Source of the DNA: Affinirhizobium straminoryzae
GTDB lineage: Bacteria > Pseudomonadota > Alphaproteobacteria > Rhizobiales > Rhizobiaceae
Direction: 5' to 3'
Assembly (NCBI RefSeq): GCF_007004135.1
Contig: NZ_VJMG01000003.1
Location: 1 to 64,000, forward strand
DNA: 64,000 nt
Positions 1 through 64,000 of this stretch are shown here, in pieces. Position 1 is the first letter of the stretch. Each line of letters begins with the position of its first letter. Under the pieces are notes generated by a model, which saw only the letters and a program-made list of their open reading frames with translations, did not search any database and was not told the origin of the DNA. The position numbers were made by a program, and so were the translations under genes.

Positions 1-49
1 CCGCGCTTGGAGGTGACGAGCGAATGCAACTCGTCACCTCCAAGCGCGG
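1..49. repeat. Perfect 20-bp inverted repeat at the window edge (probable fold-back artefact)
   Basis: Bases 1-20 are the exact reverse complement of bases 30-49, around a 9-base spacer at 21-29. The right arm lies inside the helicase gene. If the spacer is read on the opposite strand, the region encodes D-E-L-H-S-L-V, which is the DEXH box expected there; as written it reads D-E-R-M-Q-L-V. The left arm therefore looks like the complementary strand of the same gene joined to itself at a 6-bp palindromic flank (GACGAG/CTCGTC). A chimeric or fold-back contig end is the simplest explanation; a real inverted duplication is the alternative. Confidence 0.85.
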
Positions 50-2033
50 TCATCTGCTGTCGCTGGGGCTTGCGCGGCTGCGGAAACACGCGCCGGGCCT
101 GCGCACCATCGGCCTGTCGGCGACCGTCTCCGATCCCCTGGACCTGCAGCGCTGGCTGGTGCCGCAGGGCGAGAAGCCGGCCCCGCCGGCCGGTCTCGTG
201 CATGTCACCGGCGGTGCTGCGCCCGATATTTCGATCATGACGAGCGGGGAGCGCATTCCCTGGTCAGGCCATGTGGCGACCTATGCCATTCCCTCGGTCT
301 ACGAGGAGATCCGCAAGCACAGGACGACGCTGATCTTCGTCAACACGCGCTTCCAGGCCGAGCTTCTGTTTCAGGAACTCTGGACGATCAACGAGGACAG
401 CCTGCCGATTGCGCTGCATCACGGCTCGCTCGATGTCAGCCAGCGCCGCAAGGTGGAGGCGGCCATGAGCGCCAACCGGCTGCGTGCCGTCGTTGCCACC
501 TCGACACTCGACATGGGACTGGACTGGGGCGATGTGGATCTCGTCGTGCATGTCGGGGCGCCGAAGGGCGCCTCGCGTCTTGCCCAGCGCATTGGCCGGT
601 CCAACCACCGCATGGACGAGCCGTCGAAGGCCATTCTGGTGCCCGCCAACCGTTTCGAGGTGATGGAATGCCAGGCGGCGCTTGATGCCAACTATCTCGG
701 CGCCCAGGACACGCCGCCGGTCGGTGAGGGCGCGCTCGATGTGCTGGCCCAGCATGTGCTCGGCATGGCCTGCGCCGAGCCCTTCGACGCACTGTCCCTC
801 TATGAGGAGGTGACGAGCGCTTCGCCCTATGCCGGGATCAGCTGGGAGATGTTCGAGCGCATCGTCGATTTCGTCGCGACCGGCGGCTATGCGCTGCGCA
901 CCTATGAGCGCTATGCCAAGATTCGCCGGACGAAAGAGGGGCGCTGGCGGGTCTCCAATCCGCAGATCGCCCAGCAATATCGCATGAACCTCGGCACCAT
1001 TGTCGAGGATACGGAACTCAACGTCAGGCTGGTGAAGCGCAACCAGTTGGGGTCGCTCGGGCGTGGCGGCCTGTCGCTCGGCAAGGTCGAGGAATATTTC
1101 CTCGAACAGCTGGTGCAGGGCGATACCTTCCTGTTTTCCGGCAAGGTCTTGCGTTTCGAGGGCATCCGGGAAAACGAATGCCTCGTCACCAATGCCTTTT
1201 CGATGGATCCGAAGATCCCGGCCTATGCCGGCGGCAAGTTTCCGCTTTCCACCTATCTCGCCGATCAGGTGCGCGCCATGCTGGCCGATACCTCCCGCTG
1301 GTCCGTCCTGCCCGAGCAGGTGCGGGAATGGCTGGCGATCCAGAAGCAGAAGTCGATGCTGCCGAAGCGTGACGAACTGCTGATCGAGACCTTTCCGCGC
1401 GGCAACCGCTTCTTCCTCGTCGCCTATTGTTTCGAGGGACGGCTGGCGCACCAGACGCTCGGCATGCTGCTGACCCGGCGGCTGGAACGGGCCGGCGCCC
1501 GGCCGCTCGGTTTCGTGGCCAATGACTATGCGCTGGCGATCTGGTCGCTGAACGACATGGGCGACATGATCGTCCGCGGGCAGCTTTCGCTTTCCGAGCT
1601 GTTCGACGAGGACATGCTGGGCGACGATCTCGAAGCCTGGCTTGCCGAATCCTATATGCTGAAGCGCTCGTTCCGCTATTGCGCGGTGATTTCCGGCCTG
1701 ATCGAGCGTCGCCATCCGGGCAAGGAAAAAACCGGCCGGCAGGTGACCGTCTCAACCGACCTGATCTATGACGTGCTGCGCAGCCATGAACCGGATCACA
1801 TCCTGCTCGAGGCAACGCGTCGCGATGCGGCATCGGGACTTTTGGACATCGGCCGGCTTGGCGCTATGCTGGCGCGAATCAAGGGGCATGTGATTCATCG
1901 CGGGCTGGACAGGGTCTCGCCGCTCGCCGTACCCGTCATGCTGGAGATCGGCCGCGAGCCGGTGGCGGGCGAGGGGCAGGATCTGGTGCTGGAGGAGGCT
2001 GCGGACGAGCTGATTGCTGAGGCGATGGGGTAA
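3..2033 (+). CDS. Ligase-associated DEXH-box DNA helicase (Lhr family), 5'-truncated
   Basis: This is the C-terminal part of an Lhr-type superfamily 2 helicase of the ligase-associated DNA-damage module, an ATP-driven 3'-5' DNA translocase. The DEXH box is damaged by the fold-back at bases 1-29, so the sequence should be trusted only from about base 30. Downstream come motif III (GLSATV), motif IV (TLIFVNTR), motif V (ATSTLDMGLDWGDVD) and motif VI (QRIGRSNHR), then the Lhr winged-helix and C-terminal regions. The N-terminal RecA lobe with Walker A is outside the window. PdeM follows 204 bases downstream on the same strand, the usual partner in this module; the ligase and exonuclease genes would lie upstream. 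The family assignment is firm; the repair role is inferred from the family. Confidence 0.9.
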   Translation, partial: ALGGDERMQLVTSKRGHLLSLGLARLRKHAPGLRTIGLSATVSDPLDLQRWLVPQGEKPAPPAGLVHVTGGAAPDISIMTSGERIPWSGHVATYAIPSVYEEIRKHRTTLIFVNTRFQAELLFQELWTINEDSLPIALHHGSLDVSQRRKVEAAMSANRLRAVVATSTLDMGLDWGDVDLVVHVGAPKGASRLAQRIGRSNHRMDEPSKAILVPANRFEVMECQAALDANYLGAQDTPPVGEGALDVLAQHVLGMACAEPFDALSLYEEVTSASPYAGISWEMFERIVDFVATGGYALRTYERYAKIRRTKEGRWRVSNPQIAQQYRMNLGTIVEDTELNVRLVKRNQLGSLGRGGLSLGKVEEYFLEQLVQGDTFLFSGKVLRFEGIRENECLVTNAFSMDPKIPAYAGGKFPLSTYLADQVRAMLADTSRWSVLPEQVREWLAIQKQKSMLPKRDELLIETFPRGNRFFLVAYCFEGRLAHQTLGMLLTRRLERAGARPLGFVANDYALAIWSLNDMGDMIVRGQLSLSELFDEDMLGDDLEAWLAESYMLKRSFRYCAVISGLIERRHPGKEKTGRQVTVSTDLIYDVLRSHEPDHILLEATRRDAASGLLDIGRLGAMLARIKGHVIHRGLDRVSPLAVPVMLEIGREPVAGEGQDLVLEEAADELIAEAMG

Positions 2034-2054
2034 CCAAGGTCTGGCTTCGATCGA

Positions 2055-2150
2055 CGCGTCCGCCTCATCTGCCTGCCGGCACCTTCTCCCCCGTCGGGAC
2101 GAAGGGGATATGCGTCAGCGTTGGCGGGGTGAGGGGCGATGAGAGTGGGT
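2055..2150. repeat. REP/RIME-like intergenic palindromic element
   Basis: The helicase-pdeM gap carries the C-rich sequence CTGCCGGCACCTTCTCCCC followed by GTCGGGACGAAGGGG, the degenerate palindrome typical of short intergenic repeats in Rhizobium and Agrobacterium genomes. Related sequence recurs near 12275 and 13680 in this window. It carries no convincing ORF. Confidence 0.6.
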
Positions 2151-2237
2151 CAGGCAAGCGTTGAAACCGGTTTTCCAGAACCGACAAACGAGAACAAGCG
2201 CCCGCATGAGACTGCGATCGGCAAGATGTAAACGACG

Positions 2238-2966
2238 ATGATGAACCACAGACTGGCGCTCTCCGCCGCAGACATCCAGCCCCCGGTTTCCGGCGCCGAG
2301 ATCCGTGTGAACGGCGTTGCGGCCCTCTGCGATCCGCTGGGCGCGCTCTATCTGCCGGCGGAGGAATGTCTGGTCGTCTCGGATCTGCATCTGGAAAAGG
2401 GCGCCGCCTTCGCACGGCGCGGCATGATGCTGCCGCCCTATGATACTCTTGCGACGCTCAATCTTCTGTCGGCGGTGATTGCCCGCTACGACCCGAAGAC
2501 CGTCATCTCGCTCGGTGACAATTTTCACGACCGGCGCGGCTCGCAGCTGATGCCGGAGGAATTCCGCGCGATGATCCGCGCGCTCGCTTCCGGCCGCGAC
2601 TTCATCTGGGTCAACGGCAATCACGATCCGGATGGCGTGTTCGATCTGCCCGGCCGCTCGGCGGATGAGCTTGCGCTTTCCGGCCTCGTCTTTCGCCATG
2701 AGCCCAGCCTGATTTCCGGCCGAGGCGAGGTGGCGGGACATCTGCACCCTTCCGCCACCGTCAGCCGGCGCGGCCGCTATGTGCGGCGTGCCTGCTTTGC
2801 AACCGATGGAAAGCGGCTGGTGATGCCGGCCTTTGGCGTTCTGACCGGCGGGCTCGATCTCAAGCACAAGGCCATGCACGGCCTGTTCGACCGCAACGAC
2901 CTGATTGCCCATCTTCTTGGGCGCGACCGGATCTATTCCGTGCGCTTCGGCAGCCTGATCGGTTGA
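2238..2966 (+). CDS. pdeM: Ligase-associated DNA damage response endonuclease PdeM
   Basis: A 242-residue calcineurin-like metallophosphoesterase. The metal-binding motifs appear in order: SDLHLEKG (about residues 54-61), GDNFHD (about 94-99), GNHD (about 134-137) and GHLHP (about 169-173). These ligate the dinuclear metal centre used for phosphodiester cleavage. The protein is cytoplasmic, with no signal peptide. Together with the upstream Lhr-type helicase it forms half of the four-gene ligase-associated repair cassette (ligase, exonuclease, helicase, PdeM). The start is the first of two adjacent ATG codons; the ribosome site is weak. The nucleic-acid substrate cannot be read from sequence. 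Confidence 0.9.
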   Translation: MMNHRLALSAADIQPPVSGAEIRVNGVAALCDPLGALYLPAEECLVVSDLHLEKGAAFARRGMMLPPYDTLATLNLLSAVIARYDPKTVISLGDNFHDRRGSQLMPEEFRAMIRALASGRDFIWVNGNHDPDGVFDLPGRSADELALSGLVFRHEPSLISGRGEVAGHLHPSATVSRRGRYVRRACFATDGKRLVMPAFGVLTGGLDLKHKAMHGLFDRNDLIAHLLGRDRIYSVRFGSLIG

Positions 2967-3029
2967 CGCGGCGCCGGCAAAGGTGCCCGAATGGTTGCCG
3001 CATTGTGGGACAGGACGCCTCGACCGGCC

Positions 3030-4340
3030 CTATCTGATGGGAGGGCGGTAGTCCTGGTCAATGACGGCGTCCATGTCGAGCGTGGCGCGGGCGATCTGCA
3101 GGAAGCGGTCCAGCGGGCAGGCGCCGTTGATGCTCTCGCTTTCGCAGCCCGGCACCGCGATATCCGCCTGAACTGGCGGCGATGCGGCATTGAGATGCGA
3201 GGCGCTGCGGATCTGGTCCAGTGTCGGCGCGGTAAAGCCCAGCCGGACATAGGCTCTGCCCTTGTCGTCATGCAGCCGCTCGAAGGTCAGGGCGCCGTTC
3301 GGCGGCGTTTCGTCATCGAGATAGGGCGGAATATGCCAGTGAATGCCGAGCATGGCCGCCACCTCCGCCTGCTGCGTGTCGCTGGCCATGAACAGAACGA
3401 AGCGGGCATTCGGTGGTCCCGGCTGGTCGTCGGACCTTTTGCCGGGCTCCTGCGCCAGTGACAGCAGGACCTGATTGAAGAAGCTGGAGGCGTCGCGCGC
3501 GGCAAGATACGGAACGCGATTGCCGATGTCGTACTTCATCTGGCGTAGCGCCGAGAGGCGAATGATGTCGTCTGCCCCCTTCAGCTTGCCGAAAGCGACC
3601 TGCCGCATGGGGAAGCCATTGGCATATTCCAGCATGAACAGCTCGACCAGCGTTCCCGCATCGGCGATCGGTCCTTTCACCGAGACGATGGCGGGAATGG
3701 CGCCCTTTGCCGGCGCGACGTCGATCGTCCAGGGGCGGTTGACCATCGAGCAGGGATTGCTTTTTCCCTCGCACTCGGTGATGGCATCCAGTTCCTTCAT
3801 CAGCGGTTCGGCCTTGGCCTTCAGCGCATTCAGATCGCCACCGGCAGCTTCAAGAATGGCCTTGCTGGCCTTTTCCGGATCAACAGCACCGTAGGGCGTG
3901 CTGGCGGTGTCGTAGAGTGGATCGATGTATTTCGTCTCGTTGTGGCCGACCGTCAGGCCGCAGCCGGGAAACATGTTCTCCAGCAGCACGTTTCCGGTAT
4001 CAAGTGTACGCTGGACCGCGCCATTGCCCCAGGCGAACACGTTGCCCGCTGTCGGGCAGCCTTCGGTGGGGACAAGTCCCTTCTGCCGCAGCATCGCCAC
4101 CTGCCAGGTCGCCAGACGCTGGGTCACGGCGGCGCCATGTGTCGTCAGCATGCCGTCCGCGACATCCCAGAACGGCCAGTCGTTGCGCTGGTAGATCGCA
4201 AGCTTGCGGCTGTTCGTCGGCGGGCGAACGCCGTGGCGCATGATCGAGACATGCTTGTCGACGGTAAAGTTTGCGGCGCTGGCGACGCCCCCGTCGAAAA
4301 GGGCAAGACAGGCGGCCAGAAGAAGGGTTGCGCGTGACAT
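3030..4340 (-). CDS. Periplasmic histidine-type acid phosphatase (Agp/phytase-like)
   Basis: A 436-residue branch-2 histidine acid phosphatase related to glucose-1-phosphatase and AppA phytase. A signal peptide (about residues 1-22, ending VASA-A) exports it to the periplasm. The nucleophile motif IMRHGVRPP lies near residue 37, where His becomes phosphorylated. The second signature, normally G-H-D-T-N, reads A-S-D-T-Q (about residue 325): the proton-donor Asp is kept but the neighbouring His is Ser, and one residue is missing compared with AppA. The downstream TPP-GxL-FERL block matches the family. GGAG lies 5 bases before the ATG. It is monocistronic and convergent with pdeM. Sugar phosphates or inositol phosphates are the likely substrates; the changed motif makes activity uncertain. 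Confidence 0.85.
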   Translation of the reverse strand: MSRATLLLAACLALFDGGVASAANFTVDKHVSIMRHGVRPPTNSRKLAIYQRNDWPFWDVADGMLTTHGAAVTQRLATWQVAMLRQKGLVPTEGCPTAGNVFAWGNGAVQRTLDTGNVLLENMFPGCGLTVGHNETKYIDPLYDTASTPYGAVDPEKASKAILEAAGGDLNALKAKAEPLMKELDAITECEGKSNPCSMVNRPWTIDVAPAKGAIPAIVSVKGPIADAGTLVELFMLEYANGFPMRQVAFGKLKGADDIIRLSALRQMKYDIGNRVPYLAARDASSFFNQVLLSLAQEPGKRSDDQPGPPNARFVLFMASDTQQAEVAAMLGIHWHIPPYLDDETPPNGALTFERLHDDKGRAYVRLGFTAPTLDQIRSASHLNAASPPVQADIAVPGCESESINGACPLDRFLQIARATLDMDAVIDQDYRPPIR

Positions 4341-4474
4341 CGGGGCTCCGCGGGTGGTGACGGTGGCGAACAGGCGAGGTGCGAACGGCAGACCGGTCGC
4401 TCGCGCCTGTCCGGATCAGGACTGTAGGAAGACGATATTATGCCGGTGCGACAGTGTGCTGAAGAGGGGCTTTC

Positions 4475-5290
4475 TTACTCCCTGCGAAACAGCACGCTCG
4501 CACCCCAGCCGGTCACGAGGGCGATCAGAACCGAGACCAGACCATACAGCAGCGGCTGCTGGTGCGCGGCATCCGTGATCGTCTGCTCAAGACCCGTCTT
4601 GACCACGCGCAACGGCAGGTCGCGCTGCAGGATCAGTTCGCCGCTCTTGAACAGATAGGCGTGCACCACATGCACCCCGTCGGGCACATTGGCGGGCAGG
4701 CGCAGCGTGGCGCGAAACAGGCTCGGGCTGACAAAGCGCACCCCGGCCGTATCGCGCTGGTAGAGCCCGCCCGACAGCTTCAGGCGTCGATAGGCCTCGC
4801 GGAATTCGGCGACCGAGAGGGCATTGCCGACATAGCCGATCGGCGAGAGTGCCAGATGCTCGATGCCGACGGCCATGCGCGGTGCCGAGGGGGATCGGGG
4901 AATATCCTCCAGCGGTCGCGTACTGGCCATGGAATAGGATTCCGGCACCTGCTCGAAGGTCACCGACTGGGTGTTCATCCAGATGCCGAAGACGCGTTCC
5001 TTGCGTCGCACGGTCGCCGCATCGCGCGGCCCCTCCAGCGTGACCACCACGTCATACTGGCCAATGGCGAGAAAAAGCTCGTCCGCATTGGTCAGCGCGC
5101 CGAACACGGTAAGGTCCGCACCGCGGAATTCCGAGGTGATGGCGATCTCGCTGGTGGAGGTGCCGATCTCCAGTCCTTCCCGTATGGAGGACGGCCCTGT
5201 GCCGAGCGGCACCTGGGCGGCGGCAGGCAGGGCGCCGCAGAAACCGGTCAACAGGAGCGCGAAAAGGCAGGGGACAACAGGCATCCTCAT
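4475..5290 (-). CDS. TIGR02186/Alph_Pro_TM family membrane protein
   Basis: A 271-residue protein with an N-terminal signal peptide (about residues 1-24, ending PAAAQ), a beta-rich periplasmic region and a single C-terminal membrane helix (about residues 245-265) ending in VLFRRE. It matches the alphaproteobacterial family TIGR02186 (PF09608), whose function is unknown. The ATG at 5288-5290 overlaps the TGA of the upstream TauE-type gene (ATGA), so the two are translationally coupled. An accessory role for the exporter is an inference from this constant pairing. The reading frame continues open far upstream, but that extension lies antisense to nothing useful and runs through the TauE gene in another frame. 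Confidence 0.8.
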   Translation of the reverse strand: MRMPVVPCLFALLLTGFCGALPAAAQVPLGTGPSSIREGLEIGTSTSEIAITSEFRGADLTVFGALTNADELFLAIGQYDVVVTLEGPRDAATVRRKERVFGIWMNTQSVTFEQVPESYSMASTRPLEDIPRSPSAPRMAVGIEHLALSPIGYVGNALSVAEFREAYRRLKLSGGLYQRDTAGVRFVSPSLFRATLRLPANVPDGVHVVHAYLFKSGELILQRDLPLRVVKTGLEQTITDAAHQQPLLYGLVSVLIALVTGWGASVLFRRE

Positions 5291-6216
5291 CGGCTGGCAA
5301 AGCCTCCGATGGAGAGCGAATAGAGATCGGCAGGCGTCACGACGAGGTCCACCGCCAGACGCAGGCCGACCGCCAGCACCAGCAGGCCGAGAAGCGCGCG
5401 CAACTGCTCGCCACGCAGCTTCTGCCCCACCCGCACCCCGTATTGCGCACCGATGACGCCGGCGATCATCAGGATGCTGGCGAGCACGATATCGACCGAA
5501 TAGTTGGTGGCCGCCTGTACGATGGTCGTGTAGGCGGTGACGAAGATGATCTGGAACAGCGAGGTGCCGACCACGACGCTGGTCGGGATGCGCAGGAGAT
5601 AGATCATCGCCGGCACCATGATGAAGCCGCCGCCGACCCCCATGACAGATGTGAGGATGCCGATGCCGAAGCCGAGCGCCACCACCGGAATGGCCGACAG
5701 ATAGAGTTTCGATTTCTTGAAGCGCATCTTGAGCGGCAGGCGGTGCACCCAGTTGTGCTGGCCTGGACGCCGCAGCGGCATGGGTTCGTTGCGGGCCGCA
5801 CGGCGCATGGCGCGCAGGCTTTCGGCCAGCATCAGGCTTCCGATCGTACCGAGGAAGGCCACGTAGAGCAGGGAGATGATCAGATCCAGCTGGCCGACCT
5901 TTCGCAGCCAGGAGAAGATCCATACACCCGCGGAAGCCCCGGCCAGACCGCCGACCAGCAGCACCGAGCCGAGCTTCATGTCCAGCGTGCCGCGCCGGAA
6001 ATGGCTGATGGCACCGGAAACGGAGGAAGCCACCACCTGGTTTGCCCCGGTGGCGACGGCCACGACGGGGGGGATGTTGTAGAAGATCAGAAGCGGCGTG
6101 ATCAGGAAACCGCCGCCGACACCGAACATGCCAGACAGGAAGCCGACGGCCGCGCCCATGCCGAGAATGATGAAGATGTTCACCGACAGCTCTGCAATGG
6201 GCAGATAGACAGTCAC
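5287..6216 (-). CDS. TauE/SafE-family sulfite/organosulfur exporter
   Basis: A 309-residue polytopic inner-membrane protein with about eight hydrophobic segments arranged as two repeats. Each half carries the family GVGGGF motif (MFGVGGGFLITP near residue 30 and SVMGVGGGFIMVP near residue 185). TauE/SafE proteins export sulfite, sulfoacetate or related anions. A basic loop separates the halves around residues 130-150. Translation appears to begin at a GTG preceded by GAGAGG. The downstream TIGR02186 gene overlaps by 4 bases. The substrate cannot be assigned from sequence. Confidence 0.88.
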   Translation of the reverse strand: MTVYLPIAELSVNIFIILGMGAAVGFLSGMFGVGGGFLITPLLIFYNIPPVVAVATGANQVVASSVSGAISHFRRGTLDMKLGSVLLVGGLAGASAGVWIFSWLRKVGQLDLIISLLYVAFLGTIGSLMLAESLRAMRRAARNEPMPLRRPGQHNWVHRLPLKMRFKKSKLYLSAIPVVALGFGIGILTSVMGVGGGFIMVPAMIYLLRIPTSVVVGTSLFQIIFVTAYTTIVQAATNYSVDIVLASILMIAGVIGAQYGVRVGQKLRGEQLRALLGLLVLAVGLRLAVDLVVTPADLYSLSIGGFASR

Positions 6217-6419
6217 GGGCGCCTCTCGAACAGAAACAGCAACGCCCTCGCGGGCGGCATCGCGGTGAGGGTCCGCCCGTTGCGGCGTTTACGTCGGTCT
6301 TGCCCGTGCCAGTCGCTTTGCCGCACGAACACAGGCTATCGTCATGCGACGGGCAGGCATGGGAGTCAATTGACAAGCCCTTCAGGCGCCAGCTTTTTCG
6401 GTGCCTGTGGTGAAAAGGT

Positions 6420-9400
6420 TCATGCGCCGCGCGCCTCGTTCTGCGCCAGGAGCTTGCGCACCAGCGCCTCGCTGATGTTTCCGTCATCCGGCAGCCCGTT
6501 CTGACGCTGGAAGGCCTTGATGGCGGCCAGCGTCTTGCGGCCCATCAGCCCATCCGGCTGGCCGGCATCATAGCCGCTGCGGTTCAGGATGGCCTGGATG
6601 TTGCGGATCGCCTTGTCCATGTCGATCGAGGCGGAGCCATTGCCCTTTTCCACCCAGTCCTGCGGCATGTTGGTGCCATTGGCGCGGGCATCCAGCGGCT
6701 GCGGCTGCCAACTGGTCGCCTTCTGGCGGGCGGCGTCCAGCTCGGCCGGCTTCAGGGCGCGCGCCACGTCGTCACGTTTGGCGGCGGCATCGCTGTCACC
6801 GCCGGCGGCGGCGATGGAGAACCACATGTAGGAGTCGGCAAGATTCTGCGCGGTACCGTTGCCGCGGGCATAGAGGATGGCGAGGTTGAACTGGCTGTCC
6901 GCCACGCCGTGCTCGGCCGCTTCTGCAAACCAGCGCACGGCGGTGGTGTAATCCACGCTGCCGGTCGCACCCGAGGCATAGAGAACGGCGAGATTGTGCA
7001 TGGCGCCGGCATGGCCGGCCTTTGCGGCCGCCTCATACAGCAGTCGCGCCTGGCCCAGATCGCGCACGACCCCGTTGCCCTTTTCGTAAAGGCTGCCCAG
7101 ACGATACTGCGCCGGCGGATAGCCGCGATCGGCGGCCATCCGATACCAGCGGGCAGCCTCCTGCGCATCGGCAGCCACGCCATGGCCTTCGGAAAAGCGC
7201 GTGGCAACCTCGAACAGCGCCTGCGGATTGCCGGCTGCGGCGGCGTCGGCAAGCGGCTGCGGGCGGATGCCAGGCGGAACGGCAATGCCGTCGCCGGCCG
7301 CCGGTGCAGCAGCGAGGGATGCCTGCGGTGCAGGGGGGGCATTGGCCTGTGTCGCGGCAGGCGCGGCCGTTGATGCTGCCGCTTCTGTCGGGGAAGGCAT
7401 TGCGGGGGCAGTCTGGGCCGTGGTCTCGGGCGTCGTTTCGGCTGGTTTCACCAGAGCAGCGACCGGCTTTGCTGCGGCGGGAGCCGTCGTCGGTGCGGTC
7501 GTTGCCGGGATCGGGCGTTGAACCTTCTCGCCGCGTGTCAGCGTGCCGGCCAGCGGCACGGCCATCAGGGCGAGCAGCACCGCACCGATCGCCATCAGGA
7601 TCGGCCGGCGATGCCGGGCAAGTGCTGCCTTCAGGCCACGTTGCGTCGAGCTAGCCTGCTTGCGCCCGGCGCGCGCGGACAGATCGGCCGCGGCTGGGTT
7701 CACTTCCTGCACGGCGGCACGGGCGGCGCGGCGGGCGGCGGCAATGTAATCGATCCGTTCGCCATCCTCGCCGACCTCGGATGGTCCGGTAGAAGCAGAT
7801 GCGGCCTGGGCTGCGCGCACGCGCTCCAGGATCTTGCGGACATCCGGCACGCCTGAGCCCGGCTCCAGCAGTTCGGTTTCCTCGGTGTCGGCAGCGATCG
7901 CCTCGACCGGGTCAAGGGTGGGGGCGGGGTCCACCAGGGTGCGCTCAGGCGGCCGGACGGCCTCCTGGTCGCGCGCGCGCGCCGGGGGGCGCAGCCGATC
8001 GGACAGCTTTGCGAGGAGACCCTTGCGCGGAGGCTCGTCGTTGCGCTCCGGATCATGGCCGGCGTCCGGCGTCAGAAGATCGGTGCCGGCGGCGGTTTCT
8101 GCATTGAGCTGTTCGGCGACGCGCGCCAGCAGCCCGCGCGGTGCCTCGTCGGCCTCCACCGGGTCACGTACGGCCATCGGCGGGCGATGGGCGGTGGCAT
8201 CCTGCCGCTCGCGCGGGAGAGAGCCCGCGCCGAACAGCGGGCGCTCAGACAGCCGGTCCTCCATCTTGTCCAGACGTTCGGCAATCTGAACCAGTGTCCG
8301 GTGAAGCCCGCTGAAGGTTTCCTGCGCACGCTCTTCGGAGCCGCGGGCCAGTTCCTCCAGTTGCCTGAGGTCGCCGGCAAGCGCCAGAAGCGTTGCCTGC
8401 TCGCCGGAGGGCTCCCTGTTGCTGGCCGGCTGGCCGCTGCGGGCATAGGCCTCCGCCACGGATTCGGCCGCCTGACGTGCCGCTTCCAGCACATATTCGT
8501 CGCTGGTCGCCATGTAGTTTTCGATCGCGGCCATGCGCTGGTCAAGTTCCGGGGACAGGCCGGCATCCGGGCGCTGTCCATTCAGAAGACCGGACAGATG
8601 CGTGATCTGCGCTTCGAGATTGCGCAGCGCCTGCTGGTCGTCGCGAGGCGCGCGCGATGCTTCATCGAGACGGGTGGCAATCGCATCGAGGCGGCTTTCC
8701 AGCCGCTCCAGACCCGGCTCCGTTGCGGCGGGCGCGAAGCCATCGAATTCGTCCAGACGGCGTGTCAGCCGGTCAAGCCGTTCGGCCAGCGTGTCTGCGT
8801 TGCGCGTCTCGGAAAGCGCATCGATCTTGCGGGCGAGGTCTGAGAGCGTGCCGGTCAGTTCCTGTTGCGGCTGGCGGGCAAAGACCTCCGCCAGTTCCTC
8901 CAGCCGCTCCTCCAGCCGGAAGGCGTCCTGCATGCGCGACAGGCCGTCGATCTTGTCATTGAGATCGACCAGCCTTTCTTCGAGGATCCGCAGCGCCTGA
9001 TGTTCGGCCGCTTCGTTGCGGGACCGGTTGTTGTTGATCGCCACGGCGCGAGTGATCTCGTCGAGCCGCATGTCGATATGCGACAGATGACCGGCCACCT
9101 GCTCGCTGTCCTGCGGCCGCGCCGACAGGTCCTCGACCGCAGCGGCCAGCATCATCATCTTGTCTTCCAGCGCACGGATGGCGGGGCTGTCGGCCATCAC
9201 GCCAAGCTCCGCCTTCACGCCATCGATGCGGTAGGCGAGTGCGATGAGTTCCTTGCGAATGCCGGCAGCGTCCAGTTCATCCAGCCGCGCCTCCAGCAGC
9301 GTCCAGCGGCGTTCGGCCGGTTCGGCGTCGGTGCGGCTTGCCATGTCATCGATCAGGCCGCGCAAGGCGTCCAGATCGGCGCGCAGATTCTCGGCAGCCT

Positions 9401-10028
9401 CCGGCATGCGCCGGCTCACGGCATCGACGCTGTCTGCCAGTCGCGCCAGTTCGTCGCGCAGGTCGTCATCCAGTCGCTTGCCGTTCGCCAACCCCTGCAT
9501 GGACTGCACGTCGGCACGCAGCACCTGCATCTCGCGGGCAATGTTTTCGCTGATGTCATGGCGCAGTTCGCGCCGCAATTCGTTGAGAGCCTCCGCGACG
9601 CTGCCGATGCCGGCATCGGCTGCGGGATGTGTCCTCGCGGCGTGCCTTGCCGGCGCATCGGCATAGGGCGGGCGGGCGTCGGTTGCACGGCCTCTTTCGG
9701 CAAACATTTGCGGTTCGGCCAGCATGTCGCTGCGCAGCGGGCGCTCGGCCATGTCCGTGCGGCGTTCGCGGGCGGCTTCCAGCATGCGCTGACGCTGGCG
9801 GATTTCCTGCAGCGTATCCTGTTCCACCGCACGGCGGCGCTCGGGCAACCGCCGTTCGGACATCGGTGCCTCGACCCGCTGGCGCAGTTCGGCAGCCCTC
9901 GGATCACGCGAAGCCGAGGTTTTCAGCAGGTCTTCGATGCGCGCCTCAAGCCCTTCGATGGTGCGGTTCAGCGCATCGAGCGAGGAGCGTTCGCCGCGGA
10001 GATTCGGGTTGAGGCGTGATCCGTTCAT
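6420..10028 (-). CDS. podJ: PodJ-type polar organelle development protein
   Basis: A 1202-residue polarity protein. The N-terminal ~700 residues are cytoplasmic and rich in coiled coil (repeated R-L-D-x-L and L-E-x-R heptads), followed by an acidic, Pro-rich linker. One membrane helix spans about residues 806-826 (ILMAIGAVLLALMAV). The periplasmic part has an Ala/Pro/Thr linker, four or five Sel1 repeats (about 933-1089) and a C-terminal peptidoglycan-binding domain (about 1140-1196, PDGLMGRKTLAAIKAFQ). This is the PodJ architecture known from Caulobacter and Agrobacterium, where it marks the growing or new pole. The gene stands alone. A TTAA-N7-TTAA box about 200 bases upstream suggests CtrA control. 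Confidence 0.9.
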   Translation of the reverse strand: MNGSRLNPNLRGERSSLDALNRTIEGLEARIEDLLKTSASRDPRAAELRQRVEAPMSERRLPERRRAVEQDTLQEIRQRQRMLEAARERRTDMAERPLRSDMLAEPQMFAERGRATDARPPYADAPARHAARTHPAADAGIGSVAEALNELRRELRHDISENIAREMQVLRADVQSMQGLANGKRLDDDLRDELARLADSVDAVSRRMPEAAENLRADLDALRGLIDDMASRTDAEPAERRWTLLEARLDELDAAGIRKELIALAYRIDGVKAELGVMADSPAIRALEDKMMMLAAAVEDLSARPQDSEQVAGHLSHIDMRLDEITRAVAINNNRSRNEAAEHQALRILEERLVDLNDKIDGLSRMQDAFRLEERLEELAEVFARQPQQELTGTLSDLARKIDALSETRNADTLAERLDRLTRRLDEFDGFAPAATEPGLERLESRLDAIATRLDEASRAPRDDQQALRNLEAQITHLSGLLNGQRPDAGLSPELDQRMAAIENYMATSDEYVLEAARQAAESVAEAYARSGQPASNREPSGEQATLLALAGDLRQLEELARGSEERAQETFSGLHRTLVQIAERLDKMEDRLSERPLFGAGSLPRERQDATAHRPPMAVRDPVEADEAPRGLLARVAEQLNAETAAGTDLLTPDAGHDPERNDEPPRKGLLAKLSDRLRPPARARDQEAVRPPERTLVDPAPTLDPVEAIAADTEETELLEPGSGVPDVRKILERVRAAQAASASTGPSEVGEDGERIDYIAAARRAARAAVQEVNPAAADLSARAGRKQASSTQRGLKAALARHRRPILMAIGAVLLALMAVPLAGTLTRGEKVQRPIPATTAPTTAPAAAKPVAALVKPAETTPETTAQTAPAMPSPTEAAASTAAPAATQANAPPAPQASLAAAPAAGDGIAVPPGIRPQPLADAAAAGNPQALFEVATRFSEGHGVAADAQEAARWYRMAADRGYPPAQYRLGSLYEKGNGVVRDLGQARLLYEAAAKAGHAGAMHNLAVLYASGATGSVDYTTAVRWFAEAAEHGVADSQFNLAILYARGNGTAQNLADSYMWFSIAAAGGDSDAAAKRDDVARALKPAELDAARQKATSWQPQPLDARANGTNMPQDWVEKGNGSASIDMDKAIRNIQAILNRSGYDAGQPDGLMGRKTLAAIKAFQRQNGLPDDGNISEALVRKLLAQNEARGA

Positions 10029-10227
10029 GTTCTACTCGTTTCGACTGCGCGCGTCCGGCTCGTGTTGCGGCGTGGCCACCGGTTCGGCTGTCGGAATGGT
10101 CAGGAGCCCGCGGTGTCTTGCGCCTGCCGTGCAGGGCACATTCCCATGAGCCATGGCCCGGCAATCCCTCTGCCCAGTGGCCGAAGCACGAACGCAACGG
10201 CGTGGCCCATCATTTCGCCTGACGTAG

Positions 10228-10264
10228 TTAATACCGTCTTAATGGTGGACGAAGTTTTAACCAT
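10228..10264. promoter_or_regulatory. CtrA-type binding boxes upstream of podJ
   Basis: TTAATACCGTCTTAA at 10228-10242 is an exact TTAA-N7-TTAA CtrA consensus. A second half-site, TTAACCAT, lies at 10257-10264. Both sit in the divergent gap between podJ and the acyl-CoA dehydrogenase, about 200 bases from each start. CtrA is the cell-cycle master regulator of alphaproteobacteria, and PodJ is a cell-cycle-timed protein, so podJ is the likelier target. This is inferred from the motif only. Confidence 0.6.
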
Positions 10265-10395
10265 GGCGTCTGCTTTCCGGGTCTGGCGGTGCCGGTATGC
10301 TGCTTCTTCGGGCACCCGTCCTTCCGGTACCGCCGGTGTGGCCCTGCCGCATCCGGGATCCGCGCCGAGGCTGACGAGAATGTGCGATTTCTTCA

Positions 10396-10424
10396 ATTGA
10401 CGTTTACGCGCACGTCAATATTTT
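10396..10424 (+). promoter_or_regulatory. Palindromic operator overlapping the promoter of the beta-oxidation operon
   Basis: ATTGACGT (10396-10403) and ACGTCAAT (10412-10419) form a perfect 8-bp inverted repeat with an 8-base spacer. It overlaps a plausible promoter: TTGACG at 10397-10402, 16 bases, then TATTTT at 10419-10424. A dyad between -35 and -10 is typical of MerR-family activators, and the sequence resembles sites described for LiuR, the branched-chain and fatty-acid catabolism regulator. The regulator gene is not in the window. Confidence 0.6.
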
Positions 10425-10476
10425 GTAGGACTATGGATGCCGGTCCATCCGGCCGCTGATTTGGAGGAGTTCGCGA

Positions 10477-12270
10477 ATGCCTGTCTACAAGGCCCCCGTT
10501 GCCGATACGCTGTTTGTCCTCAAGGATGTGCTCGGCATCGAGCGCTACAACAACCTTCCCGGCTTTTCCGATGCGACCCCCGAAATGATCGAGGCGATCG
10601 CCACCGAGGCTGCCCGCCTCTCGGAAGAGGTGCTCTTCCCCGTCAACCATTCCGGCGATCAGGAGGGGTGCACGCGCGCGGAGGATGGTACGGTGAAGAC
10701 CCCGAAGGGCTTCAAACAGGCCTATGACGCCTATCGCGAGGGCGGCTGGATCGGGCTTGCCGTGCCGGAAGAGTTCGGCGGCCAGGGCCTGCCCTACACG
10801 CTGCACGCCGCCGTCGGCGAATATACCTCCGCCGCCAACATGGCGCTGATGATGTATCCGGGCCTTACACAGGGCGCGATCGCCGCGATCCTCGTTCATG
10901 GCAGCGACGAACAGAAGCAGACCTATCTGCCGAAGATGGTCGAAGGCATCTGGTCCGGCACCATGAACCTGACGGAACCCCATTGCGGCACCGATCTCGG
11001 CCTGTTGCGCACCAAGGCGGTGCCGAACGGTGATGGCAGCTACAAGATTTCCGGCCAGAAGATCTTCATCTCGGCTGGCGAGCACGACATGACGGACAAT
11101 ATCGTCCATCTGGTGCTGGCCCGCATCGAAGGCGCACCGGCGGGCACAAAGGGCATCTCGCTGTTCATCGTGCCGAAATTCCTGGTCAACGAGGATGGCT
11201 CTGTCGGCGCGCGCAATTCCGTCGTCTGCGGCGCCATCGAGCACAAGATGGGCATTCACGGCAATGCCACCTGCGTGATGAATTATGACGAGGCGACCGG
11301 TTACCTGATCGGCGCCGAAAACAAGGGCCTGAACGCCATGTTCGTCATGATGAACGAGGCGCGGCTTGGCGTCGGCCTGCAGGGCCTGGCGATTGCCGAG
11401 ATCGCCTACCAGAATGCGGTTGCCTATGCGAAGGATCGTCTGCAGGGCCGCGCGCTCTCCGGCCCCAAGGCACCGGACAAAGCGGCCGATCCGATCATCG
11501 TCCACCCCGACATCCGCCGCACGCTGATGACGATCAAGGCCTTCAACGAGGCCGGCCGCGCCTTCATGCTGTGGACGGCGCTGAAATCCGACATCGCCCA
11601 CCGCTCCTCCGATGAGAAGGAACGGCAGGCGGCGGACGATCTGCTCGGTCTCGCCACCCCGATCCTGAAGGGCGTCATGACCGACAAGGGCTTCGACCAT
11701 GCGGTGATGGCGCAGCAGGTCTATGGCGGGCACGGCTATATCGAGGAATGGGGCATGAGCCAGTATGTGCGCGACGCCCGCATCGCCATGATCTACGAGG
11801 GCGCGAACGGCATCCAGGCGCTCGACCTCGTCGGCCGCAAGCTGGCGCTGAACGGCGGCCGCGCCGTGATGGCGGCCTTCAAGGAAATCGGCGATTTCTG
11901 CGAGGAAAACCGTGCGAACGAACAGATGGCCCCCTTCACCAAGGCCCTGAAGAAAGGCTTGAACGACCTGCAGGCCTCGACCATGTGGTTCATGCAGAAT
12001 GCCATGGCAAAGCCCGACAATGCCGGGGCCGGCTCCACCGATTACATGCATCTCTTCGGTCTGGTCATGCTTGGCTACATGTGGGCGAAGATGGCGAAAT
12101 CGGCACAGGATCTGCTGGCCGCCGGCGACGAGCGCACCGATTTCCTCAACACCAAGCTTGCCACGGCCCGCTTCTACATGGACAAGATCATGCCGGAAAC
12201 GGCGCTGCGCAAGACCCGGATCGAAGCCGGCAGCGACACGCTGATGGAACTGGCGGCTGAGGCATTCTGA
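10477..12270 (+). CDS. Acyl-CoA dehydrogenase (long FadE-like form)
   Basis: A 597-residue FAD-dependent acyl-CoA dehydrogenase with the extra C-terminal domain of the ~590-600-residue subgroup. It catalyses the first oxidation of beta-oxidation. The FAD-contact block [19 protein letters not shown] lies near residues 165-185. The catalytic-base region has [19 protein letters not shown] near residues 437-455. GGAGG precedes the ATG. It is first of three collinear genes with a thiolase and a FadJ protein, so the operon can run the whole beta-oxidation cycle. A palindromic operator overlaps the promoter. Chain-length preference cannot be read. Confidence 0.9.
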
Positions 12271-12459
12271 CCTTTCCTTCTCCCCTCGGGGAGAAGGCGG
12301 CCCGAAGGGTTGGATAAGGGGGCAAGCAACGATGAGGCCCCTTCGGCCCTGCATGCGCACGACACGTCTCCCCATCGGGGAGACGGGAAAACAGGCGGCG
12401 CTGTCCGCTAACTGATGGAAAGCGCGCGGCAACGTCAGCGCGCCCAAGGGAGAGAGACA
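12271..12459. repeat. REP/RIME-like element between acyl-CoA dehydrogenase and thiolase
   Basis: The gap carries two short palindromes: CTTCTCCCCTCGGGGAGAAG at about 12279-12298 and GTCTCCCCATCGGGGAGAC at about 12366-12384, separated by CCCGAAGGGTTGGATAAGGG-type sequence typical of rhizobial intergenic repeats. No ORF is evident before the thiolase ribosome site. The hairpins could reduce read-through or stabilise the processed mRNA. Confidence 0.65.
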
Positions 12460-13668
12460 ATGACCGAAGTCTATATCTACGACCATGTGCGCACGCCGCG
12501 CGGCCGTGGCAAGAAGGATGGTTCCCTGCACGAGGTTCCCTCCGTTCGTCTCGCCGCAAAAACGCTGGAAGCGATCCGCGACCGCAACGGGCTCGACACA
12601 TCCACCGTCGATGACATCATCATGGGCTGCGTCGATCCGGTGATGGATGCGGGCGCCGTGATCCCCAAGGCCGCCGCCTTCGAGGCCGGCTATTCCACCA
12701 AGGCGCCGGGCATGCAGATTTCCCGCTTCTGCGCCTCCGGTCTCGATGCCGTCAACTTCGCGGCCGGCAAGATTGCCGCCGGCTCGGACGAGATCGTCAT
12801 TGCTGGCGGCGTCGAAAGCATGTCGCGCGTCGGCATGGGCATGTCGGGTGGCGCCTGGTACATGGACCCCTCCGTCAACTTCCCAGGCTATTTCATGCCG
12901 CAGGGCGTGTCTGCAGATCTGATCGCCACAAAATATGGTTTTTCACGCGATGACGTTGATGCCTATGCGGTGGAAAGCCAGAAACGTGCGGCGAACGCCT
13001 GGGACAAGGGCTACTTCAGCAAGTCCGTCTTTCCGGTGAAGGATCAGAACGGTCTCGTCATTCTCGACCGTGACGAACACATGCGGCCGGGCACCGACAT
13101 GCAGGCGCTGGCAGCGCTCAACCCGTCCTTCCAGATGCCGGGCGAAATGGGCGGTTTCGAAGCCGTCGGCATTCAGGCGCACCCGGAGGTGGAGCGCATC
13201 ACCTACGTGCACCACGCCGGCAATTCGTCGGGCATCGTCGATGGTGCGGCAGCCGTGCTTGTCGGCTCGAAGGCGGGCGGCGAGAGCATGGGTCTCAAGC
13301 CCCGTGCGCGGATCAAGGCCTTCGCCAATATCGGCTCCGATCCGGCCCTCATGCTGACCGGCCCGGTCGACGTGACGGAAAAGCTTCTGAAGAAGACCGG
13401 CATGTCGATCTCCGATATCGATCTTTTCGAGCTGAACGAGGCGTTTGCCGCCGTCGTGCTGCGCTATTGCCAGGCTTTCGACATTTCGCACGACATCATG
13501 AACGTCAATGGTGGCGCGATCGCCATGGGCCATCCGCTGGGAGCTACCGGCGCAATGATCCTCGGCACGGTATTGGACGAGCTGGAGCGGCGCGATTTGA
13601 ACACCGCGCTGGTCACGCTCTGCATCGGCGCCGGCATGGGCACGGCAACGGTGATCGAGAGGGTTTGA
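12460..13668 (+). CDS. Acetyl-CoA C-acyltransferase (thiolase)
   Basis: A 402-residue thiolase of the FadA/AtoB class, which cleaves 3-ketoacyl-CoA with CoA. The acyl-accepting cysteine lies in ISRFCASGLDAVN (about residue 90). The C-terminal motifs are NVNGGAIAMGHPLGATGA (about residues 348-365, catalytic His) and CIGAGMGTA (about 388-396, second Cys). The ATG at 12460 follows GGGAGAGAGACA; an in-frame ATG 45 bases upstream lacks such a site. The position between acyl-CoA dehydrogenase and FadJ favours a degradative role over acetoacetyl-CoA synthesis. Confidence 0.92.
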   Translation: MTEVYIYDHVRTPRGRGKKDGSLHEVPSVRLAAKTLEAIRDRNGLDTSTVDDIIMGCVDPVMDAGAVIPKAAAFEAGYSTKAPGMQISRFCASGLDAVNFAAGKIAAGSDEIVIAGGVESMSRVGMGMSGGAWYMDPSVNFPGYFMPQGVSADLIATKYGFSRDDVDAYAVESQKRAANAWDKGYFSKSVFPVKDQNGLVILDRDEHMRPGTDMQALAALNPSFQMPGEMGGFEAVGIQAHPEVERITYVHHAGNSSGIVDGAAAVLVGSKAGGESMGLKPRARIKAFANIGSDPALMLTGPVDVTEKLLKKTGMSISDIDLFELNEAFAAVVLRYCQAFDISHDIMNVNGGAIAMGHPLGATGAMILGTVLDELERRDLNTALVTLCIGAGMGTATVIERV

Positions 13669-13679
13669 TGGGGTTCCAA

Positions 13680-13768
13680 CCCTCCCCCTTGTGGGGAGGG
13701 TGGCCGGCAGGCGGGAGGGGTTTTCTCGGCAATTTCCCCTCCCCAACCCCTCCCCACAAGGGGGAGGG
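13680..13768. repeat. REP/RIME-like long inverted repeat between thiolase and fadJ
   Basis: CCCTCCCCCTTGTGGGGAGG-G at 13680-13700 is the exact reverse complement of 13748-13768, giving 21-bp arms about 47 bases apart. Each arm is itself a near-palindrome of CCCTCCCC and GGGGAGGG. The intervening TGGCCGGCAGGCGGGAGGGG is typical of rhizobial intergenic mosaic repeats. It lies 12 bases after the thiolase stop and 78 bases before the FadJ start. Confidence 0.8.
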
Positions 13769-13846
13769 GCTTAACCCGCGCCAGATCGCACCGGATGTGG
13801 AGCGGCGGCGACATCGGCAAAAATTTAAGGGAAGAGGTACCCCAGA

Positions 13847-16063
13847 ATGAGCACCTACAGGAATTTCACCGTCGAGACCGACGCAGACGGCATTGCCCTC
13901 GTTACCTGGGATATGCCGGACAAGAGCATGAACGTATTCACCGAAGAGGTGATGGATGAGATCGACGCCATCGTGGACCAGACGGTGGCGGATGCGAGCG
14001 TCAAGGGCGTGGTGTTCACCTCCGGCAAGAACGCCTTCTCCGGCGGTGCGGACCTGACCATGATCCGCGGCATGTTCTCGCTCCTTCAGGAAGAGCAGGC
14101 GAAGAACCCCGAGACGGCCATGCAGAAGCTGTTCGATGTCGCCGGCCGCATGACCTGGCTGTGGCGCAAGATCGAAACCAATGGCAAGCCGTGGGTGTCG
14201 GCCATCAACGGTGTGTGCATGGGCGGTGCGCTGGAACTGTCGCTTGCCTGCCATGGCCGCGTCGTTTCCAATGCGAAGTCGGTCAAGCTGGCGCTGCCGG
14301 AAGTCAAGGTCGGTATCTTTCCGGGGGCTGGCGGCACGCAGCGCGTCTCGCGTCTCGCCAACACGCAGGATGCCCTGCAGATGATGACGACGGGCCAGAC
14401 GCTGACGCCGCAACGGGCAAAGGCGATGAACCTCGTGCATCAGGTGGTCGAGCCCGACCAGCTGGTAGCTGCGGCAAAGCAGATGATCAAGGACGGGTTG
14501 AAGCCCGTCGCGCCCTGGGACGAGAAGGGCTTCAAGGTGCCGGGCGGCGGCATCTGGACGCCGGCGTCGGCCCAGCTCTGGCCAGCCGCCCCCGCCATCC
14601 TGCGCCGTGAAACGGCCGGCAATTATCCAGGCGCGCTTGCCATCCTCAAATGCGTCTATGAAGGCCTGCAGGTGCCCTTCGATACGGGCCTCAGGATCGA
14701 GCAGCGCTATTTCACGCAGGTGCTACGCTCCACCGAAGCCTTCTCGATGATCCGTTCGCTGTTCATCTCCATGCAGGAACTGGGCAAGGGCGCGCGCCGT
14801 CCGGCCGGTCCCGAGAAGAAGAAGTTTTCGAAGATCGGCGTCGTCGGCGCTGGCTTCATGGGCGCCTCCATCGCCTATGTTTCTGCGGCGGCCGGCATCG
14901 CCGTCTCGCTGATCGACCGCGATGAGGAGGCGGCTGCCAAGGGCAAGGCCGTCTCGGAAAAGCTGGTGGCCGACAGCATCGGCAAGGGCCGCATGACGAA
15001 GGAGGAGGGCGAGAAGCTGCTCTCGCTCATCACGCCGACGGCCGATTATGCGGCGCTGTCGGATGTCGCTCTCGTCATCGAGGCGGTGTTCGAAGACCGT
15101 CAGGTCAAGAAGGACGTGATCGAGAAGGTCGAGGCCGTGCTGCCGGAAGGCGCGATCTTCGCCTCCAACACTTCGACGCTGCCGATCACCGGCCTGGCGC
15201 AGAATTCAAAGCGCCCAAACCAGTTCATCGGCGTGCACTTCTTCTCGCCGGTCGAAAAGATGATGCTGACGGAAGTGATCCTCGGCGAGGAAACCGGCGA
15301 CGAGGCGCTGGCGGCGGCGCTCGATTACGTCGCCCAGATCAAGAAGACGCCGATCGTCGTCAACGATACGCGCGGCTTCTATGTCAACCGCTGCGTGTTC
15401 CGCTACATCAACGAAGCCTATGACATGCTGATCGAGGGCGTGCCGGCGGCGATGATCGAGAACGCCGCCAAGATGGCCGGCATGCCGGTCGGCCCGCTCT
15501 CGCTCAACGACGAGGTGGCCGTCGATCTGTCCCAGAAGATCATGAAAGCCTCGATTGCCGATCTGGGCGAAGCCTCGGTGAAGCCGGAGCATATGGCGCT
15601 GGTGGACAAGCTGGTGAACGATCTCGACCGTCGCGGCCGCAAGAATACCCGCGGTTTCTACGACTATCCGGCGAAACCTGCGAAAAAGTCGCTGTGGCCC
15701 GGCCTCAAGGATTTTTATCCGCAGAAGCCGGCCGCCGAGGTAGATGTGACCGTGCTGAAGCAGCGCCTTCTCGCCACCATCGCGCTGGAAGCGGCCCGCA
15801 CCATGGAAGAAGGCATCGTCACGGATCCGCGTGAGGCGGATGTGGGCTCGATCCTCGGTTTCGGGTTCGCGCCCTATACCGGTGGGACACTGTCCTATAT
15901 CGACGGCATGGGGGTGAAGGCCTTCGTGGCCCTTTGTGAAACGCTGGCCGCACAATACGGGGAACACTTCAAGCCGACGCCGCTGCTGCTCGACATGGCC
16001 GCGAAGGGCGAAACCTTCTACACGCGGTTCAATCCCTATGGCGCCGTGACCAAGGCGGCGTGA
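13847..16063 (+). CDS. FadJ-like 3-hydroxyacyl-CoA dehydrogenase / enoyl-CoA hydratase
   Basis: A 738-residue bifunctional beta-oxidation enzyme. The N-terminal crotonase domain (about residues 1-190) carries the oxyanion-hole segment SGKNAFSGGADL and the FPGAGGTQR segment. The NAD-binding 3-hydroxyacyl-CoA dehydrogenase domain starts near residue 325 (KIGVVGAGFMGASIAY) and includes the catalytic HFFSPVEKM block near residue 466. Two C-terminal dehydrogenase domains follow. It catalyses hydration and the second oxidation, completing the cycle with its two upstream neighbours. GAAGAGG precedes the ATG. A 12-bp hairpin follows the stop. Confidence 0.92.
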   Translation: MSTYRNFTVETDADGIALVTWDMPDKSMNVFTEEVMDEIDAIVDQTVADASVKGVVFTSGKNAFSGGADLTMIRGMFSLLQEEQAKNPETAMQKLFDVAGRMTWLWRKIETNGKPWVSAINGVCMGGALELSLACHGRVVSNAKSVKLALPEVKVGIFPGAGGTQRVSRLANTQDALQMMTTGQTLTPQRAKAMNLVHQVVEPDQLVAAAKQMIKDGLKPVAPWDEKGFKVPGGGIWTPASAQLWPAAPAILRRETAGNYPGALAILKCVYEGLQVPFDTGLRIEQRYFTQVLRSTEAFSMIRSLFISMQELGKGARRPAGPEKKKFSKIGVVGAGFMGASIAYVSAAAGIAVSLIDRDEEAAAKGKAVSEKLVADSIGKGRMTKEEGEKLLSLITPTADYAALSDVALVIEAVFEDRQVKKDVIEKVEAVLPEGAIFASNTSTLPITGLAQNSKRPNQFIGVHFFSPVEKMMLTEVILGEETGDEALAAALDYVAQIKKTPIVVNDTRGFYVNRCVFRYINEAYDMLIEGVPAAMIENAAKMAGMPVGPLSLNDEVAVDLSQKIMKASIADLGEASVKPEHMALVDKLVNDLDRRGRKNTRGFYDYPAKPAKKSLWPGLKDFYPQKPAAEVDVTVLKQRLLATIALEAARTMEEGIVTDPREADVGSILGFGFAPYTGGTLSYIDGMGVKAFVALCETLAAQYGEHFKPTPLLLDMAAKGETFYTRFNPYGAVTKAA

Positions 16064-16087
16064 TCGGCCATTCACCGGTTGACATGA

Positions 16088-16119
16088 AAGGAGATAGGCT
16101 CCGACGTGCCTATCTCCTT
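16088..16119 (+). terminator. Hairpin after the beta-oxidation operon
   Basis: AAGGAGATAGGC (16088-16099) and GCCTATCTCCTT (16108-16119) form a perfect 12-bp stem with an 8-base loop, 24 bases after the fadJ stop. There is no long T-run, so it may be a weak intrinsic terminator or an mRNA 3'-end stabiliser. Confidence 0.6.
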
Positions 16120-16278
16120 GATGCTTGCAGCCCGCCTTTGTCCGCCCGTGTTTTCCTGTTGCGGTTTTCTGAGCGGCTGCGATAGTGGCGCCACCGCATT
16201 TGTCGAATGGAAACAGCAACCTGTGGCCCAAGAGCGGGCATGCTGGGTCTGGCCATCATGGCTTTCGGGGGGGGGATA

Positions 16279-17412
16279 ATGTCGAATACACGCGAAGGCC
16301 GGCCGGGCAAGGCCAGCGCTGCCGCACGATCCGCCGCAGCCCTCAACCGTCTGGCGGCACGCGACAACCGTCTCGTGCAGCTTCTGTCGCGCCTGCCTGC
16401 CTTCCGCTCGACAACGCAGAGCATGACGGTTCAGGAACGGCTGTTTGCCTATGCCATGTCGCTCGTCATCGAGGCGGTGGCGGTGGCACTGCGGTTCGTG
16501 GTGGACGATTTCCTGCCGCCCGGTTTTCCCTATCTGACCTTCTTCCCGGCTGTCATCCTGACCGGTTTCTGCTTTGGCATCTATCCGGCGCTGATGAATA
16601 CGCTGATTTCCGCGCTGGTGGCCTGGTACTGGTTCATCGGCCCGCCCGGCAGTTTTGCCCTCAGCGTGCAGTCCATGACGGCGCTCTGCTTCTTCTTTCT
16701 GGTGATTGCCATCGATCTCGGCCTGCTGCAGCTGCTGCTGGCGGCCTATGCCTCGCAGGTCAGGGCGCGCAACGACCTCGCCTATAACCTGCAGCTCCAG
16801 CAACTGGTGTCGGAAGAGGTGGACCACCGCATGAAGAACCTGCTGGCGACCACAAGCGGGCTGATCGCCCTCTCCCAGCGGCATGCCACAACGCCGGCGC
16901 AGCTTGGCAGCCAGTTGCGCCAGCGGATCCAGGCCATGGGCCATTCGATCACGCTTCTGCGCGGTTCGCTGCACGGTGGCAGCGCCGACATGCGCGAGGC
17001 GTTGCTTGCCACGCTTTCGCCGCTTGGGCTATCGGAGGGCGAGCGGCTGGTGTTCGAGGGGCCGCATCTCAGCCTCAACGGTACGACCATCATCGCGCTC
17101 AGCCTGATCATCCACGAACTCGGCACGAATGCGCTGAAATACGGTGCGCTCTCTCAGGAGGCGGGGCAGATCGCAGTCTCCTGGCGTCGCTATATGCCCG
17201 ATGATCCCGAGGATGGCGACGAGGGCGAGCGCATCGACCTTTTCTGGCGCGAAAGCAACGGACCGACGGTTTCTGCACCCAGCAGACAGGGGTTTGGCAC
17301 GGATCTGGTCACGCGCATGTCGTCCGGTCTGGGCGGCGAATGCACCTTTGCCTATGAGTCGACCGGTCTCGTCGTCCATTTTTCCATGCGCGCCTCGAGT
17401 GTGCTGGCATAA
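16279..17412 (+). CDS. Membrane sensor histidine kinase, HisKA_2/HWE type
   Basis: A 377-residue kinase. About four membrane helices span residues 60-160 in a DUF4118-like arrangement (FPAVILTGFCFGIYPALMN), followed by the HisKA_2 phosphoacceptor segment VDHRMKNLLATTSGLIALSQ (about 182-201) and an ATPase domain (HELGTNALKYGALS, then GFGTDLVTR). It has no PAS domain and no extracytoplasmic sensing domain of any size, so the membrane region itself may sense. No response regulator is adjacent. The chosen ATG follows GGGGGG-ATA; a longer form starting at 16207 is possible. Confidence 0.8.
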   Translation: MSNTREGRPGKASAAARSAAALNRLAARDNRLVQLLSRLPAFRSTTQSMTVQERLFAYAMSLVIEAVAVALRFVVDDFLPPGFPYLTFFPAVILTGFCFGIYPALMNTLISALVAWYWFIGPPGSFALSVQSMTALCFFFLVIAIDLGLLQLLLAAYASQVRARNDLAYNLQLQQLVSEEVDHRMKNLLATTSGLIALSQRHATTPAQLGSQLRQRIQAMGHSITLLRGSLHGGSADMREALLATLSPLGLSEGERLVFEGPHLSLNGTTIIALSLIIHELGTNALKYGALSQEAGQIAVSWRRYMPDDPEDGDEGERIDLFWRESNGPTVSAPSRQGFGTDLVTRMSSGLGGECTFAYESTGLVVHFSMRASSVLA

Positions 17413-17430
17413 CCCCTTTCCGTATCATGC

Positions 17431-17453
17431 AAAAGGCGGCCGGGTGGCCGCCT
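17431..17453. terminator. Intrinsic terminator between the HisKA_2 kinase and opgC
   Basis: AGGCGGCC (17434-17441), loop GGGT, GGCCGCCT (17446-17453). Read leftward the stem is followed by TTT, so it fits best as the terminator of opgC; it also ends the convergent kinase gene. Confidence 0.7.
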
Positions 17454-17482
17454 CTCGTGTGTGGCAGAGTGGAAGCGTCGGG

Positions 17483-18742
17483 TCAGGCCGTCTTCGGGCG
17501 GATCTTGGTCGCGTTCGGGCGTGATGTCGGGGCCGAAGCGAACTGTGCAGGCTGCGCTGCAGGCTCGGCTCCCATGAGCGCCGGCAGCCACCTTTCCCGT
17601 TCGCGCCACAGGGCCGGGATGGAAAGGAGCGCGATGCACGAGAAGGCGATGACCGTCTTGGTCAGTTCCGACAGTTCCGGCGTACGGCCGTCGAAATAAT
17701 AGACGGCGTAGACGATGCCGACGTGGAACACGTAGACATAGAGCGAGTGGCGGCCGAGAAGCTGCAGGAATTTCAGCGACAGAACCCGGGTGATACCACC
17801 TGCAATGTTGCGCACCACCGCCGACTTGTGCTTCGGGCCGGCAATGATCATCCAGGTCAGAAGCGTGGCCGCGGCCGCGAAGTTGATGAGATAGACCGGG
17901 CCGAAATCGGCGCGGATTTCCATGGTCGAGAACTTCGCCGCCAGATCGGCCGGCATCAGGCCATTGGCGGTCATGATGCGCAGCGGCAGGAAGAAGGCGC
18001 AGATCAGGCCGCTGATCGTCGGGATATAGCTGTTTTCCGGCGAGAAGATGCGGCCCCATTCGATCTTGTTGAGCGAGGTCATGGCGCCCAGCACCAGGCC
18101 GGAATAGAACACGATCTGCCAGCCGAGCAGGTTGAAGGAGGCGCGCATGCCCTGGTCGTCCGGGCGCATGAAGAACTGGTTCAGCGGATCGGTGACGATC
18201 TTCTGCAGGCCAAGCTGGCCGGCCATCCACAGGATCAGCGAGCCCGCCATCACATGTGCCCACTTGCCGTCGATGACGAGCTTCACCAGCATCGGGGCGG
18301 CAAGCATGTAGATGATGTATTGCGGCAGGATATCCATGAAGGTCGGCTGGAACACGAAGCTTGCAATGGCGGCGAGACGCAGCGGATCGTCGAAATTGGT
18401 GTAGCCCAGCCAGTTGTACCAGATGTAATAGGCGCCCGGCAGCAGCATCTGGGCGGCGAGCACGCACAGCACGATGCCCATGGCATAGCGATACAGTTCG
18501 AAGGCGCGGGAGTAGATGGCCTGGCGGCCGGCCGCATAGCCGTTCTTGGCCATCTTGCGCACATAGACCATGCCGATCAGCAGGCCTGAAAGAAAGACGA
18601 AGCCCTGCGCATCCTCCACGAAGGCCAACTGGTTGTGGTTGATCTTCACCAGCCAGTAACCGCCGGCAAAAACCAGATGGTTGATCAGCATGAACACGAG
18701 GAAATACCCCCGCATCCCGTCAATCAGGTCATAGCGTTTCAT
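17483..18742 (-). CDS. opgC: OpgC-family membrane acyltransferase (glucan succinyltransferase)
   Basis: A 419-residue integral membrane protein with about ten hydrophobic helices. The N-terminal RYDLIDGMRGYFLVFMLINH and the FVEDAQGFVFLSGLLIGMVY segment fit the OpgC domain, which transfers succinyl groups to osmoregulated periplasmic glucans; in Rhizobiaceae these are cyclic beta-glucans. The start at 18742 follows GGAG by 9 bases and gives the family N terminus directly; longer open frame upstream adds only basic, non-homologous sequence. It is monocistronic. Mechanosensitive and osmotic genes (mscL) lie 4 kb away, but a functional link is speculative. Confidence 0.85.
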   Translation of the reverse strand: MKRYDLIDGMRGYFLVFMLINHLVFAGGYWLVKINHNQLAFVEDAQGFVFLSGLLIGMVYVRKMAKNGYAAGRQAIYSRAFELYRYAMGIVLCVLAAQMLLPGAYYIWYNWLGYTNFDDPLRLAAIASFVFQPTFMDILPQYIIYMLAAPMLVKLVIDGKWAHVMAGSLILWMAGQLGLQKIVTDPLNQFFMRPDDQGMRASFNLLGWQIVFYSGLVLGAMTSLNKIEWGRIFSPENSYIPTISGLICAFFLPLRIMTANGLMPADLAAKFSTMEIRADFGPVYLINFAAAATLLTWMIIAGPKHKSAVVRNIAGGITRVLSLKFLQLLGRHSLYVYVFHVGIVYAVYYFDGRTPELSELTKTVIAFSCIALLSIPALWRERERWLPALMGAEPAAQPAQFASAPTSRPNATKIRPKTA

Positions 18743-18930
18743 CGGTCGAGTCTCCGTCTTGCGGTCGCCGAAGGCTCGCGCCGGTCGGTCCGTGGTGCCT
18801 CTGCGGGCAGGAAATTTCCCCAGTAACGCGGCGTAAGCGAGGCGGTTCCCATGATTCGGGCTCCACTTTGGGGTGGGCCTCTTCACATTGACGTCATGAA
18901 CAACTCTTTAACGAGGGGGAAAGATCGTGC

Positions 18931-21900
18931 CTATTCGGCAGCAGTGCGGCGCAGGCCGACGGCCTGGGTGAGGTAGGCGCGCAGCGCTGCCGGCTTCACC
19001 GGCTTGTGTTGCAGGCCAAGGCCGTGGCGCTCAGCTTCGCTGCGCACCTCCTGGCTGCGGTCGGCCGTCAGCAGCAGGGCGGCGACGGGCCGGCCGATGA
19101 TGTCGTGCAGCCGCAGGATTGCCTCGATGCCGTTACCGTCATCGAGATGATAGTCGGCCACCAGCACGTCAGGGGTATGGCCCATGGTGGCAATCCGGCT
19201 TTTGGCTTCCTCCAGCGAGCGCGCCGAGACAACGCGGCAGCCCCAGCCGGAGAGGAGGAGCTCCATGCCCTCCAGAATCTTCGGCTCGTTGTCGATGCAC
19301 AGCACGCTGAGGCCAGAGAGAGGCTGCGGGAGGGCGGCATTCGGCTTGTCCGGCGCAGACGGTCGGGTGCGGCCCATGTCGCGCGGCATGCGCACGCGAA
19401 AGATCGTGCCTCGTCCCGGCGTGGACGCTAGCTCCACGGGATGCGAGAGCACACGCGAGATGCGGTCGACGATGGACAGTCCGAGCCCGAGACCTGCCGC
19501 GGTGCGTGCGCCCTCGTCCAGCCGTGCGAACTCCCGGAACACGGTACGGAATTTCGAGGAGGGAATGCCGATTCCGGAATCGACCACCTCGATCACCACC
19601 TCGCGTCCCCGCCGCCTGGCGCCGACCAGAACCTTGCCGCTGATCGTGTACTTGATCGCGTTCGACACAAGGTTCTGAACCAGCCGGCGCAACAGGTTGG
19701 GGTCCGTCTTGACGATGAGCGAGGAGGGCATCACCCGGAATTTCAGGTTTTTTTCACGCGCGACCGGCGCGAAATCCGTCTCGATGCGGCGCAGCAGATC
19801 ATCGAGCGGCACGGCGGTGACGCGCGGTTTCATCGCGCCGGTATCGAGACGGGAAATGTCCAGCACGGCGCCGAGAATGCTTTCCACCGATTCCAGCGCG
19901 GAATCGATGTTGCGCACCAGCGCGCTGTTGTCCGATTGGCCGAGACGCTCCACCAGTGTCGAGGAATAGAGGCGTGCGGCATTCAGCGGCTGCAGGATGT
20001 CGTGCCCGGCGGCGGCAAAAAAGCGCGTCTTGCCGAGATTGGCCTCGTCGGCCGCGGCGCGCGCTTCGGCCAGTTCGCGGTTGACTCGTGTCAGTTCGGC
20101 GGTGCGTTCCTCGACGCGCTGTTCCAGCGTTTCGTTGGCCTGCCGCAGCGCCTGTGCCGCCGCCACGCGCTCCGTCATGTCGGTGAAGGTGGCGACGATG
20201 CCGTCATCCGGCATGGCGTTCGAGCGCACTTCGATGATGCGTTCGCCGCCCTGCAGCACCAGCGGGAAGGGGGTGTCCAGCATCTTGATCCGCTCGATCA
20301 GGGCCCGGCCATCTTCCTCCGCGATTTCGCCGCGATCGGTGAGGATGCCGACGATGTCGCTCAACGGATACCCAACCTGTCCCACCTGTTCCGGCAGATC
20401 GAGCAGGGTGCGGAACCGCCGGTTCCAGATCGCCAGCCGTTCCTGGCTGTCGAACACGGCAACCCCCTGGTCCATCTGGGAAAGCGCTGTCTGCAAAATG
20501 TCCTGATTGTATTGCAGCGCTTCGCTCGCCTGGTCCAGCAGCCAGGCGGTGTCCGAATTGGTGTCCTCGGCCTTCTGCAGGATCAGCGACAGCACCAGAC
20601 GGGCCGAGGAGGAGCCGATGGCACTGCCGAGCAACTGTTCGGAAAAATGGATGAAGGCCATGTCGGCGGCCTCGCGGTCGGCGATCTTGCGGCCGGCCGT
20701 CCGCTCGTAATGGGCAAAGGAGCGGCGCATGCGCTCCTCGCCGAGATAGCGGGCGATCGCGGCCTTGAGATCGCCGACGGAGACGCGAGTCTTCCAGCCG
20801 CGGGTGGCGAACTGCGATCTGAGGTGCCGCTTCACGAAGATGCCGGCCTGGATCCGCTCGACCGGGCGCGGATTGCGCGACAGCGAGCCGATGACGAAGG
20901 CGAGGCTGTTGATGATCAGGCTGAGCAGGACGGCATTGACCAGCGGATCGGTGGCCGGCCCGGAAAACAGGCCGGTGCCGGGGAACAGGAAATCGAGAAC
21001 GGCTGCGGCAATGGCCGAATTGTCCTTGCCGCCGAGACTCGGCAGGAACAGCAGGTAGGCCCAGGCGAGGAAGCCGAGGCTCATGCCGGCAATTGCGCCC
21101 CGCGCATTGGCTCTGCGCCAGAACAGGCCACCGAGCAGGGAAGGCGCCATCTGCGCCACCGCCGCAAAGGACAGAAGGCCGATAGACGCGAGGCCCGAGG
21201 AGGAATCGGCCATGCGGTAATAGCCATAGCCCAGCATCAGCACGCCGATAATGGCCATGCGGCGGATGCGCAGCAGCGGCCTTGCGAAATCCGCCCGCTG
21301 GCCGGCCGAGGTCATCAGCTTGCGGCGCAGGAAGATCGGCATCACGATGTCGTTCGACACCATGATCGACAAGGCGACGGAGGCGACGATCACCATGGCG
21401 GTGGCCGCCGAGAAGCCGCCGATGAAGGCGATCAGGGTGATGATTTCCATTTCGTGCGACAGCGGCAGTTGCAGCACATAGAGATCGGCATTGCCGGTGC
21501 CGCCGAAATGGATGAGGCCCGCCAGTGCGACCGGCAGTACGAAGAGGTTGATGGCAACGAGATAGGCCGGCAGCAGCCAGCTGGCCATCTTCAGTTCCGC
21601 CTGCGTGCGGTTTTCCACCACCGCAACATGGAACTGGCGCGGCAGCATGACAATGGCGAAGGCGGAAAGCCCGATCAGCATCAGCCAGCGCGGCAGCGGC
21701 GTGCGGTAATCCAGCGCCTGTTCCACCAGCCGGTTTTCGCTGGCCTGCCGCCATAGATCCATGGGGCCATCGAACATCAGGAACAGAACGGAGAGGCCGA
21801 TCGTCAGGAAGGCCAGCAGCTTGACGACCGATTCCATCGCCACCGCCAGGATCAGCCCATCCTGGTGTTCTGTCGCATCGGTATGGCGCGTGCCGAACAT

Positions 21901-22434
21901 CACGGCAAAGCAGGCCATCAGCATCGTGACGATCAGCGCCAGATCGATGAAATAGAGATTGCCGCTGCCGATGCCATAGGCGGAGGGATCGACCATGGCC
22001 GCCACCGAGTTCGACACTGCCTTCAATTGCAGCGCGATGTAGGGCACGGCGCCGACCAGCGAGATGACGGCGACGATCAACGCGACGGAGGAGTTCTTGC
22101 CGTAGCGCGCGGCGATGAAATCGGCCGGGGAGGTGAGTTTCTCGGTCTTCGCCAGCTCGATGATCCGGCGCACCAGCGGCAGGCCCAGCGTGAAGGTGAG
22201 GATGGGGCCGATATAGATGCCGGTGAATTCCAGCCCGCGCTCCGAGGCAAGCCCCACACCGCCGAAATAGGTCCAGGAGGTGCAGTAGACGGCAAGGCTG
22301 AGACCATAGACCAGCGGTCGGCCCTTTTTCGGCACGCCGAACCGCCTGCTCTTGCGGTCGCCATAGCTCGCCACGGCAAACAGCAGCAGGATATAGGCGC
22401 AGGCCGCCAGCAAAATGATCCAGCCAGGCAGCAT
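18931..22434 (-). CDS. Sodium:solute symporter-fused hybrid histidine kinase
   Basis: A 1167-residue protein of the NahK/CbrA type. A sodium:solute symporter-like region of about 12-13 membrane helices (residues 1-~500) is followed by a PAS domain (about 638-756), a coiled coil, HisKA (FFAAAGHDILQPLNAAR, phospho-His near 810), HATPase (NLVSNAIKYT, VDSGIGIP, GLGLGLSI; about 915-1030) and a C-terminal receiver (about 1038-1155) with the phosphoacceptor Asp in LVADYHLDDG. The transporter domain probably senses or imports the stimulus. GGAGG sits 3 bases before the ATG. It is divergent from mscL, with an 18-bp palindrome between them. No separate response regulator is adjacent. Confidence 0.92.
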   Translation of the reverse strand: MLPGWIILLAACAYILLLFAVASYGDRKSRRFGVPKKGRPLVYGLSLAVYCTSWTYFGGVGLASERGLEFTGIYIGPILTFTLGLPLVRRIIELAKTEKLTSPADFIAARYGKNSSVALIVAVISLVGAVPYIALQLKAVSNSVAAMVDPSAYGIGSGNLYFIDLALIVTMLMACFAVMFGTRHTDATEHQDGLILAVAMESVVKLLAFLTIGLSVLFLMFDGPMDLWRQASENRLVEQALDYRTPLPRWLMLIGLSAFAIVMLPRQFHVAVVENRTQAELKMASWLLPAYLVAINLFVLPVALAGLIHFGGTGNADLYVLQLPLSHEMEIITLIAFIGGFSAATAMVIVASVALSIMVSNDIVMPIFLRRKLMTSAGQRADFARPLLRIRRMAIIGVLMLGYGYYRMADSSSGLASIGLLSFAAVAQMAPSLLGGLFWRRANARGAIAGMSLGFLAWAYLLFLPSLGGKDNSAIAAAVLDFLFPGTGLFSGPATDPLVNAVLLSLIINSLAFVIGSLSRNPRPVERIQAGIFVKRHLRSQFATRGWKTRVSVGDLKAAIARYLGEERMRRSFAHYERTAGRKIADREAADMAFIHFSEQLLGSAIGSSSARLVLSLILQKAEDTNSDTAWLLDQASEALQYNQDILQTALSQMDQGVAVFDSQERLAIWNRRFRTLLDLPEQVGQVGYPLSDIVGILTDRGEIAEEDGRALIERIKMLDTPFPLVLQGGERIIEVRSNAMPDDGIVATFTDMTERVAAAQALRQANETLEQRVEERTAELTRVNRELAEARAAADEANLGKTRFFAAAGHDILQPLNAARLYSSTLVERLGQSDNSALVRNIDSALESVESILGAVLDISRLDTGAMKPRVTAVPLDDLLRRIETDFAPVAREKNLKFRVMPSSLIVKTDPNLLRRLVQNLVSNAIKYTISGKVLVGARRRGREVVIEVVDSGIGIPSSKFRTVFREFARLDEGARTAAGLGLGLSIVDRISRVLSHPVELASTPGRGTIFRVRMPRDMGRTRPSAPDKPNAALPQPLSGLSVLCIDNEPKILEGMELLLSGWGCRVVSARSLEEAKSRIATMGHTPDVLVADYHLDDGNGIEAILRLHDIIGRPVAALLLTADRSQEVRSEAERHGLGLQHKPVKPAALRAYLTQAVGLRRTAAE

Positions 22435-22474
22435 GACACCTCCGCAACCGGCCTCCCCGGATTGCTATCCTAGG

Positions 22475-22492
22475 CCAAAGCACATGCTTTGG
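22475..22492. promoter_or_regulatory. 18-bp palindrome between the hybrid kinase and mscL
   Basis: CCAAAGCA (22475-22482), two bases, TGCTTTGG (22485-22492): an almost complete dyad in the 177-base divergent gap. It is about 40 bases from the kinase start and 120 from mscL, so it more likely serves the kinase gene. The binding protein is unknown. Confidence 0.45.
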
Positions 22493-22611
22493 GAATGAAT
22501 GGGCTCTTGGCATAAAGTTCAATGTCGCGTGCGCTGCGAGTGCCCATCTTTCCGCGCGTCGGCCGGCTGCTATATTCGCCTCATCAGCCAAGCGACGATG
22601 AAAGGCCTCCC

Positions 22612-23043
22612 ATGTCGATGATCTCCGAATTCCGTTCCTTCATAGCCCGAGGCAATGTGATCGATCTTGCTGTCGGTATCATCATTGGCGGCGCCTTCAC
22701 CGGCATCGTCAACTCGCTGGTCAACGACGTGGTAATGCCCGTGGTCGGCGTCATCATCGGCGGCTTTGATTTTTCGAACTATTTCATTCCGCTGAATGAC
22801 AAGGTCACGGCTGCGACGCTGGAGGCAGCCAAGGCGCAAGGCGCCGTCTTCGCCTATGGCAAGTTCCTGACGGTGGTGCTGAATTTTCTCATTCTCGCCT
22901 GGATCATCTTCCTGATGGTCAAGGGCGTAAACAGGATCCGCGCCATGGAAGACAAGAAGCCCGCCGAGGCCGCCCCTGCCGCGCCGCCGCCGGCCGACGT
23001 GCAGCTGCTGACCGAGATCCGCGATCTCCTGAAATCGCGCTGA
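22612..23043 (+). CDS. mscL: Large-conductance mechanosensitive channel MscL
   Basis: A 143-residue inner-membrane channel that opens under membrane tension to release solutes during osmotic downshock. The N-terminal amphipathic helix and pore helix read [20 protein letters not shown], with the Gly-rich constriction [19 protein letters not shown] second membrane helix (about residues 83-105) and a Pro/Ala-rich charged C-terminal helix complete the family plan. The ATG at 22612 gives the standard MscL N terminus; a longer frame from 22522 is not supported. Confidence 0.95.
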
Positions 23044-23150
23044 CGCAGGCCTTCGCAAACGCATCACCGATTTCGATCTGCCGCTCACCGAAACTCATGG
23101 GATTTTGCAGCTGCTCTGCGCTATGAGGACGGTGAGCTGGAGACCCTTGC

Positions 23151-24317
23151 ATGACACTTCTGGAAAGCCTGAGCGCGCGTGCGCTCGCCGCCCCGCAGAG
23201 CGGGATCGTGGAACTGGTCAACTATGCCCGTGGGCGCGAGGGGCTTATCCCCCTCTGGGCCGGCGAAGGCGACCTGCCGAGCCCCGCCTTCATCAACAAG
23301 GCCACCAAGGATTCGCTCGATGCGGGCGAGACCTTCTACACCTGGCAGCGTGGCCTTCCCGAACTGCGCCAGGCGCTGTCGCGCTACTACCAGCGGCATT
23401 TTTCCGTCTCGCTGCCAATGGAGCATTTCTTTGCGACGAGCTCCGGCATGCATGCCATCAATCTCTGCGTCCAGGCGCTGACGGCGCCGGGCGACGAGAT
23501 CATCTATCTCACGCCGAGCTGGCCGAACATCGTGGCCGCGATCGGCGTCGCCAGCGCGAAGGCCGTGCCGGTTGCGGTGGATTTCGTCGATGGCGGCTGG
23601 TCGCTCGACGTCGGCAAGATCGCCGCGGCGATCACACCGCGCACCCGCGCGCTCTTCATCAATACCCCGTCCAACCCGACGGGCTGGACGGCGACGCATG
23701 AGGATCTCGAAGCCATCCTGGCGCTTGCCCGCCAGCACGGCCTGTGGATCATCGCCGACGAGATCTATGCGCTCTATTATTACGACGGCGAGCGCGCACC
23801 CTCCTTCCTGGATGTGGCGACGCCCGAGGACCGCATTCTCTACGCCAATTCCTTCTCGAAGAACTGGTCGATGACCGGCTGGCGCGTCGGCTGGATCGTG
23901 GCGCCGCCGGCCATCGGTCAGGTGCTGGAAAACCTCATCCAGTATTCCAGCTCGGGACTGACGCCTTTCATGCAGCGTGGCGCGATCGCGGCCCTTGATC
24001 ATGGTGACGATTTCCTGCGCTCCAATATCGAGCGGGCCCGCACCTCGCGCGATCTGCTCTGCGACGCCCTGATCGCCACCAATCGCGTGCAGACCCGCAA
24101 GCCGGACGGCGCGATCTATGCCTTCCTCAAGGTGGATGGCATCGATGATCCGCGCGCCGGCGCCTTCGACATCGTCGACAAGACGCTGGTCGGGCTGGCA
24201 CCGGGCACCGCCTTCGGCCCGGGCGGCGGCGCCTTCCTGCGTGCCTGCTTCCTGCGCGATCCGAAACAGATCGAGGAAGCCGCCGGCCGGCTGGCGGCGT
24301 ATATCGCCAGGCTCTGA
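23151..24317 (+). CDS. PLP-dependent aminotransferase, class I/II
   Basis: A 388-residue fold-type I aminotransferase. The substrate loop reads LWAGEGDLPSPAFI, the cofactor-anchoring segment NTPSNPTGW, the Asp of WIIADEIYALYYYDGE holds the pyridine nitrogen, and the Schiff-base lysine is in NSFSKNWSMTGWRVGW (about residue 239). Arg of the C-terminal FLRACFLRD region likely binds the carboxylate. It resembles aspartate/aromatic aminotransferases of rhizobia, but the amino donor cannot be assigned. It stands alone, followed by a 9-bp hairpin before galE. Confidence 0.88.
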   Translation: MTLLESLSARALAAPQSGIVELVNYARGREGLIPLWAGEGDLPSPAFINKATKDSLDAGETFYTWQRGLPELRQALSRYYQRHFSVSLPMEHFFATSSGMHAINLCVQALTAPGDEIIYLTPSWPNIVAAIGVASAKAVPVAVDFVDGGWSLDVGKIAAAITPRTRALFINTPSNPTGWTATHEDLEAILALARQHGLWIIADEIYALYYYDGERAPSFLDVATPEDRILYANSFSKNWSMTGWRVGWIVAPPAIGQVLENLIQYSSSGLTPFMQRGAIAALDHGDDFLRSNIERARTSRDLLCDALIATNRVQTRKPDGAIYAFLKVDGIDDPRAGAFDIVDKTLVGLAPGTAFGPGGGAFLRACFLRDPKQIEEAAGRLAAYIARL

Positions 24318-24337
24318 CGAGTGCTGCAGGGGGCCTG

Positions 24338-24361
24338 CGATCGCTCGCATTTGAGCGATCG
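24338..24361 (+). terminator. Hairpin downstream of the aminotransferase gene
   Basis: CGATCGCTC (24338-24346), loop GCATTT, GAGCGATCG (24353-24361). A perfect 9-bp stem 20 bases after the stop, without an adjacent T-run, so termination strength is uncertain. Confidence 0.5.
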
Positions 24362-24479
24362 TGGCAAGCCTCCATTTTCCCTCGCGCGAACAATGCCTTG
24401 GCGAATCTTTCGCCGGTAAGGTGCGGTGAAGATCCCGCATGGTTCGATGCTGCCGACACTCAGGCAGGAGCATTCGACC

Positions 24480-25511
24480 ATGGCAGTTCTTGTGACCGGA
24501 GGCGCCGGCTATATCGGCAGCCACATGGTGCTTGCCCTGCTCGACGCGGGCGAGGAAGTGGTGGTGCTGGACAGGCTCTCCACCGGCTTCCGCTGGGCCG
24601 TGCCCGATGCGGCCCGCTTCTATCTCGGCGATGTCGGCGACCGCACGCTGGTGGCCCGCATCCTTGCGGAAAACGACGTGGACGCCATCCTGCATTTCGC
24701 CGGCTCCATCGTGGTGCCGCAATCGGTGCTGCATCCGCTGGATTATTACGAGAACAACACTGCCAAGACCGCGCTTCTGGCAGCAATGGCCATCGAGGCC
24801 GGCATCCGGCATTTCGTGTTTTCCTCGACGGCGGCCGTCTATGGCGATGTGCCGGATGGCGTGCCGGTGGCGGAAAGCGCCGCGACATTGCCGAAGAATC
24901 CCTATGGCCAGTCGAAGCTGATGGCCGAGCAGATGCTGCGCGATGCGAGCGCCGCCCATGATTTCCGCTATGTGGCGCTGCGCTATTTCAACGTGGCGGG
25001 CGCCGATCCGAAGGGCAGGGCGGGCCTTTCCACCGAAGGGGCGACGCATCTCATCAAGATCGCCTGCGAGGCCGCTCTCGGCGCCCGCTCCCGCGTGGAC
25101 ATCTACGGCACCGATTATCCGACACCGGATGGGACCGGCATCCGGGACTACATCCATGTCAGCGATCTGGTCGAGGCGCATCTCTCCGCACTAGCTTATC
25201 TGAGGCGCGGCGGTCCGCCGCAGGTCGCCAATTGCGGCTATGGCCGCGGCTATTCGGTTCTGGATGTGTTGAACGCCGTAATGAGGCTGGAAGGGCGCCC
25301 GTTTGACATCCATTACGCGCCGCGCCGGCCGGGCGATGCGGCTTCGGTGGTGGCCGATTCCACCCGTGCCCGCAGGTTGTTCGGCTGGATGCCGCGCCAT
25401 GATGATCTCGATCAGATCGTCGCCACGGCGCTTGCCTGGGAACGCCGTCTGATCTCCCGGCCGGTGGGCGGTCTGCGGGTGCTGCACGGGCGGCTGGCAG
25501 CAAACTTCTGA
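24480..25511 (+). CDS. galE: UDP-glucose 4-epimerase GalE
   Basis: A 343-residue extended short-chain dehydrogenase that interconverts UDP-glucose and UDP-galactose for surface polysaccharides. The NAD-binding motif is TGGAGYIGSHM at residues 6-16. The active site has the SSTAAVYG serine/threonine region (about 117-124) and YGQSK (about 142-146). The C-terminal ARRLFGWMP block is also family-typical. The ATG at 24480 has GGAG about 9 bases upstream; an in-frame ATG at 24426 is less likely. It is convergent with a cheW gene, with a shared terminator. Confidence 0.92.
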   Translation: MAVLVTGGAGYIGSHMVLALLDAGEEVVVLDRLSTGFRWAVPDAARFYLGDVGDRTLVARILAENDVDAILHFAGSIVVPQSVLHPLDYYENNTAKTALLAAMAIEAGIRHFVFSSTAAVYGDVPDGVPVAESAATLPKNPYGQSKLMAEQMLRDASAAHDFRYVALRYFNVAGADPKGRAGLSTEGATHLIKIACEAALGARSRVDIYGTDYPTPDGTGIRDYIHVSDLVEAHLSALAYLRRGGPPQVANCGYGRGYSVLDVLNAVMRLEGRPFDIHYAPRRPGDAASVVADSTRARRLFGWMPRHDDLDQIVATALAWERRLISRPVGGLRVLHGRLAANF

Positions 25512-25524
25512 CGCTGTCCACGAA

Positions 25525-25557
25525 CGAAAAACGGGCGCCGTTTGCGGCACCCGTTTG
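25525..25557. terminator. Bidirectional terminator between galE and cheW
   Basis: ACGGGCGCC (25531-25539), loop TTTGC, then GGCACCCGT (25546-25554) with one mismatch. Read leftward it ends in TTTTT, a good intrinsic terminator for cheW; read rightward it serves galE more weakly. Confidence 0.75.
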
Positions 25558-25588
25558 CAATTCTCTCATAAGGGGAAGGCGGCCTGCC

Positions 25589-26065
25589 TCAGGCGACCAT
25601 GCCCCAGTCGTCGGCATCATCCAGCGCAAACATGCGCTCCAGATTGAGGAAGCAGATCATGCCGCTGTCATGGGCGATGATGCCGTCGGAGAAGGCCGAA
25701 CTGGAACCGGCGGCCATCGGCACCGGCTGAAGGCGGCTGGACGGGATGGTCATGATGTCGGAGACGCGGTCAACCAGCAGGCCGACGGTCATGCCCTTGA
25801 TGTCCGTCACCACGATGGCGCTGCGCTCGTTGACTTCGGTGTTGGGCATGCCGAGCTTGACCGCGAGGTCTACGATCGGGATCACGGTGCCGCGCAGGTT
25901 CATCACGCCGATCACGTCATAGGGCGCATGCGGCAGCGGCGTCACTGGCGCCCAGCCGCGAATTTCGCGGATGGAGGTCGTGCGCACGCAGAACTCCTGG
26001 GCATGCAGCCGGAAGGCGATGATCTCCAGCAGTTCGTCACCGGTGGTGGTCTGGGGCACGCTCAT
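25589..26065 (-). CDS. cheW: Solitary CheW-type chemotaxis adaptor
   Basis: A 158-residue single-domain CheW protein. The family core is clear: EIIAFRLHAQEFCVRTTSIR, the GVMNLRGTVIPIVDLAVKLG block (about residues 52-71) and GLLVDRVSDIM (about 95-105). CheW links receptors to CheA in the cytoplasmic array. This gene is about 20 kb from the che operon, which has its own cheW at 50230; the two proteins share the RGWxxxTxLPHxPxxVxGVxNLRG core but differ elsewhere. It is divergent from the ABC importer, sharing a 427-base gap. It may serve a different subset of receptors. Confidence 0.9.
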   Translation of the reverse strand: MSVPQTTTGDELLEIIAFRLHAQEFCVRTTSIREIRGWAPVTPLPHAPYDVIGVMNLRGTVIPIVDLAVKLGMPNTEVNERSAIVVTDIKGMTVGLLVDRVSDIMTIPSSRLQPVPMAAGSSSAFSDGIIAHDSGMICFLNLERMFALDDADDWGMVA

Positions 26066-26386
26066 GGGCGGAAGTCTCCGAACTTCGGTTGCAGGTCAAG
26101 CCAATCGATTGTTCGCCAGAATAGCCGTCCGATCCTGCGCCGGGCTGGAAACGCGACCGGCAGACATTGCCGCGCGAGAAGGCAGGCGCTTGCTTGGATT
26201 CGGCATCATGCCGTCGACAGTCTTTTCGACGCCACCAATTGCATGGTTGAGTCACGATAGTGCGTCTTTGCTAATGAAATCTTAGTGGCAGATGCAATTC
26301 CTTGGTCTCGCCTGCAGGTGGTGCCGCGGGACGCGCAGCGAGCAGGCCCGGCAAAAATTTCGCACAGGTGTGCAAATTACAAGGAA

Positions 26387-26426
26387 CTGTCATCGAACGA
26401 TCATCCAGCTGTCATTCAGCCTGCCT
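26387..26426 (+). promoter_or_regulatory. Tandem Pho boxes (PhoB sites) upstream of the ABC importer
   Basis: CTGTCAT (26387-26393), CGATCAT (26398-26404), CTGTCAT (26409-26415) and the weaker CCTGCCT (26420-26426) repeat every 11 bases with 4-base spacers. This is the arrangement of tandem PhoB half-sites (consensus CTGTCAT-N4-CTGTCAT). It lies 67 bases before the substrate-binding protein start, so the importer is probably induced by phosphate starvation. The rest of the 427-base gap shows no other clear feature. Confidence 0.75.
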
Positions 26427-26492
26427 AGGGTCGCCGCGTTATTGCCGGCCCGGACAAGCGGGCAAGGCCGTCCCAGATCCGGAGACAGACCC

Positions 26493-27638
26493 ATGAACAG
26501 ACGCGAATTTCTGGCGGCAGGCTCTGCCGTTGCCGCAGCCAGCGCCCTTCCTTCCTTCGCCCTCGCCGATGACAAGACGATCCAGGTCTATAGCGGCTCG
26601 GACAACAACATCATCGACTTCTGGAACAACACCATCATCCCTGCTTTCCAGAAGGCCAATCCGGGCCTGAAGGTGAAGCTGATCGATGCCGGCGATGACA
26701 ACGGCCTTCGTGCCATTGCCGACCGCGCGCTCGCCGCGCTGAAGAGCAAGGCCGATCCGCAGGCCGACGTCTTCGAGAACTTCGATGCGCGCCTGCCGGC
26801 CGGCGGCGTGGATGCCGGTCTGTGGGTCACCTTCTCGGCGGCCAACGTTCCGAACTTCGGCAAGGTCAACCCGAAGGCCATCGACATGCCGCAGCAGCTG
26901 CCTTATCGCGGCTCGCAGGTTCTGCTCGCCTACGACAAGACCAGGCTCGACGCCAAGGACGCGCCGAAGACCTGGGAACAGCTGGTCGCCTGGATCAAGA
27001 AGAACCCCGGCCAGTTCATCTACAACCGTCCGGACAAGGGCGGCTCCGGCGGCAATTTCGTGCGCCGCGCGATCCACGAGGTGAATGGCCGCGACCCGTC
27101 GAAGTTCACCATTGCCAATTTCTCGGCCGACTATGCCGAAAAGTCGCTGACGCCGGCCTGGGCCGCGCTGAAGGACATCGCCCCCTCGCTTTACGAGAAG
27201 GGCGCCTATACCTCGGGCAACACCCAGTCGATCCAGCTTCTGTCGCAGGGCGTCGTCACCATGGTTCCGGTCTGGTCGGACCAGGTGCTGCAGGCCATCT
27301 CCCAGGGTGTCCTCCCGGAAACCACCGGCCTCGTTCAGCTGACCGATCTGGCGCTGTGCGGCGGTTTCTCGCGCCTCACCGTGTTCTCGAACGGCGCCAA
27401 CAAGGATGCGGCCCTCAAGCTTGCCGACTTCCTGCTGACCAGCGAGATGCAGTCGGCCGTCATCACCCAGATCGGCGGCTTCCCGGGCGTGACCTGGGAT
27501 AATATCGCGGCTGATCTGCGCGAAAAGTACAAGGACGTCGTGCCGACCTCCATCCCGACCTTCCCGGGCGGCGACTGGAATGCCGCCATCAACGATGGCT
27601 GGTACCGCAACGTCGCGACCGGGCTCGCACGCGGCTGA
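26493..27638 (+). CDS. ABC transporter periplasmic substrate-binding protein (AfuA/FbpA/PotD-like)
   Basis: A 381-residue solute-binding protein. The N terminus is a probable Tat signal (NRREFLAAGSAVAAASALP), cut after FALA near residue 25. The mature protein starts TIQVYSGSDNN and resembles the group binding ferric iron, polyamines or 2-aminoethylphosphonate. The ATG at 26493 has GGAG 8 bases upstream and gives the signal peptide directly. Permease genes follow 2 bases after the stop. Pho boxes upstream point to a phosphorus compound such as a phosphonate or phosphate ester rather than iron; this is inference. Confidence 0.85.
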   Translation: MNRREFLAAGSAVAAASALPSFALADDKTIQVYSGSDNNIIDFWNNTIIPAFQKANPGLKVKLIDAGDDNGLRAIADRALAALKSKADPQADVFENFDARLPAGGVDAGLWVTFSAANVPNFGKVNPKAIDMPQQLPYRGSQVLLAYDKTRLDAKDAPKTWEQLVAWIKKNPGQFIYNRPDKGGSGGNFVRRAIHEVNGRDPSKFTIANFSADYAEKSLTPAWAALKDIAPSLYEKGAYTSGNTQSIQLLSQGVVTMVPVWSDQVLQAISQGVLPETTGLVQLTDLALCGGFSRLTVFSNGANKDAALKLADFLLTSEMQSAVITQIGGFPGVTWDNIAADLREKYKDVVPTSIPTFPGGDWNAAINDGWYRNVATGLARG

Positions 27639-27640
27639 TC

Positions 27641-28531
27641 ATGGCAGACACGGCAATTCCGTCCGCCATCGGCGGATCCGAGCCGGCAATCGGGAGGGGG
27701 CTGAAAGGCCTCCTCCTCGTTGCCATTCCGGTCTTTCTCGTCGGCTGGCTGATCATCTACCCGATCATCGCCGCGATCCTCTCGACCCTGTTCGTTGACG
27801 GGCCGCAGGGCGTGCATTTCAGCACCGCCTCCTATCAGTTCTTCTTTTCCGATCCCTATAGCCGCGCCAATCTGGCGCTGACGCTGTGGACCACCGGCCT
27901 CTGCGCCGTGCTGCTGCTGCTCGTCGGCCTGCCGATTGCGCTCTACCTGCGCTTTTCCACCAGCCGCTTTGCCGATCTGGTGCAGAGTCTCGCGATCTTT
28001 CCGATGTTCGTGCCGTCGATCATCCTTTCCTATGCGCTGATCCGCACCATCGGCCCGAACGGCACGCTGGACATTCTGCTGAATGCCATTGGCCTGCCCA
28101 AGATCCCGAGCCCCTATCTGACCCCCTGGGGTCCGGTGATCGGGCTTGTCTGGGATAACCTGCCGCTTACCGTGCTGATGCTGACGGCGGGGCTTGGCAG
28201 CATTTCGAACAGCGCCGTCGAGGCGGCGCGCGATGTCGGCGCCGGCCCGATCCGGGTGTTCTGGCACATCATCCTGCCGCGCATGGGCAATTCCATCCTT
28301 GTGACGATCTCTTTCACGGTGCTCGGCATCTTCTCGTCCTTCACCCTGCCTTACGTGCTGGGCCCGGCCTCGCCGGAAATGATGGGCCCCTTCATGCTGC
28401 GCACCTTCAACGATCTCTACGATCCGCTGAACGCCAAGACGCAGGCCGTGATTTCCTTCGTCTTCTGCCTGTTCTTCGGCCTCTTCTATGTCTGGTCGAT
28501 CGCCCGCAACCAGAGGAGCCAGACGCGATGA
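27641..28531 (+). CDS. ABC transporter permease (first subunit)
   Basis: A 296-residue binding-protein-dependent permease with six predicted membrane helices. The EAA loop that contacts the ATPase reads EAARDVGAGPIRVFWHIILP (about residues 196-215). It forms the inner-membrane channel with the next permease. The gene begins 2 bases after the substrate-binding protein stop and overlaps the next permease by 4 bases (ATGA), so the four genes form one operon. Confidence 0.9.
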   Translation: MADTAIPSAIGGSEPAIGRGLKGLLLVAIPVFLVGWLIIYPIIAAILSTLFVDGPQGVHFSTASYQFFFSDPYSRANLALTLWTTGLCAVLLLLVGLPIALYLRFSTSRFADLVQSLAIFPMFVPSIILSYALIRTIGPNGTLDILLNAIGLPKIPSPYLTPWGPVIGLVWDNLPLTVLMLTAGLGSISNSAVEAARDVGAGPIRVFWHIILPRMGNSILVTISFTVLGIFSSFTLPYVLGPASPEMMGPFMLRTFNDLYDPLNAKTQAVISFVFCLFFGLFYVWSIARNQRSQTR

Positions 28532-29355
28532 TCCGGACCTATTCTTCCACGTCCGGCCGCTTTGACTGGACGGGTTTCCTCTTCGCCGTCGTGCTGGCCA
28601 TCGTCATCGCCGTCCCGCTTCTGGTCGTGTTCACCTGGGCCTTCACCGAGATCTGGCGCTATCCCGCCGTCATTCCGCAAAAGTTCGGCCTGCGCTTCTG
28701 GAACCAGACCCTGTCGCGCGCCGATGTGTGGGATGCCTTGTCGATCAGCCTGCAGCTCTCGGCCACCGTCACGGCGCTGTCGGCGCTGATCTGCCTGCCG
28801 GCAGCTTACGCCTTCGCGCGGATGAAATTTCCGGGCCGCGACCTGTTCTTCCTCTCCTTCCTGGCCTCGCATGCCTTTCCGAAATTCGGCCTGCTGGTCG
28901 CAATTGCCGCGATCTTCCTGCAACTGAACCTGATCGCCACCTTCTGGGGCGTGGTGCTGATCCAGCTGGTCGGCACGCTGATGCTGATGATCTGGATTCC
29001 GGTGGCAGCCTTCCAGGCGGTGGACCGGCGGATGGAAGAGGCCGCGCGCGATGTCGGCGCCGGGCCGCTGCGCGTCTTCTGGTCGATCACCCTGCCACAG
29101 GCCGGCCCGACAATCTTCGCCGCCGTGCTGCTCACCTTCGTCTCCACCTTCTACGAGACGGAAGGCGCCTGGCTGATCGGTGCGCCGCAGATCCGCACCA
29201 TGCCGGTGCTGATGATCAACTTCATCAACAACCAGGTCGTGATCCAGTATGGCGCGGTGCTCTCCGTGATCCTGTGGGTTCCGTCCTTCATCGCCCTGAT
29301 GTTTGCCCGCCGCGTCATCGGCACCGGTGCCTTCGCCAAGGGCTTTGGCGCCTGA
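28528..29355 (+). CDS. ABC transporter permease (second subunit)
   Basis: A 275-residue permease with six predicted membrane helices. Its EAA loop reads EEAARDVGAGPLRVFWSITL (about residues 171-190), nearly identical to that of the partner permease, suggesting a heterodimer descended from duplication. It starts inside the stop of the first permease and is followed after 29 bases by the ATPase gene. Confidence 0.9.
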   Translation: MIRTYSSTSGRFDWTGFLFAVVLAIVIAVPLLVVFTWAFTEIWRYPAVIPQKFGLRFWNQTLSRADVWDALSISLQLSATVTALSALICLPAAYAFARMKFPGRDLFFLSFLASHAFPKFGLLVAIAAIFLQLNLIATFWGVVLIQLVGTLMLMIWIPVAAFQAVDRRMEEAARDVGAGPLRVFWSITLPQAGPTIFAAVLLTFVSTFYETEGAWLIGAPQIRTMPVLMINFINNQVVIQYGAVLSVILWVPSFIALMFARRVIGTGAFAKGFGA

Positions 29356-29384
29356 AGCGCCATGCAATCATGAAAGAGTAGACC

Positions 29385-30473
29385 ATGGCCAGATTGACGA
29401 TCGAGAGCCTGCGCAAGTTCTTCGCCAGCACCGTGGCGGTCGATGATTTTTCGCTGGATGTGGCGGATGGCGAACTCGTCTGCCTGCTCGGACCCTCCGG
29501 TTCCGGCAAGTCGACCATCCTGCGCATGATCGGCGGCTTCGAGCAGCCGACCTCGGGTGCGATCCGCATCGACGGGCAGGATGTCGGCCGGCTGTCACCC
29601 GACCGGCGGCCGACGGGCATGGTGTTCCAGAGCCATGCGCTGTGGAGCCATATGAACGTGTTCAACAACATTGCCTTCGGCCTGAAGCTGCGCCACCTGC
29701 CGCGGGCCGAGATCCGCCGCAAGGTGGAGGCGGCCCTGGAACTTGTCGGGCTTGGCGGCTACGGCCATCGCCAGACCTTTCAGCTGTCCGGCGGCCAACA
29801 GCAGCGCGTGGCACTCGCCCGGTCGCTCGTGCTGGAGCCAAAAATCCTGCTGCTGGATGAACCCTTCGCCAGCCTCGACCAGCATCTGCGCGAGCGGCTG
29901 CGCGAGGAGGTACGCGATATCCAGCAGCGGCTCGGCATCACCACGCTCTTCGTCACCCACGGCCAGGACGAGGCGCTGGCGCTCGCCGACCGGATCGTGG
30001 TGTTGCGCAATGGCCAATGCGAACAGGCCGATGCGCCAGACGTGATCTACCGCAATCCGCAGACCCAGTTTGTGGCCGGCTTCATCGGCCAGATGAATTT
30101 CATCGCCGCCAATGTGGAAGGCGGCACCTTCCGGCATCCGGAGATGTCCGTTGCCATCGGTGCTCAGGACGGGCCGGCGGTTCTCGCCGTGCGCCCGGAG
30201 GCGCTGGGCCTTGTTGCGGCCGAGGGCGGAGCGGGTGTCACGGTGGTGCGCTCCACGGATTTCGGCAGCCATATCATGGTCGATGTGGAACTCTCTGACG
30301 GCACGCGCCTGAAGGCGATGACCAGCCCCGCGATGCGTTGGGAACGGGGCACCCGCGCCCGGCTGGTTCCCTCTGCCTATGCGCTTTACCGCGATAACAA
30401 GCTGGTCGTGTCCGGCACTGTTGGTGCTTCAACTGCCGCGCCCGCCTTCGGGGCGGCGCCGCTGGTGGTCTGA
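29385..30473 (+). CDS. ABC transporter ATP-binding protein (PotA/FbpC type)
   Basis: A 362-residue ATPase that powers the importer. Walker A is LLGPSGSGKST (about residues 35-45), the signature LSGGQQQRVALARSL (about 133-147), Walker B KILLLDEPFASLD (about 153-165) and the H-loop FVTHGQDEA (about 191-199). The C-terminal ~110 residues form a TOBE-like domain, as in MalK/PotA-family subunits. A short Ala/Pro tail ends the protein. It is last in the four-gene operon, followed by a terminator shared with the convergent IMPase gene. Confidence 0.92.
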   Translation: MARLTIESLRKFFASTVAVDDFSLDVADGELVCLLGPSGSGKSTILRMIGGFEQPTSGAIRIDGQDVGRLSPDRRPTGMVFQSHALWSHMNVFNNIAFGLKLRHLPRAEIRRKVEAALELVGLGGYGHRQTFQLSGGQQQRVALARSLVLEPKILLLDEPFASLDQHLRERLREEVRDIQQRLGITTLFVTHGQDEALALADRIVVLRNGQCEQADAPDVIYRNPQTQFVAGFIGQMNFIAANVEGGTFRHPEMSVAIGAQDGPAVLAVRPEALGLVAAEGGAGVTVVRSTDFGSHIMVDVELSDGTRLKAMTSPAMRWERGTRARLVPSAYALYRDNKLVVSGTVGASTAAPAFGAAPLVV

Positions 30474-30500
30474 ACCGGATCACGCCTGGATGAGCAAGAG

Positions 30501-30530
30501 AAAACGGCGGGTCCCGGGCCCGCCGTTCGT
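30501..30530. terminator. Bidirectional terminator between the ABC operon and the IMPase gene
   Basis: AACGGCGGG (30503-30511), loop TCCCGGG, CCCGCCGTT (30519-30527). Read leftward the stem is followed by TTTTCT. The position between convergent stops supports a shared terminator. Confidence 0.75.
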
Positions 30531-30555
30531 CATTCCGGGGGGCGGACCGGCCGCG

Positions 30556-31401
30556 TCAGTCCGCGGCGAAGCCTTCCAGCAACCAGGGATGCAGCGTGCC
30601 GTTGGAGGCGAGGATATCGCCGTGCCGGCCGATCTCGCCGCCGGAAAAGCCGGTGACGCGGCCGCCCGCCTCGCGGATCAGCAGCACGGAGGCGCCGTAG
30701 TCGTGCAGAGAGAGTCCATCCTCGAAGAAGCCGTCCAGCCGCCCGCAGGCGACATAGGCAAGCGAAAGCGACGCCGAGCCCAGCCGGCGGACGCCGGCGG
30801 TGTTGGCCATCAGCCGCCGCAGCGCCGCGAAATAGGTGTCTTCGCCTGTGCTCTTCACCTGTCCGGGGATCGGCAGGCCGGCGCCGATCAGCACGTCCTC
30901 GATGGCTGCGACCGGCCGGCAGGCCAGCCGCTCGCCATTGAGGAAGGCGCCCTGACCCTTCTCTGCGACAAACAGTTCGTCCTGCATGCTGTCATAGACC
31001 ACGCCGCAGGTGACCTCGCCCTCTTCGACGATGGCGATCGTCATGCCGAAATGCGGAATGCCCCAGGCATAGTTCGTGGTGCCGTCGATCGGATCGATAT
31101 AGATCCGCGGCGCACCTGCCGCCGCCTCGTGATTGGCGACAGCCTCCTCGCCGGTGATGGCGTGATCGGGGAAATGTTCGCGCATGCGCCGCACGATGAT
31201 CTCCTCGACGGCGACGTCGATCTCCGTCTGGTAATCGCGCGGCGCCTTGGCCACCATCTGGTCAGCATAGCGCCGTTTCAGGGAACGCCGCGCCAGTTCG
31301 CCGGCTTCCAGCGCAGCAGCGGCCATCAGGCGCACACGGTTCGAGGCATGTTCGGGCAGGCGAGGAGAGAGCTGGGGGGAGAGCATCACGACTGTCTTCA
31401 T
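30556..31401 (-). CDS. Inositol monophosphatase family protein
   Basis: A 281-residue Mg2+-dependent phosphatase of the IMPase/FBPase/CysQ fold. Metal-binding motifs are GEEA (about residues 93-96) and IDPIDGTTNYAWG (about 112-124, normally DPIDGTTNF). The third Asp is in LSLHDYGASVLL, where the family usually has WDxAAG. Substrate could be inositol phosphate, a nucleotide such as PAP, or a histidinol-phosphate-like ester; the sequence does not decide. The open frame continues upstream into tRNA-Phe, so the start was placed at the ATG at 31401; the ribosome site is poor and the ATG at 31386 is an alternative. Confidence 0.85.
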   Translation of the reverse strand: MKTVVMLSPQLSPRLPEHASNRVRLMAAAALEAGELARRSLKRRYADQMVAKAPRDYQTEIDVAVEEIIVRRMREHFPDHAITGEEAVANHEAAAGAPRIYIDPIDGTTNYAWGIPHFGMTIAIVEEGEVTCGVVYDSMQDELFVAEKGQGAFLNGERLACRPVAAIEDVLIGAGLPIPGQVKSTGEDTYFAALRRLMANTAGVRRLGSASLSLAYVACGRLDGFFEDGLSLHDYGASVLLIREAGGRVTGFSGGEIGRHGDILASNGTLHPWLLEGFAAD

Positions 31402-31556
31402 AGGTGCGGCAAAGAGGCGCCGGCACGGCTTCAAGGAGACCGAAAATTCTCCGATTTGTGCGACAAGGGTGTGAAATTTCCCTGAGATTTCAGGGAAAAT
31501 ACACACAAGTTGCAACAACCAGCAATTGGATCGCAACTGATAATCTGAAGAAATAA

Positions 31557-31632
31557 TGGTGCCCGGAGGCGGATTTGAACCACCGACACGCGGATTTTCA
31601 ATCCGCTGCTCTACCAACTGAGCTATCCGGGC
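31557..31632 (-). tRNA. tRNA-Phe (GAA)
   Basis: A 76-base tRNA on the minus strand beginning GCCCGGATAGCTCAGTTGG and ending CCTCCGGGCACCA. The anticodon loop gives GAA in a stem of GCGGA/TCCGC. The acceptor stem pairs fully and CCA is encoded. It follows the yacG group on the same strand and precedes the IMPase gene. Confidence 0.97.
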
Positions 31633-31703
31633 ATCTTGGTCTTTTGCGAGACCTTCGGGCTTCTCTCGAAGCCGCCGGGGCGTTTCCCCCGGGAGCGAGC
31701 GGG

Positions 31704-31731
31704 GTTATAACATCTTGTTCGGCCAAGGCAA
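31704..31731 (-). promoter_or_regulatory. Probable promoter of tRNA-Phe
   Basis: Read leftward, TTGCCT (31726-31731) and TATAAC (31704-31709) are separated by 16 bases, a good sigma-70-type promoter of the rhizobial CTTG form. It starts transcription about 65 bases before the mature tRNA 5' end. Confidence 0.6.
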
Positions 31732-31792
31732 GCACGTTGACGCACTTTTTTGACGGCTCTGTGAAAAACTTGCCAAGGCTTTGAAACTGAAA

Positions 31793-31822
31793 ACGAAAAA
31801 CGCGCCGTGCGGCGCGTTTTCG
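31793..31822 (-). terminator. Strong intrinsic terminator after yacG
   Basis: AAAACGCGCC (31797-31806), loop GTGC, GGCGCGTTTT (31811-31820). Read leftward the stem is followed by TTTTT, a textbook intrinsic terminator for the infA-maf-yacG group. Confidence 0.85.
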
Positions 31823-31832
31823 GTGTTGCGTC

Positions 31833-32045
31833 CTAGTCGTCGCCGGGTTCGGCGCGGGTTTCATCCTCGGCCACAGGAATGGCATAGGCGCCATTCAGCC
31901 ACCGGGACAGATCGAGTGTCCGGCAGCGATCCGAGCAGAAGGGGTAGTGATCGCGCACGGAGGGCTTGCCGCATTCGGGGCAGGGGCGCGTCTTGCGCAG
32001 CGGCGCCACCTTGGCGCCGGTCGGGGTGCTGTCGTCGGATGCCAT
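31833..32045 (-). CDS. yacG: DNA gyrase inhibitor YacG (zinc protein)
   Basis: A 70-residue zinc-binding protein. The four ligands form CPECG (about residues 22-26) and FCSDRCR (about 37-43), followed by the family segment [14 protein letters not shown]. YacG binds GyrB and inhibits gyrase in other bacteria. The acidic C-terminal tail is usual. It lies 9 bases downstream of maf and is the last gene before a strong terminator. Confidence 0.92.
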
Positions 32046-32054
32046 GGCCTGTCC

Positions 32055-32675
32055 TCAGCCGTCTGCCCACTGGCGGGAGACCTCGAAGCCCTCGCCATTG
32101 AGCAGAAGCGACGTTTCATAAAGCGGAAGGCCCACCACATTGGTGTAGGAGCCGACCAGTTTCTGCACGAAGCTTGCCGCGATACCCTGGATGGCGTAGG
32201 CGCCGGCCTTGCCGCGCCATTGATCGGACGCAAGATAGGCCGCGATCTCGCGTTCGGAGAGCCGCTTGAAACGGACTTTGGTTTCCACCACCTTCTGCCG
32301 GAACTGGCCCCCGGGAGTGACGAGGCACACACCGGTATAGACCCAGTGGCCGCGACCGGAGAGAAGATGCAGCGCGGCGGACGCTTCGTCCATGTATTCC
32401 GTTTTGGAGAGGATGCGCCGTCCGACGGCGACCACTGTATCCGCCGAAAGGATATAGCTGCTGCGCCAGGCAGCGTCGCCCTGAATGGCGGCAAGGGCAG
32501 CCTCGGCCTTTTCGGAGGACAGGCGTCGTGCGAGCGAGCGGGGATGCTCCGATTTCTTCGGGCTCTCGTCGATATCCATCGGCATCAGGCGCGCGGGCTT
32601 GATCCCCACCTGGTTGAGCAGGTCGAGGCGACGCGGCGAGCCGGAGGCCAGGATGAGCTTTTGATCCAGAGACAT
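32055..32675 (-). CDS. maf: Maf-family nucleoside triphosphate pyrophosphatase
   Basis: A 206-residue Maf/YceF/YhdE-type protein. The N-terminal phosphate loop is [14 protein letters not shown] (residues 7-20), the second conserved segment SADTVVAVG, and the third [19 protein letters not shown] (about 148-166). Such proteins hydrolyse non-canonical or methylated NTPs and can arrest septum formation when overproduced. It lies between infA and yacG, a common rhizobial order. Confidence 0.9.
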
Positions 32676-32717
32676 GGGGTTTCCTGCAGGCAGCGCGCCC
32701 GGATGCGGAAGGCCCGC

Positions 32718-32936
32718 TTACTTGAAGCGGTAGGTGATGCGACCCTTGGTGAGGTCGTAGGGGGTCATTTCGACGAGAACCTTGTCGCCGGCCAGAACGC
32801 GGATGCGGTTCTTGCGCATGCGGCCGGCCGTGTGGGCAATGATCTCGTGTTCGTTTTCGAGCTTCACGCGGAATGTTGCATTGGGCAGCAGTTCCGTTAC
32901 GATGCCCGGGAATTCGAGGACTTCTTCTTTCGCCAT
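32718..32936 (-). CDS. infA: Translation initiation factor IF-1
   Basis: A 72-residue S1-fold protein of standard IF-1 length. Family segments include [26 protein letters not shown] at the C terminus and the KGRITYRF strand. IF-1 binds the ribosomal A site during initiation. It heads the infA-maf-yacG group, with 148 bases between it and the upstream phosphatase gene where its promoter probably lies. Confidence 0.97.
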
Positions 32937-33084
32937 CTAGAGCTTGTCTTCCTGTCGTTGATAGGGATGTGGCCGGAAAGCGGCCGCAGCTTGAAAATTG
33001 CGCGGAAACTACACGTTCCCCGCCCGTTTGTGAACCTTGCATCTGCGCGAATCTGGCGGCGCCGTCAACGCTTGTCTTGCAGTG

Positions 33085-33573
33085 TCAGATCCGCTGTTCC
33101 TGCTGGACGCCGGTTCGTGCGAAACGCGCCTCGATCCGTCGCCACAACTCGTCGCGCACGCTGCGATAGGCCTCGAGCACCTGGTCGCGGGTGCCGCCTT
33201 CCACCGAGGGATCGAGGGTCGGCCAGTAAATCACCTCCACCGCACTGGAACGGGTGAGTTCCAGCGCCTGGTGATGGGCTTCCGGCGAGAGCGTGACGAT
33301 CACGTCGAAATAGTCGTCTTCCAGTTCATCGAGCGTGCGCGGCTGGTGCCTCTTCGGCATGGTCAGACCGATTTCGGAGAGCACCACCTCGACGAAGGGA
33401 TCGTGATCGCCAGCACGAACGCCCGCCGACTGGACATAGATATCGTGCGGCAGCAGGCGTTTTGCAATGACCTCCGCCATCGGCGAGCGAATGGCGTTCA
33501 TGCCGCACATGAAGAGAATGGCGCCCGGCCTTGCGTTCTGTCCGTCGGCGGCCGGCGCTTCCTCCACGCTCAC
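33085..33573 (-). CDS. Low-molecular-weight protein-tyrosine phosphatase-like protein
   Basis: A 162-residue member of the LMW-PTP/arsenate reductase superfamily. The P-loop is [14 protein letters not shown], matching C-x5-R-S with the nucleophilic Cys near residue 22. The general-acid Asp is probably in [11 protein letters not shown], near residue 121. The start is taken as a GTG whose TGA overlap with the UPF0262 stop gives GTGA coupling; a TTG nine bases upstream is possible. It is third in the hisD-UPF0262-phosphatase group, a conserved rhizobial arrangement whose meaning is unknown. Confidence 0.85.
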
Positions 33574-34043
33574 CCCCGCCAATAGAGCACGCAGACAAGG
33601 GTAAACAGACGCCGGGCGGTGTCGAAATCGAGGGCAATCTTGCCCTTCAGCCGTTCCTGCAGCGTTTCCGAGCCTTCATTGTGAATGCCGCGGCGGCCCA
33701 TGTCGATCGCCTCGATCTGCGAGGGTGTCGAGGAGCGGATCGCCTCGTAATAGCTCTCGCAGATCATGAAGTAGTCCTTGATGATCCGCCGGAAGGGGGT
33801 GAGCGAGAGGATATGGGTGGCAACCGCCTCGCCGCCCTCGGTGGTGATGGTGAAGACGAGCTTCTGTTCGACCAGCGATATATTCAGCCGGTAGGGGCCG
33901 CCCTCATGGCCCGTGGGCTCGAAGCGGTTCTCCTCGATCAGGTCGAAGATCGCGACGGCCCGCTCATGTTCGACATCCGGCGTGGAACGGCCGATGCTGT
34001 CGTCCAGCACCACGTCGCACAGCCGGAAGTCGCCCTTGGCCAT
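33570..34043 (-). CDS. UPF0262 family protein
   Basis: A 157-residue protein of the alphaproteobacterial UPF0262 family. It starts [20 protein letters not shown] and contains [18 protein letters not shown] near residue 95. No catalytic motif, signal peptide or membrane segment is visible, and the function is unknown. It begins 3 bases after the hisD stop; the ATG at 34043 is preferred over a TTG one codon upstream. The downstream phosphatase overlaps it. Confidence 0.88.
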
Positions 34044-34046
34044 CAA

Positions 34047-35345
34047 TCATCGCCCTCGGTTCAGACGGATGGAGACCGAGCGCGCATGCGCGTCGAGCCC
34101 TTCGGAATGGGCCAGCGTGATCGCGGCGGGACCGAGCGCGTTCAACTGGTCCGGTCCGAGCCTGAGGATCGAGGTGCGCTTGACGAAATCGAGCACCGAA
34201 AGGCCGGACGAGAAGCGCGCCGAACGGGCGGTCGGCAACACGTGGTTGGAACCGCCGACATAATCGCCGATCACTTCCGGCGTATGGCGGCCGATGAAGA
34301 TGGCGCCGGCATTGCGGATGCCGGGCAGCAGCGCATCCGGATCGGCGACCGCCAGTTCCAGATGTTCGGCGGCGATGCGGTTGGCCAGCGGCAGCGAGGC
34401 CGCAAGGCTCTCGACCAGAATGATGGCCCCGAAATCGCGCCAGCTGGCGGCGGCGGTCTCGGCGCGCGACAGCGTCTTCAGCTGGCGCTCCACGGCCTGT
34501 TCCACCGCTTCGCCAAGCGCCCGGTCGGTGGTGATCAGGATCGATTGGGCGCCGGCATCATGCTCGGCCTGGGCCAGCAGATCGGCGGCCAGCCAGTCCG
34601 GATCGTTTTCCGCATCGGCGATGACCAGCACTTCCGAGGGGCCGGCGATCATGTCGATGCCGACGGTGCCGAACACCTGCCGCTTGGCGGCGGCGACATA
34701 GGCATTGCCGGGGCCGACGATCTTGTAGACGGGCTTGATCGTTTCCGTGCCATAGGCGAGTGCGGCTACCGCCTGTGCACCGCCGATCCGGTAGATCTCG
34801 CTGACGCCGGCAATCCTGGCAGCCACCAGAACCGCCGGATTGATCGCGCCGCCGGAGGCCGGGCAGACCATGACGAGGCGCTCGACGCCGGCCACGCGGG
34901 CCGGCACGGCATTCATCAGCACGGAGCTCGGATAGCTGGCGGTGCCGCCCGGGACATAGAGCCCGACGGCCTCCACGGCCGTCCAGCGCGAGCCGAGGCC
35001 GACGCCGATCGCATCCTCGTAAATGTCGTCCTTCGGCATCTGGCGGGCATGGTGGCGCTCGATGCGCTCGGCGGCAAGCGTCAGCGCCTCGACCACTCCG
35101 GGTTCGACGGCTGCGAAGGCCTGATCTATCTCCGCCTCGGTCACCTGCATGCCGACGGCGGCGAGATCGACCTTGTCGAAGCGCAGGGAATAATCGTGAA
35201 GCGCTGCATCGCCTCTGGCGCGCACATCCTCGATGATGGAGCGCACCACCGTGTTGACGTCTTCGGAAACTTCCCGCTTCGTTGTCAGGAAGGCGGAAAA
35301 CTGCGTTTCGAAATCCGCCGACGCCTGCTCAAGCCAGATTGCCAC
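34047..35345 (-). CDS. hisD: Histidinol dehydrogenase HisD
   Basis: A 432-residue enzyme that oxidises L-histidinol twice with NAD+ to L-histidine, the last step of histidine biosynthesis. Family segments include GLYVPGGTASYPSSVLMN, the GPGNAYVAAAKR block, the zinc and catalytic region SILITTDRALGEAVEQAV with a downstream EHLELA, and the C-terminal RFSSGLSVLDFVKRTS. Translation probably starts at a GTG behind a purine-rich GAGGGGACGAG tract. It leads the group with UPF0262 and the LMW phosphatase. Confidence 0.95.
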   Translation of the reverse strand: MAIWLEQASADFETQFSAFLTTKREVSEDVNTVVRSIIEDVRARGDAALHDYSLRFDKVDLAAVGMQVTEAEIDQAFAAVEPGVVEALTLAAERIERHHARQMPKDDIYEDAIGVGLGSRWTAVEAVGLYVPGGTASYPSSVLMNAVPARVAGVERLVMVCPASGGAINPAVLVAARIAGVSEIYRIGGAQAVAALAYGTETIKPVYKIVGPGNAYVAAAKRQVFGTVGIDMIAGPSEVLVIADAENDPDWLAADLLAQAEHDAGAQSILITTDRALGEAVEQAVERQLKTLSRAETAAASWRDFGAIILVESLAASLPLANRIAAEHLELAVADPDALLPGIRNAGAIFIGRHTPEVIGDYVGGSNHVLPTARSARFSSGLSVLDFVKRTSILRLGPDQLNALGPAAITLAHSEGLDAHARSVSIRLNRGR

Positions 35346-35411
35346 TCTACTCGTCCCCTCGTACTCAAAACACCTCGGCCGCCCGCCCGGCGCGGCCGCA
35401 TGCCTTGCACC

Positions 35412-35843
35412 TCAGTCATGCTTCGGCAGGTTGCCGGTTCCCCAGGCGCCACCAGTATCGGCCAGCTGCGCCTCGATACATTCCACATCGAGGCTGATCG
35501 CCGCGCCTCCCGAAAGCGTCAGCTCGATCACGCCATCCGGGCCTTCACCGTTCTTCGTGAAGCGGATCGCGAGAAGCGCGTGGACATCGTCCCTGCTCCG
35601 GCGATCGACACCCAGCGCCCGCACGCCCTGCACCCGCTTGAAGGTGAGGGCGGCGCGTCGCCGTTCATAGCCCTTGTCACCGCGATCGGCCACTTCCCAG
35701 ACGAAACGGTTGACCACCAGCGAGAAGTGCCTGCGCTTCGGGCTCCAGTCAATATCATGCGGCTTGAAGACGCTGTCCTGCATATGCGCGGAAACGATCT
35801 TCAGGTCTTCCTCGTCCAGCGCCAAAAGCTTGAGATCCGTCAT
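35412..35843 (-). CDS. DUF2948 family protein
   Basis: A 143-residue cytoplasmic protein beginning MTDLKLLALDEEDLKIVSAH, the typical N terminus of DUF2948. Later segments include WSPKRRHFSLVVNRFVWE and a C-terminal acidic/hydrophobic strand. No function is known. In-frame starts at 35855, 35852 and 35918 are possible; 35843 best matches the family. It lies between murA and hisD on the same strand, with 66 bases to hisD, so it may be co-transcribed. Confidence 0.8.
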   Translation of the reverse strand: MTDLKLLALDEEDLKIVSAHMQDSVFKPHDIDWSPKRRHFSLVVNRFVWEVADRGDKGYERRRAALTFKRVQGVRALGVDRRSRDDVHALLAIRFTKNGEGPDGVIELTLSGGAAISLDVECIEAQLADTGGAWGTGNLPKHD

Positions 35844-35942
35844 CGTATCCATCATGTCCTCATCGGGCCGCCATGGCTCGGCGGCATTCTCCGTCAGGTC
35901 CTGGAGATAGGATGGCACAGGCGCGGGTGCAACAGGAGAGCC

Positions 35943-37235
35943 TTATTCGCTGACGCGCTGAACGATAGCACCACAGCGACCGAGCTTTTCTTCCAACCGC
36001 TCGAAGCCGCGGTCCAGATGGTAGACGCGGTTGACCACGGTCTCGCCTTCCGCCGCAAGGCCGGCGATCACCAGCGAGACGGAAGCGCGCAGGTCGGTCG
36101 CCATCACGGGCGCGCCCTTCAGGCGGGAAACGCCTTCCACCCGCGCCATCTGGCCGGACAGAGAAATCCGCGCGCCAAGACGCGCCAGTTCCTGCACGTG
36201 CATGAAGCGGTTCTCGAAGATCGTCTCGGTGATGTGCGACACGCCGGAGGCGCGCGTCATCAGGGCCATGAATTGCGCCTGCAGGTCGGTCGGAAAGCCC
36301 GGGAAGGGTTCGGTCACCACATCGACGGGATGAATACCGCCGCCATTGCGCACGATGCGCAGGCCCGTCCCGGTCGCGGTGATCTCGGCGCCCGTCTGGC
36401 GCAGGATGTCGAGCGCATTGTCGAGAAGGGCGGCATCGGTGCCTTCCAGCACGACGTCGCCGCCAGTCATGGCAACGGCCATGGCATAGGTGCCGGTTTC
36501 GATACGGTCCGGCAGCACGCGGTGGCGCGCGCCCGACAGCGTGGTCACACCTTCGACGGTAATCGTCTTGCTGCCGGCGCCGGAAATCTTTGCACCCATG
36601 GCGTTGAGGCAGTTGGCGAGATCGACGATTTCCGGCTCGCGGGCGGCATTCTCGATCACCGTCGTGCCCCGTGCCAGCGTCGCCGCCATCATCATCACGT
36701 GGGTGGCGCCGACGGAGACCTTCGGGAAGCGGTAGCGGTTGCCGATCAGGCCGCCCTTCGGCGCCGTCGCGTTGACATAACCGCCGTCGATCTCGATCTC
36801 GGCGCCGAGTGCGGCGAGCCCCTCAAGAAACAGATCGACCGGACGGGTGCCGATGGCGCAGCCGCCCGGCAGCGACACACGGGCGCGGCCTTCACGGGCC
36901 AGCAGCGGGCCGATGACCCAGAAGCTGGCGCGCATCTTCGAGACCAGTTCATAGGGAGCGGTCGTATCGACGATCGTCCGGCAGGTGAAATGGATGGTGC
37001 GCGAATAGCCTTCTTCCTGGCGTTCGCGCCGGCCATTGACGGAAATATCCACGCCGTGATTGCCGAGGATGCGCATCAGACCCTCGACATCGGCGAGATG
37101 CGGCACATTTTCCAGCGTCAGCGTATCGCTCGTCAGCAGCGAGGCAATCATCAGGGGAAGCGCGGCATTCTTGGCGCCGGAAATCGGGATGATGCCATGC
37201 AGCGGGTTGCCGCCGGTAATTCTGATGCGATCCAT
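35943..37235 (-). CDS. murA: UDP-N-acetylglucosamine 1-carboxyvinyltransferase MurA
   Basis: A 430-residue EPSP-synthase-fold enzyme that transfers enolpyruvate from PEP to UDP-GlcNAc, the first committed step of peptidoglycan synthesis. The substrate segment [16 protein letters not shown] lies near residues 20-35. The fosfomycin-target cysteine is in [16 protein letters not shown] (about residue 118). The C-terminal [14 protein letters not shown] is also family-typical. The downstream DUF2948 gene follows on the same strand. Confidence 0.96.
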
Positions 37236-37353
37236 GTGATTGCAACGGGCAGGCGCCCGCCCTTCCTGAAACTGCGCGAAAGATGGGGTCCTTAGCCGAA
37301 TTCCCCGTATGCTTCAATTCGGATGCCCCGGTCAGCCAATCCGGGCTCCGGCG

Positions 37354-37560
37354 TCATGTGGATGATTCGTCCGCCCTGGCAGCCGGCAGGCCCTCCGTCA
37401 GGTCAGCCTGGCCGGAACGTCTTGCGCGGGCCTGTTGCTTGCGCCGCATCAGGTTCTCGCGCAGCTTCTGCGCCGCACGCGCCGTGCGAAGCTCCGTTTC
37501 GGTAGGCTGGTGCCGCCGTTGATCCTGATTTTGCGGGTTTGATTCGTCCGTAGCGCTCAT
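37354..37560 (-). CDS. Small basic conserved hypothetical protein
   Basis: A 68-residue, highly charged protein. The Gln/Asn-rich N terminus is followed by a basic helix with TARAAQKLRENLMRRKQQAR at about residues 26-45. It has no membrane segment. A strong ribosome site, GGAGG four bases from the ATG, supports translation. It lies upstream of murA on the same strand. I believe similar short proteins occur beside murA in other rhizobia, but this is from memory. Function unknown; nucleic-acid binding would suit the charge. Confidence 0.65.
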   Translation of the reverse strand: MSATDESNPQNQDQRRHQPTETELRTARAAQKLRENLMRRKQQARARRSGQADLTEGLPAARADESST

Positions 37561-37712
37561 GTGTCCTCCATAGCGGAAAAGCGATCAAAAGCCAAAGAGG
37601 GCGACGGAATTCACCGCTTTCCGCAAAGAAGTGAAATTTGCGGCTTGCGCTCCCGGATCAGCTATGGCAATAGCCCGCTCACCGCAGCGCAGACACGCTC
37701 TGACGCACAACT

Positions 37713-37787
<75 letters not shown>

Positions 37788-37958
37788 GTTTTTCAGAATA
37801 TCACCCGGAAGAAGAAGAGACAGCAGGCAGATCCTGCACGCGCTATACTTGACTGTGTCCGCGATCTGGCGTGATGGTTCCGTCAGTCAGTCTCGACAGG
37901 CAGGTTTGCTCAAACCCGTCTGTCATGGTTCGTTATGCGTGGTGTTCGGGTTCACTCG

Positions 37959-38459
37959 ATGGAAGAAAGCAAGAAGAACTTCGCGGCCTATCACGATGCC
38001 TATCTCAGGCAGTATATCCAGCAGGCCGATACGAAATCTTCCTGGCTGTTTGCCGCATCCTCGACGATCTCGCTGTGGATCGTTTCCAACGACCGTTATG
38101 CGGGCTTTCTGCAGGGCGGGCCTTTTTCTTGGGGCGCCGCACTGATCCTGGTGCCGCTCGCGCTGCTTTTGATCTCCTGCTTCTTTGCCTTCAATGCCAT
38201 CCGGCCTCGGTCGCGCACGGCAAAAGCCAAGGGGATCATCTATTTCAGCAATGTCGCGAACTATGCGAGCCCGGAGGATTTCATCGCGGCGGTGGAAGGT
38301 TGTTCCGACACGGACATTTTCCGCGAAAGGCTGAAGGCGCAGTATCACATGAGCAAGATCTGCGCGCAGAAATACCAGTGCCTTTACTATGGTTCGTATA
38401 CGGCGGTGGCGGGCATCACGCTGGTTGCGATCGTCCACCTGATCCTGATGTTCATGTAG
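37959..38459 (+). CDS. Pycsar-effector-like (PycTM/DUF5706) membrane protein, orphan
   Basis: A 166-residue protein with three hydrophobic segments: about residues 28-46, 58-82 and 146-164. It has the hallmarks of the PycTM effector domain: IQQADTKSSWLF near residue 20, a cytoplasmic loop with KGIIYFSNVANYASPEDFIA (about 92-111), and KICAQKYQCLYYGSYTAVAG before the last helix. In Pycsar antiphage systems such proteins damage the membrane when a cyclase makes cCMP or cUMP. No cyclase gene lies anywhere in the window. Neighbours are tRNA-Thr and a convergent flavoprotein overlapping by 8 bases. Ribosome sites are weak; the ATG at 37935 is an alternative. Confidence 0.7.
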   Translation: MEESKKNFAAYHDAYLRQYIQQADTKSSWLFAASSTISLWIVSNDRYAGFLQGGPFSWGAALILVPLALLLISCFFAFNAIRPRSRTAKAKGIIYFSNVANYASPEDFIAAVEGCSDTDIFRERLKAQYHMSKICAQKYQCLYYGSYTAVAGITLVAIVHLILMFM

Positions 38460-39678
38460 GCGAGCTACCACGGCCGCCGACCCATGCGTCGATGCCTTGC
38501 GCTGCGGCGCGCCCCGTTGCAAGGCAGGCCGTCAGCAGATAGCCGCCGGTCGGCGCTTCCCAGTCGATCATCTCGCCGGCGACGAAGGTGCCGGGGCGAG
38601 TACTCAGCATGTAGTGGTGGTCGATCTCCTCCCAGCGCACGCCGCCGGCCGACGAAATCGCTTCCTCGATCGGGCGTGGCCGCCGCAGCGGCACGGTGAG
38701 CGCCTTGATCGTCATCGCCTGCGTGGCTGGATCCGCATCGGCGATGGACGGCACACATTCCCTGACGAGCGCTGCCTTGACACTGTCGAGGCCCGCCGCC
38801 TTGCGCAGCCGGTTCGACAGGCTGGTGCGCGCCGGCAGGCGTGCAAGGGCAGCCGAAATCTTTTCCAGGCTGCGTCCGGGCGCAAGATCCAGTTGCAGGC
38901 TCGCTGCGCCCTCTGTGGCCAGACGGTCGCGCAGGGCAGCGGCATGGGCATAGATCAGGCTGCCCTCGACGCCATGCCGGCTGATGACGAATTCACCCTG
39001 TGTGGTGCCGGCAGAGGAAGTGAGGCAGACGGACTTCACGGGCTCGCCGGCAAAGCGGGTGCGGAAATTTTCACTCCAGTCCACGTCGAAGCCGCAATTG
39101 GCCGGCTGGAAATCGGCAATCGCGATGCCGAGATCGCGAAGCCCGGCCGCCCAGGCGGCGTTGGACCCGAGGCGGGGCCAGCTTGCGCCGCCGAGCGCCA
39201 GCAGCGTTGCCCTGGAGTGGATCTCGCGCTCGCCGTCCGGCGTCTCGAACACGCAGCCACCGGGTACGAGCCTCAGCAGGCGATGGCGGGGCAGAAGCGC
39301 TACGCCCATCTCGGCAAGGCGCTTCAGCCAGGCGCGCAGCAGCGGCGAGGCTTTCATCACGGTTGGAAAGACCCGTCCCGACGAACCGACGAAGGTTTGC
39401 GTGCCGAGCCCGCTGGCCCAGGCGCGCAGGTCGTCCGGGCGGAAGGCATCAAGGGCGGCGGCAAGACGATCGTTTGCCACGCCGAACCGCGTCCGGAACC
39501 GGACATAATCCTCGGAATGGGTCAGGTTGAGGCCGGACTTGCCGGCCAGCAGAAATTTCCGCCCGAAGGTGGGCATGGCCTCAAAGACACTGACGCGATG
39601 GCCGGCGGCTGCGAGAACCTCGGCCGCCATCAGGCCGGCCGGCCCGCCTCCGACGATGGTGATGTCTGACTGCGTCAT
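38452..39678 (-). CDS. HI0933-like FAD-dependent oxidoreductase (TIGR03862)
   Basis: A 408-residue flavoprotein. The FAD-binding motif IVGGGPAGLMAAEVLAAAG occupies residues 8-26, with FEAMPTFGRKFLLAGKSG following. The C-terminal FAD-contact region is GTFVAGEMIDWEAPTGGYLL. It belongs to the HI0933/YhiN group of nucleotide-disulfide-like oxidoreductases without the redox-active disulfide; substrate unknown. It overlaps the end of the convergent Pycsar-effector-like gene by 8 bases. Confidence 0.88.
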   Translation of the reverse strand: MTQSDITIVGGGPAGLMAAEVLAAAGHRVSVFEAMPTFGRKFLLAGKSGLNLTHSEDYVRFRTRFGVANDRLAAALDAFRPDDLRAWASGLGTQTFVGSSGRVFPTVMKASPLLRAWLKRLAEMGVALLPRHRLLRLVPGGCVFETPDGEREIHSRATLLALGGASWPRLGSNAAWAAGLRDLGIAIADFQPANCGFDVDWSENFRTRFAGEPVKSVCLTSSAGTTQGEFVISRHGVEGSLIYAHAAALRDRLATEGAASLQLDLAPGRSLEKISAALARLPARTSLSNRLRKAAGLDSVKAALVRECVPSIADADPATQAMTIKALTVPLRRPRPIEEAISSAGGVRWEEIDHHYMLSTRPGTFVAGEMIDWEAPTGGYLLTACLATGRAAAQGIDAWVGGRGSSPT

Positions 39679-39746
39679 GCTGTGCTTTGGCCTGTTGAAG
39701 ACGGACCGGCGCCGGTTCCCCCGAACCGTGCCGATCCTCTCTTAGC

Positions 39747-40385
39747 TCAGCCGAAGAGCGGCGTCAGGTAGGGAAGCACCTCGACCGTGCCGTGATACAC
39801 CATGTTGACAGTCACGTAGACGATGACGGCGAGGCCGACATAGGCGATCCAGCGATAGCGGTGCAGCAGGCGCGCCACCAGATTGGCGGCAAGGCCCATC
39901 AGCGCGATCGAGATGACGAGACCGATGATGAGAACGGTGGTGTGGTCCTGCGCTGCGCCGGCCACGGCCAGAACGTTGTCGAGTGACATGGACACGTCGG
40001 CGACCACGATCTGCGTCGCGGCCTGCAGGAAGGTCTTGTTGGCCTTCGTCGCATGCGGGTCGGCTTCGCCGAGCGCGTCCGCTGCGGCGGCCTCGGCATC
40101 CTGGGCGCGCAGTTCCACCCACATCTTCCAGCAGACCCAGGCCAGCAGCACGCCGCCCAGCAGCTGAAGGCCGACGATGCCGAGCAGATAGGCCGTGACG
40201 GTGGCAAAGGCGATGCGCAGCACGGTTGCGGCAATGATGCCGACCAGGATCGCCTGGCGCCGCTGGTGGACCGGAAGGCCGGCAGCGGCAAGGCCGATCA
40301 CGATGGCATTGTCGCCAGCGAGAACAAGGTCGATGGCAATGACCTGAAAAAGCGCCGCGAGGCCTGCGGCGGTCAGAATTTCCAT
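39747..40385 (-). CDS. TerC-family membrane protein
   Basis: A 212-residue inner-membrane protein with about seven helices. Family motifs with membrane-embedded acidic residues are AIDLVLAGDNAIVIGLA (about residues 17-33) and VVADVSMSLDNVLAVAG (about 126-142). TerC/Alx-type proteins export Mn2+ or protect secreted metalloproteins; the exact role here is unknown. A charged loop (about 93-115) faces one side. The ATG at 40385 has GGGA upstream; one at 40403 is possible. Confidence 0.85.
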   Translation of the reverse strand: MEILTAAGLAALFQVIAIDLVLAGDNAIVIGLAAAGLPVHQRRQAILVGIIAATVLRIAFATVTAYLLGIVGLQLLGGVLLAWVCWKMWVELRAQDAEAAAADALGEADPHATKANKTFLQAATQIVVADVSMSLDNVLAVAGAAQDHTTVLIIGLVISIALMGLAANLVARLLHRYRWIAYVGLAVIVYVTVNMVYHGTVEVLPYLTPLFG

Positions 40386-40511
40386 GATGAAATCAATCCC
40401 CATTGGCCGGCAGCGATCATACCGCCTGTGCCGGCAGTCTCAACTCTCTGTGATGGCTACAGAATATTTCGGGGAGCTTGGCAAGTGGAAATTACAGGAT
40501 GCAGATATGCA

Positions 40512-40540
40512 GAAGGGCGCAACCCATGGCCGCGCCCTTC
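40512..40540 (-). terminator. Hairpin after the lpiA-acvB operon
   Basis: GAAGGGCGC (40512-40520) and GCGCCCTTC (40532-40540) form a perfect 9-bp stem 25 bases after the acvB stop. No T-run follows leftward, so it may be an imperfect terminator. Confidence 0.5.
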
Positions 40541-40565
40541 GTGTTTTCTGCCGTTGCGGCGGCGG

Positions 40566-41936
40566 TTACTTGCCGAGCCGGTTCTTCAGGGCGGTCAGGA
40601 TGATCTGCGCCAGCTTCTCGTAATCCTCGTCGAAATGGTGGCCACCTTCGATGCCGAGCGTCTCGATACCGCGATCGGCCAGTCCCTTGCAGGCATCGCC
40701 ATCGTCATCGGTGCCGTAGACGCACTGGACGAGCTTCGGATTGATGCTCTTCAGGTGATCCGTCGGGTCGCCCCCGGTTCCGGTGCCCTTGCCGCCCAGC
40801 CAGCCGGAGACGGAAATCTCGAAATTCGACTGATGGGAGAGGCCGAGGAGGCTCAGCATCACAACCTTGCTCTTGTCCGTATCCGGCAGCTTGTTGAAGG
40901 TGGAAGGCAGCACGTCGGCGCCGAAGGAATAGCCGATCAAAAGCACGCGCGAGACGTTCCACTGCTTGCGATAGGCGCGGATGATGCGGCTGAGATCGGC
41001 AGCGGTCTCTTCCGCCGTCTTCTGCGACCAGAAATAGCGCAGCGCATCGACGCCGACCACCGGCACGCCATCCTCCTGCAGGGCCGCGCCGACATCGCTG
41101 TCGATGTCGCGCCAGCCGCCATCGCCGGAATAGATGATCGCCATCGTATCGTATTTCGGCTTGGCATCCAGGATGGTGAGTGGCAGGCCAAGCGGTTCGT
41201 CATCGGTATTGGCGGCATCGATGGCGTCGGACAGCGCCTGCATCAGCGCATCGGTGGCCGCCGCATCGGTGCCCTCGATGTCGATGTCGTCATGCGTCTG
41301 CTGCAATTCCTTGGCGTGATCGCGCCCGGCCGGATCAGCGGCCTTGGACAGGAAGATGCTGATCGGCATCGGCAGGTCGCCGTCGCTCAGGCCGTAGACC
41401 GTGGCATCGCCTTCGGTGCGCTTGTCGGCCGGCGTGCAGAGCACCTTCGGCAGTTTGATCGCGGCTTCCGGATCGACGGCGATCGCCTGGCCGATCGTGG
41501 CCGGCGGTGTCTGTGCCGCCATGCCGAGAACCACGGCACCACCGGCGCCGATGCCGGCAATGATCGGCGAGCGGTAGCTGCCGCTGTTCAGCGAGCGCTG
41601 GACCTGCTGGGCAAGCGATTCCACGTCGGAAATCATGTAGATGCAGTCGTCGCTGTCCTTGCCGAGGGAGGCGAGGTAGCTCGGCAGGTCGATGCCGATC
41701 ACCAGCGCGCCCTTGGCCGCCAGTGCCTGCGCCTGCTTTTCCTCCAGCGCGTTCCATCCGTCGCCGTCGGACAGGAGGAAGATGTTCGCCTTCATCGCGC
41801 CCTTTGGCTTGATGATGTGCGGCGAGGGGATCATGCCCGTGTCAAAGCCCTGCTGCTGCGGCGCGGTCTGCGCCTGTGCCAGCGATGCGACGGCGGTAAA
41901 CGCCATCGCACAAAGGCCGAAGATGTATTGCTTCAT
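40566..41936 (-). CDS. acvB: AcvB/VirJ-family periplasmic lysyl-phosphatidylglycerol hydrolase
   Basis: A 456-residue secreted protein; the signal peptide covers about residues 1-22, ending AQAQ. Two VirJ-like alpha/beta segments follow. The lipase-type nucleophile is in VLLIGYSFGADVLP (Ser near residue 334) and a His-rich GGHHFDEDY near the C terminus may supply the catalytic His. In Agrobacterium, AcvB hydrolyses lysyl-phosphatidylglycerol made by LpiA and is needed for virulence and stress tolerance. The ATG overlaps the lpiA stop by 4 bases, so synthesis and turnover of the lipid are encoded together. Confidence 0.92.
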   Translation of the reverse strand: MKQYIFGLCAMAFTAVASLAQAQTAPQQQGFDTGMIPSPHIIKPKGAMKANIFLLSDGDGWNALEEKQAQALAAKGALVIGIDLPSYLASLGKDSDDCIYMISDVESLAQQVQRSLNSGSYRSPIIAGIGAGGAVVLGMAAQTPPATIGQAIAVDPEAAIKLPKVLCTPADKRTEGDATVYGLSDGDLPMPISIFLSKAADPAGRDHAKELQQTHDDIDIEGTDAAATDALMQALSDAIDAANTDDEPLGLPLTILDAKPKYDTMAIIYSGDGGWRDIDSDVGAALQEDGVPVVGVDALRYFWSQKTAEETAADLSRIIRAYRKQWNVSRVLLIGYSFGADVLPSTFNKLPDTDKSKVVMLSLLGLSHQSNFEISVSGWLGGKGTGTGGDPTDHLKSINPKLVQCVYGTDDDGDACKGLADRGIETLGIEGGHHFDEDYEKLAQIILTALKNRLGK

Positions 41937-44536
41937 TTCCCGACTACTCCGCGCACGCCGCCGCTAATCAGCAGCGTGACATCCATCAGCGCCAAAACGA
42001 CGCCCGTGCCGCCCGACACCGCCATGTAGCGCGGCTGCCAGTGCGGGTGGAATTTTGATTTGAAGGCCCGCAGGCCCTTAAAGTTGTAAAAACGCTCGCC
42101 GTGTTCGAACAAGGTGCCTCCGATCCGATCCCAGACCGGCGCCACTTCTCGCTTCGACATGCCCGATAGCGGCGCCATTCCGAGATTGAACGTGCTATAT
42201 CCGGCATTTTTCAGGTATTCCAGCAGGCTGACGAACAGGAAATCCATCGCGCCGCGCGGCGCATCCGGTGCAAAGCGCATCAGATCGACGCTGCCTTCCT
42301 TCAGCGTGTCGGTCTTGAAGATGGTCGCGAAGGCGACGATCTCGCCCTCCTTGCGCAGCACGGCGACGGGGAGCGACGACACGTAGCTCTCCTCGAAAAC
42401 GCCGAGCGAAAAGCCCTTTTCGCGAGTGTTGTGATGCGCAAGCCAGCTGTCCGAAACCCGTTTCAGCTCGGGCAGCGCGGCGGCGACATCCGCCTGTTCG
42501 ATGATCTCGAAGTCCAGCCCGTCGCGGCGCCCCTTGTTGAGGGCCTGGCGCAGGCCGGCGAGGCGTCCGCCCTTCAGGTCGAAATGCACGAGATCGACAA
42601 TGGCCATCTCGCCCAGCTTGAAGGCGCGTAATCCGGCATCGGCACAGAAGGAAAGAAGGGCCGGCGAGACCTGGTAGAGTACCGCACGGCCACCGGCGCC
42701 GCGCGAATTTTCCACGAAGCGCCAGATCATTTCCGCCCGCTCCGAGGGATCGCCGATCGGGTCGCCGAGCGCAATCCAGGAGCGACCCTGGATGGCGAAC
42801 ATCATGAAGCTTCTGCCGCTGTCGGAGAACATCACCCGCTTGTCGCCCATGCGCACGAGGTTCGCATCGGCATTGTCGCTGGCGTTCAGAATGGCAACCG
42901 CCTTGTCCAGATCCTCCTGTGCCAGCGGTTCCGGATGGTGGAAGGCCGGGCGCAGCAGGCTGAAGGTGACGGCGGCGATCGAGAACAGGGTGATACCGAG
43001 CAGCGCACGCAGGCTTCGCGGCGCCTCGTTGAAGAATTCGAACTGCCACCAGAGATCCTGGCTGTAGTCGACGTCGCGATAGACGAGGAAGAGAATGGTG
43101 GCGGCACCGGCGAGGATCACCAGGATCGCCATGATCCACGGCAGGCTCAGCACCTGGTTGAGCAGCGAGGCAGGACGCCGGAAGCGGCGGCCATTGGCGG
43201 CGAGTGCGATGACGAAGAGACCGAGGAAGGTCGCCTCGCCGAGTGCCAGCGCACGCATGAAGGAAAAGACAAAGGCACAGCTGGCCGAAACGAGTGCCAC
43301 CCACCAGGCGCCGTCCAGCCGCTGCGCCAGACCGCGCGAGGAAATGACCAGCGCCATGCCGAGAAGACTGGAGAAGAAGTGGGCGGCCTCGATCACCGGC
43401 AGAGGCAGGAATTTCGAGATGATGTCCAGATCGCCGTCCGGCGTCGGCGTGACGCTCGACAGGATCAGCATGGTACCGAGGATCAACGCGAAGGCCGAGA
43501 GCAGCGGCGGCGAGACGCGGCCGGCCACGGTTGCCATTTCGCGGGCCAGCGGATGCTTGGCCATGGCACGCGCTTCGGAGAAGACGATACTGATGATGGC
43601 GATCGTCAGCGGCAGCACATGGTAGATCATGCGATAGAGCACGACACTGCCGAGCAGCTGGTCGACGCTGACCTGCCCGCCGAGCGCGCCGAGAATGACC
43701 GCCTCGAACACGCCAAGGCCGGCTGGTACATGCGAAAGGACGCCAAGCCCGATGGCCGCGGCATAGATCGCGAAGAACGAGGGCCAGCCGACATTGGTCG
43801 GCGGCAGCAGCACGTAGAGCACGGTTGCGGAAACGGCGATGTCGAAGGCGGTGATCAGGAACTGGCGCGACGAGGTCAGCGTATCGGGAAGGCGCAGACG
43901 AATGCCGACGATCTCCACCCGGCGCCCGTTGCGGCCAAGGAAGAGCAGCAGCGCAAGCGCGATCAGCACTGCAGTCGCGCCGGCGCGCAGCCATTCCGGA
44001 TCCATGCCGGTGATCGTGGCAAGCCGCGGCGCCGTCATCAGAGCCGCGATGGCGCTGACGGCAAGAAGACCAAGGCCGAAGGCAAAGGTGACGAAGGCGA
44101 TGACGCGGGCGATGTCTTCCGGGGAGAGGCCGAGCCGGCTGTAGGCCCGAAAACGGATCGCGCCGCCGCTGAGGGCACCGAAGCCGGCGGTGTTGCCGAT
44201 CGCATAGGCGCTGAAGGCCGTCACGGCCACCGGTGCGACCGGCAGGCGGCGGCCGATGTAGTCGAGCGCGTTCAGGTCGTAGTAGATCAGCGAGGCGAAA
44301 CTCAACGCCGTGAAGAAGATGGCAAGGCCGATGGCCTGCCAGCTCGTGTCCTTCAGGGCGTTCACGACGTCATCGTACCGCACTTCGCTCGTCAGCCGGT
44401 AGACGGCCACCGCCATCATGACGGCGACCAGCAGCATGGCAAGCGAGGTCAGATAGGTACGGAACCGTGCCAGCAGCACCATGACGACATGGCGCGGCGG
44501 TTCGCTGGGAATAACGATCTCTTCCGGTTCGGTCAT
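41933..44536 (-). CDS. lpiA: Bifunctional lysylphosphatidylglycerol flippase/synthetase (LpiA/MprF)
   Basis: An 867-residue inner-membrane protein. The N-terminal two-thirds contains about 13-14 helices forming the flippase (AIGNTAGFGALSGGAIRFRA near residue 112, SHVPAGLGVFEAVILGALGG near 268). The C-terminal ~290 residues form the cytoplasmic DUF2156 synthase that transfers lysine from Lys-tRNA to phosphatidylglycerol, with NLGMAPLSGM near residue 784. It lowers surface negative charge and is acid-inducible in rhizobia. It is first of the lpiA-acvB operon, with a 360-base upstream gap before the small ORF at 44897. Confidence 0.94.
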   Translation of the reverse strand: MTEPEEIVIPSEPPRHVVMVLLARFRTYLTSLAMLLVAVMMAVAVYRLTSEVRYDDVVNALKDTSWQAIGLAIFFTALSFASLIYYDLNALDYIGRRLPVAPVAVTAFSAYAIGNTAGFGALSGGAIRFRAYSRLGLSPEDIARVIAFVTFAFGLGLLAVSAIAALMTAPRLATITGMDPEWLRAGATAVLIALALLLFLGRNGRRVEIVGIRLRLPDTLTSSRQFLITAFDIAVSATVLYVLLPPTNVGWPSFFAIYAAAIGLGVLSHVPAGLGVFEAVILGALGGQVSVDQLLGSVVLYRMIYHVLPLTIAIISIVFSEARAMAKHPLAREMATVAGRVSPPLLSAFALILGTMLILSSVTPTPDGDLDIISKFLPLPVIEAAHFFSSLLGMALVISSRGLAQRLDGAWWVALVSASCAFVFSFMRALALGEATFLGLFVIALAANGRRFRRPASLLNQVLSLPWIMAILVILAGAATILFLVYRDVDYSQDLWWQFEFFNEAPRSLRALLGITLFSIAAVTFSLLRPAFHHPEPLAQEDLDKAVAILNASDNADANLVRMGDKRVMFSDSGRSFMMFAIQGRSWIALGDPIGDPSERAEMIWRFVENSRGAGGRAVLYQVSPALLSFCADAGLRAFKLGEMAIVDLVHFDLKGGRLAGLRQALNKGRRDGLDFEIIEQADVAAALPELKRVSDSWLAHHNTREKGFSLGVFEESYVSSLPVAVLRKEGEIVAFATIFKTDTLKEGSVDLMRFAPDAPRGAMDFLFVSLLEYLKNAGYSTFNLGMAPLSGMSKREVAPVWDRIGGTLFEHGERFYNFKGLRAFKSKFHPHWQPRYMAVSGGTGVVLALMDVTLLISGGVRGVVGK

Positions 44537-44896
44537 GGCTTCCGGGCGCTTCCTCGATAACCTGCGGTGATGGCTAGTTTCTAGCTCTGATGCATGACGG
44601 TTATTCGTGGATGCACCGGCGCGCTAGTCCTCTGACGCGGACTTCGACAAAAATGCGGCCGATCTTCAAGCAGAAGGTGCTTTCCTCACGATCAAGCGGT
44701 CATCCGGCGGCAGGTGCAAGGAACATCTTCGTGATCAGACCGCTCTGCCTGTCCGTGGTTGCATCAATGCGAAACAGAATCACGTTTCTGTGGCGATCTC
44801 TACAGGTCGGTCATGACCATTTTCAGGCAACCTGATCTGCGGCGTTACCTCAGCGGGATCGCAAGTGCCGGTCCGGGCTGATCCGCAGGCTGTGCA
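44537..44896. other. Gene-free leader region upstream of lpiA
   Basis: A 360-base stretch on the lpiA upstream side. A small palindrome, GCTAG-TTT-CTAGC, lies near 44573-44585. An Arg/Ser-rich open frame at 44590-44835 on the plus strand has no ribosome site and no protein-like composition and was not called. The region probably holds the lpiA promoter and 5' leader. Confidence 0.5.
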
Positions 44897-45010
44897 TCAG
44901 AGAACGCGGGTTGCGACGGCCCGGCGATGTGGATCGATTCTGGCGACCATCACCATGGTGAAGAAAATCATCGCCGCGATCAGCAGGGCGCTCAAATGGA
45001 GAACAATCAT
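44897..45010 (-). CDS. Predicted small membrane protein (37 residues)
   Basis: A short ORF on the minus strand, starting MIVLHLSALLIAAMIFF and ending in a basic tail IDPHRRAVATRVL. Residues 2-22 form one strongly hydrophobic helix; the Arg-rich C terminus would sit in the cytoplasm. GGAG lies 7 bases before the ATG, an excellent ribosome site. The composition (one helix plus basic tail) is typical of regulatory small membrane proteins. It lies between lpiA and the divergent che operon. No homologue is recognised; coding status rests on the ribosome site and hydrophobicity. Confidence 0.5.
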   Translation of the reverse strand: MIVLHLSALLIAAMIFFTMVMVARIDPHRRAVATRVL

Positions 45011-45475
45011 GGCGCAACTCCGAAGACATCATGTTTCAGTAACCCGGATATTCTATGTCTGGACTTGTCCGGAGCTTGCGTCTTGACTTGGGGCGACGTC
45101 CGGGAAAACCTGTCGCATGAAATCGTCCGTGCCGGGGGCGCCATTAACCTTCAGGCAAGGAATTAACCATACAAATACTCTGACACGGCGAAATGGGACG
45201 ATCCCGACATCTCCCTTTCAGGCATGACGCCGCCCCGCCGTACCGGTTTCGATCCGGTATCACTTTCCATTTTTTCTCCAGGATGGCTTCCGGCTTCGGC
45301 CCGGAGCGCTGCATGCGTCCCTGTTGCGGGCTCGTCATGCCCGCGATCCGGCCTTGCACGGTCTCCTGGCTGCCTCGGGATGAAGATGCACGGCTCCAGA
45401 AGGCCGGCGGTTCATTGAGGGCTTTGGCATGGGCAGCTGACGGCGCAAGGCCTGCGGCTGCCAAAGAGGGGTTTC
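45011..45475. other. Divergent regulatory region upstream of the che operon
   Basis: This 465-base gap separates the small membrane ORF (leftward) from icpA (rightward). It contains two TTAACC half-sites at 45144-45170, annotated separately, and a small dyad TACCGG/CCGGTA at 45241-45259. No further gene was supported. Rightward frames here are arginine-rich and lack ribosome sites. Confidence 0.5.
45144..45170. promoter_or_regulatory. Two CtrA half-sites upstream of the che operon
   Basis: TTAACC at 45144-45149 and TTAACCAT at 45163-45170 are direct repeats 19 bases apart, close to two helical turns. TTAACCAT matches the CtrA-type half-site of rhizobia. They lie about 300 bases before icpA and 135 bases before the leftward small ORF. 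The target gene is uncertain. Confidence 0.5.
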
Positions 45476-47143
45476 ATGCTGCCTGCGGGCAGCGGCAGGA
45501 ATTGGGGACGGGCATTGGCTCAGGACATGCCATCGGATCAAGCACGAAAGGCCCAGGCGGGCAGCCTGAGGGACCGGCTTGCATTCGCAGGGCTGGACGC
45601 GGAGGCGTGCGAGCTTCTGCGTCGCTTCCGACCCGCGCTCGAGACCTGCCTGAAGGACGGATTGCGTGATTTCTTCCACCGCCTGCAATCCTCCGCCGAG
45701 GCCATGCGCCATTTCGACAGCGACAACCAGCTGGAGCGGCTGCATGATCTGCAGGCCTCGCACTGGAGCGTGCTGACGGACGCCCGCTTCGATGCGCTCT
45801 ATGCCGAGCGGGTGAAGGTTCTTTCCGACGCGGAAGGCCGGATGGGCCTTGATCCGCGCTGGCACATCGCCGGCCATGCTGTGATGCTGGAAAATCTGGT
45901 GTCCTGTCTGTTCGACCAGCTGGCGTCGAAATCGCTGTTGCCGGCGGGCCGCAAGCGCGAACGCGAGATTGCCGATGCGGTGCGCGCCGTGATCCGGCTG
46001 GTGCTGGTCGACGTTGAGATCGCGGTGTCGCTGCGCATCAGCGACATCAGACAGAAGCACCAGAGGAGCCTTTCTGCCCAGCGCGAGCAGGATCAGGCCG
46101 AGGCGAACGATCTGTTCGGACCGGTGGTGGCGGCACTTGCTGCACGCGACCTGACGGCCCGCATTCCCGACGATCGGCCGGATGTCTATGCCGAGCTTTC
46201 CGCACTTCTCAACCAGGCGCTCGACGCGCTGACGGCCGCCATGGCAACCGCCTCCGAGCGTGTCCTGAATGCCGAGGCCCTGTCTGGGCAGGTGGCCGCG
46301 GATGCCCGCGAGGCTGCGGCCATGATGCGTCATGATGCCGAGGATCTGGCGGCTGCGGCAGCCGAGGTTGCAGCCCTTGCCGAGCGGCTGCGCGAGAGCG
46401 CCAACGACAGCGCCAGGGCAGAACAGGCGGCCCTCGAAACCCGTCGGTCGGCGGAGGAAAGCGGCGAGGTCGTCGGCCTCGCAATTTCCGCGATGTCGGA
46501 CATCGAGCAGTCGGCGGAAAAGATCGGGCAGATCATCGGGGTTATCGACGAGATCGCCTTCCAGACCAATCTCCTGGCACTGAATGCCGGAATCGAGGCC
46601 GCCCGCGCCGGCGATTCCGGGCGGGGCTTTGCCGTCGTCGCGCAGGAGGTGCGGGCGCTTGCCCAGCGCTCCGCCGAAGCGGCACGTGAAATCAAGCAGC
46701 TTGTGACCGGCACCAAGGCGCAGGTCGATGCAGGCGTGAAGATGGTTCATCGCACCCAGGATGCCATTGGCGGCATCGTCAACCAGGTCGCGGGCATCAA
46801 TGCGGCGATTGCCGGCATTGCCCGGGCGACCGATGACCAGGCCCTCAGCCTGCAGCGGGTGGCGGGCGAGGTGAAGGCGCTGGATGGCCGGCTTGCGGCA
46901 GGTGCTGCGGTGGCTCAACGCGCCGCCGAGGGCAGCGATACGCTCAGCACCGTCATCATAGAACTCGGCCGCACCGTGCGGGAATTCCGCATTGCGCGGG
47001 AAAGCGAAAGCGGCCAGCGCGTCTGGCAGCCGAAGGCCCGCGATCCGGGCGAGGCCTTGGGTGCCGAGGCTGCGGATACCGGAGGCCTGCAGCCGCCGGG
47101 CGGACTGTTCATGGCCCCGCAGCTTGCGGGGTTCGGTCGCTGA
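45476..47143 (+). CDS. icpA: Soluble globin-coupled methyl-accepting chemotaxis protein (IcpA-like)
   Basis: A 555-residue receptor without membrane segments. The N-terminal ~190 residues resemble the protoglobin sensor domain, including [20 protein letters not shown]. Where HemAT has the haem-ligating His before this block, this protein has Glu (E120), so classical haem binding is doubtful. The signalling hairpin [20 protein letters not shown] (about residues 358-377) contacts CheA and CheW. The C terminus lacks a CheR-docking pentapeptide. GAGGGG lies 7 bases before the ATG. It is the first gene of the che operon, the position of icpA in rhizobia. Confidence 0.88.
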
Positions 47144-47224
47144 CCCCCGGGTTTTCGACCGGCATGAGAATACCAGCTGCGGGACGATCCGGCAGCTGTG
47201 GCGACAACGATGAGGAATGAAGCG

Positions 47225-47524
47225 ATGGCGAGCGGGAAAGCAGTGACGGGAAGCCTCAAGCTGGTCTCAGTCCTGGATCTCAACGAGGCTTCCGTGTTGC
47301 ACGGCCAGTTGAGCAGCATGCGGGGCAAGGATCTGTCGATCGACGCGTCGGGCGTCGACCGCGTCGGTGTCCAGTGCGTGCAGGTGCTGATGGCGGCAGC
47401 CAACGCCTGGGAGGAGGACAAGAAAAAATTCGTCTTCGAGACTGTCTCGGACGCCTTCCGCAAGACCATGCAGCTTATCGGCATCAATATAGATCATCTG
47501 CTCGCTAAGGAGATTCAGCAGTGA
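47225..47524 (+). CDS. cheS: STAS-like chemotaxis protein CheS
   Basis: A 99-residue STAS/anti-sigma-antagonist-like protein. The alpha/beta pattern includes LVSVLDLNEASVLHGQLSS and the central SIDASGVDRVGVQCVQVLMA. In Sinorhizobium the gene in this position, cheS, binds CheA and speeds CheY1 dephosphorylation. The ATG at 47225 follows GAGGAA by 7 bases; an upstream GTG at 47198 keeps the frame open. The stop overlaps the cheY1 GTG start (GTGA). Confidence 0.85.
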   Translation: MASGKAVTGSLKLVSVLDLNEASVLHGQLSSMRGKDLSIDASGVDRVGVQCVQVLMAAANAWEEDKKKFVFETVSDAFRKTMQLIGINIDHLLAKEIQQ

Positions 47525-47886
47525 AAAAGAAAGTACTTACCGTCGACGATTCAAGGACGATCCGGAACATGCTTCTGGTCACCTTGAACAATGCCGGCTT
47601 CGAGACCATCCAGGCCGAAGACGGCGTCGAGGGCCTCGAGGTTCTGGAAGAATGCAACCCCGATGTCATCGTGACTGACATCAACATGCCGCGCCTTGAC
47701 GGCTTCGGCTTCATCGAGGGCGTGCGCCGCAACGAGCGTTATCGTGCGGTCCCGATCCTCGTGCTCACCACGGAAAGCGATGCGGAAAAGAAGAACCGTG
47801 CGCGCCAGGCCGGCGCAACCGGCTGGATCGTCAAGCCCTTCGACCCCGCAAAATTGATTGATGCGATCGAGCGTGTAACCGCCTGA
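47521..47886 (+). CDS. cheY1: Response regulator CheY1
   Basis: A 121-residue single receiver domain. Acidic-pocket residues are in VDDS (D9-D10), the phosphoacceptor is D53 in VTDINMPRLDG, with the conserved Thr in VLTTES and Lys in WIVKPFD. In rhizobia with two CheY proteins, CheY1 acts as a phosphate sink rather than the main motor effector. Translation starts at a GTG coupled to the cheS stop. CheA follows 16 bases downstream. Confidence 0.93.
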   Translation: MKKKVLTVDDSRTIRNMLLVTLNNAGFETIQAEDGVEGLEVLEECNPDVIVTDINMPRLDGFGFIEGVRRNERYRAVPILVLTTESDAEKKNRARQAGATGWIVKPFDPAKLIDAIERVTA

Positions 47887-47902
47887 ACCGGGAATTCCTG
47901 CG

Positions 47903-50212
47903 ATGGATATGAACGAAATCAAAGAGATCTTCTTCCAGGAGTGCGAGGAGCAGCTCGCCGAACTGGAATCTGGTCTTCTCAAGCTCAATGACGGCGACCG
48001 TGACCCGGAAACGGTGAATGCCGTCTTCCGTGCCGTCCATTCGATCAAGGGCGGTGCCGGCGCATTCGGGCTTGATGACCTGGTCTCGTTCGCCCACGTG
48101 TTCGAAACGACGCTGGATTGCGTCCGCTCAAACAAGCTGGAACCCACGCAGGACGTCCTGAAAGTGATGCTGAGGTCGGCCGACGTTCTGGCCGACCTGG
48201 TGAGCGCCTCCCGCGACGGCGGCAGTGTGGAGGAATCGCGCACCCGCGGCCTGCTGAAGGAGCTCGAGGCTCTGGCCCGCGGCGAGATGCCGACCGGCGG
48301 TGGTGCCGCCGAAGCGCCGAAGCCTGCTCCCGCCAAGGCCGCCGCGCCCGCCCCGGTACCGGCTGCCGCGCCCGCCCCGGCCCCCACGGACGAGAGCGGT
48401 TTCCAGCCGATCCCCTTCACGTTCGATGGTTTCGGTGCCGACGAGCCGGCCGAGGATCTCTCCGTTTTCGAGGTCTCCTTCAAGCCCCGCCGCGATCTCT
48501 ATGCCAAGGGCAACGAGGCCGCCCTTTTGCTGCGCGATCTCTCCCGCGTCGGCGAGATGAGCATCAACTGCGACATGGACCAGCTGCCGGCCTTCGACAA
48601 GATGGACCCGGAGGGCGCCTATTTCAGCTGGACGATCCAGGTGAAGACGGCCAAGAGCGAGCAGGATATCCGCACCGTCTTCGAATTTGCCGAATGGGAT
48701 TGCGATCTCGACGTCAAGGTCGCCGATAGCTCTGCCGAAGAACTGCCGATGGTTCCGGTTCCCTTCGACCTGTCGATCCTCGATGACGGCACCTCCGACG
48801 CGGATGGTGATGATGGTGGTGCCGCCGAAGCCGCAGCCCAGGCCGTTGCCGCCGCCGAGACGGCCACCAACGTGACCAAGATGGCCGCTGCCGCTGCCCG
48901 CGTTGAAAAGAAGGAAAGCCAGGCTGCCGCTGCGGCCGCCGCCGCTGCTGCCAACGCCGCCAATGCGGCCAATGCCGCCAATAGCGCCGGCCAGACGATC
49001 CGCGTCGATCTTGATCGCGTCGACCGGCTGATCAACCTCGTCGGCGAGCTTGTCATCAACCAGGCCATGCTGTCGCAGAGCGTCATCGAGAACGATACGA
49101 CCGGCACCTCCTCCATCAACATGGGTCTCGAAGAGCTGCAGCAGCTCACCCGCGAGATCCAGGATTCGGTGATGGCGATCCGCGCCCAGCCGGTGAAGCC
49201 GGTCTTCCAGCGCATGTCGCGCATCGTGCGCGAAGTGGCCGACATGGTGGGCAAGTCGATCCGCCTCGTCACCGAAGGTGAAAACACAGAAGTCGACAAG
49301 ACGGTCATCGACAAGCTGGCCGAACCGCTGACCCACATGATCCGCAATGCCGTTGACCACGGCATCGAGAGTCCGGAACGCCGCGAGGCCGCCGGCAAGA
49401 ATCCGGAAGGCACGGTCAAGCTCACCGCCAAGCATCGCTCCGGCCGCATCGTCATCGAACTGTCCGACGACGGCGCCGGCATCAACCGCGAGAAGGTCAA
49501 GCAGAAGGCGATCGACAAGGATCTGATCCCGGCCGATTCCAACCTGACGGACGAGGAAATCGACAACCTCATCTTCATGCCGGGCTTCTCGACCGCCGAC
49601 AAGATTTCCGACATTTCCGGCCGCGGCGTCGGCATGGACGTCGTCAAGCGTTCCATCCAGGCACTCGGCGGCCGCATCTCGATCAGCTCGCGGCCGGGCA
49701 ATGGCTCGACCTTCACCATGAGCCTGCCGCTGACGCTCGCCGTTCTCGACGGCATGGTGGTGACGGTCGCCGGCCAGACGCTCGTGGTGCCGCTGACCGC
49801 CATCGTCGAGACCCTGCAGCCGGAAGCGTCTGCGATCCATTCCTTCGGCGCCAACCAGCGGCTGATCTCGATCCGCAATTCCTTCTGCCCGCTCGTCGAC
49901 GTGGGGCGCATCCTCAACTTCCGTTCCATCCAGGCCAACCCTGTCGAGGGGGTCGCACTTCTGGTGGAATCGGAAGGCGGCGGCCAGCGCGCGCTGATGG
50001 TGGACGCGATCCAGGGCCAGCGCCAGGTGGTGATCAAGTCGCTTGAAGCCAACTACACGCATGTTCCGGGCATCGCCGCGGCCACCATCCTTGGTGACGG
50101 TCGCGTCGCACTCATCCTCGACGTTGATGCCGTGGTCGCCGCCTCGCGCGGCCAGTCGTTGCGGCAGGACAGCGGTATGAAGGCGGATATGTCTTTGGCA
50201 GCAACGGGTTAA
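47903..50212 (+). CDS. cheA: Chemotaxis histidine kinase CheA
   Basis: A 769-residue kinase. The P1 phosphotransfer domain has the phosphoacceptor H46 in HSIKGGAGAFG. An Ala/Pro-rich linker and a P2-like region (about 150-290) follow, then a striking Ala/Asn-rich linker (about 330-368). The dimerisation domain starts DRVDRLINLVGELVINQAML. The ATPase contains MIRNAVDHGIE, the G1 box ELSDDGAGIN and GRGVGMDVVK. The C-terminal CheW-like P5 domain ends the protein. It phosphorylates CheY1, CheY2 and CheB in response to receptors. The ribosome site is modest. Confidence 0.97.
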   Translation: MDMNEIKEIFFQECEEQLAELESGLLKLNDGDRDPETVNAVFRAVHSIKGGAGAFGLDDLVSFAHVFETTLDCVRSNKLEPTQDVLKVMLRSADVLADLVSASRDGGSVEESRTRGLLKELEALARGEMPTGGGAAEAPKPAPAKAAAPAPVPAAAPAPAPTDESGFQPIPFTFDGFGADEPAEDLSVFEVSFKPRRDLYAKGNEAALLLRDLSRVGEMSINCDMDQLPAFDKMDPEGAYFSWTIQVKTAKSEQDIRTVFEFAEWDCDLDVKVADSSAEELPMVPVPFDLSILDDGTSDADGDDGGAAEAAAQAVAAAETATNVTKMAAAAARVEKKESQAAAAAAAAAANAANAANAANSAGQTIRVDLDRVDRLINLVGELVINQAMLSQSVIENDTTGTSSINMGLEELQQLTREIQDSVMAIRAQPVKPVFQRMSRIVREVADMVGKSIRLVTEGENTEVDKTVIDKLAEPLTHMIRNAVDHGIESPERREAAGKNPEGTVKLTAKHRSGRIVIELSDDGAGINREKVKQKAIDKDLIPADSNLTDEEIDNLIFMPGFSTADKISDISGRGVGMDVVKRSIQALGGRISISSRPGNGSTFTMSLPLTLAVLDGMVVTVAGQTLVVPLTAIVETLQPEASAIHSFGANQRLISIRNSFCPLVDVGRILNFRSIQANPVEGVALLVESEGGGQRALMVDAIQGQRQVVIKSLEANYTHVPGIAAATILGDGRVALILDVDAVVAASRGQSLRQDSGMKADMSLAATG

Positions 50213-50229
50213 CTGACGGATTGTAGAGT

Positions 50230-50697
50230 ATGTCGTACGCCGTGAAAAATCTTGCTCAGGGAAGCCGGGAGCTCATTGCCTTCCGGATCGGAGACCAGGA
50301 ATTTTGCGTCAACATCATGTCGGTGCGGGAAATCCGGGGGTGGACGAAAGCCACCGGCCTTCCGCACTCCCCGTCCTATGTGATGGGCGTGATCAACCTG
50401 CGCGGCGCCGTTTTGCCCATCATCGATCTCTCCGCACGCCTCGGGCTGCGGCGAGCTGAGCCGACCCCGCGCCATGTCATCATCGTGGCGCAGGTCAAGA
50501 ACCGTGTCGTGGGACTGCTCGTGGAAGCCGTCTCCGACATCCTCACCGTCACCGATGAAAACATTCAGCCTGTTCCCGAAGTCTCGTCCGACCTGGAGAA
50601 GCAGTATGCCCGCGGCATCCTGGCGATCGACAAGCGGATGATCTGCCTGATCGAACTGGATGCGCTCTTCCCCGACACCGAAAGCGAAGTAGCATGA
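50230..50697 (+). CDS. cheW: Chemotaxis adaptor CheW (operon copy)
   Basis: A 155-residue CheW protein coupling receptors to CheA. The core reads ELIAFRIGDQEFCVNIMSVR, GVINLRGAVLPIIDLSARLG (about residues 56-75) and GLLVEAVSDIL. It differs clearly in the C-terminal third from the solitary CheW at 25589. It starts 17 bases after cheA and overlaps cheR by 4 bases. Some rhizobial che operons (Agrobacterium) lack this gene while Sinorhizobium has it. Confidence 0.95.
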   Translation: MSYAVKNLAQGSRELIAFRIGDQEFCVNIMSVREIRGWTKATGLPHSPSYVMGVINLRGAVLPIIDLSARLGLRRAEPTPRHVIIVAQVKNRVVGLLVEAVSDILTVTDENIQPVPEVSSDLEKQYARGILAIDKRMICLIELDALFPDTESEVA

Positions 50698-51602
50698 AGG
50701 CCACCGGCGTCATCGACAGCAGGCAGTCCCCGGACGAGGTCCTTGCCAGTGGCGAATATCCGCTGACGCGGCGCGATCTCGCCGAGATCGCCGCCATGAT
50801 CTATTCCGATGCCGGCATCTATCTGAACGACACCAAGGCGTCGCTCGTCTATTCGCGCCTGTCGAAGCACATCCGCAACCTCGGCCTGAAAGGCTTTCGT
50901 GAGTATTGCACGCTCGTCTCCTCGCCGGAGGGGGCCCATGTGCGCCGCGAGATGCTGTCCCACCTGACGACGAACTTCACCCGTTTCTTCCGGGAAAACC
51001 ACCATTTCGAGCACCTGCGCGACGAGGTGCTGCCGGGGCTGATCGCGCGCGCCAAGAGCGGCGGGCGCGTGCGCATCTGGTCTGCGGCCTGCTCCGACGG
51101 GCAGGAACCCTATTCCATCGCGCTGACCGTGCTCGCGCTGCTGCCGAATGCGGCGGATTACGACTTCCGCATCCTCGCGACCGACATCGACCCGAAGATC
51201 CTCGCGCTTGCCCGCGCCGGGGTCTACGATGAAAATGCGCTGGAGACGGTCAGTCCGGCGATGCGAAAGCAGTACTTCCGCGAGGTCGATGCCAACGGCC
51301 GGCGCAAGTTCCAGGTCGATGACCGCGTCAAGAAGCTGATCACCTACAACGAGCTGAACCTGATGGCCCAGTGGCCGTTCAAGGGCAATTTCGACGTGAT
51401 CTTCTGTCGCAACGTGGTGATCTATTTCGACGAACCGACGCAGATGAAGATCTGGTCGCGGTTCGCGCAGCTCTTCCCGATCGGTGGCCACCTCTACATC
51501 GGCCATTCCGAGCGGGTCACGGGGGAGGCAAAGAACCTCTTCGACAACATAGGGATAACCACCTACCGCTATACTGGCAAAAGCGCGGGGAGGACTGCAT
51601 GA
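50694..51602 (+). CDS. cheR: Chemotaxis methyltransferase CheR
   Basis: A 302-residue SAM-dependent enzyme that methylates receptor glutamates. The N-terminal helical domain is followed by the methyltransferase fold; the SAM loop is [18 protein letters not shown] (about residues 123-140), with [15 protein letters not shown] (about 160-174) and [12 protein letters not shown] (about 234-245). The start overlaps the cheW stop (ATGA), and the stop overlaps the cheB start. Confidence 0.96.
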
Positions 51603-52639
51603 CCATGCCGGCAAGAGTACTCGTCGTTGATGATTCGCCCACCATGCGCGGCCTGATCACCGCCGTCCTCAATTCGGATCCGGAGGTCAACGTCGTTGGC
51701 CAGGCGGGCGATGCGCATGAGGCGCGTGCGGCGATCAAGCAGCTGAACCCGGATGTGGTGACGCTCGACATCGAGATGCCCAACATGAACGGGCTGGAAT
51801 TCCTCGAGAAGATCATGCGCCTGCGGCCGATGCCGGTGATCATGGTCTCCACGATGACGCATCAGGGGGCAAACGCCACGCTGGCGGCGCTCGAGATCGG
51901 TGCCTTCGATTGCGTGAGCAAGCCGGTGCCGGGCGATGCGCGTCCCTTCTATGATCTGGCCGAGAAGGTGAAGGCGGCTGCGCGCTCCAAGCGCGGCCGC
52001 ATGGTCACGGCTCCTCAGCCGGTTCTTGCGCCGACGGCGGAGTATCGCGTCGGCCGCAAGGTGGTGGCGATCGGTTCCTCCACGGGCGGCGTGGAGGCGC
52101 TGATCGCGGTGTTGCAGAAATTCCCCAGGAACTGCCCGCCAACCGTCATTACCCAGCACATGCCGCCCACGTTTACCAAAAGTTTTGCTGAAAGGCTTAA
52201 TCGTATTTGCGCTCCTGTGGTGCAGGAAGCAACCGACGGCGCCCGGCTCGAGATCGGCAAGATCTACCTGGCGCCCGGTGGTGAACGGCACCTTCAGGTC
52301 GTTAATCCCTCCGCGCCCAGCTGCCGGCTCGTCGAACGCGACCCTGTCAACGGTCACCGCCCGTCGGTGGACGTCCTGTTCGAATCCGTGGCGGAACTGG
52401 CCGGTCGGAATGCTGTCGGGGTGATTCTGACCGGCATGGGCCGGGACGGCGCCTCGGGCCTGCTCAAGATGCGCAGTGCGGGCGCACGCACCATTGGGCA
52501 GAACGAGAAGACATGCGTCGTCTACGGCATGCCCCGTGTCGCGCATGATATCGGCGCCGTCGAGCAGCAATTGCCGCTCGGTGCGATCGGAGAAGAAATC
52601 TTGAAATTAACCGCTGCCCGAAAAGAAGGTACCGAATAA
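51599..52639 (+). CDS. cheB: Chemotaxis methylesterase/deamidase CheB
   Basis: A 346-residue protein with an N-terminal receiver (D57 in [12 protein letters not shown]) and a C-terminal esterase domain. The catalytic triad is visible: Ser near 161 in [10 protein letters not shown], His in ITQHMPP and Asp in [12 protein letters not shown]. It demethylates receptors when phosphorylated by CheA. The ATG overlaps the cheR stop; an in-frame ATG two codons later is possible. The cheY2 start follows immediately after the TAA. Confidence 0.96.
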
Positions 52640-53029
52640 ATGTCTCTCGCTGAAAAAATCAAAGTTCTGATCGTGGATGATCAGGTGACGAGCCGGTTGC
52701 TGCTCAGCGACGCCCTGACGCAGCTCGGGTTCAAGCAGATCACGGCCGCAGGCGATGGCGAGCAGGGCATGAAGATCATGGCCGAGCAACCGCATCATCT
52801 CGTGATCTCGGACTTCAACATGCCCAAGATGGACGGTCTGGGCCTCTTGCAGGCGGTACGCACGAACCCGGCAACGAAGAAGGCGGCCTTCATCATTCTG
52901 ACTGCGCAGGGCGACCGTGCCCTGGTGCAGAAGGCAGCCCAGCTCGGTGCCAACAACGTGCTCGCAAAGCCATTCACGATCGAAAAGATGAAAGCTGCCA
53001 TCGAGGCGGTGTTCGGAGCGCTTAAATGA
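52640..53029 (+). CDS. cheY2: Response regulator CheY2 (flagellar motor effector)
   Basis: A 129-residue receiver with D13-D14 in LIVDDQ, phosphoacceptor D58 in [12 protein letters not shown], Thr in IILTAQGD and Lys in VLAKPFT. In rhizobia CheY2-P slows or reverses the flagellar motor. The ATG directly abuts the cheB stop, and its stop overlaps cheD by 4 bases, indicating tight coupling. Confidence 0.94.
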
Positions 53030-53580
53030 ATGAAATGGCCGCAGCCAAGCGGATAAATATTATCCAGGGCGAATATAAGGTAACGGATGAACCCAATGCC
53101 GTCATTACGACGATCCTGGGCTCCTGCGTGGCTGCGTGCCTGAGGGATCCGGTCGCGGGCATCGGGGGGATGAACCACTTCCTCCTGCCCGGAACGGGGC
53201 CTGGCGGGATGTCGGGCGGGGACATGTCCCGGTACGGCGTTCATCTGATGGAACTTCTGATCAACGGCATCCTGAAGCGCGGCGGGCGGCGCGAGCGGCT
53301 GGAGGCGAAGATCTTCGGCGGGGCGAAGACGATTGCGAGCTTTTCCAATGTGGGTGAGCAGAATTCGGCCTTTGCCACCCAGTTCCTGCGTGACGAAGGC
53401 ATCAAGATCGTCGGCTCTTCCGTCGGCGGCGAGTTCGGCCGCAAGCTGGAATACTGGCCTGCCAGCGGGCGGGCTCGGACCTATCCGCTGACCGGGGCGG
53501 AAACCCAGAAGACGGTGGCCATGGAGCAGCGTCCGGCCCGGCCCGCAAAGCCGGTCGAGAGTTCAATCGAGTTTTTCTGA
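53026..53580 (+). CDS. cheD: Chemoreceptor glutamine deamidase CheD
   Basis: A 184-residue CheD protein that converts receptor glutamines to glutamates. The catalytic Cys is in [14 protein letters not shown] (about residue 30) and the His in [10 protein letters not shown] (about residue 48). The C-terminal tail VESSIEFF is a short acidic/hydrophobic end. The start overlaps the cheY2 stop; cheT follows after 11 bases. Confidence 0.94.
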
Positions 53581-53591
53581 TCGAGGAAGCA

Positions 53592-53981
53592 ATGACCGAT
53601 ATCTATTCGAAGCCATCCGGCTTGCTCGACGAAAAGCTGCCCGACGTTCTGATGCGGATCGTGTCGGAACTCTACGACGTGGCCTATCTGATCGAACGGG
53701 TGGAGCCGCAGCTTCTCGAAGTGGGCGGCGCTGCCGTACTGCAGTCGCCCGACAGCATGAAGGTGCTTCAGGGTATCGACCTTGCGGTGCAGAAGACCCG
53801 TGGTCTGGCCGAATACATCGACACCATCACCGGCACCATTCCGGACGAATGGACGGTCGATGTGTCGACCGCACTCAGTCTCGTGAAGCTGGCCGACATG
53901 CACAAGGCCCTCAGCCAGGGCCTTCGCCACGGCCATTCCCAGCCGCTCAGCAAGACGGCCGGCGATATCGACCTGTTCTGA
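53592..53981 (+). CDS. cheT: CheT, CheZ-like chemotaxis protein
   Basis: A 129-residue, mostly helical cytoplasmic protein in the last position of the rhizobial che operon. The segment QGIDLAVQKTRGLAEYID (about residues 57-74) contains D-L-A-V-Q, matching the D-x-x-x-Q phosphatase signature of CheZ. CheT of Sinorhizobium has been described as a remote CheZ homologue that dephosphorylates a CheY. The Gly/Ile-rich C-terminal ending GDIDLF may bind a response regulator, as the CheZ C terminus does. GAGGAAGCA precedes the ATG. Confidence 0.85.
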   Translation: MTDIYSKPSGLLDEKLPDVLMRIVSELYDVAYLIERVEPQLLEVGGAAVLQSPDSMKVLQGIDLAVQKTRGLAEYIDTITGTIPDEWTVDVSTALSLVKLADMHKALSQGLRHGHSQPLSKTAGDIDLF

Positions 53982-53999
53982 GGCCGCGTCCCGCGGCCT
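53981..53999 (+). terminator. Hairpin at the end of the che operon
   Basis: AGGCCGCG (53981-53988), loop TCC, CGCGGCCT (53992-53999). A perfect 8-bp GC stem beginning at the cheT stop codon, without a T-run; it may only partly stop transcription into fliF. Confidence 0.5.
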
Positions 54000-54035
54000 T
54001 GGAAGAAACACCGTCAGACCACCGCAGCGAAATGC

Positions 54036-54064
54036 TCGCACAAGCTTCGCTTCCTAAGGTGCGG
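54036..54064 (+). promoter_or_regulatory. Flagellar class-II-type promoter element upstream of fliF
   Basis: TCGCACAAG (54036-54044) and CTTCCTAAGGT (54050-54060) are separated exactly as in the element before flgF at 62972-63000. The downstream CG-T trinucleotide pattern also matches. It lies 50 bases before the fliF start. It is a candidate activator site for Rem or VisNR, the rhizobial motility regulators; identity is inferred. Confidence 0.6.
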
Positions 54065-54109
54065 TTGGGCAAAGGGCTCTTTAATCCTTTTTGACGGTGC
54101 GGGAACAGA

Positions 54110-55792
54110 ATGAATCTGTTAGCTCAATTCACACAAATCCTTAAGAATTTGGGATCGCTCGGACAGACCAAGCTGCTCGCTCTGGCAGGTGTCGGTGTTC
54201 TGTCGATGGCGATCGTGATCGCGGCGGCACTGTTCGTCAACAAGCCATCCTACGAGCCGCTTTACGTCGGTCTGGAACGTGGCGATCTCAATCAGGTCAG
54301 CGTCGCGCTGGCTGAAGCCGGTATCAATTTCGAGGTCGGGCAGGACGGCAGCAGCATTCGCGTTCCCGTCGGCATGACCAGCAAGGCGCGCCTGCTGCTG
54401 GCCGAACGGGGCCTGCCCAACAGCAGCAATGCCGGTTATGAACTCTTCGACAATGTCGGTTCGCTGGGTCTCACCTCCTTCATGCAGGAAGTGACGCGTG
54501 TGCGTGCGCTGGAAGGGGAGATCTCGCGCTCCATCCAGCAGATCAGCGGCGTTGCCGCCGCCCGCGTCCACATCGTCATGCCTGACGTCGGCAATTTCCG
54601 CCGGGCCGGCCAGAAGCCGACGGCCTCCGTGATGATCCGCGCCAGCAACGAGACAGGCCGCAAGGCCGCGACCTCGATCCGCCATCTGGTCGCCGCGGCC
54701 GTGCCGGGCCTGGAGGTGGACGATGTGACGATCCTCGATTCCACCGGCCAGCTGCTTGCGGCCGGCGACGAGGCGGGCAACAGCTCGGCCAGCCGTTCGC
54801 TGAACGTCGTGCAGTCCGTCCAGCAGGAACTCGAAAGCAATATCGACAAGGCGCTTGCCCCCTTCCTTGGCATGGACAATTTCCGCGCCAGTGCCACGGC
54901 GCTGCTGAACCTCGACAGCCAGCAGGTCCAGGAAGTGGTCTATGACCCGGAATCGCGCGTCGAACGGTCGGTCAAGGTCACCAAGGAAGCGCAGAAGTCG
55001 CAGCAGCGCCAGTCGGATTCGGCTGCAACGGTGGAGCAGAACATTCCGCAGGCCGCCCCCCAGCCGGGTGGCAACAACGGGCCTGAATCCTCCGATCAGT
55101 CGGACAAGAAGGAAGAGCAGACCAACTACGAAATCAATCAGAAGACCACGGCCACGACGCGCAACGGCTACAAGATCGAAAAGATCTCGGTTGCCGTCGT
55201 CGTCAACCGCGGCCGGGTCGCCAAGATGGTGGGCGAGCCCGCCGACCAGGCCAAGATCGATGCCTATCTCGCCGAGATGCAGAAGATCGTGGCAACGGCC
55301 GCCGGTGTCGATACGGCCCGCGGTGACGTGGTGACAATCACCGCCATGGACTTCCTGGAAAGCCAGCTTCTCGATGAGGCAGCCGCAGGTCCGGGCTTCT
55401 CCGAAATCCTGATGCGCAACATGGGCGGGATCATCAATTCGCTCGCCTTCGTCGCCGTCGCCTTCCTGGTCGTGTGGCTTGGTGTTCGGCCGGTGCTGCG
55501 CAGCGTCGGCGGCACCGCGGCCGTGGCCGGCGAGGCCGCCACCGAGAGTGCTGGGCTGGAACTGCCGGACTTCTCGCCGGGCGGTGCAAGCCCCGCCCTC
55601 ATGGACGGCTTCGGCTCCGATTTCGGGTTCGACGGTTCCTCGGATCTGTTCGGCGGCGAGGACGACCCGAATGGCGGCTTCAACCGCCGCGTCAAGGAAG
55701 GTCCGGAGAAGCGTCTCGCCCGGATGGTGGAAATCAGCGAGGAACGTGCCGCCAAGATCCTGCGCAAGTGGGCCGTCGAGCGGGCGGCGTAA
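54110..55792 (+). CDS. fliF: Flagellar M-ring protein FliF
   Basis: A 560-residue inner-membrane MS-ring protein. The first membrane helix is about residues 22-43 (LLALAGVGVLSMAIVIAAAL), the second about 438-462 (GGIINSLAFVAVAFLVVWLG). The periplasmic ring-building region contains EGEISRSIQQISGVAAARVHI and a long polar linker (about 290-350). The C-terminal cytoplasmic tail, GPEKRLARMVEISEERAAKI, binds FliG. It follows the che operon with its own promoter element and ends at a good terminator. Confidence 0.96.
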   Translation: MNLLAQFTQILKNLGSLGQTKLLALAGVGVLSMAIVIAAALFVNKPSYEPLYVGLERGDLNQVSVALAEAGINFEVGQDGSSIRVPVGMTSKARLLLAERGLPNSSNAGYELFDNVGSLGLTSFMQEVTRVRALEGEISRSIQQISGVAAARVHIVMPDVGNFRRAGQKPTASVMIRASNETGRKAATSIRHLVAAAVPGLEVDDVTILDSTGQLLAAGDEAGNSSASRSLNVVQSVQQELESNIDKALAPFLGMDNFRASATALLNLDSQQVQEVVYDPESRVERSVKVTKEAQKSQQRQSDSAATVEQNIPQAAPQPGGNNGPESSDQSDKKEEQTNYEINQKTTATTRNGYKIEKISVAVVVNRGRVAKMVGEPADQAKIDAYLAEMQKIVATAAGVDTARGDVVTITAMDFLESQLLDEAAAGPGFSEILMRNMGGIINSLAFVAVAFLVVWLGVRPVLRSVGGTAAVAGEAATESAGLELPDFSPGGASPALMDGFGSDFGFDGSSDLFGGEDDPNGGFNRRVKEGPEKRLARMVEISEERAAKILRKWAVERAA

Positions 55793-55823
55793 ATGGAACA
55801 ATGATCACGTTTTCGTGAAAACA

Positions 55824-55846
55824 AGGGCCGGCTCTGCCGGCCTTTT
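55824..55846 (+). terminator. Intrinsic terminator after fliF
   Basis: GGCCGGC (55826-55832), loop TCT, GCCGGCC (55836-55842), then TTTT. Located 33 bases after the fliF stop; a clear Rho-independent terminator separating fliF from visNR. Confidence 0.85.
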
Positions 55847-55854
55847 GCTTATCA

Positions 55855-55958
55855 GTTACATATCCCGTAACGTGCGATTGCAGAAACTGTACACTTGTTA
55901 CCAAGCTTTTTAGGAAAACTGAATCGGGTTGTGGCAATTCCGTGGCAGGTTCCTAAAA
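55855..55958 (+). promoter_or_regulatory. Repeat-rich regulatory region upstream of visN
   Basis: Three GTTAC/GTAAC sites occur at 55855-55859, 55867-55871 and 55897-55901. A perfect inverted pair, TTTTAGGAA (55908-55916) and TTCCTAAAA (55950-55958), has centres 42 bases apart, four helical turns, suggesting DNA looping or paired dimer binding. The rest of the 295-base gap shows nothing else. VisNR heads the rhizobial motility cascade, so control signals enter here. Confidence 0.45.
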
Positions 55959-56087
55959 TGACCATGATTCGGACGGGCGCTTCAAAGCGTTCTGATTCGA
56001 AACAGGGGTCGGTCAGCGCAGATGGCATTGGCGTTCGGATATGGCACGCGAGTAGCGAGTTTGTCCCTCGAAGGGGGTTGATGCGGA

Positions 56088-56825
56088 ATGGAGTTGCGCA
56101 GCGCAGAGACTACATTGGAAGGGCGGCATTTCGTTGAGGCCAGTCCGCCAAGAACGTTGCTGCGAGAGCAGGTTCTGCGCCGTCTCGCCCTTGCCGGCGC
56201 CTGCGGCAACATCCAGGCCGCCATGCGCATCCTGTCCGATTATGTCGGCGCCTCGCATTATCTTCTCGCGCGGTACGACCTGATCCAGGAGCAGGGTCTC
56301 GATTTCGTCGTTGCTTCCAACTGGCCCTTCGATCTCGTCCGGCGGTTGGGCGCGGAACTCGCCCGTGGCTATTCCCGCTCCACCGAGGTCGAGAAGTGCC
56401 TGTCGCTGCTGACGCCCCAGTTTGCGCTGCTGCCGGAAGATTACAGCCTGCCGGAAGACATCAGCCGGCAGTATTGCTCGCTCACCTTCTGCGCGGGCCG
56501 GACGCGCTTTTCTGTGATGCTGCTGTTTCTGGACGGCATCATCCTGTCGCAGGACCGCCTGCGCGAGATCGGCCTGCTGGCCGGCTATGCGCTCAGCCTC
56601 GGCGATACGCAGAATGCCCGCGTCGAGCGCGATTTCGAGCTGACGGACCGCGAACTGGAATGTCTTTTCTGGATTGCCGAAGGCAAGACGAGCGACGAGA
56701 TCGCCGTCATTCTCGGCATCTCGCGCAACACCATCAACAACTACATCACCAGCGTCATGCGCAAGACCGCGACCAAGACCCGCTCAGAGGCCATCGCTTA
56801 TGCCGTACGCAACAATCTTGTCTAG
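56088..56825 (+). CDS. visN: LuxR-type flagellar master regulator VisN
   Basis: A 245-residue transcription regulator. The N-terminal ~170 residues resemble an autoinducer-binding-like domain. The C-terminal LuxR helix-turn-helix begins FELTDRELECLFWIAEGKTS (about residues 182-201), with SDEIAVILGISRNTINNYIT as recognition region. VisN and VisR act together as the top activator of flagellar, motility and chemotaxis genes, through Rem, in Sinorhizobium and Agrobacterium. AGGGGG lies upstream of the ATG. visR follows after 10 bases. Confidence 0.93.
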   Translation: MELRSAETTLEGRHFVEASPPRTLLREQVLRRLALAGACGNIQAAMRILSDYVGASHYLLARYDLIQEQGLDFVVASNWPFDLVRRLGAELARGYSRSTEVEKCLSLLTPQFALLPEDYSLPEDISRQYCSLTFCAGRTRFSVMLLFLDGIILSQDRLREIGLLAGYALSLGDTQNARVERDFELTDRELECLFWIAEGKTSDEIAVILGISRNTINNYITSVMRKTATKTRSEAIAYAVRNNLV

Positions 56826-56835
56826 GGAAGGCTGA

Positions 56836-57591
56836 ATGGGCTACTCGCGAACCACGGGAGGAGAGCCGGAGACGGGAATGCAGTATCTTCGCGTTCAGCG
56901 TGCGTCCAGCCGTTCCGATATCTTCCCCAAGCTCGTGGGAATGCAGAAGAGCATGCGGGCGAATCACTTCGCCGTTTTCCGCATCGCCGGCGCCGGCCTG
57001 CCCAACAAGCGCAAGCTGGTCTGCGAGCTGGACAACTGGGGCAGCAGCGCGAGTGAAAACATCAATGTCATGATCGAAGCCTTCGGCGAGATGCTGATCC
57101 ATCACATCGATGTCTCGCTTCTGCCGATGAGCTGGTCCGGTCCCGAAGGCGGTCGCGCGGCCGAGACGGCGGCCGACGAGCCATCGCCGCTCATCCGCCA
57201 TATCGATGATCTGCACCGCATGCCCTATGGCGGCATCGCCTTTCCGGTCCGTCTTGGCGCGGTCGGCAACGGTTACGTGGCCTTCAGCGGTGCCGGGCTC
57301 GACCTTTCGAGTGACACGGTGATCGACCAGCATGTACGCAGCTGTCAGATCATGATGGACCTTCTTGCTCTCGACGAGCGGCGTGCCGTGCCCTCCGAAT
57401 CGCTCAGCGAACGCGAGATTGCCTGTCTGCAGCTTGCCGGGGATGGCCAGATCAGCGAAGAAATCGCCGAGAAGCTGGGCCTGTCCGTCCACACCGTCAA
57501 CGCCTATCTGGGCTCGGCGACGATCAAGCTCGATTCGGTCAACCGGATCCAGGCGATCGCCAAGGCGATCCGCCTGGGGTATATCCAGTAA
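56836..57591 (+). CDS. visR: LuxR-type flagellar master regulator VisR
   Basis: A 251-residue partner of VisN. The N-terminal domain (about residues 20-170) is a putative ligand-binding fold; the C-terminal LuxR domain begins LSEREIACLQLAGDGQISEE (about 188-207) with LGLSVHTVNAYLGSATIKL as recognition region. GGGAAGG precedes the ATG. The two proteins are thought to form a heteromer. visR is convergent with the 145-residue orphan gene, 26 bases away. Confidence 0.93.
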   Translation: MGYSRTTGGEPETGMQYLRVQRASSRSDIFPKLVGMQKSMRANHFAVFRIAGAGLPNKRKLVCELDNWGSSASENINVMIEAFGEMLIHHIDVSLLPMSWSGPEGGRAAETAADEPSPLIRHIDDLHRMPYGGIAFPVRLGAVGNGYVAFSGAGLDLSSDTVIDQHVRSCQIMMDLLALDERRAVPSESLSEREIACLQLAGDGQISEEIAEKLGLSVHTVNAYLGSATIKLDSVNRIQAIAKAIRLGYIQ

Positions 57592-57617
57592 ATCTTGCGT
57601 TTTTTGTCGAGGGAGTG

Positions 57618-58055
57618 TCAGCCAGCGAGTGCGGCGGGCTCCTTCACGAAGCGTGCGTCATGCAGGCTGCGCGACAGGAAGGCGGTGTTTTCCTGCGGGT
57701 CTTCCGAGGGAACCTGGAAGCTGATGTGGTCGATCTCAATGCCGGCCGTCTGGTCGGTCAGTGTCAGGCGGGCATAGACGGAGACGCCACGCGGCTTGAT
57801 CTCGAGATCGAGCACGACCTGCGGCGGGCCGTCCCATTCCAGGCGGTATTCGCCGCCGGAGCCGAAGTTGACGGTGCCGGGGTGAAAATAGAGCTCAGCC
57901 GCCGAGGACACGAGATCGGCAATGCTGCCATAGCGCTCCAGCCGCAGGAGCGAAATCAGGTCACCGGCATCCAGAAGCCGTAACTCGGTCGCCACCGGGT
58001 TGATCGCCTGCGCCAGAATCTTTTCTCTTTCTAACGAGTGGTTGCATTTTCTCAT
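57618..58055 (-). CDS. Conserved hypothetical protein in the flagellar cluster
   Basis: A 145-residue cytoplasmic protein with no recognised domain. It starts MRKCNHSLEREKILAQAIN; the middle has alternating strands (YRLEWDGPPQVVLDLEIKPR) ending in a charged C terminus. No signal peptide or membrane segment is seen. It lies 5 bases after flhB on the same strand, so it is probably co-transcribed with motA-fliM-fliN-fliG-flhB, and convergent with visR. A similar ORF occupies this place in rhizobial flagellar clusters, from memory; its function is unknown. The ribosome site is weak. Confidence 0.75.
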   Translation of the reverse strand: MRKCNHSLEREKILAQAINPVATELRLLDAGDLISLLRLERYGSIADLVSSAAELYFHPGTVNFGSGGEYRLEWDGPPQVVLDLEIKPRGVSVYARLTLTDQTAGIEIDHISFQVPSEDPQENTAFLSRSLHDARFVKEPAALAG

Positions 58056-58060
58056 GTGCT

Positions 58061-59137
58061 CTAGTGCATCCGTTGCTTGGGCGACCGCGAGGCGTAAACC
58101 CGGTGGATCAGTTCTGCCACGGCCTTGTAGAAGACCGGTGGAATGACACTATCGACCGAGACTTGCGCAAACATGGAGCGGGCAAGCGGGGGATCTTCGA
58201 ACACGGGAATGCCGGCTTCCTCGGCCAGCTCGCGGATTTTCAGCGCCACAAGGTCGGTTCCCTTGGCCAGAACGATCGGCGCATCGCTTTCCTCGCGCAC
58301 ATAGCGAAGGGCTACGGCATAATGGGTCGGGTTGGCGATGACGAGCGTGGCGCGCGGCACGTTTTTCATCATGCGGTTGCGGGCGCGGCTGCGCATCAGC
58401 GAGCGCTGGCGTGCCTTGACGGCGGGGTCGCCCTGCGCCTGCTTGTTCTCGTCCTTTACCTCCTGGCGGGTCATTTTCAGCTCGCTGTACCAGTGGTGCC
58501 GCGTCCAGAAGAAGTCGGCCACCGCCAGCGTGGCCGTGGCGAGAAGAATGATGACCATCATCTTCTTCACCGAGCCGTAGAGCACGCCCGGAATGGTCAG
58601 CGGATCGGAGAACATCGCATCGATCGCGTGGACGAAGTCGTTGCGCATGGCGAAATACATGACGACGCCGACCAGCAGCACCTTGAACAGCGACTTGCCG
58701 AATTCCACCATGCCGGGGATGGAGAAGATGCGGCCAAAGCCCTTGGCGAGCGAGACGCGCGACATCTGCGGCCGGACGCGCTCCAGGACCGGCGAGGGCA
58801 TGTTCTGCAGCACGGAGGAGGCGATGCCGAACAGGCAGAACATCAGCATGGCCGGGGCCAGGAAACCGGCCGAGGCCCAGGCGAGGTGCAGGCCGATCGA
58901 CACGACGTCGGTCGCGGTTTCGAGCCGCCACTGCTCCGGCTTCTCGAACAGGTCCTTCAGCGTTTCGCCAAGCGCTGCCGTGCGGTCGGGGAGAAAGAAG
59001 AGCACGAAGAAGTAAAACGCAAGAGACGACGCAAACAGTGTCGCCTCCTTGGAGAATGCCACATTGCCCTTTTCCGCGGCGTCGCGCAGTTTCTTGTGTG
59101 TCGGGCTTTCTGTTTTACTGTCTTTATCCTCGGACAA
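58061..59137 (-). CDS. flhB: Flagellar export switch protein FlhB
   Basis: A 358-residue component of the flagellar type III export gate. The cytoplasmic N terminus [19 protein letters not shown] is followed by four membrane helices (about residues 35-55, 90-112, 148-165, 190-212). The cytoplasmic domain has the autocleavage site N269-P270-T271-H272 followed by YAVALRY, which switches substrate from hook to filament. Translation starts at a TTG with AAGGA 7 bases upstream; no in-frame ATG fits. A 13-bp hairpin lies between it and fliG. Confidence 0.94.
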
Positions 59138-59212
59138 GGCGTCATCCTTGCGTCAGGCGGCATGCGCCGCGTCGGAGCGTTCCGGTCATGCCGCGCCCTC
59201 ATGGAGCGGCAA

Positions 59213-59241
59213 GGGCAAGGACGGCCTTGCCGTCCTTGCCC
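59213..59241. other. Perfect 13-bp hairpin between fliG and flhB
   Basis: GGGCAAGGACGGC (59213-59225), loop CTT, GCCGTCCTTGCCC (59229-59241), perfectly paired. It lies 14 bases after the fliG stop and 76 bases before the flhB TTG. No T-run follows leftward, so it is more likely a processing or partial attenuation element than a full terminator. Confidence 0.7.
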
Positions 59242-59254
59242 AGGTCGTGTGCCG

Positions 59255-60307
59255 TCAGGCGGCGGCTTCGGATGCCTTCTCGCCCTCTGGCTTGGCTTCC
59301 TTCAGCTGGATCTGGCCGGCATTGGCCAGGCGGATCGCTTCCTGCGCCACCGCACGGCGGGCGATTGCCACTTCGCGCGGGTTGATGGCGACGTTGGTCG
59401 CACCCAGATCCGATTCGATCATGCGGCGCTGGCGGGGGCTGATGGCCGACAGCACGGATTCCTTGATGTCGGCCGGCGCGCCGCGCAGCGCCATGGTCAG
59501 GATGTCGGCGGCGATGTCGTTCAGGAGCATCACGCGGCTGCGCTGCGGCATGGCCAGCAGATCCTCGAACAGGAAGATCTTCGGGCGAACCTTGTTGACC
59601 GATTCCTTGCTGATGGTCTCGAGCGAGCTGAGCAGGGTATCGACCTGCGGCTTCTCCAGCTCGTTCATCAGTTCGGCGACCTTGTTCGAGCCGTTCGAAT
59701 TGCGCTCGGCCTCGATCATCTGGATGAGCTCCATCACCCGGTTCTCGATGATCTGGGCGGCCTTCGGGCTGACATCCTTCATGTTGACCGTGCGGTTCAT
59801 GATGTCGGCGCGGCGGCTGTCCGGCATCTGCAGCAGAAGCTTGGCACCGAAGGACGAAGGCAGCATGGAGAGGATGTAGGCGATGGTCTGCGGATGCTCG
59901 CGCTGCAGGAACTTGCCGACGAATTCCGGATCGGCATCCTGCAGGCGGTCCCAGATCGAGGTCTCGTAGGCCTGGAAGGCGGTGCGGCGGCCGAGCAGGC
60001 CATCCACTTCCTCCGGCGTCAGGCCCTCCTCGAGAATGCTCTCGATGGCCTTGGCATTGTCCATCAGGCCGGCGCCCTCGGTGAAGAGGTCCTCGAATTC
60101 GTTGACCAGCTGGAGGAGTTCGTCCGGCGGAATTTCACGCAGTGTCTGCGCCGATGCGATGATCGTCTGCAGCTCGCTCTGCGTGAAATACTTCAACAGC
60201 TTTCCAGCCACCCCCTTGCCCATCGCAAGAAGGACGGCAGCGGCCTTTTCAGCTTGGGATAACGGTTTCGTGGAGACGGCGCTTCCGAAATCGTCAAAGT
60301 CCATCAT
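59255..60307 (-). CDS. fliG: Flagellar motor switch protein FliG
   Basis: A 350-residue switch-complex protein linking the FliF ring to FliM and the stator. The N-terminal FliF-binding part begins PLSQAEKAAAVLLAMGKGVA; the middle domain contains REHPQTIAYILSMLPSSFGA (the EHPQ motif, about residues 138-157); the C-terminal domain carries the charged torque helix DILTMALRGAPADIKESVLS. The C-terminal tail is short and Ala/Glu-rich. Two ATG codons occur in tandem at the start. It is downstream of fliN. Confidence 0.95.
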   Translation of the reverse strand: MMDFDDFGSAVSTKPLSQAEKAAAVLLAMGKGVAGKLLKYFTQSELQTIIASAQTLREIPPDELLQLVNEFEDLFTEGAGLMDNAKAIESILEEGLTPEEVDGLLGRRTAFQAYETSIWDRLQDADPEFVGKFLQREHPQTIAYILSMLPSSFGAKLLLQMPDSRRADIMNRTVNMKDVSPKAAQIIENRVMELIQMIEAERNSNGSNKVAELMNELEKPQVDTLLSSLETISKESVNKVRPKIFLFEDLLAMPQRSRVMLLNDIAADILTMALRGAPADIKESVLSAISPRQRRMIESDLGATNVAINPREVAIARRAVAQEAIRLANAGQIQLKEAKPEGEKASEAAA

Positions 60308-60334
60308 GGTCTTCCCTCACTGTCCCTCATGGGA

Positions 60335-60973
60335 TCAGACTTTCTTTGTGCTCAAGACTTCCGTCAGCTTCACGCCGAAACGCGTATCGTCATTTTCCAG
60401 AACGGTGATCTCGCCCCTGGCGATCCGCCGTCCATTCACCGTGATTTCCACCGGCTCGCCGATCTTCTTGTCGAGCGCGATGATGGCGCCCTCCTCAAGA
60501 CCCATGAGGCCGGAAACCTGCATGCGGCTGGTGCCAAGGACGATCTCGACCGTGATCGGGATGTCCATGATCAGATCGAGATTGGCCGTCAGCGCGCTGC
60601 CCGGCTCCTGCATGCTGGCTGCGCCGGTATCGCCACCGAAGCTTGCGCCGCCGAAACCGCCGCCGCCAAAATCCCCGCCGATATCGCCGCCGCCAAAGGC
60701 TGTGCCCCCGAGGTCCGGACCGCCGAAATCGGAGTCCAGGCTGGAGCCCATGCCAGCGCCCATGTCGAGCCCGCCGCCGAAATCGGAGGTGGGCATTGCC
60801 GTGTCGGTGCTGCCGAATTCGGAACCGAACTCCGCACCGAAATCGCCTGGTGCGCCATCCGAATCTGCCTTCAGCACCCCACGCAGGTCATCGATTGCCT
60901 GGTCGAGCTCCGACTCGTTGCCGAGCGGCGGGAAAGCATCCTCATCGGTCGCGGGTGTTTTCTTCGTAGCCAT
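60335..60973 (-). CDS. fliN: Flagellar motor switch protein FliN with FG-rich N-terminal extension
   Basis: A 212-residue FliN; the family is usually about 100-140 residues. The C-terminal SpoA domain (about residues 128-208) reads [20 protein letters not shown] and [20 protein letters not shown]. The N-terminal 125 residues are acidic, and residues 40-120 form a Gly-rich low-complexity tract with nine Phe-Gly dipeptides (DFGG, EFGS, AFGG, GFGG and similar). The C-ring function is conserved; the role of the tract is unknown. It lies between fliM and fliG. Confidence 0.93.
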
Positions 60974-61042
60974 GAGACCATTATTCCTGTTGAAACTTGC
61001 GCCAGGCTGCCCATTTGTGCGCTGCGGAAGGGGCGGCCCCGA

Positions 61043-61987
61043 TTATCCGATCAGGTGACGGATCAGCTCGTCCTCGGTGCTGACATTGTCCCTGACCCTC
61101 ACCGTGTACCGCTCGCCGGAGCGGCCGAATTCACAGTTGTACATATCCTTGCCGTTGGCCCGGACCTGTACCTTCACATCGTCCTTGTCCTCGAAGGGGA
61201 TGACATCGCCGACGGCGAGCCTGGAAATCGTCTGGAGTGCCAGTGTCTGCAGACGAATGCGGGCTTCCAGCGTCACCTGCGAGCGGTGCACCTGCTCCAT
61301 CAGCTTGTCGTGCCATTCCTGCCTGTTCTTGGCGACCTGGCCCTTCGGTTTCGGCACGACGACCTTGGTCTTCAAGAGCGCGCGCTGGGGAATGATCAGC
61401 GCGATTTCCGAGGTGACCTTCCCGAGATCGATCGCAAGCCGGATCGTCGCGCCATATTCCAGCGGCGCCTCCGGATCGGGGGCCGGGCGGTCGCCGGCAT
61501 TGTGGGGACGCTCCAGCAGCGGCTCGAAGCTGCCGGGCGCATTGACGCCGGAGCGCAGCACGTTGGCGATGCGCTCGAACACCATGGTTGCCAGGTCCAG
61601 CTCGATGTCTGAAAGCGGACGCTCCGGCGGTTGCTGCACCATGGATTCCTCGGCGCCCAGCATGCGTTCCATCAGCGCAATGACGAAGCCGCTGCCGCAG
61701 GCCAGCACGAAGTTCGGGCACCAGTTGCGCAGCTGGCCGTCGCTGAAGGACACCGTGTCGCCCAGTTCGGCGATCAGGTCGCGCATCAGGCCGGACTGGA
61801 AGCCGACATAGGAGACCTCGATGCCGATGCCCGTCTCGCTGTGGAACACATCCGGCAGGAAGACGGAATAGAGCTGGCCGAAGTCGCCGCAGATCTTCTC
61901 GACAGTCTTGCGGTCGCCCAGCCCGTTGGTCAGCTTGGCGAGAAGCGCGTGATCGATGCGCACAACGCTGTTCTGTTCGTCGCTCAT
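61043..61987 (-). CDS. fliM: Flagellar motor switch protein FliM
   Basis: A 314-residue C-ring protein that binds CheY-P and sets rotation direction or speed. It contains the CheC-like middle domain and a C-terminal SpoA domain ending with RVRDNVSTEDELIRHLIG; typical segments are VRIDHALLAKLTNGLGDRK at the N terminus and GDVIPFEDKDDVKVQV near residue 268. The N-terminal CheY-binding peptide of enteric FliM (LSQxEIDALL) is not obvious. The start lies 3 bases after the motA stop, so the two are coupled. Confidence 0.9.
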   Translation of the reverse strand: MSDEQNSVVRIDHALLAKLTNGLGDRKTVEKICGDFGQLYSVFLPDVFHSETGIGIEVSYVGFQSGLMRDLIAELGDTVSFSDGQLRNWCPNFVLACGSGFVIALMERMLGAEESMVQQPPERPLSDIELDLATMVFERIANVLRSGVNAPGSFEPLLERPHNAGDRPAPDPEAPLEYGATIRLAIDLGKVTSEIALIIPQRALLKTKVVVPKPKGQVAKNRQEWHDKLMEQVHRSQVTLEARIRLQTLALQTISRLAVGDVIPFEDKDDVKVQVRANGKDMYNCEFGRSGERYTVRVRDNVSTEDELIRHLIG

Positions 61988-61990
61988 GGA

Positions 61991-62869
61991 TCAGGCCGCC
62001 TTGCTTTCGCCACCACCACCGGGGTTCATCATTTCCTGCTCCACGGCGTCGATCGAGGGACGCTCGTAGCCGGAAATCGTCTTGCGGCCATATTCCAGCG
62101 CCACCTGCGGCACGGAGCCGTTCATGTAGGCGATCAGGGTCTGCTTCACGACGATGTAGAGACGATGCTGCTTGTTGCGGACGATCTTGATCTGCGAGCA
62201 GAGCGGGCTGACCACGCAATAGGACAGGAAGATGCCGAGCATGGTGCCGACGAGCGCCGCGCCGATCAGGCCGCCAAGCACTTCCGGCGATTCGTTGATC
62301 TTGGCCATGGCCTTGATGACGCCGAGCACGGCGGCGACGATACCGATCGCCGGGAAGGCATCGCCCATCGTCGCCATGGCGTCATAGGCCTTCATCTTGT
62401 CGTGCAGGATGGTCTCAAGCTCCTCGTCCATCAGCGCCTCGATCTCGTGGCTGCGCGCATTGCCGATGATGATCAGGCGTACATAGTCGCAGATGAAGGA
62501 GGTCAGTTCCTTGTTCTTCAGCACCGTCGGGGCCGCGAGGAAGATCGTGGATTCATCCGGGTTGTCGATATGGGCCTCGATCTCGTTGCGAGACTTGGTG
62601 CGCAGGTCGCGCATCAGCGAGTAGAGCACGCCGAGAACATCGAGATAGTTACGTTCCTTGGGAACGGCATATTTGAAGGCTTCGCCGAGCGCCTTGCCGG
62701 CATCCTTCACAGTTTTCATGGGGTTGGCCATGACGAAGCCGCCAAGGCCTGCACCGCCGATAATCACGAGTTCGAAGGGCTGTATCAGCGCCTCGATGTG
62801 ACCGCCCATCGCCATGAAGCCGCCGAGGATGCAGCCAAGTGTGATCACAAATCCGATAATGATGGTCAT
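61991..62869 (-). CDS. motA: Flagellar stator protein MotA
   Basis: A 292-residue proton-channel stator subunit with four membrane helices (about residues 3-23, 30-50, 170-190, 200-222). The cytoplasmic loop [20 protein letters not shown] carries the charged residues that contact FliG. The signature of family Mot[21 protein letters not shown], is near the N terminus. The ATG at 62869 gives the standard N terminus; a longer frame to 62965 is not supported. It heads the leftward motA-fliM-fliN-fliG-flhB transcript. MotB is not in the window. Confidence 0.94.
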
Positions 62870-62971
62870 CGCGTGCCCGTGCCGTCGTTGTAACAGGTGT
62901 CGGAATAGAGGGCGTGGCTTGCGTGAGGCTGGGTTCGGGTGCCGTGCTGGGGCATCCCGAAGCAAACAGTT

Positions 62972-63000
62972 TCGCGCAAGTCTGCCTTCCTAAGGTCCGC
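62972..63000 (+). promoter_or_regulatory. Flagellar class-II-type promoter element upstream of flgF
   Basis: TCGCGCAAG (62972-62980) and CTTCCTAAGGT (62986-62996), with the same 14-base offset as the fliF element, 105 bases before flgF and divergent from motA. It is oriented toward flgF-fliI. Conservation at two flagellar promoters is seen directly; the binding protein is inferred. Confidence 0.6.
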
Positions 63001-63100
63001 TGCATCGGGGAGGCATCATCCCCTCTCTTCCTGGTGGAGGGGCGCCCGTCATGGGCCGTGCCTTCGCATCGACTGGTAAAGTGACACGGAGGCAGATGAC

Positions 63101-63835
63101 ATGCAGTCCGGATTGTATGTGGGCATTTCGTCGCAAATCGCACTCGAGCGGCGGCTGAACACGATCGCCGACAATATGGCCAACATGAATACGGTCGGCT
63201 TTCGCGCGACCGAAGTCAAGTTCGACGAGGTGTTGAGCAACACCCGCAACGACCTGAACGCCAAGGTGGCCTTCGTTTCGCAGGGCAACGACTATCTCTC
63301 CACGCGCAGCGGCGCGCTGGAGCGCACCGGCAATCCGCTGGATTTCGCCATCAAAGGCGATGCCTGGTTTTCCATCAGCACGCCGGCCGGCCGGGTTCTG
63401 ACCCGTGACGGGCGCTTTACCATGAAGGAAACCGGCGAACTGGTCTCCGAGCGTGGCTATCCGGTGCTCGATGCCGGCGGCGCTCCGATCCAGCTCAACC
63501 GCGCCGGCGGGCCGCCGGAAGTGGGCGCCGATGGCCGCATCACCCAGGATGGCCGTCCGGTCGCCACGCTTGGCGTCTTCAACGCCGACATTTCCAAGGG
63601 CTTCCTGCGCTACGAGAATTCCGGGGTGATCCCGGTCGATCAACCGCAGCCGGTGGTCGATGCCTTCAATGTCGGCGTATCCCAGGGCTATCTGGAGCAG
63701 TCCAACGTCAATGGCATCGGTCAGATGACGCAGCTCATTCAGGTCAACCGTGCCTTCGAGGGCATCTCGGCCATGATGCGCGACACCGAACAGAGCTTCG
63801 GCGAGGCGATCAAGACGCTCGGCGGCTCGCGCTGA
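63101..63835 (+). CDS. flgF: Flagellar basal-body rod protein FlgF
   Basis: A 244-residue proximal-rod protein. The N-terminal rod segment is QIALERRLNTIADNMANMNT with VGFRATEVKFDEVLS following; the C-terminal Flg_bbr segment is GYLEQSNVNGIGQMTQLIQV, and the ending YENSGVIPVDQP region is family-typical. It is exported through the type III apparatus and has no signal peptide. GGAGG lies 9 bases before the ATG. fliI follows after 18 bases, and the class-II-type element precedes the gene. Confidence 0.94.
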   Translation: MQSGLYVGISSQIALERRLNTIADNMANMNTVGFRATEVKFDEVLSNTRNDLNAKVAFVSQGNDYLSTRSGALERTGNPLDFAIKGDAWFSISTPAGRVLTRDGRFTMKETGELVSERGYPVLDAGGAPIQLNRAGGPPEVGADGRITQDGRPVATLGVFNADISKGFLRYENSGVIPVDQPQPVVDAFNVGVSQGYLEQSNVNGIGQMTQLIQVNRAFEGISAMMRDTEQSFGEAIKTLGGSR

Positions 63836-63853
63836 GCGCCTGAGGGGTAGGAC

Positions 63854-64000
63854 ATGGAAATCAACCCGGCTGAAACGGCCACCGTCGGCAAGCTGTCCCA
63901 CATGGCCGACCTCGTGCGGCGCTTTGCCGATCCGGGTGTCGCCATTGCTCCCGGCGGACGTGTGCGCACCATCGCGGCTGGTCACTATACGGTGGCCGGC
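63854..64000 (+). CDS. fliI: Flagellum-specific ATPase FliI (5' part, cut by the window end)
   Basis: The first 49 codons of an export ATPase, beginning MEINPAETATVGKLSHMADL and continuing with a typical N-terminal beta-barrel segment (GGRVRTIAAGHYTVAG). FliI energises and delivers substrates to the export gate. The downstream position after flgF matches Sinorhizobium and Agrobacterium. The catalytic P-loop lies outside the window, so the call rests on the N terminus and synteny. AGGGGTAGGAC precedes the ATG. Confidence 0.8.
   Translation, partial: MEINPAETATVGKLSHMADLVRRFADPGVAIAPGGRVRTIAAGHYTVAG

Follow-up and report, generated by a model that had tools for sequence, protein, structure and literature searches.

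A tandem 11-bp repeat joined to a predicted −10 element upstream of fliF, flgF and other flagellar operons: a candidate Rem box

RESULTS

The window, i.e., the whole stretch of DNA analyzed here (64,000 nucleotides of contig NZ_VJMG01000003.1 from Affinirhizobium straminoryzae), carries fliF (54110..55792, + strand; Pfam YscJ_FliF and YscJ_FliF_C), motA (61991..62869, − strand; MotA_N and MotA_ExbB) and flgF (63101..63835, + strand; Flg_bb_rod and Flg_bbr_C). A pair of LuxR-type regulator genes, each with a GerE domain, lies at 56088..57591 (+); we take them to be visN and visR, and they adjoin fliF. Pfam confirms fliF, flgF, motA, motB, flhA and the regulator domains, including Trans_reg_C in Rem, while the labels orf38, rem, visN, visR, flgE, flgB and flgJ-like are our assumption, in part read from translations.

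The first-pass annotation had pointed to two copies, with the same offset, of a 25-bp pattern consisting of TCGCRCAAG-N5 and a second block, CTTCCTAAGGT. Both copies were confirmed. Upstream of fliF (ATG at 54110) lies TCGCACAAGCTTCGCTTCCTAAGGT (54036-54060, +) and upstream of flgF (ATG at 63101) lies TCGCGCAAGTCTGCCTTCCTAAGGT (62972-62996, +); each fits the pattern without a mismatch and is oriented towards its gene, as had been claimed. No third match to the 25-mer was present in the window with up to three mismatches allowed. The view that the pair was unlikely by chance was also borne out, with two exact copies versus 0.01 expected from shuffles of the window.

The 25-mer proved to be contained in a larger unit comprising two 11-bp direct repeats (approximately GCMAGCYTCGC followed by GCAAGCTTCGC), 4 bp, and then a −10-like TAnnnT. 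The box itself is a 22-bp tandem repeat of two adjoining units, approximately GCAAGYTTCGC, joined to this promoter-like element. At fliF, the first gene 3′ of it, the box (GAAATGCTCGC and ACAAGCTTCGC; 54029..54050, +) is followed by the −10-like hexamer TAAGGT of the predicted fliF promoter (54055..54060, +). The flgF box (AACAGTTTCGC and GCAAGTCTGCC; 62965..62986, +) has the same hexamer at equal spacing in the predicted flgF promoter (62991..62996, +); both boxes are exact matches and were training sites of the matrix described below, in which they score 40.5 (fliF) and 35.2 (flgF). The motA box (CCCAGCCTCAC and GCAAGCCACGC; 62912..62933, −), which scores 16.1 in the matrix without having been used for training, shares one intergenic region with the flgF box, the two pointing divergently, and the −10-like hexamer TATTCC of the predicted motA promoter (62902..62907, −) keeps the spacing of the other sites. 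A weaker candidate box, GGCAGCCTGGC and GCAAGTTTCAA, precedes fliN (60990..61011, −; matrix score 11.1).

Across 16 sites of the own genome, the majority picked by a matrix built on that same register, identity between positions was 0.51 at lag 11 and 0.17 to 0.35 at the remaining lags from 5 to 15; direct repeats 11 bp apart are also present in foreign genomes. The element hence has the two direct repeats approximately 10 to 11 bp apart of an OmpR/PhoB-type tandem operator, and its spacing to the predicted −10 element appears to be fixed. TA was found at positions 19-20 in 78/78 distinct fliF sites, none selected for TA, and these two bases of TAnnGT are invariant there; the flgF, orf38 and flhA sites were excluded from this count because CTA belonged to their search pattern. 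The first block hardly varies among 80 named fliF loci, and all that is conserved of the second is cTAnnGT, so that the identity of CTTCCTAAGGT between the two window sites is in part a matter of luck. Tried as an independent half, CTTCCTAAGGT was reduced to the −10-like TAnnGT, the fliF relatives varying there. Across the named fliF loci the flanks of the box are not conserved and the box itself is.

A search of the entire genome (5.55 Mb in 137 contigs) with up to three mismatches gave two matches beyond the window pair, a 1-mismatch copy upstream of orf38-motB (contig C71, position 88841) and a 3-mismatch match on contig C58 inside a coding stretch, read as ABC-ATPase; the reversed 25-mer pattern gave one. 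With a matrix trained on 96 sites from four operons and a threshold of 9.5, the 62-kb flagellar segment showed 16 matches, including the four training sites and one false match in flhB; there were none in window positions 1-45000 or in the 15 kb behind the flagellar segment. With permuted columns the mean was 0.7 and the maximum 4. The matrix also located sites upstream of flgE, flgB, a flagellin and motA. The match at 58146 (−) was rejected as a box, as were recurring minus-strand matches approximately 4 to 6 kb past fliF in the named loci, all being read as FlhB coding sequence. No motility gene was seen at the own-genome matches C102:1258 and C119:32527. A further genome-wide match, found blind, exposed an unnamed 95-amino-acid (aa) gene, with a near-perfect box in 21/21 congeneric genomes searched (21 of the 24 were covered).

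The genus was covered by 24 genomes, one of them the own genome, in which the pattern YTCGCRCAAG-N9-CTA gave 80 matches versus 38 for the reversed pattern. Fifty-five lay within 60 kb of fliF and all 55 were on the same strand as fliF, at fliF (14), the flgF-operon position (12), orf38 (17), flhA (11) and a giant-repeat gene (1); 17 of the 25 lying beyond 60 kb were without an assigned flagellar gene (14 of the 17 were looked at). The core TCGC[AG]CAAG[CT]TTC was found upstream of fliF in 80/80 named Rhizobiaceae loci. Upstream of motA, 57 of 58 named loci scored at least 5 and 51 at least 9.5, with 0/58 inside the gene; flgF had a score of at least 9.5 within 220 bp in 30/56, fliN reached at least 9.5 in 1/58 and at least 5 in 23/58 (none inside the gene), and no named locus was usable for flgB. 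When a 23-bp core was searched across the family with up to one mismatch, only 9 of 151 genomes matched, and the pattern gave 11 matches (3 in the own genome) versus 21 for its reverse; the strict motif is therefore largely genus-level. Six of the eight foreign matches were read as upstream of flagellar genes. The genome scan suggested by the first-pass annotation thus bore out the association with flagellar operons in the own genome and the genus, but across the wider family the strict pattern is rare.

Rem is the class IB flagellar activator in rhizobia and agrobacteria. Upstream of fliF, the tandem with at most one mismatch was present in 11 of 18 rem-positive genomes and in none of 28 loci without rem (Fisher P = 2.4e-6, not corrected for phylogeny, rem following one FliF lineage); with up to three mismatches the counts were 13/18 versus 3/28. 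Of 24 rem-positive genomes, 18 entered this count; set aside were the own genome, four for which no FliF match was listed and one whose sole FliF was of the other type. The 28 were reached by dropping L127 (short flank) and L250 to L254, whose fliF was already present as other loci. Clusters of 16 rem-positive genomes (716 kb) gave 24 matches with at most one mismatch (reversed pattern, 0), and 20 flagellar clusters without rem (398 kb) gave none (reversed pattern, 2); since all were chosen as flagellar, proximity to a flagellar gene is readily obtained there, and the controls are the reversed pattern and the rem-less clusters. One rem-positive genome encodes two FliFs; the box is present at its Rem-type fliF (L221), and no box with at most one mismatch occurs in its second cluster (L269), which sits among both the 28 loci and the 20 control clusters. 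Seven of the 18 rem-positive fliF regions had no tandem with up to two mismatches; two of these match the genus-type pattern exactly, one with two mismatches, and four match neither. Judged from these genomes, the element tends to be present with rem and absent without it. Upstream of rem itself, none of the 18 regions had the tandem with at most one mismatch and Rem autoregulation was rejected; one visN-less genome has a tandem there with two mismatches.

DISCUSSION

The element is very probably an operator joined to a promoter, a unit serving the class II flagellar regulon, for which we propose the name candidate Rem box. The first-pass annotation had left the choice between a Rem and a VisNR site, and of these the Rem half is now well supported: the 11-bp tandem is of the kind that OmpR-family proteins use, it is present in rem-positive and not in rem-negative clusters, and it precedes class II-type operons. 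The evidence favors the OmpR-type Rem over the LuxR-type VisNR because the tandem precedes fliF in rem-positive genomes, including visN-less ones, and not in loci without rem.

Direct binding by the VisNR heterodimer would make the near-palindrome YTCGCRCAAG its site, and both the position of visN and visR beside fliF and the resemblance of this sequence, by inspection, to the palindrome CTTGCGCAAG speak for it. However, of the 24 rem-positive genomes (surveyed with VisN as the only query) only 4 matched VisN along most of the protein, the other 20 having LuxR-helix matches only, and the tandem with at most one mismatch is found in 9 of the 14 visN-less rem-positive genomes whose clusters were fetched. 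Several visN-less genomes differ at the inner bases yet keep both GCAA repeats, and the palindromic, LuxR-type reading was dropped on these grounds; moreover, the second base of TCGC, which the palindrome requires to be T, is C in 80/80 named fliF loci. The repeats are tandem and lack the inverted symmetry of a LuxR-type site. PMC8429497 names rem as the VisNR target, but before rem in the three visN-bearing genomes examined the best tandem has 4 to 5 mismatches and the best genus-type pattern 3 to 6, and no box is present there. We consider a VisNR site improbable.

It is similarly improbable that the element serves some other regulator, whether global or of the OmpR family, or a special sigma factor, although any OmpR-family protein would fit an 11-bp tandem. 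CtrA, an alphaproteobacterial OmpR-family regulator, likewise has tandem half-sites one turn apart; its half-sites are TTAA, however, and inspection of the 16 listed boxes showed no TTAA-N7-TTAA. For S. meliloti, PMC3616915 reports CtrA motifs in the vicinity of flaA, flaC and flaD, but a regulator common to all relatives would not predict restriction to rem-type clusters. As to chance similarity, or two functionless copies left by local duplication, the window does hold only two exact copies; the shuffle expectation, the conservation of the box and not of its flanks, and its occurrence before different operons in distant genomes already contradict this explanation, which is extremely unlikely.

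For the candidate Rem box, we infer binding and activation by Rem from the observed sequence, tandem architecture, spacing, orientation, conservation and association with rem. The two 11-bp direct repeats adjoin, and therefore two Rem molecules, as winged-helix proteins of the OmpR/PhoB type, could sit head to tail on one DNA face. The box would cover the position of a would-be −35, with TAnnnT 4 bp downstream acting as the −10, and Rem would recruit RNA polymerase in the manner of PhoB at pho promoters and, acting in the orientation of the box, switch on fliF, the flgF and flgB operons, motA, orf38-motB, flgE and flhA.

If this is correct, knowing the box would allow the Rem regulon to be read from sequence and the genes switched on by Rem to be predicted, new motility genes among them, and would separate Rem from VisNR targets; its role could be checked with a few base changes. 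We also lean, with less assurance, towards a broader reading in which the box would be a Rem operator of general use, not defined before and predating VisNR, that marks flagellar regulons of the Rem type order-wide and reveals unsuspected members. These would be the 95-aa protein, giant repeat proteins and genes resembling glycosyltransferases that are inserted in the flagellar cluster. Should the site already be defined in the primary papers, its wider distribution and the extra genes would remain as news.

A close parallel in geometry is the pho box. At pho promoters, PhoB recruits RNA polymerase from two 11-bp direct repeats located close to the −10 in place of the −35, an arrangement like the one described here; the repeat sequences differ, CTGTCAT in the pho box and GCAAGYTTCGC in the candidate Rem box. 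FtcR is presumably kin of Rem. In Brucella melitensis it is called a flagellar master regulator that binds upstream of fliF, its reported motif being TGTGGGCA (PMC9456535). This motif is unlike the candidate Rem box and, by inspection, occurs in none of the 16 listed boxes, which counts against the Rem reading, as do the rarity of the strict motif across the family and the rem-positive fliF regions that lack the tandem; TGTGGGC was seen upstream of rem in 2/18 regions. A further difference from PhoB-dependent promoters is that Rem is reported to be active without phosphorylation (PMC9812332). No Rem binding consensus was found in the portions of the literature surveyed, which did not include the primary Rem paper. 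In S. meliloti, the class II genes reported as Rem activated in PMC8429497 include orf38 and fliM; here, in keeping with that dependence, the box lies upstream of orf38 and of motA, which is located ahead of fliM on the same strand and probably forms a joint operon with it.

Anatomy of the element

The copies that the first-pass annotation placed before fliF and flgF both match its pattern with zero mismatches, and its view that they are unlikely to be a chance pair holds: the shuffle expectation is 0.01 in 64 kb, and there is no third match in the window at up to 3 mismatches. Both gene identities are backed by Pfam, and the box starts 81 bp (fliF) and 136 bp (flgF) upstream of the ATG. The genome-wide scan that the annotation had proposed (5.55 Mb, up to 3 mismatches) gave one further close copy, before orf38-motB at C71:88841 (contig handle C71; outside the window), and one three-mismatch match that was read as coding.

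Among the best 80 of 576 FliF loci from named Rhizobiaceae, TCGC[AG]CAAG[CT]TTC is present in all 80, at 70 to 77 bp upstream of the fliF start in 77 and at 110 bp in three, ahead of a late-starting match. The 78 distinct fliF sequences share a near-invariant block from CGAAACG to TTCG, four loose bases and cTAnnGT, with conservation dropping farther out. CTTCCTAAGGT, which the annotation had taken for a second fixed block, is exact at fliF and flgF, but by this conservation it is mostly the -10-like part, and its identity at the two genes is partly chance. Over 16 sites of the own genome, the majority repeats GCCAGCCTCGC and GCAAGCTTCGC form two 11-bp direct repeats (the tandem); base identity is 0.51 at lag 11 versus 0.17 to 0.35 at all other lags in the 5-to-15 range, a value that is not fully independent because most sites were chosen by a matrix of the same register.

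Further sites in the genome

A matrix of 96 sites from fliF, flgF, orf38, and flhA was applied to 77 kb of the own contig. The flagellar 62 kb contains 16 matches scoring at least 9.5: 4 training sites, 6 non-training sites, 5 among inserted genes (next paragraph), and 1 false match within flhB. Each of the 6 non-training sites precedes and faces its gene, namely flgE (19.8), flagellin (16.7), motA (16.1), flgB (15.5) and, more weakly, fliN (11.1) and a flgJ-like gene (9.9). No match of at least 9.5 was found in window positions 1 to 45000 (two at 7.5 or more) or in the 15 kb behind the flagellar segment; the permuted-column control gave a mean of 0.7 and a maximum of 4 matches. Within the window, the motA and flgF sites stand back to back, and scores of at least 5 occur upstream of motA in 57 of 58 named loci and inside motA in none of the 58. 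The fliN site is less sure, with 23 of 58 named loci reaching 5 upstream and 1 of 58 reaching 9.5.

Outside the window, at C71:72322-85156 (loci L006, L007), glycosyltransferase-like and other genes form an insertion that precedes the flagellins; candidate matrix boxes lie at C71 positions 73352 (-), 76766 (-), 76847 (+), 81535 (+), and 85029 (-). This group may serve flagellin modification under the same control.

A blind pattern search of the own genome found its sole mismatch-free tandem at C89:48082, before a 95-aa reading frame (C89:48076-48425, tandem included; L276, L278) that, by reading, follows a GGDEF-like gene. Pfam gave no match to the frame, and no NCBIfam model came close to its cut-off. 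It is present in 21 of 23 genomes, i.e., in all 21 of the genus (own included; the search left out three of 24 congeneric genomes) and in neither of two others, with the tandem 55 to 62 bp upstream in 21/21; on this sequence evidence, the gene is a candidate new Rem target. Elsewhere, C75:61801-61822 (L275) carries the genus-type pattern (matrix 13.7) upstream of a short reading frame, MAKYKYQQHLV..., and C82:2096-2123 (L303) a three-mismatch box, then GTTAACC, upstream of a gene read as minC, which may be chance.

Occurrence across the family and the genus

With up to one mismatch, the 23-bp core was found in only 9 of 151 family genomes (11 matches, 3 of them own, versus 21 for the reversed pattern). 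As read, the eight foreign matches lie upstream of fliF (2), flgB (2), flhA (1), and orf38-motB (1) or in coding sequence (2). Given this rarity, the strict form is mainly a genus-level feature. Without mismatches, YTCGCRCAAG-N9-CTA gave 80 matches versus 38 reversed in 24 genus genomes (own included), 55 of them no more than 60 kb from fliF and every one of the 55 on its strand. By downstream gene these 55 comprise fliF (14), the flgF-operon position (12), orf38 (17), flhA (11), and a giant repeat gene (1). Seven of those 12 lead straight to flgF and five have no FlgF match inside the fetched 600 bp; two of the five were translated, and both have a different gene first. The other 25 include 6 before flhA, orf38, or flgF on separate contigs and 2 before the giant repeat gene, and 14 (22 of the 25 were fetched) have no flagellar match beside them. 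Several congeneric genomes share a recurring TTCGCGCAAGSCTCGC--GCTA sequence (L178, L179, L184, and L187) that has no flagellar match next to it. Giant repeat proteins (MTTTISSLSVTQIRSLST...) are preceded by boxes in L166, L176, L183, and L061 (at -7714 from fliF, 2451 aa).

Candidate binding proteins: Rem and VisNR

The gene taken as rem (C71:94586-95257) lies in the same cluster and encodes an OmpR-type DNA-binding domain (Pfam), its receiver match being under the Pfam cut-off. In a set of 121 genomes from the order, Rem is strongly matched in 24 (rem+) and FliF is matched in 86; FliF matches of 41 to 100% identity come from rem+ genomes, and those of 28 to 33% mostly from genomes lacking rem. 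A match spanning most of VisN is present in 4 of the 24 rem+ genomes, and the remaining 20 give LuxR-helix matches only.

We compared the clusters of 16 rem+ genomes (14 visN-less) with 20 flagellar clusters without rem (from 19 rem-negative genomes, plus the second cluster of one rem+ genome). At up to one mismatch, the tandem has 24 matches in the 716 kb of rem+ clusters (reversed, 0) and none in the 398 kb without rem (reversed, 2); the margin narrows at exactly two mismatches (54 versus 24 reversed with rem, 15 versus 9 without). The 24 lie upstream of fliF (10), flagellins (4), a CheY-like gene (3), flgJ-like genes (2, one match weak), and other cluster genes (3), with two unassigned. The fliF upstream region carries the tandem in 11 of 18 rem+ cases, which include close relatives, versus 0 of 28 others (p 2.4e-6, ignoring kinship), and at up to three mismatches in 13/18 versus 3/28. 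One genome has two FliF genes and bears the tandem at the Rem-type fliF only.

Of the two binders named in the first-pass annotation, the combined sequence evidence favors Rem. Direct binding by VisNR is very improbable, since tandem-bearing genomes number 10 of the 16 with rem and include 9 of the 14 visN-less ones, which often have a purer tandem (e.g., GCAACGCTCGC|GCAAGCTCGGT before fliF). Upstream of rem itself, none of 18 regions has the tandem at up to one mismatch (one has it with two), which says little on VisNR because visN is present in only three of these 18 genomes. The association with rem may also reflect box, rem, and cluster simply descending together. The reported FtcR motif has eight bases; seven of them, TGTGGGC, lie 131 bp upstream of rem on C71 and were found in 2 of the 18 upstream regions.

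Comparison with known systems

Published work reports class II genes, orf38 and fliM among them, to be activated by Rem (PMC8429497), describes Rem as active without phosphorylation (PMC9812332), and states that full fliF and motB expression in Azorhizobium requires the FtcR-like ActR (PMC8639532). The ChIP motif given for Brucella FtcR, TGTGGGCA, differs from the box and counts against the Rem assignment (PMC9456535). None of the three new motifs described in the accessible part of an S. meliloti start-site study resembles the box (PMC3616915). No Rem consensus was met in the accessible literature on Rem, VisNR, FtcR, LafR, and promoter motifs; primary Rem papers lay outside this scope and may have defined the site before.

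In the most probable mechanism, a pair of Rem molecules would sit head to tail on the tandem and keep RNA polymerase at the neighboring -10 where a -35 is absent, much as PhoB does.
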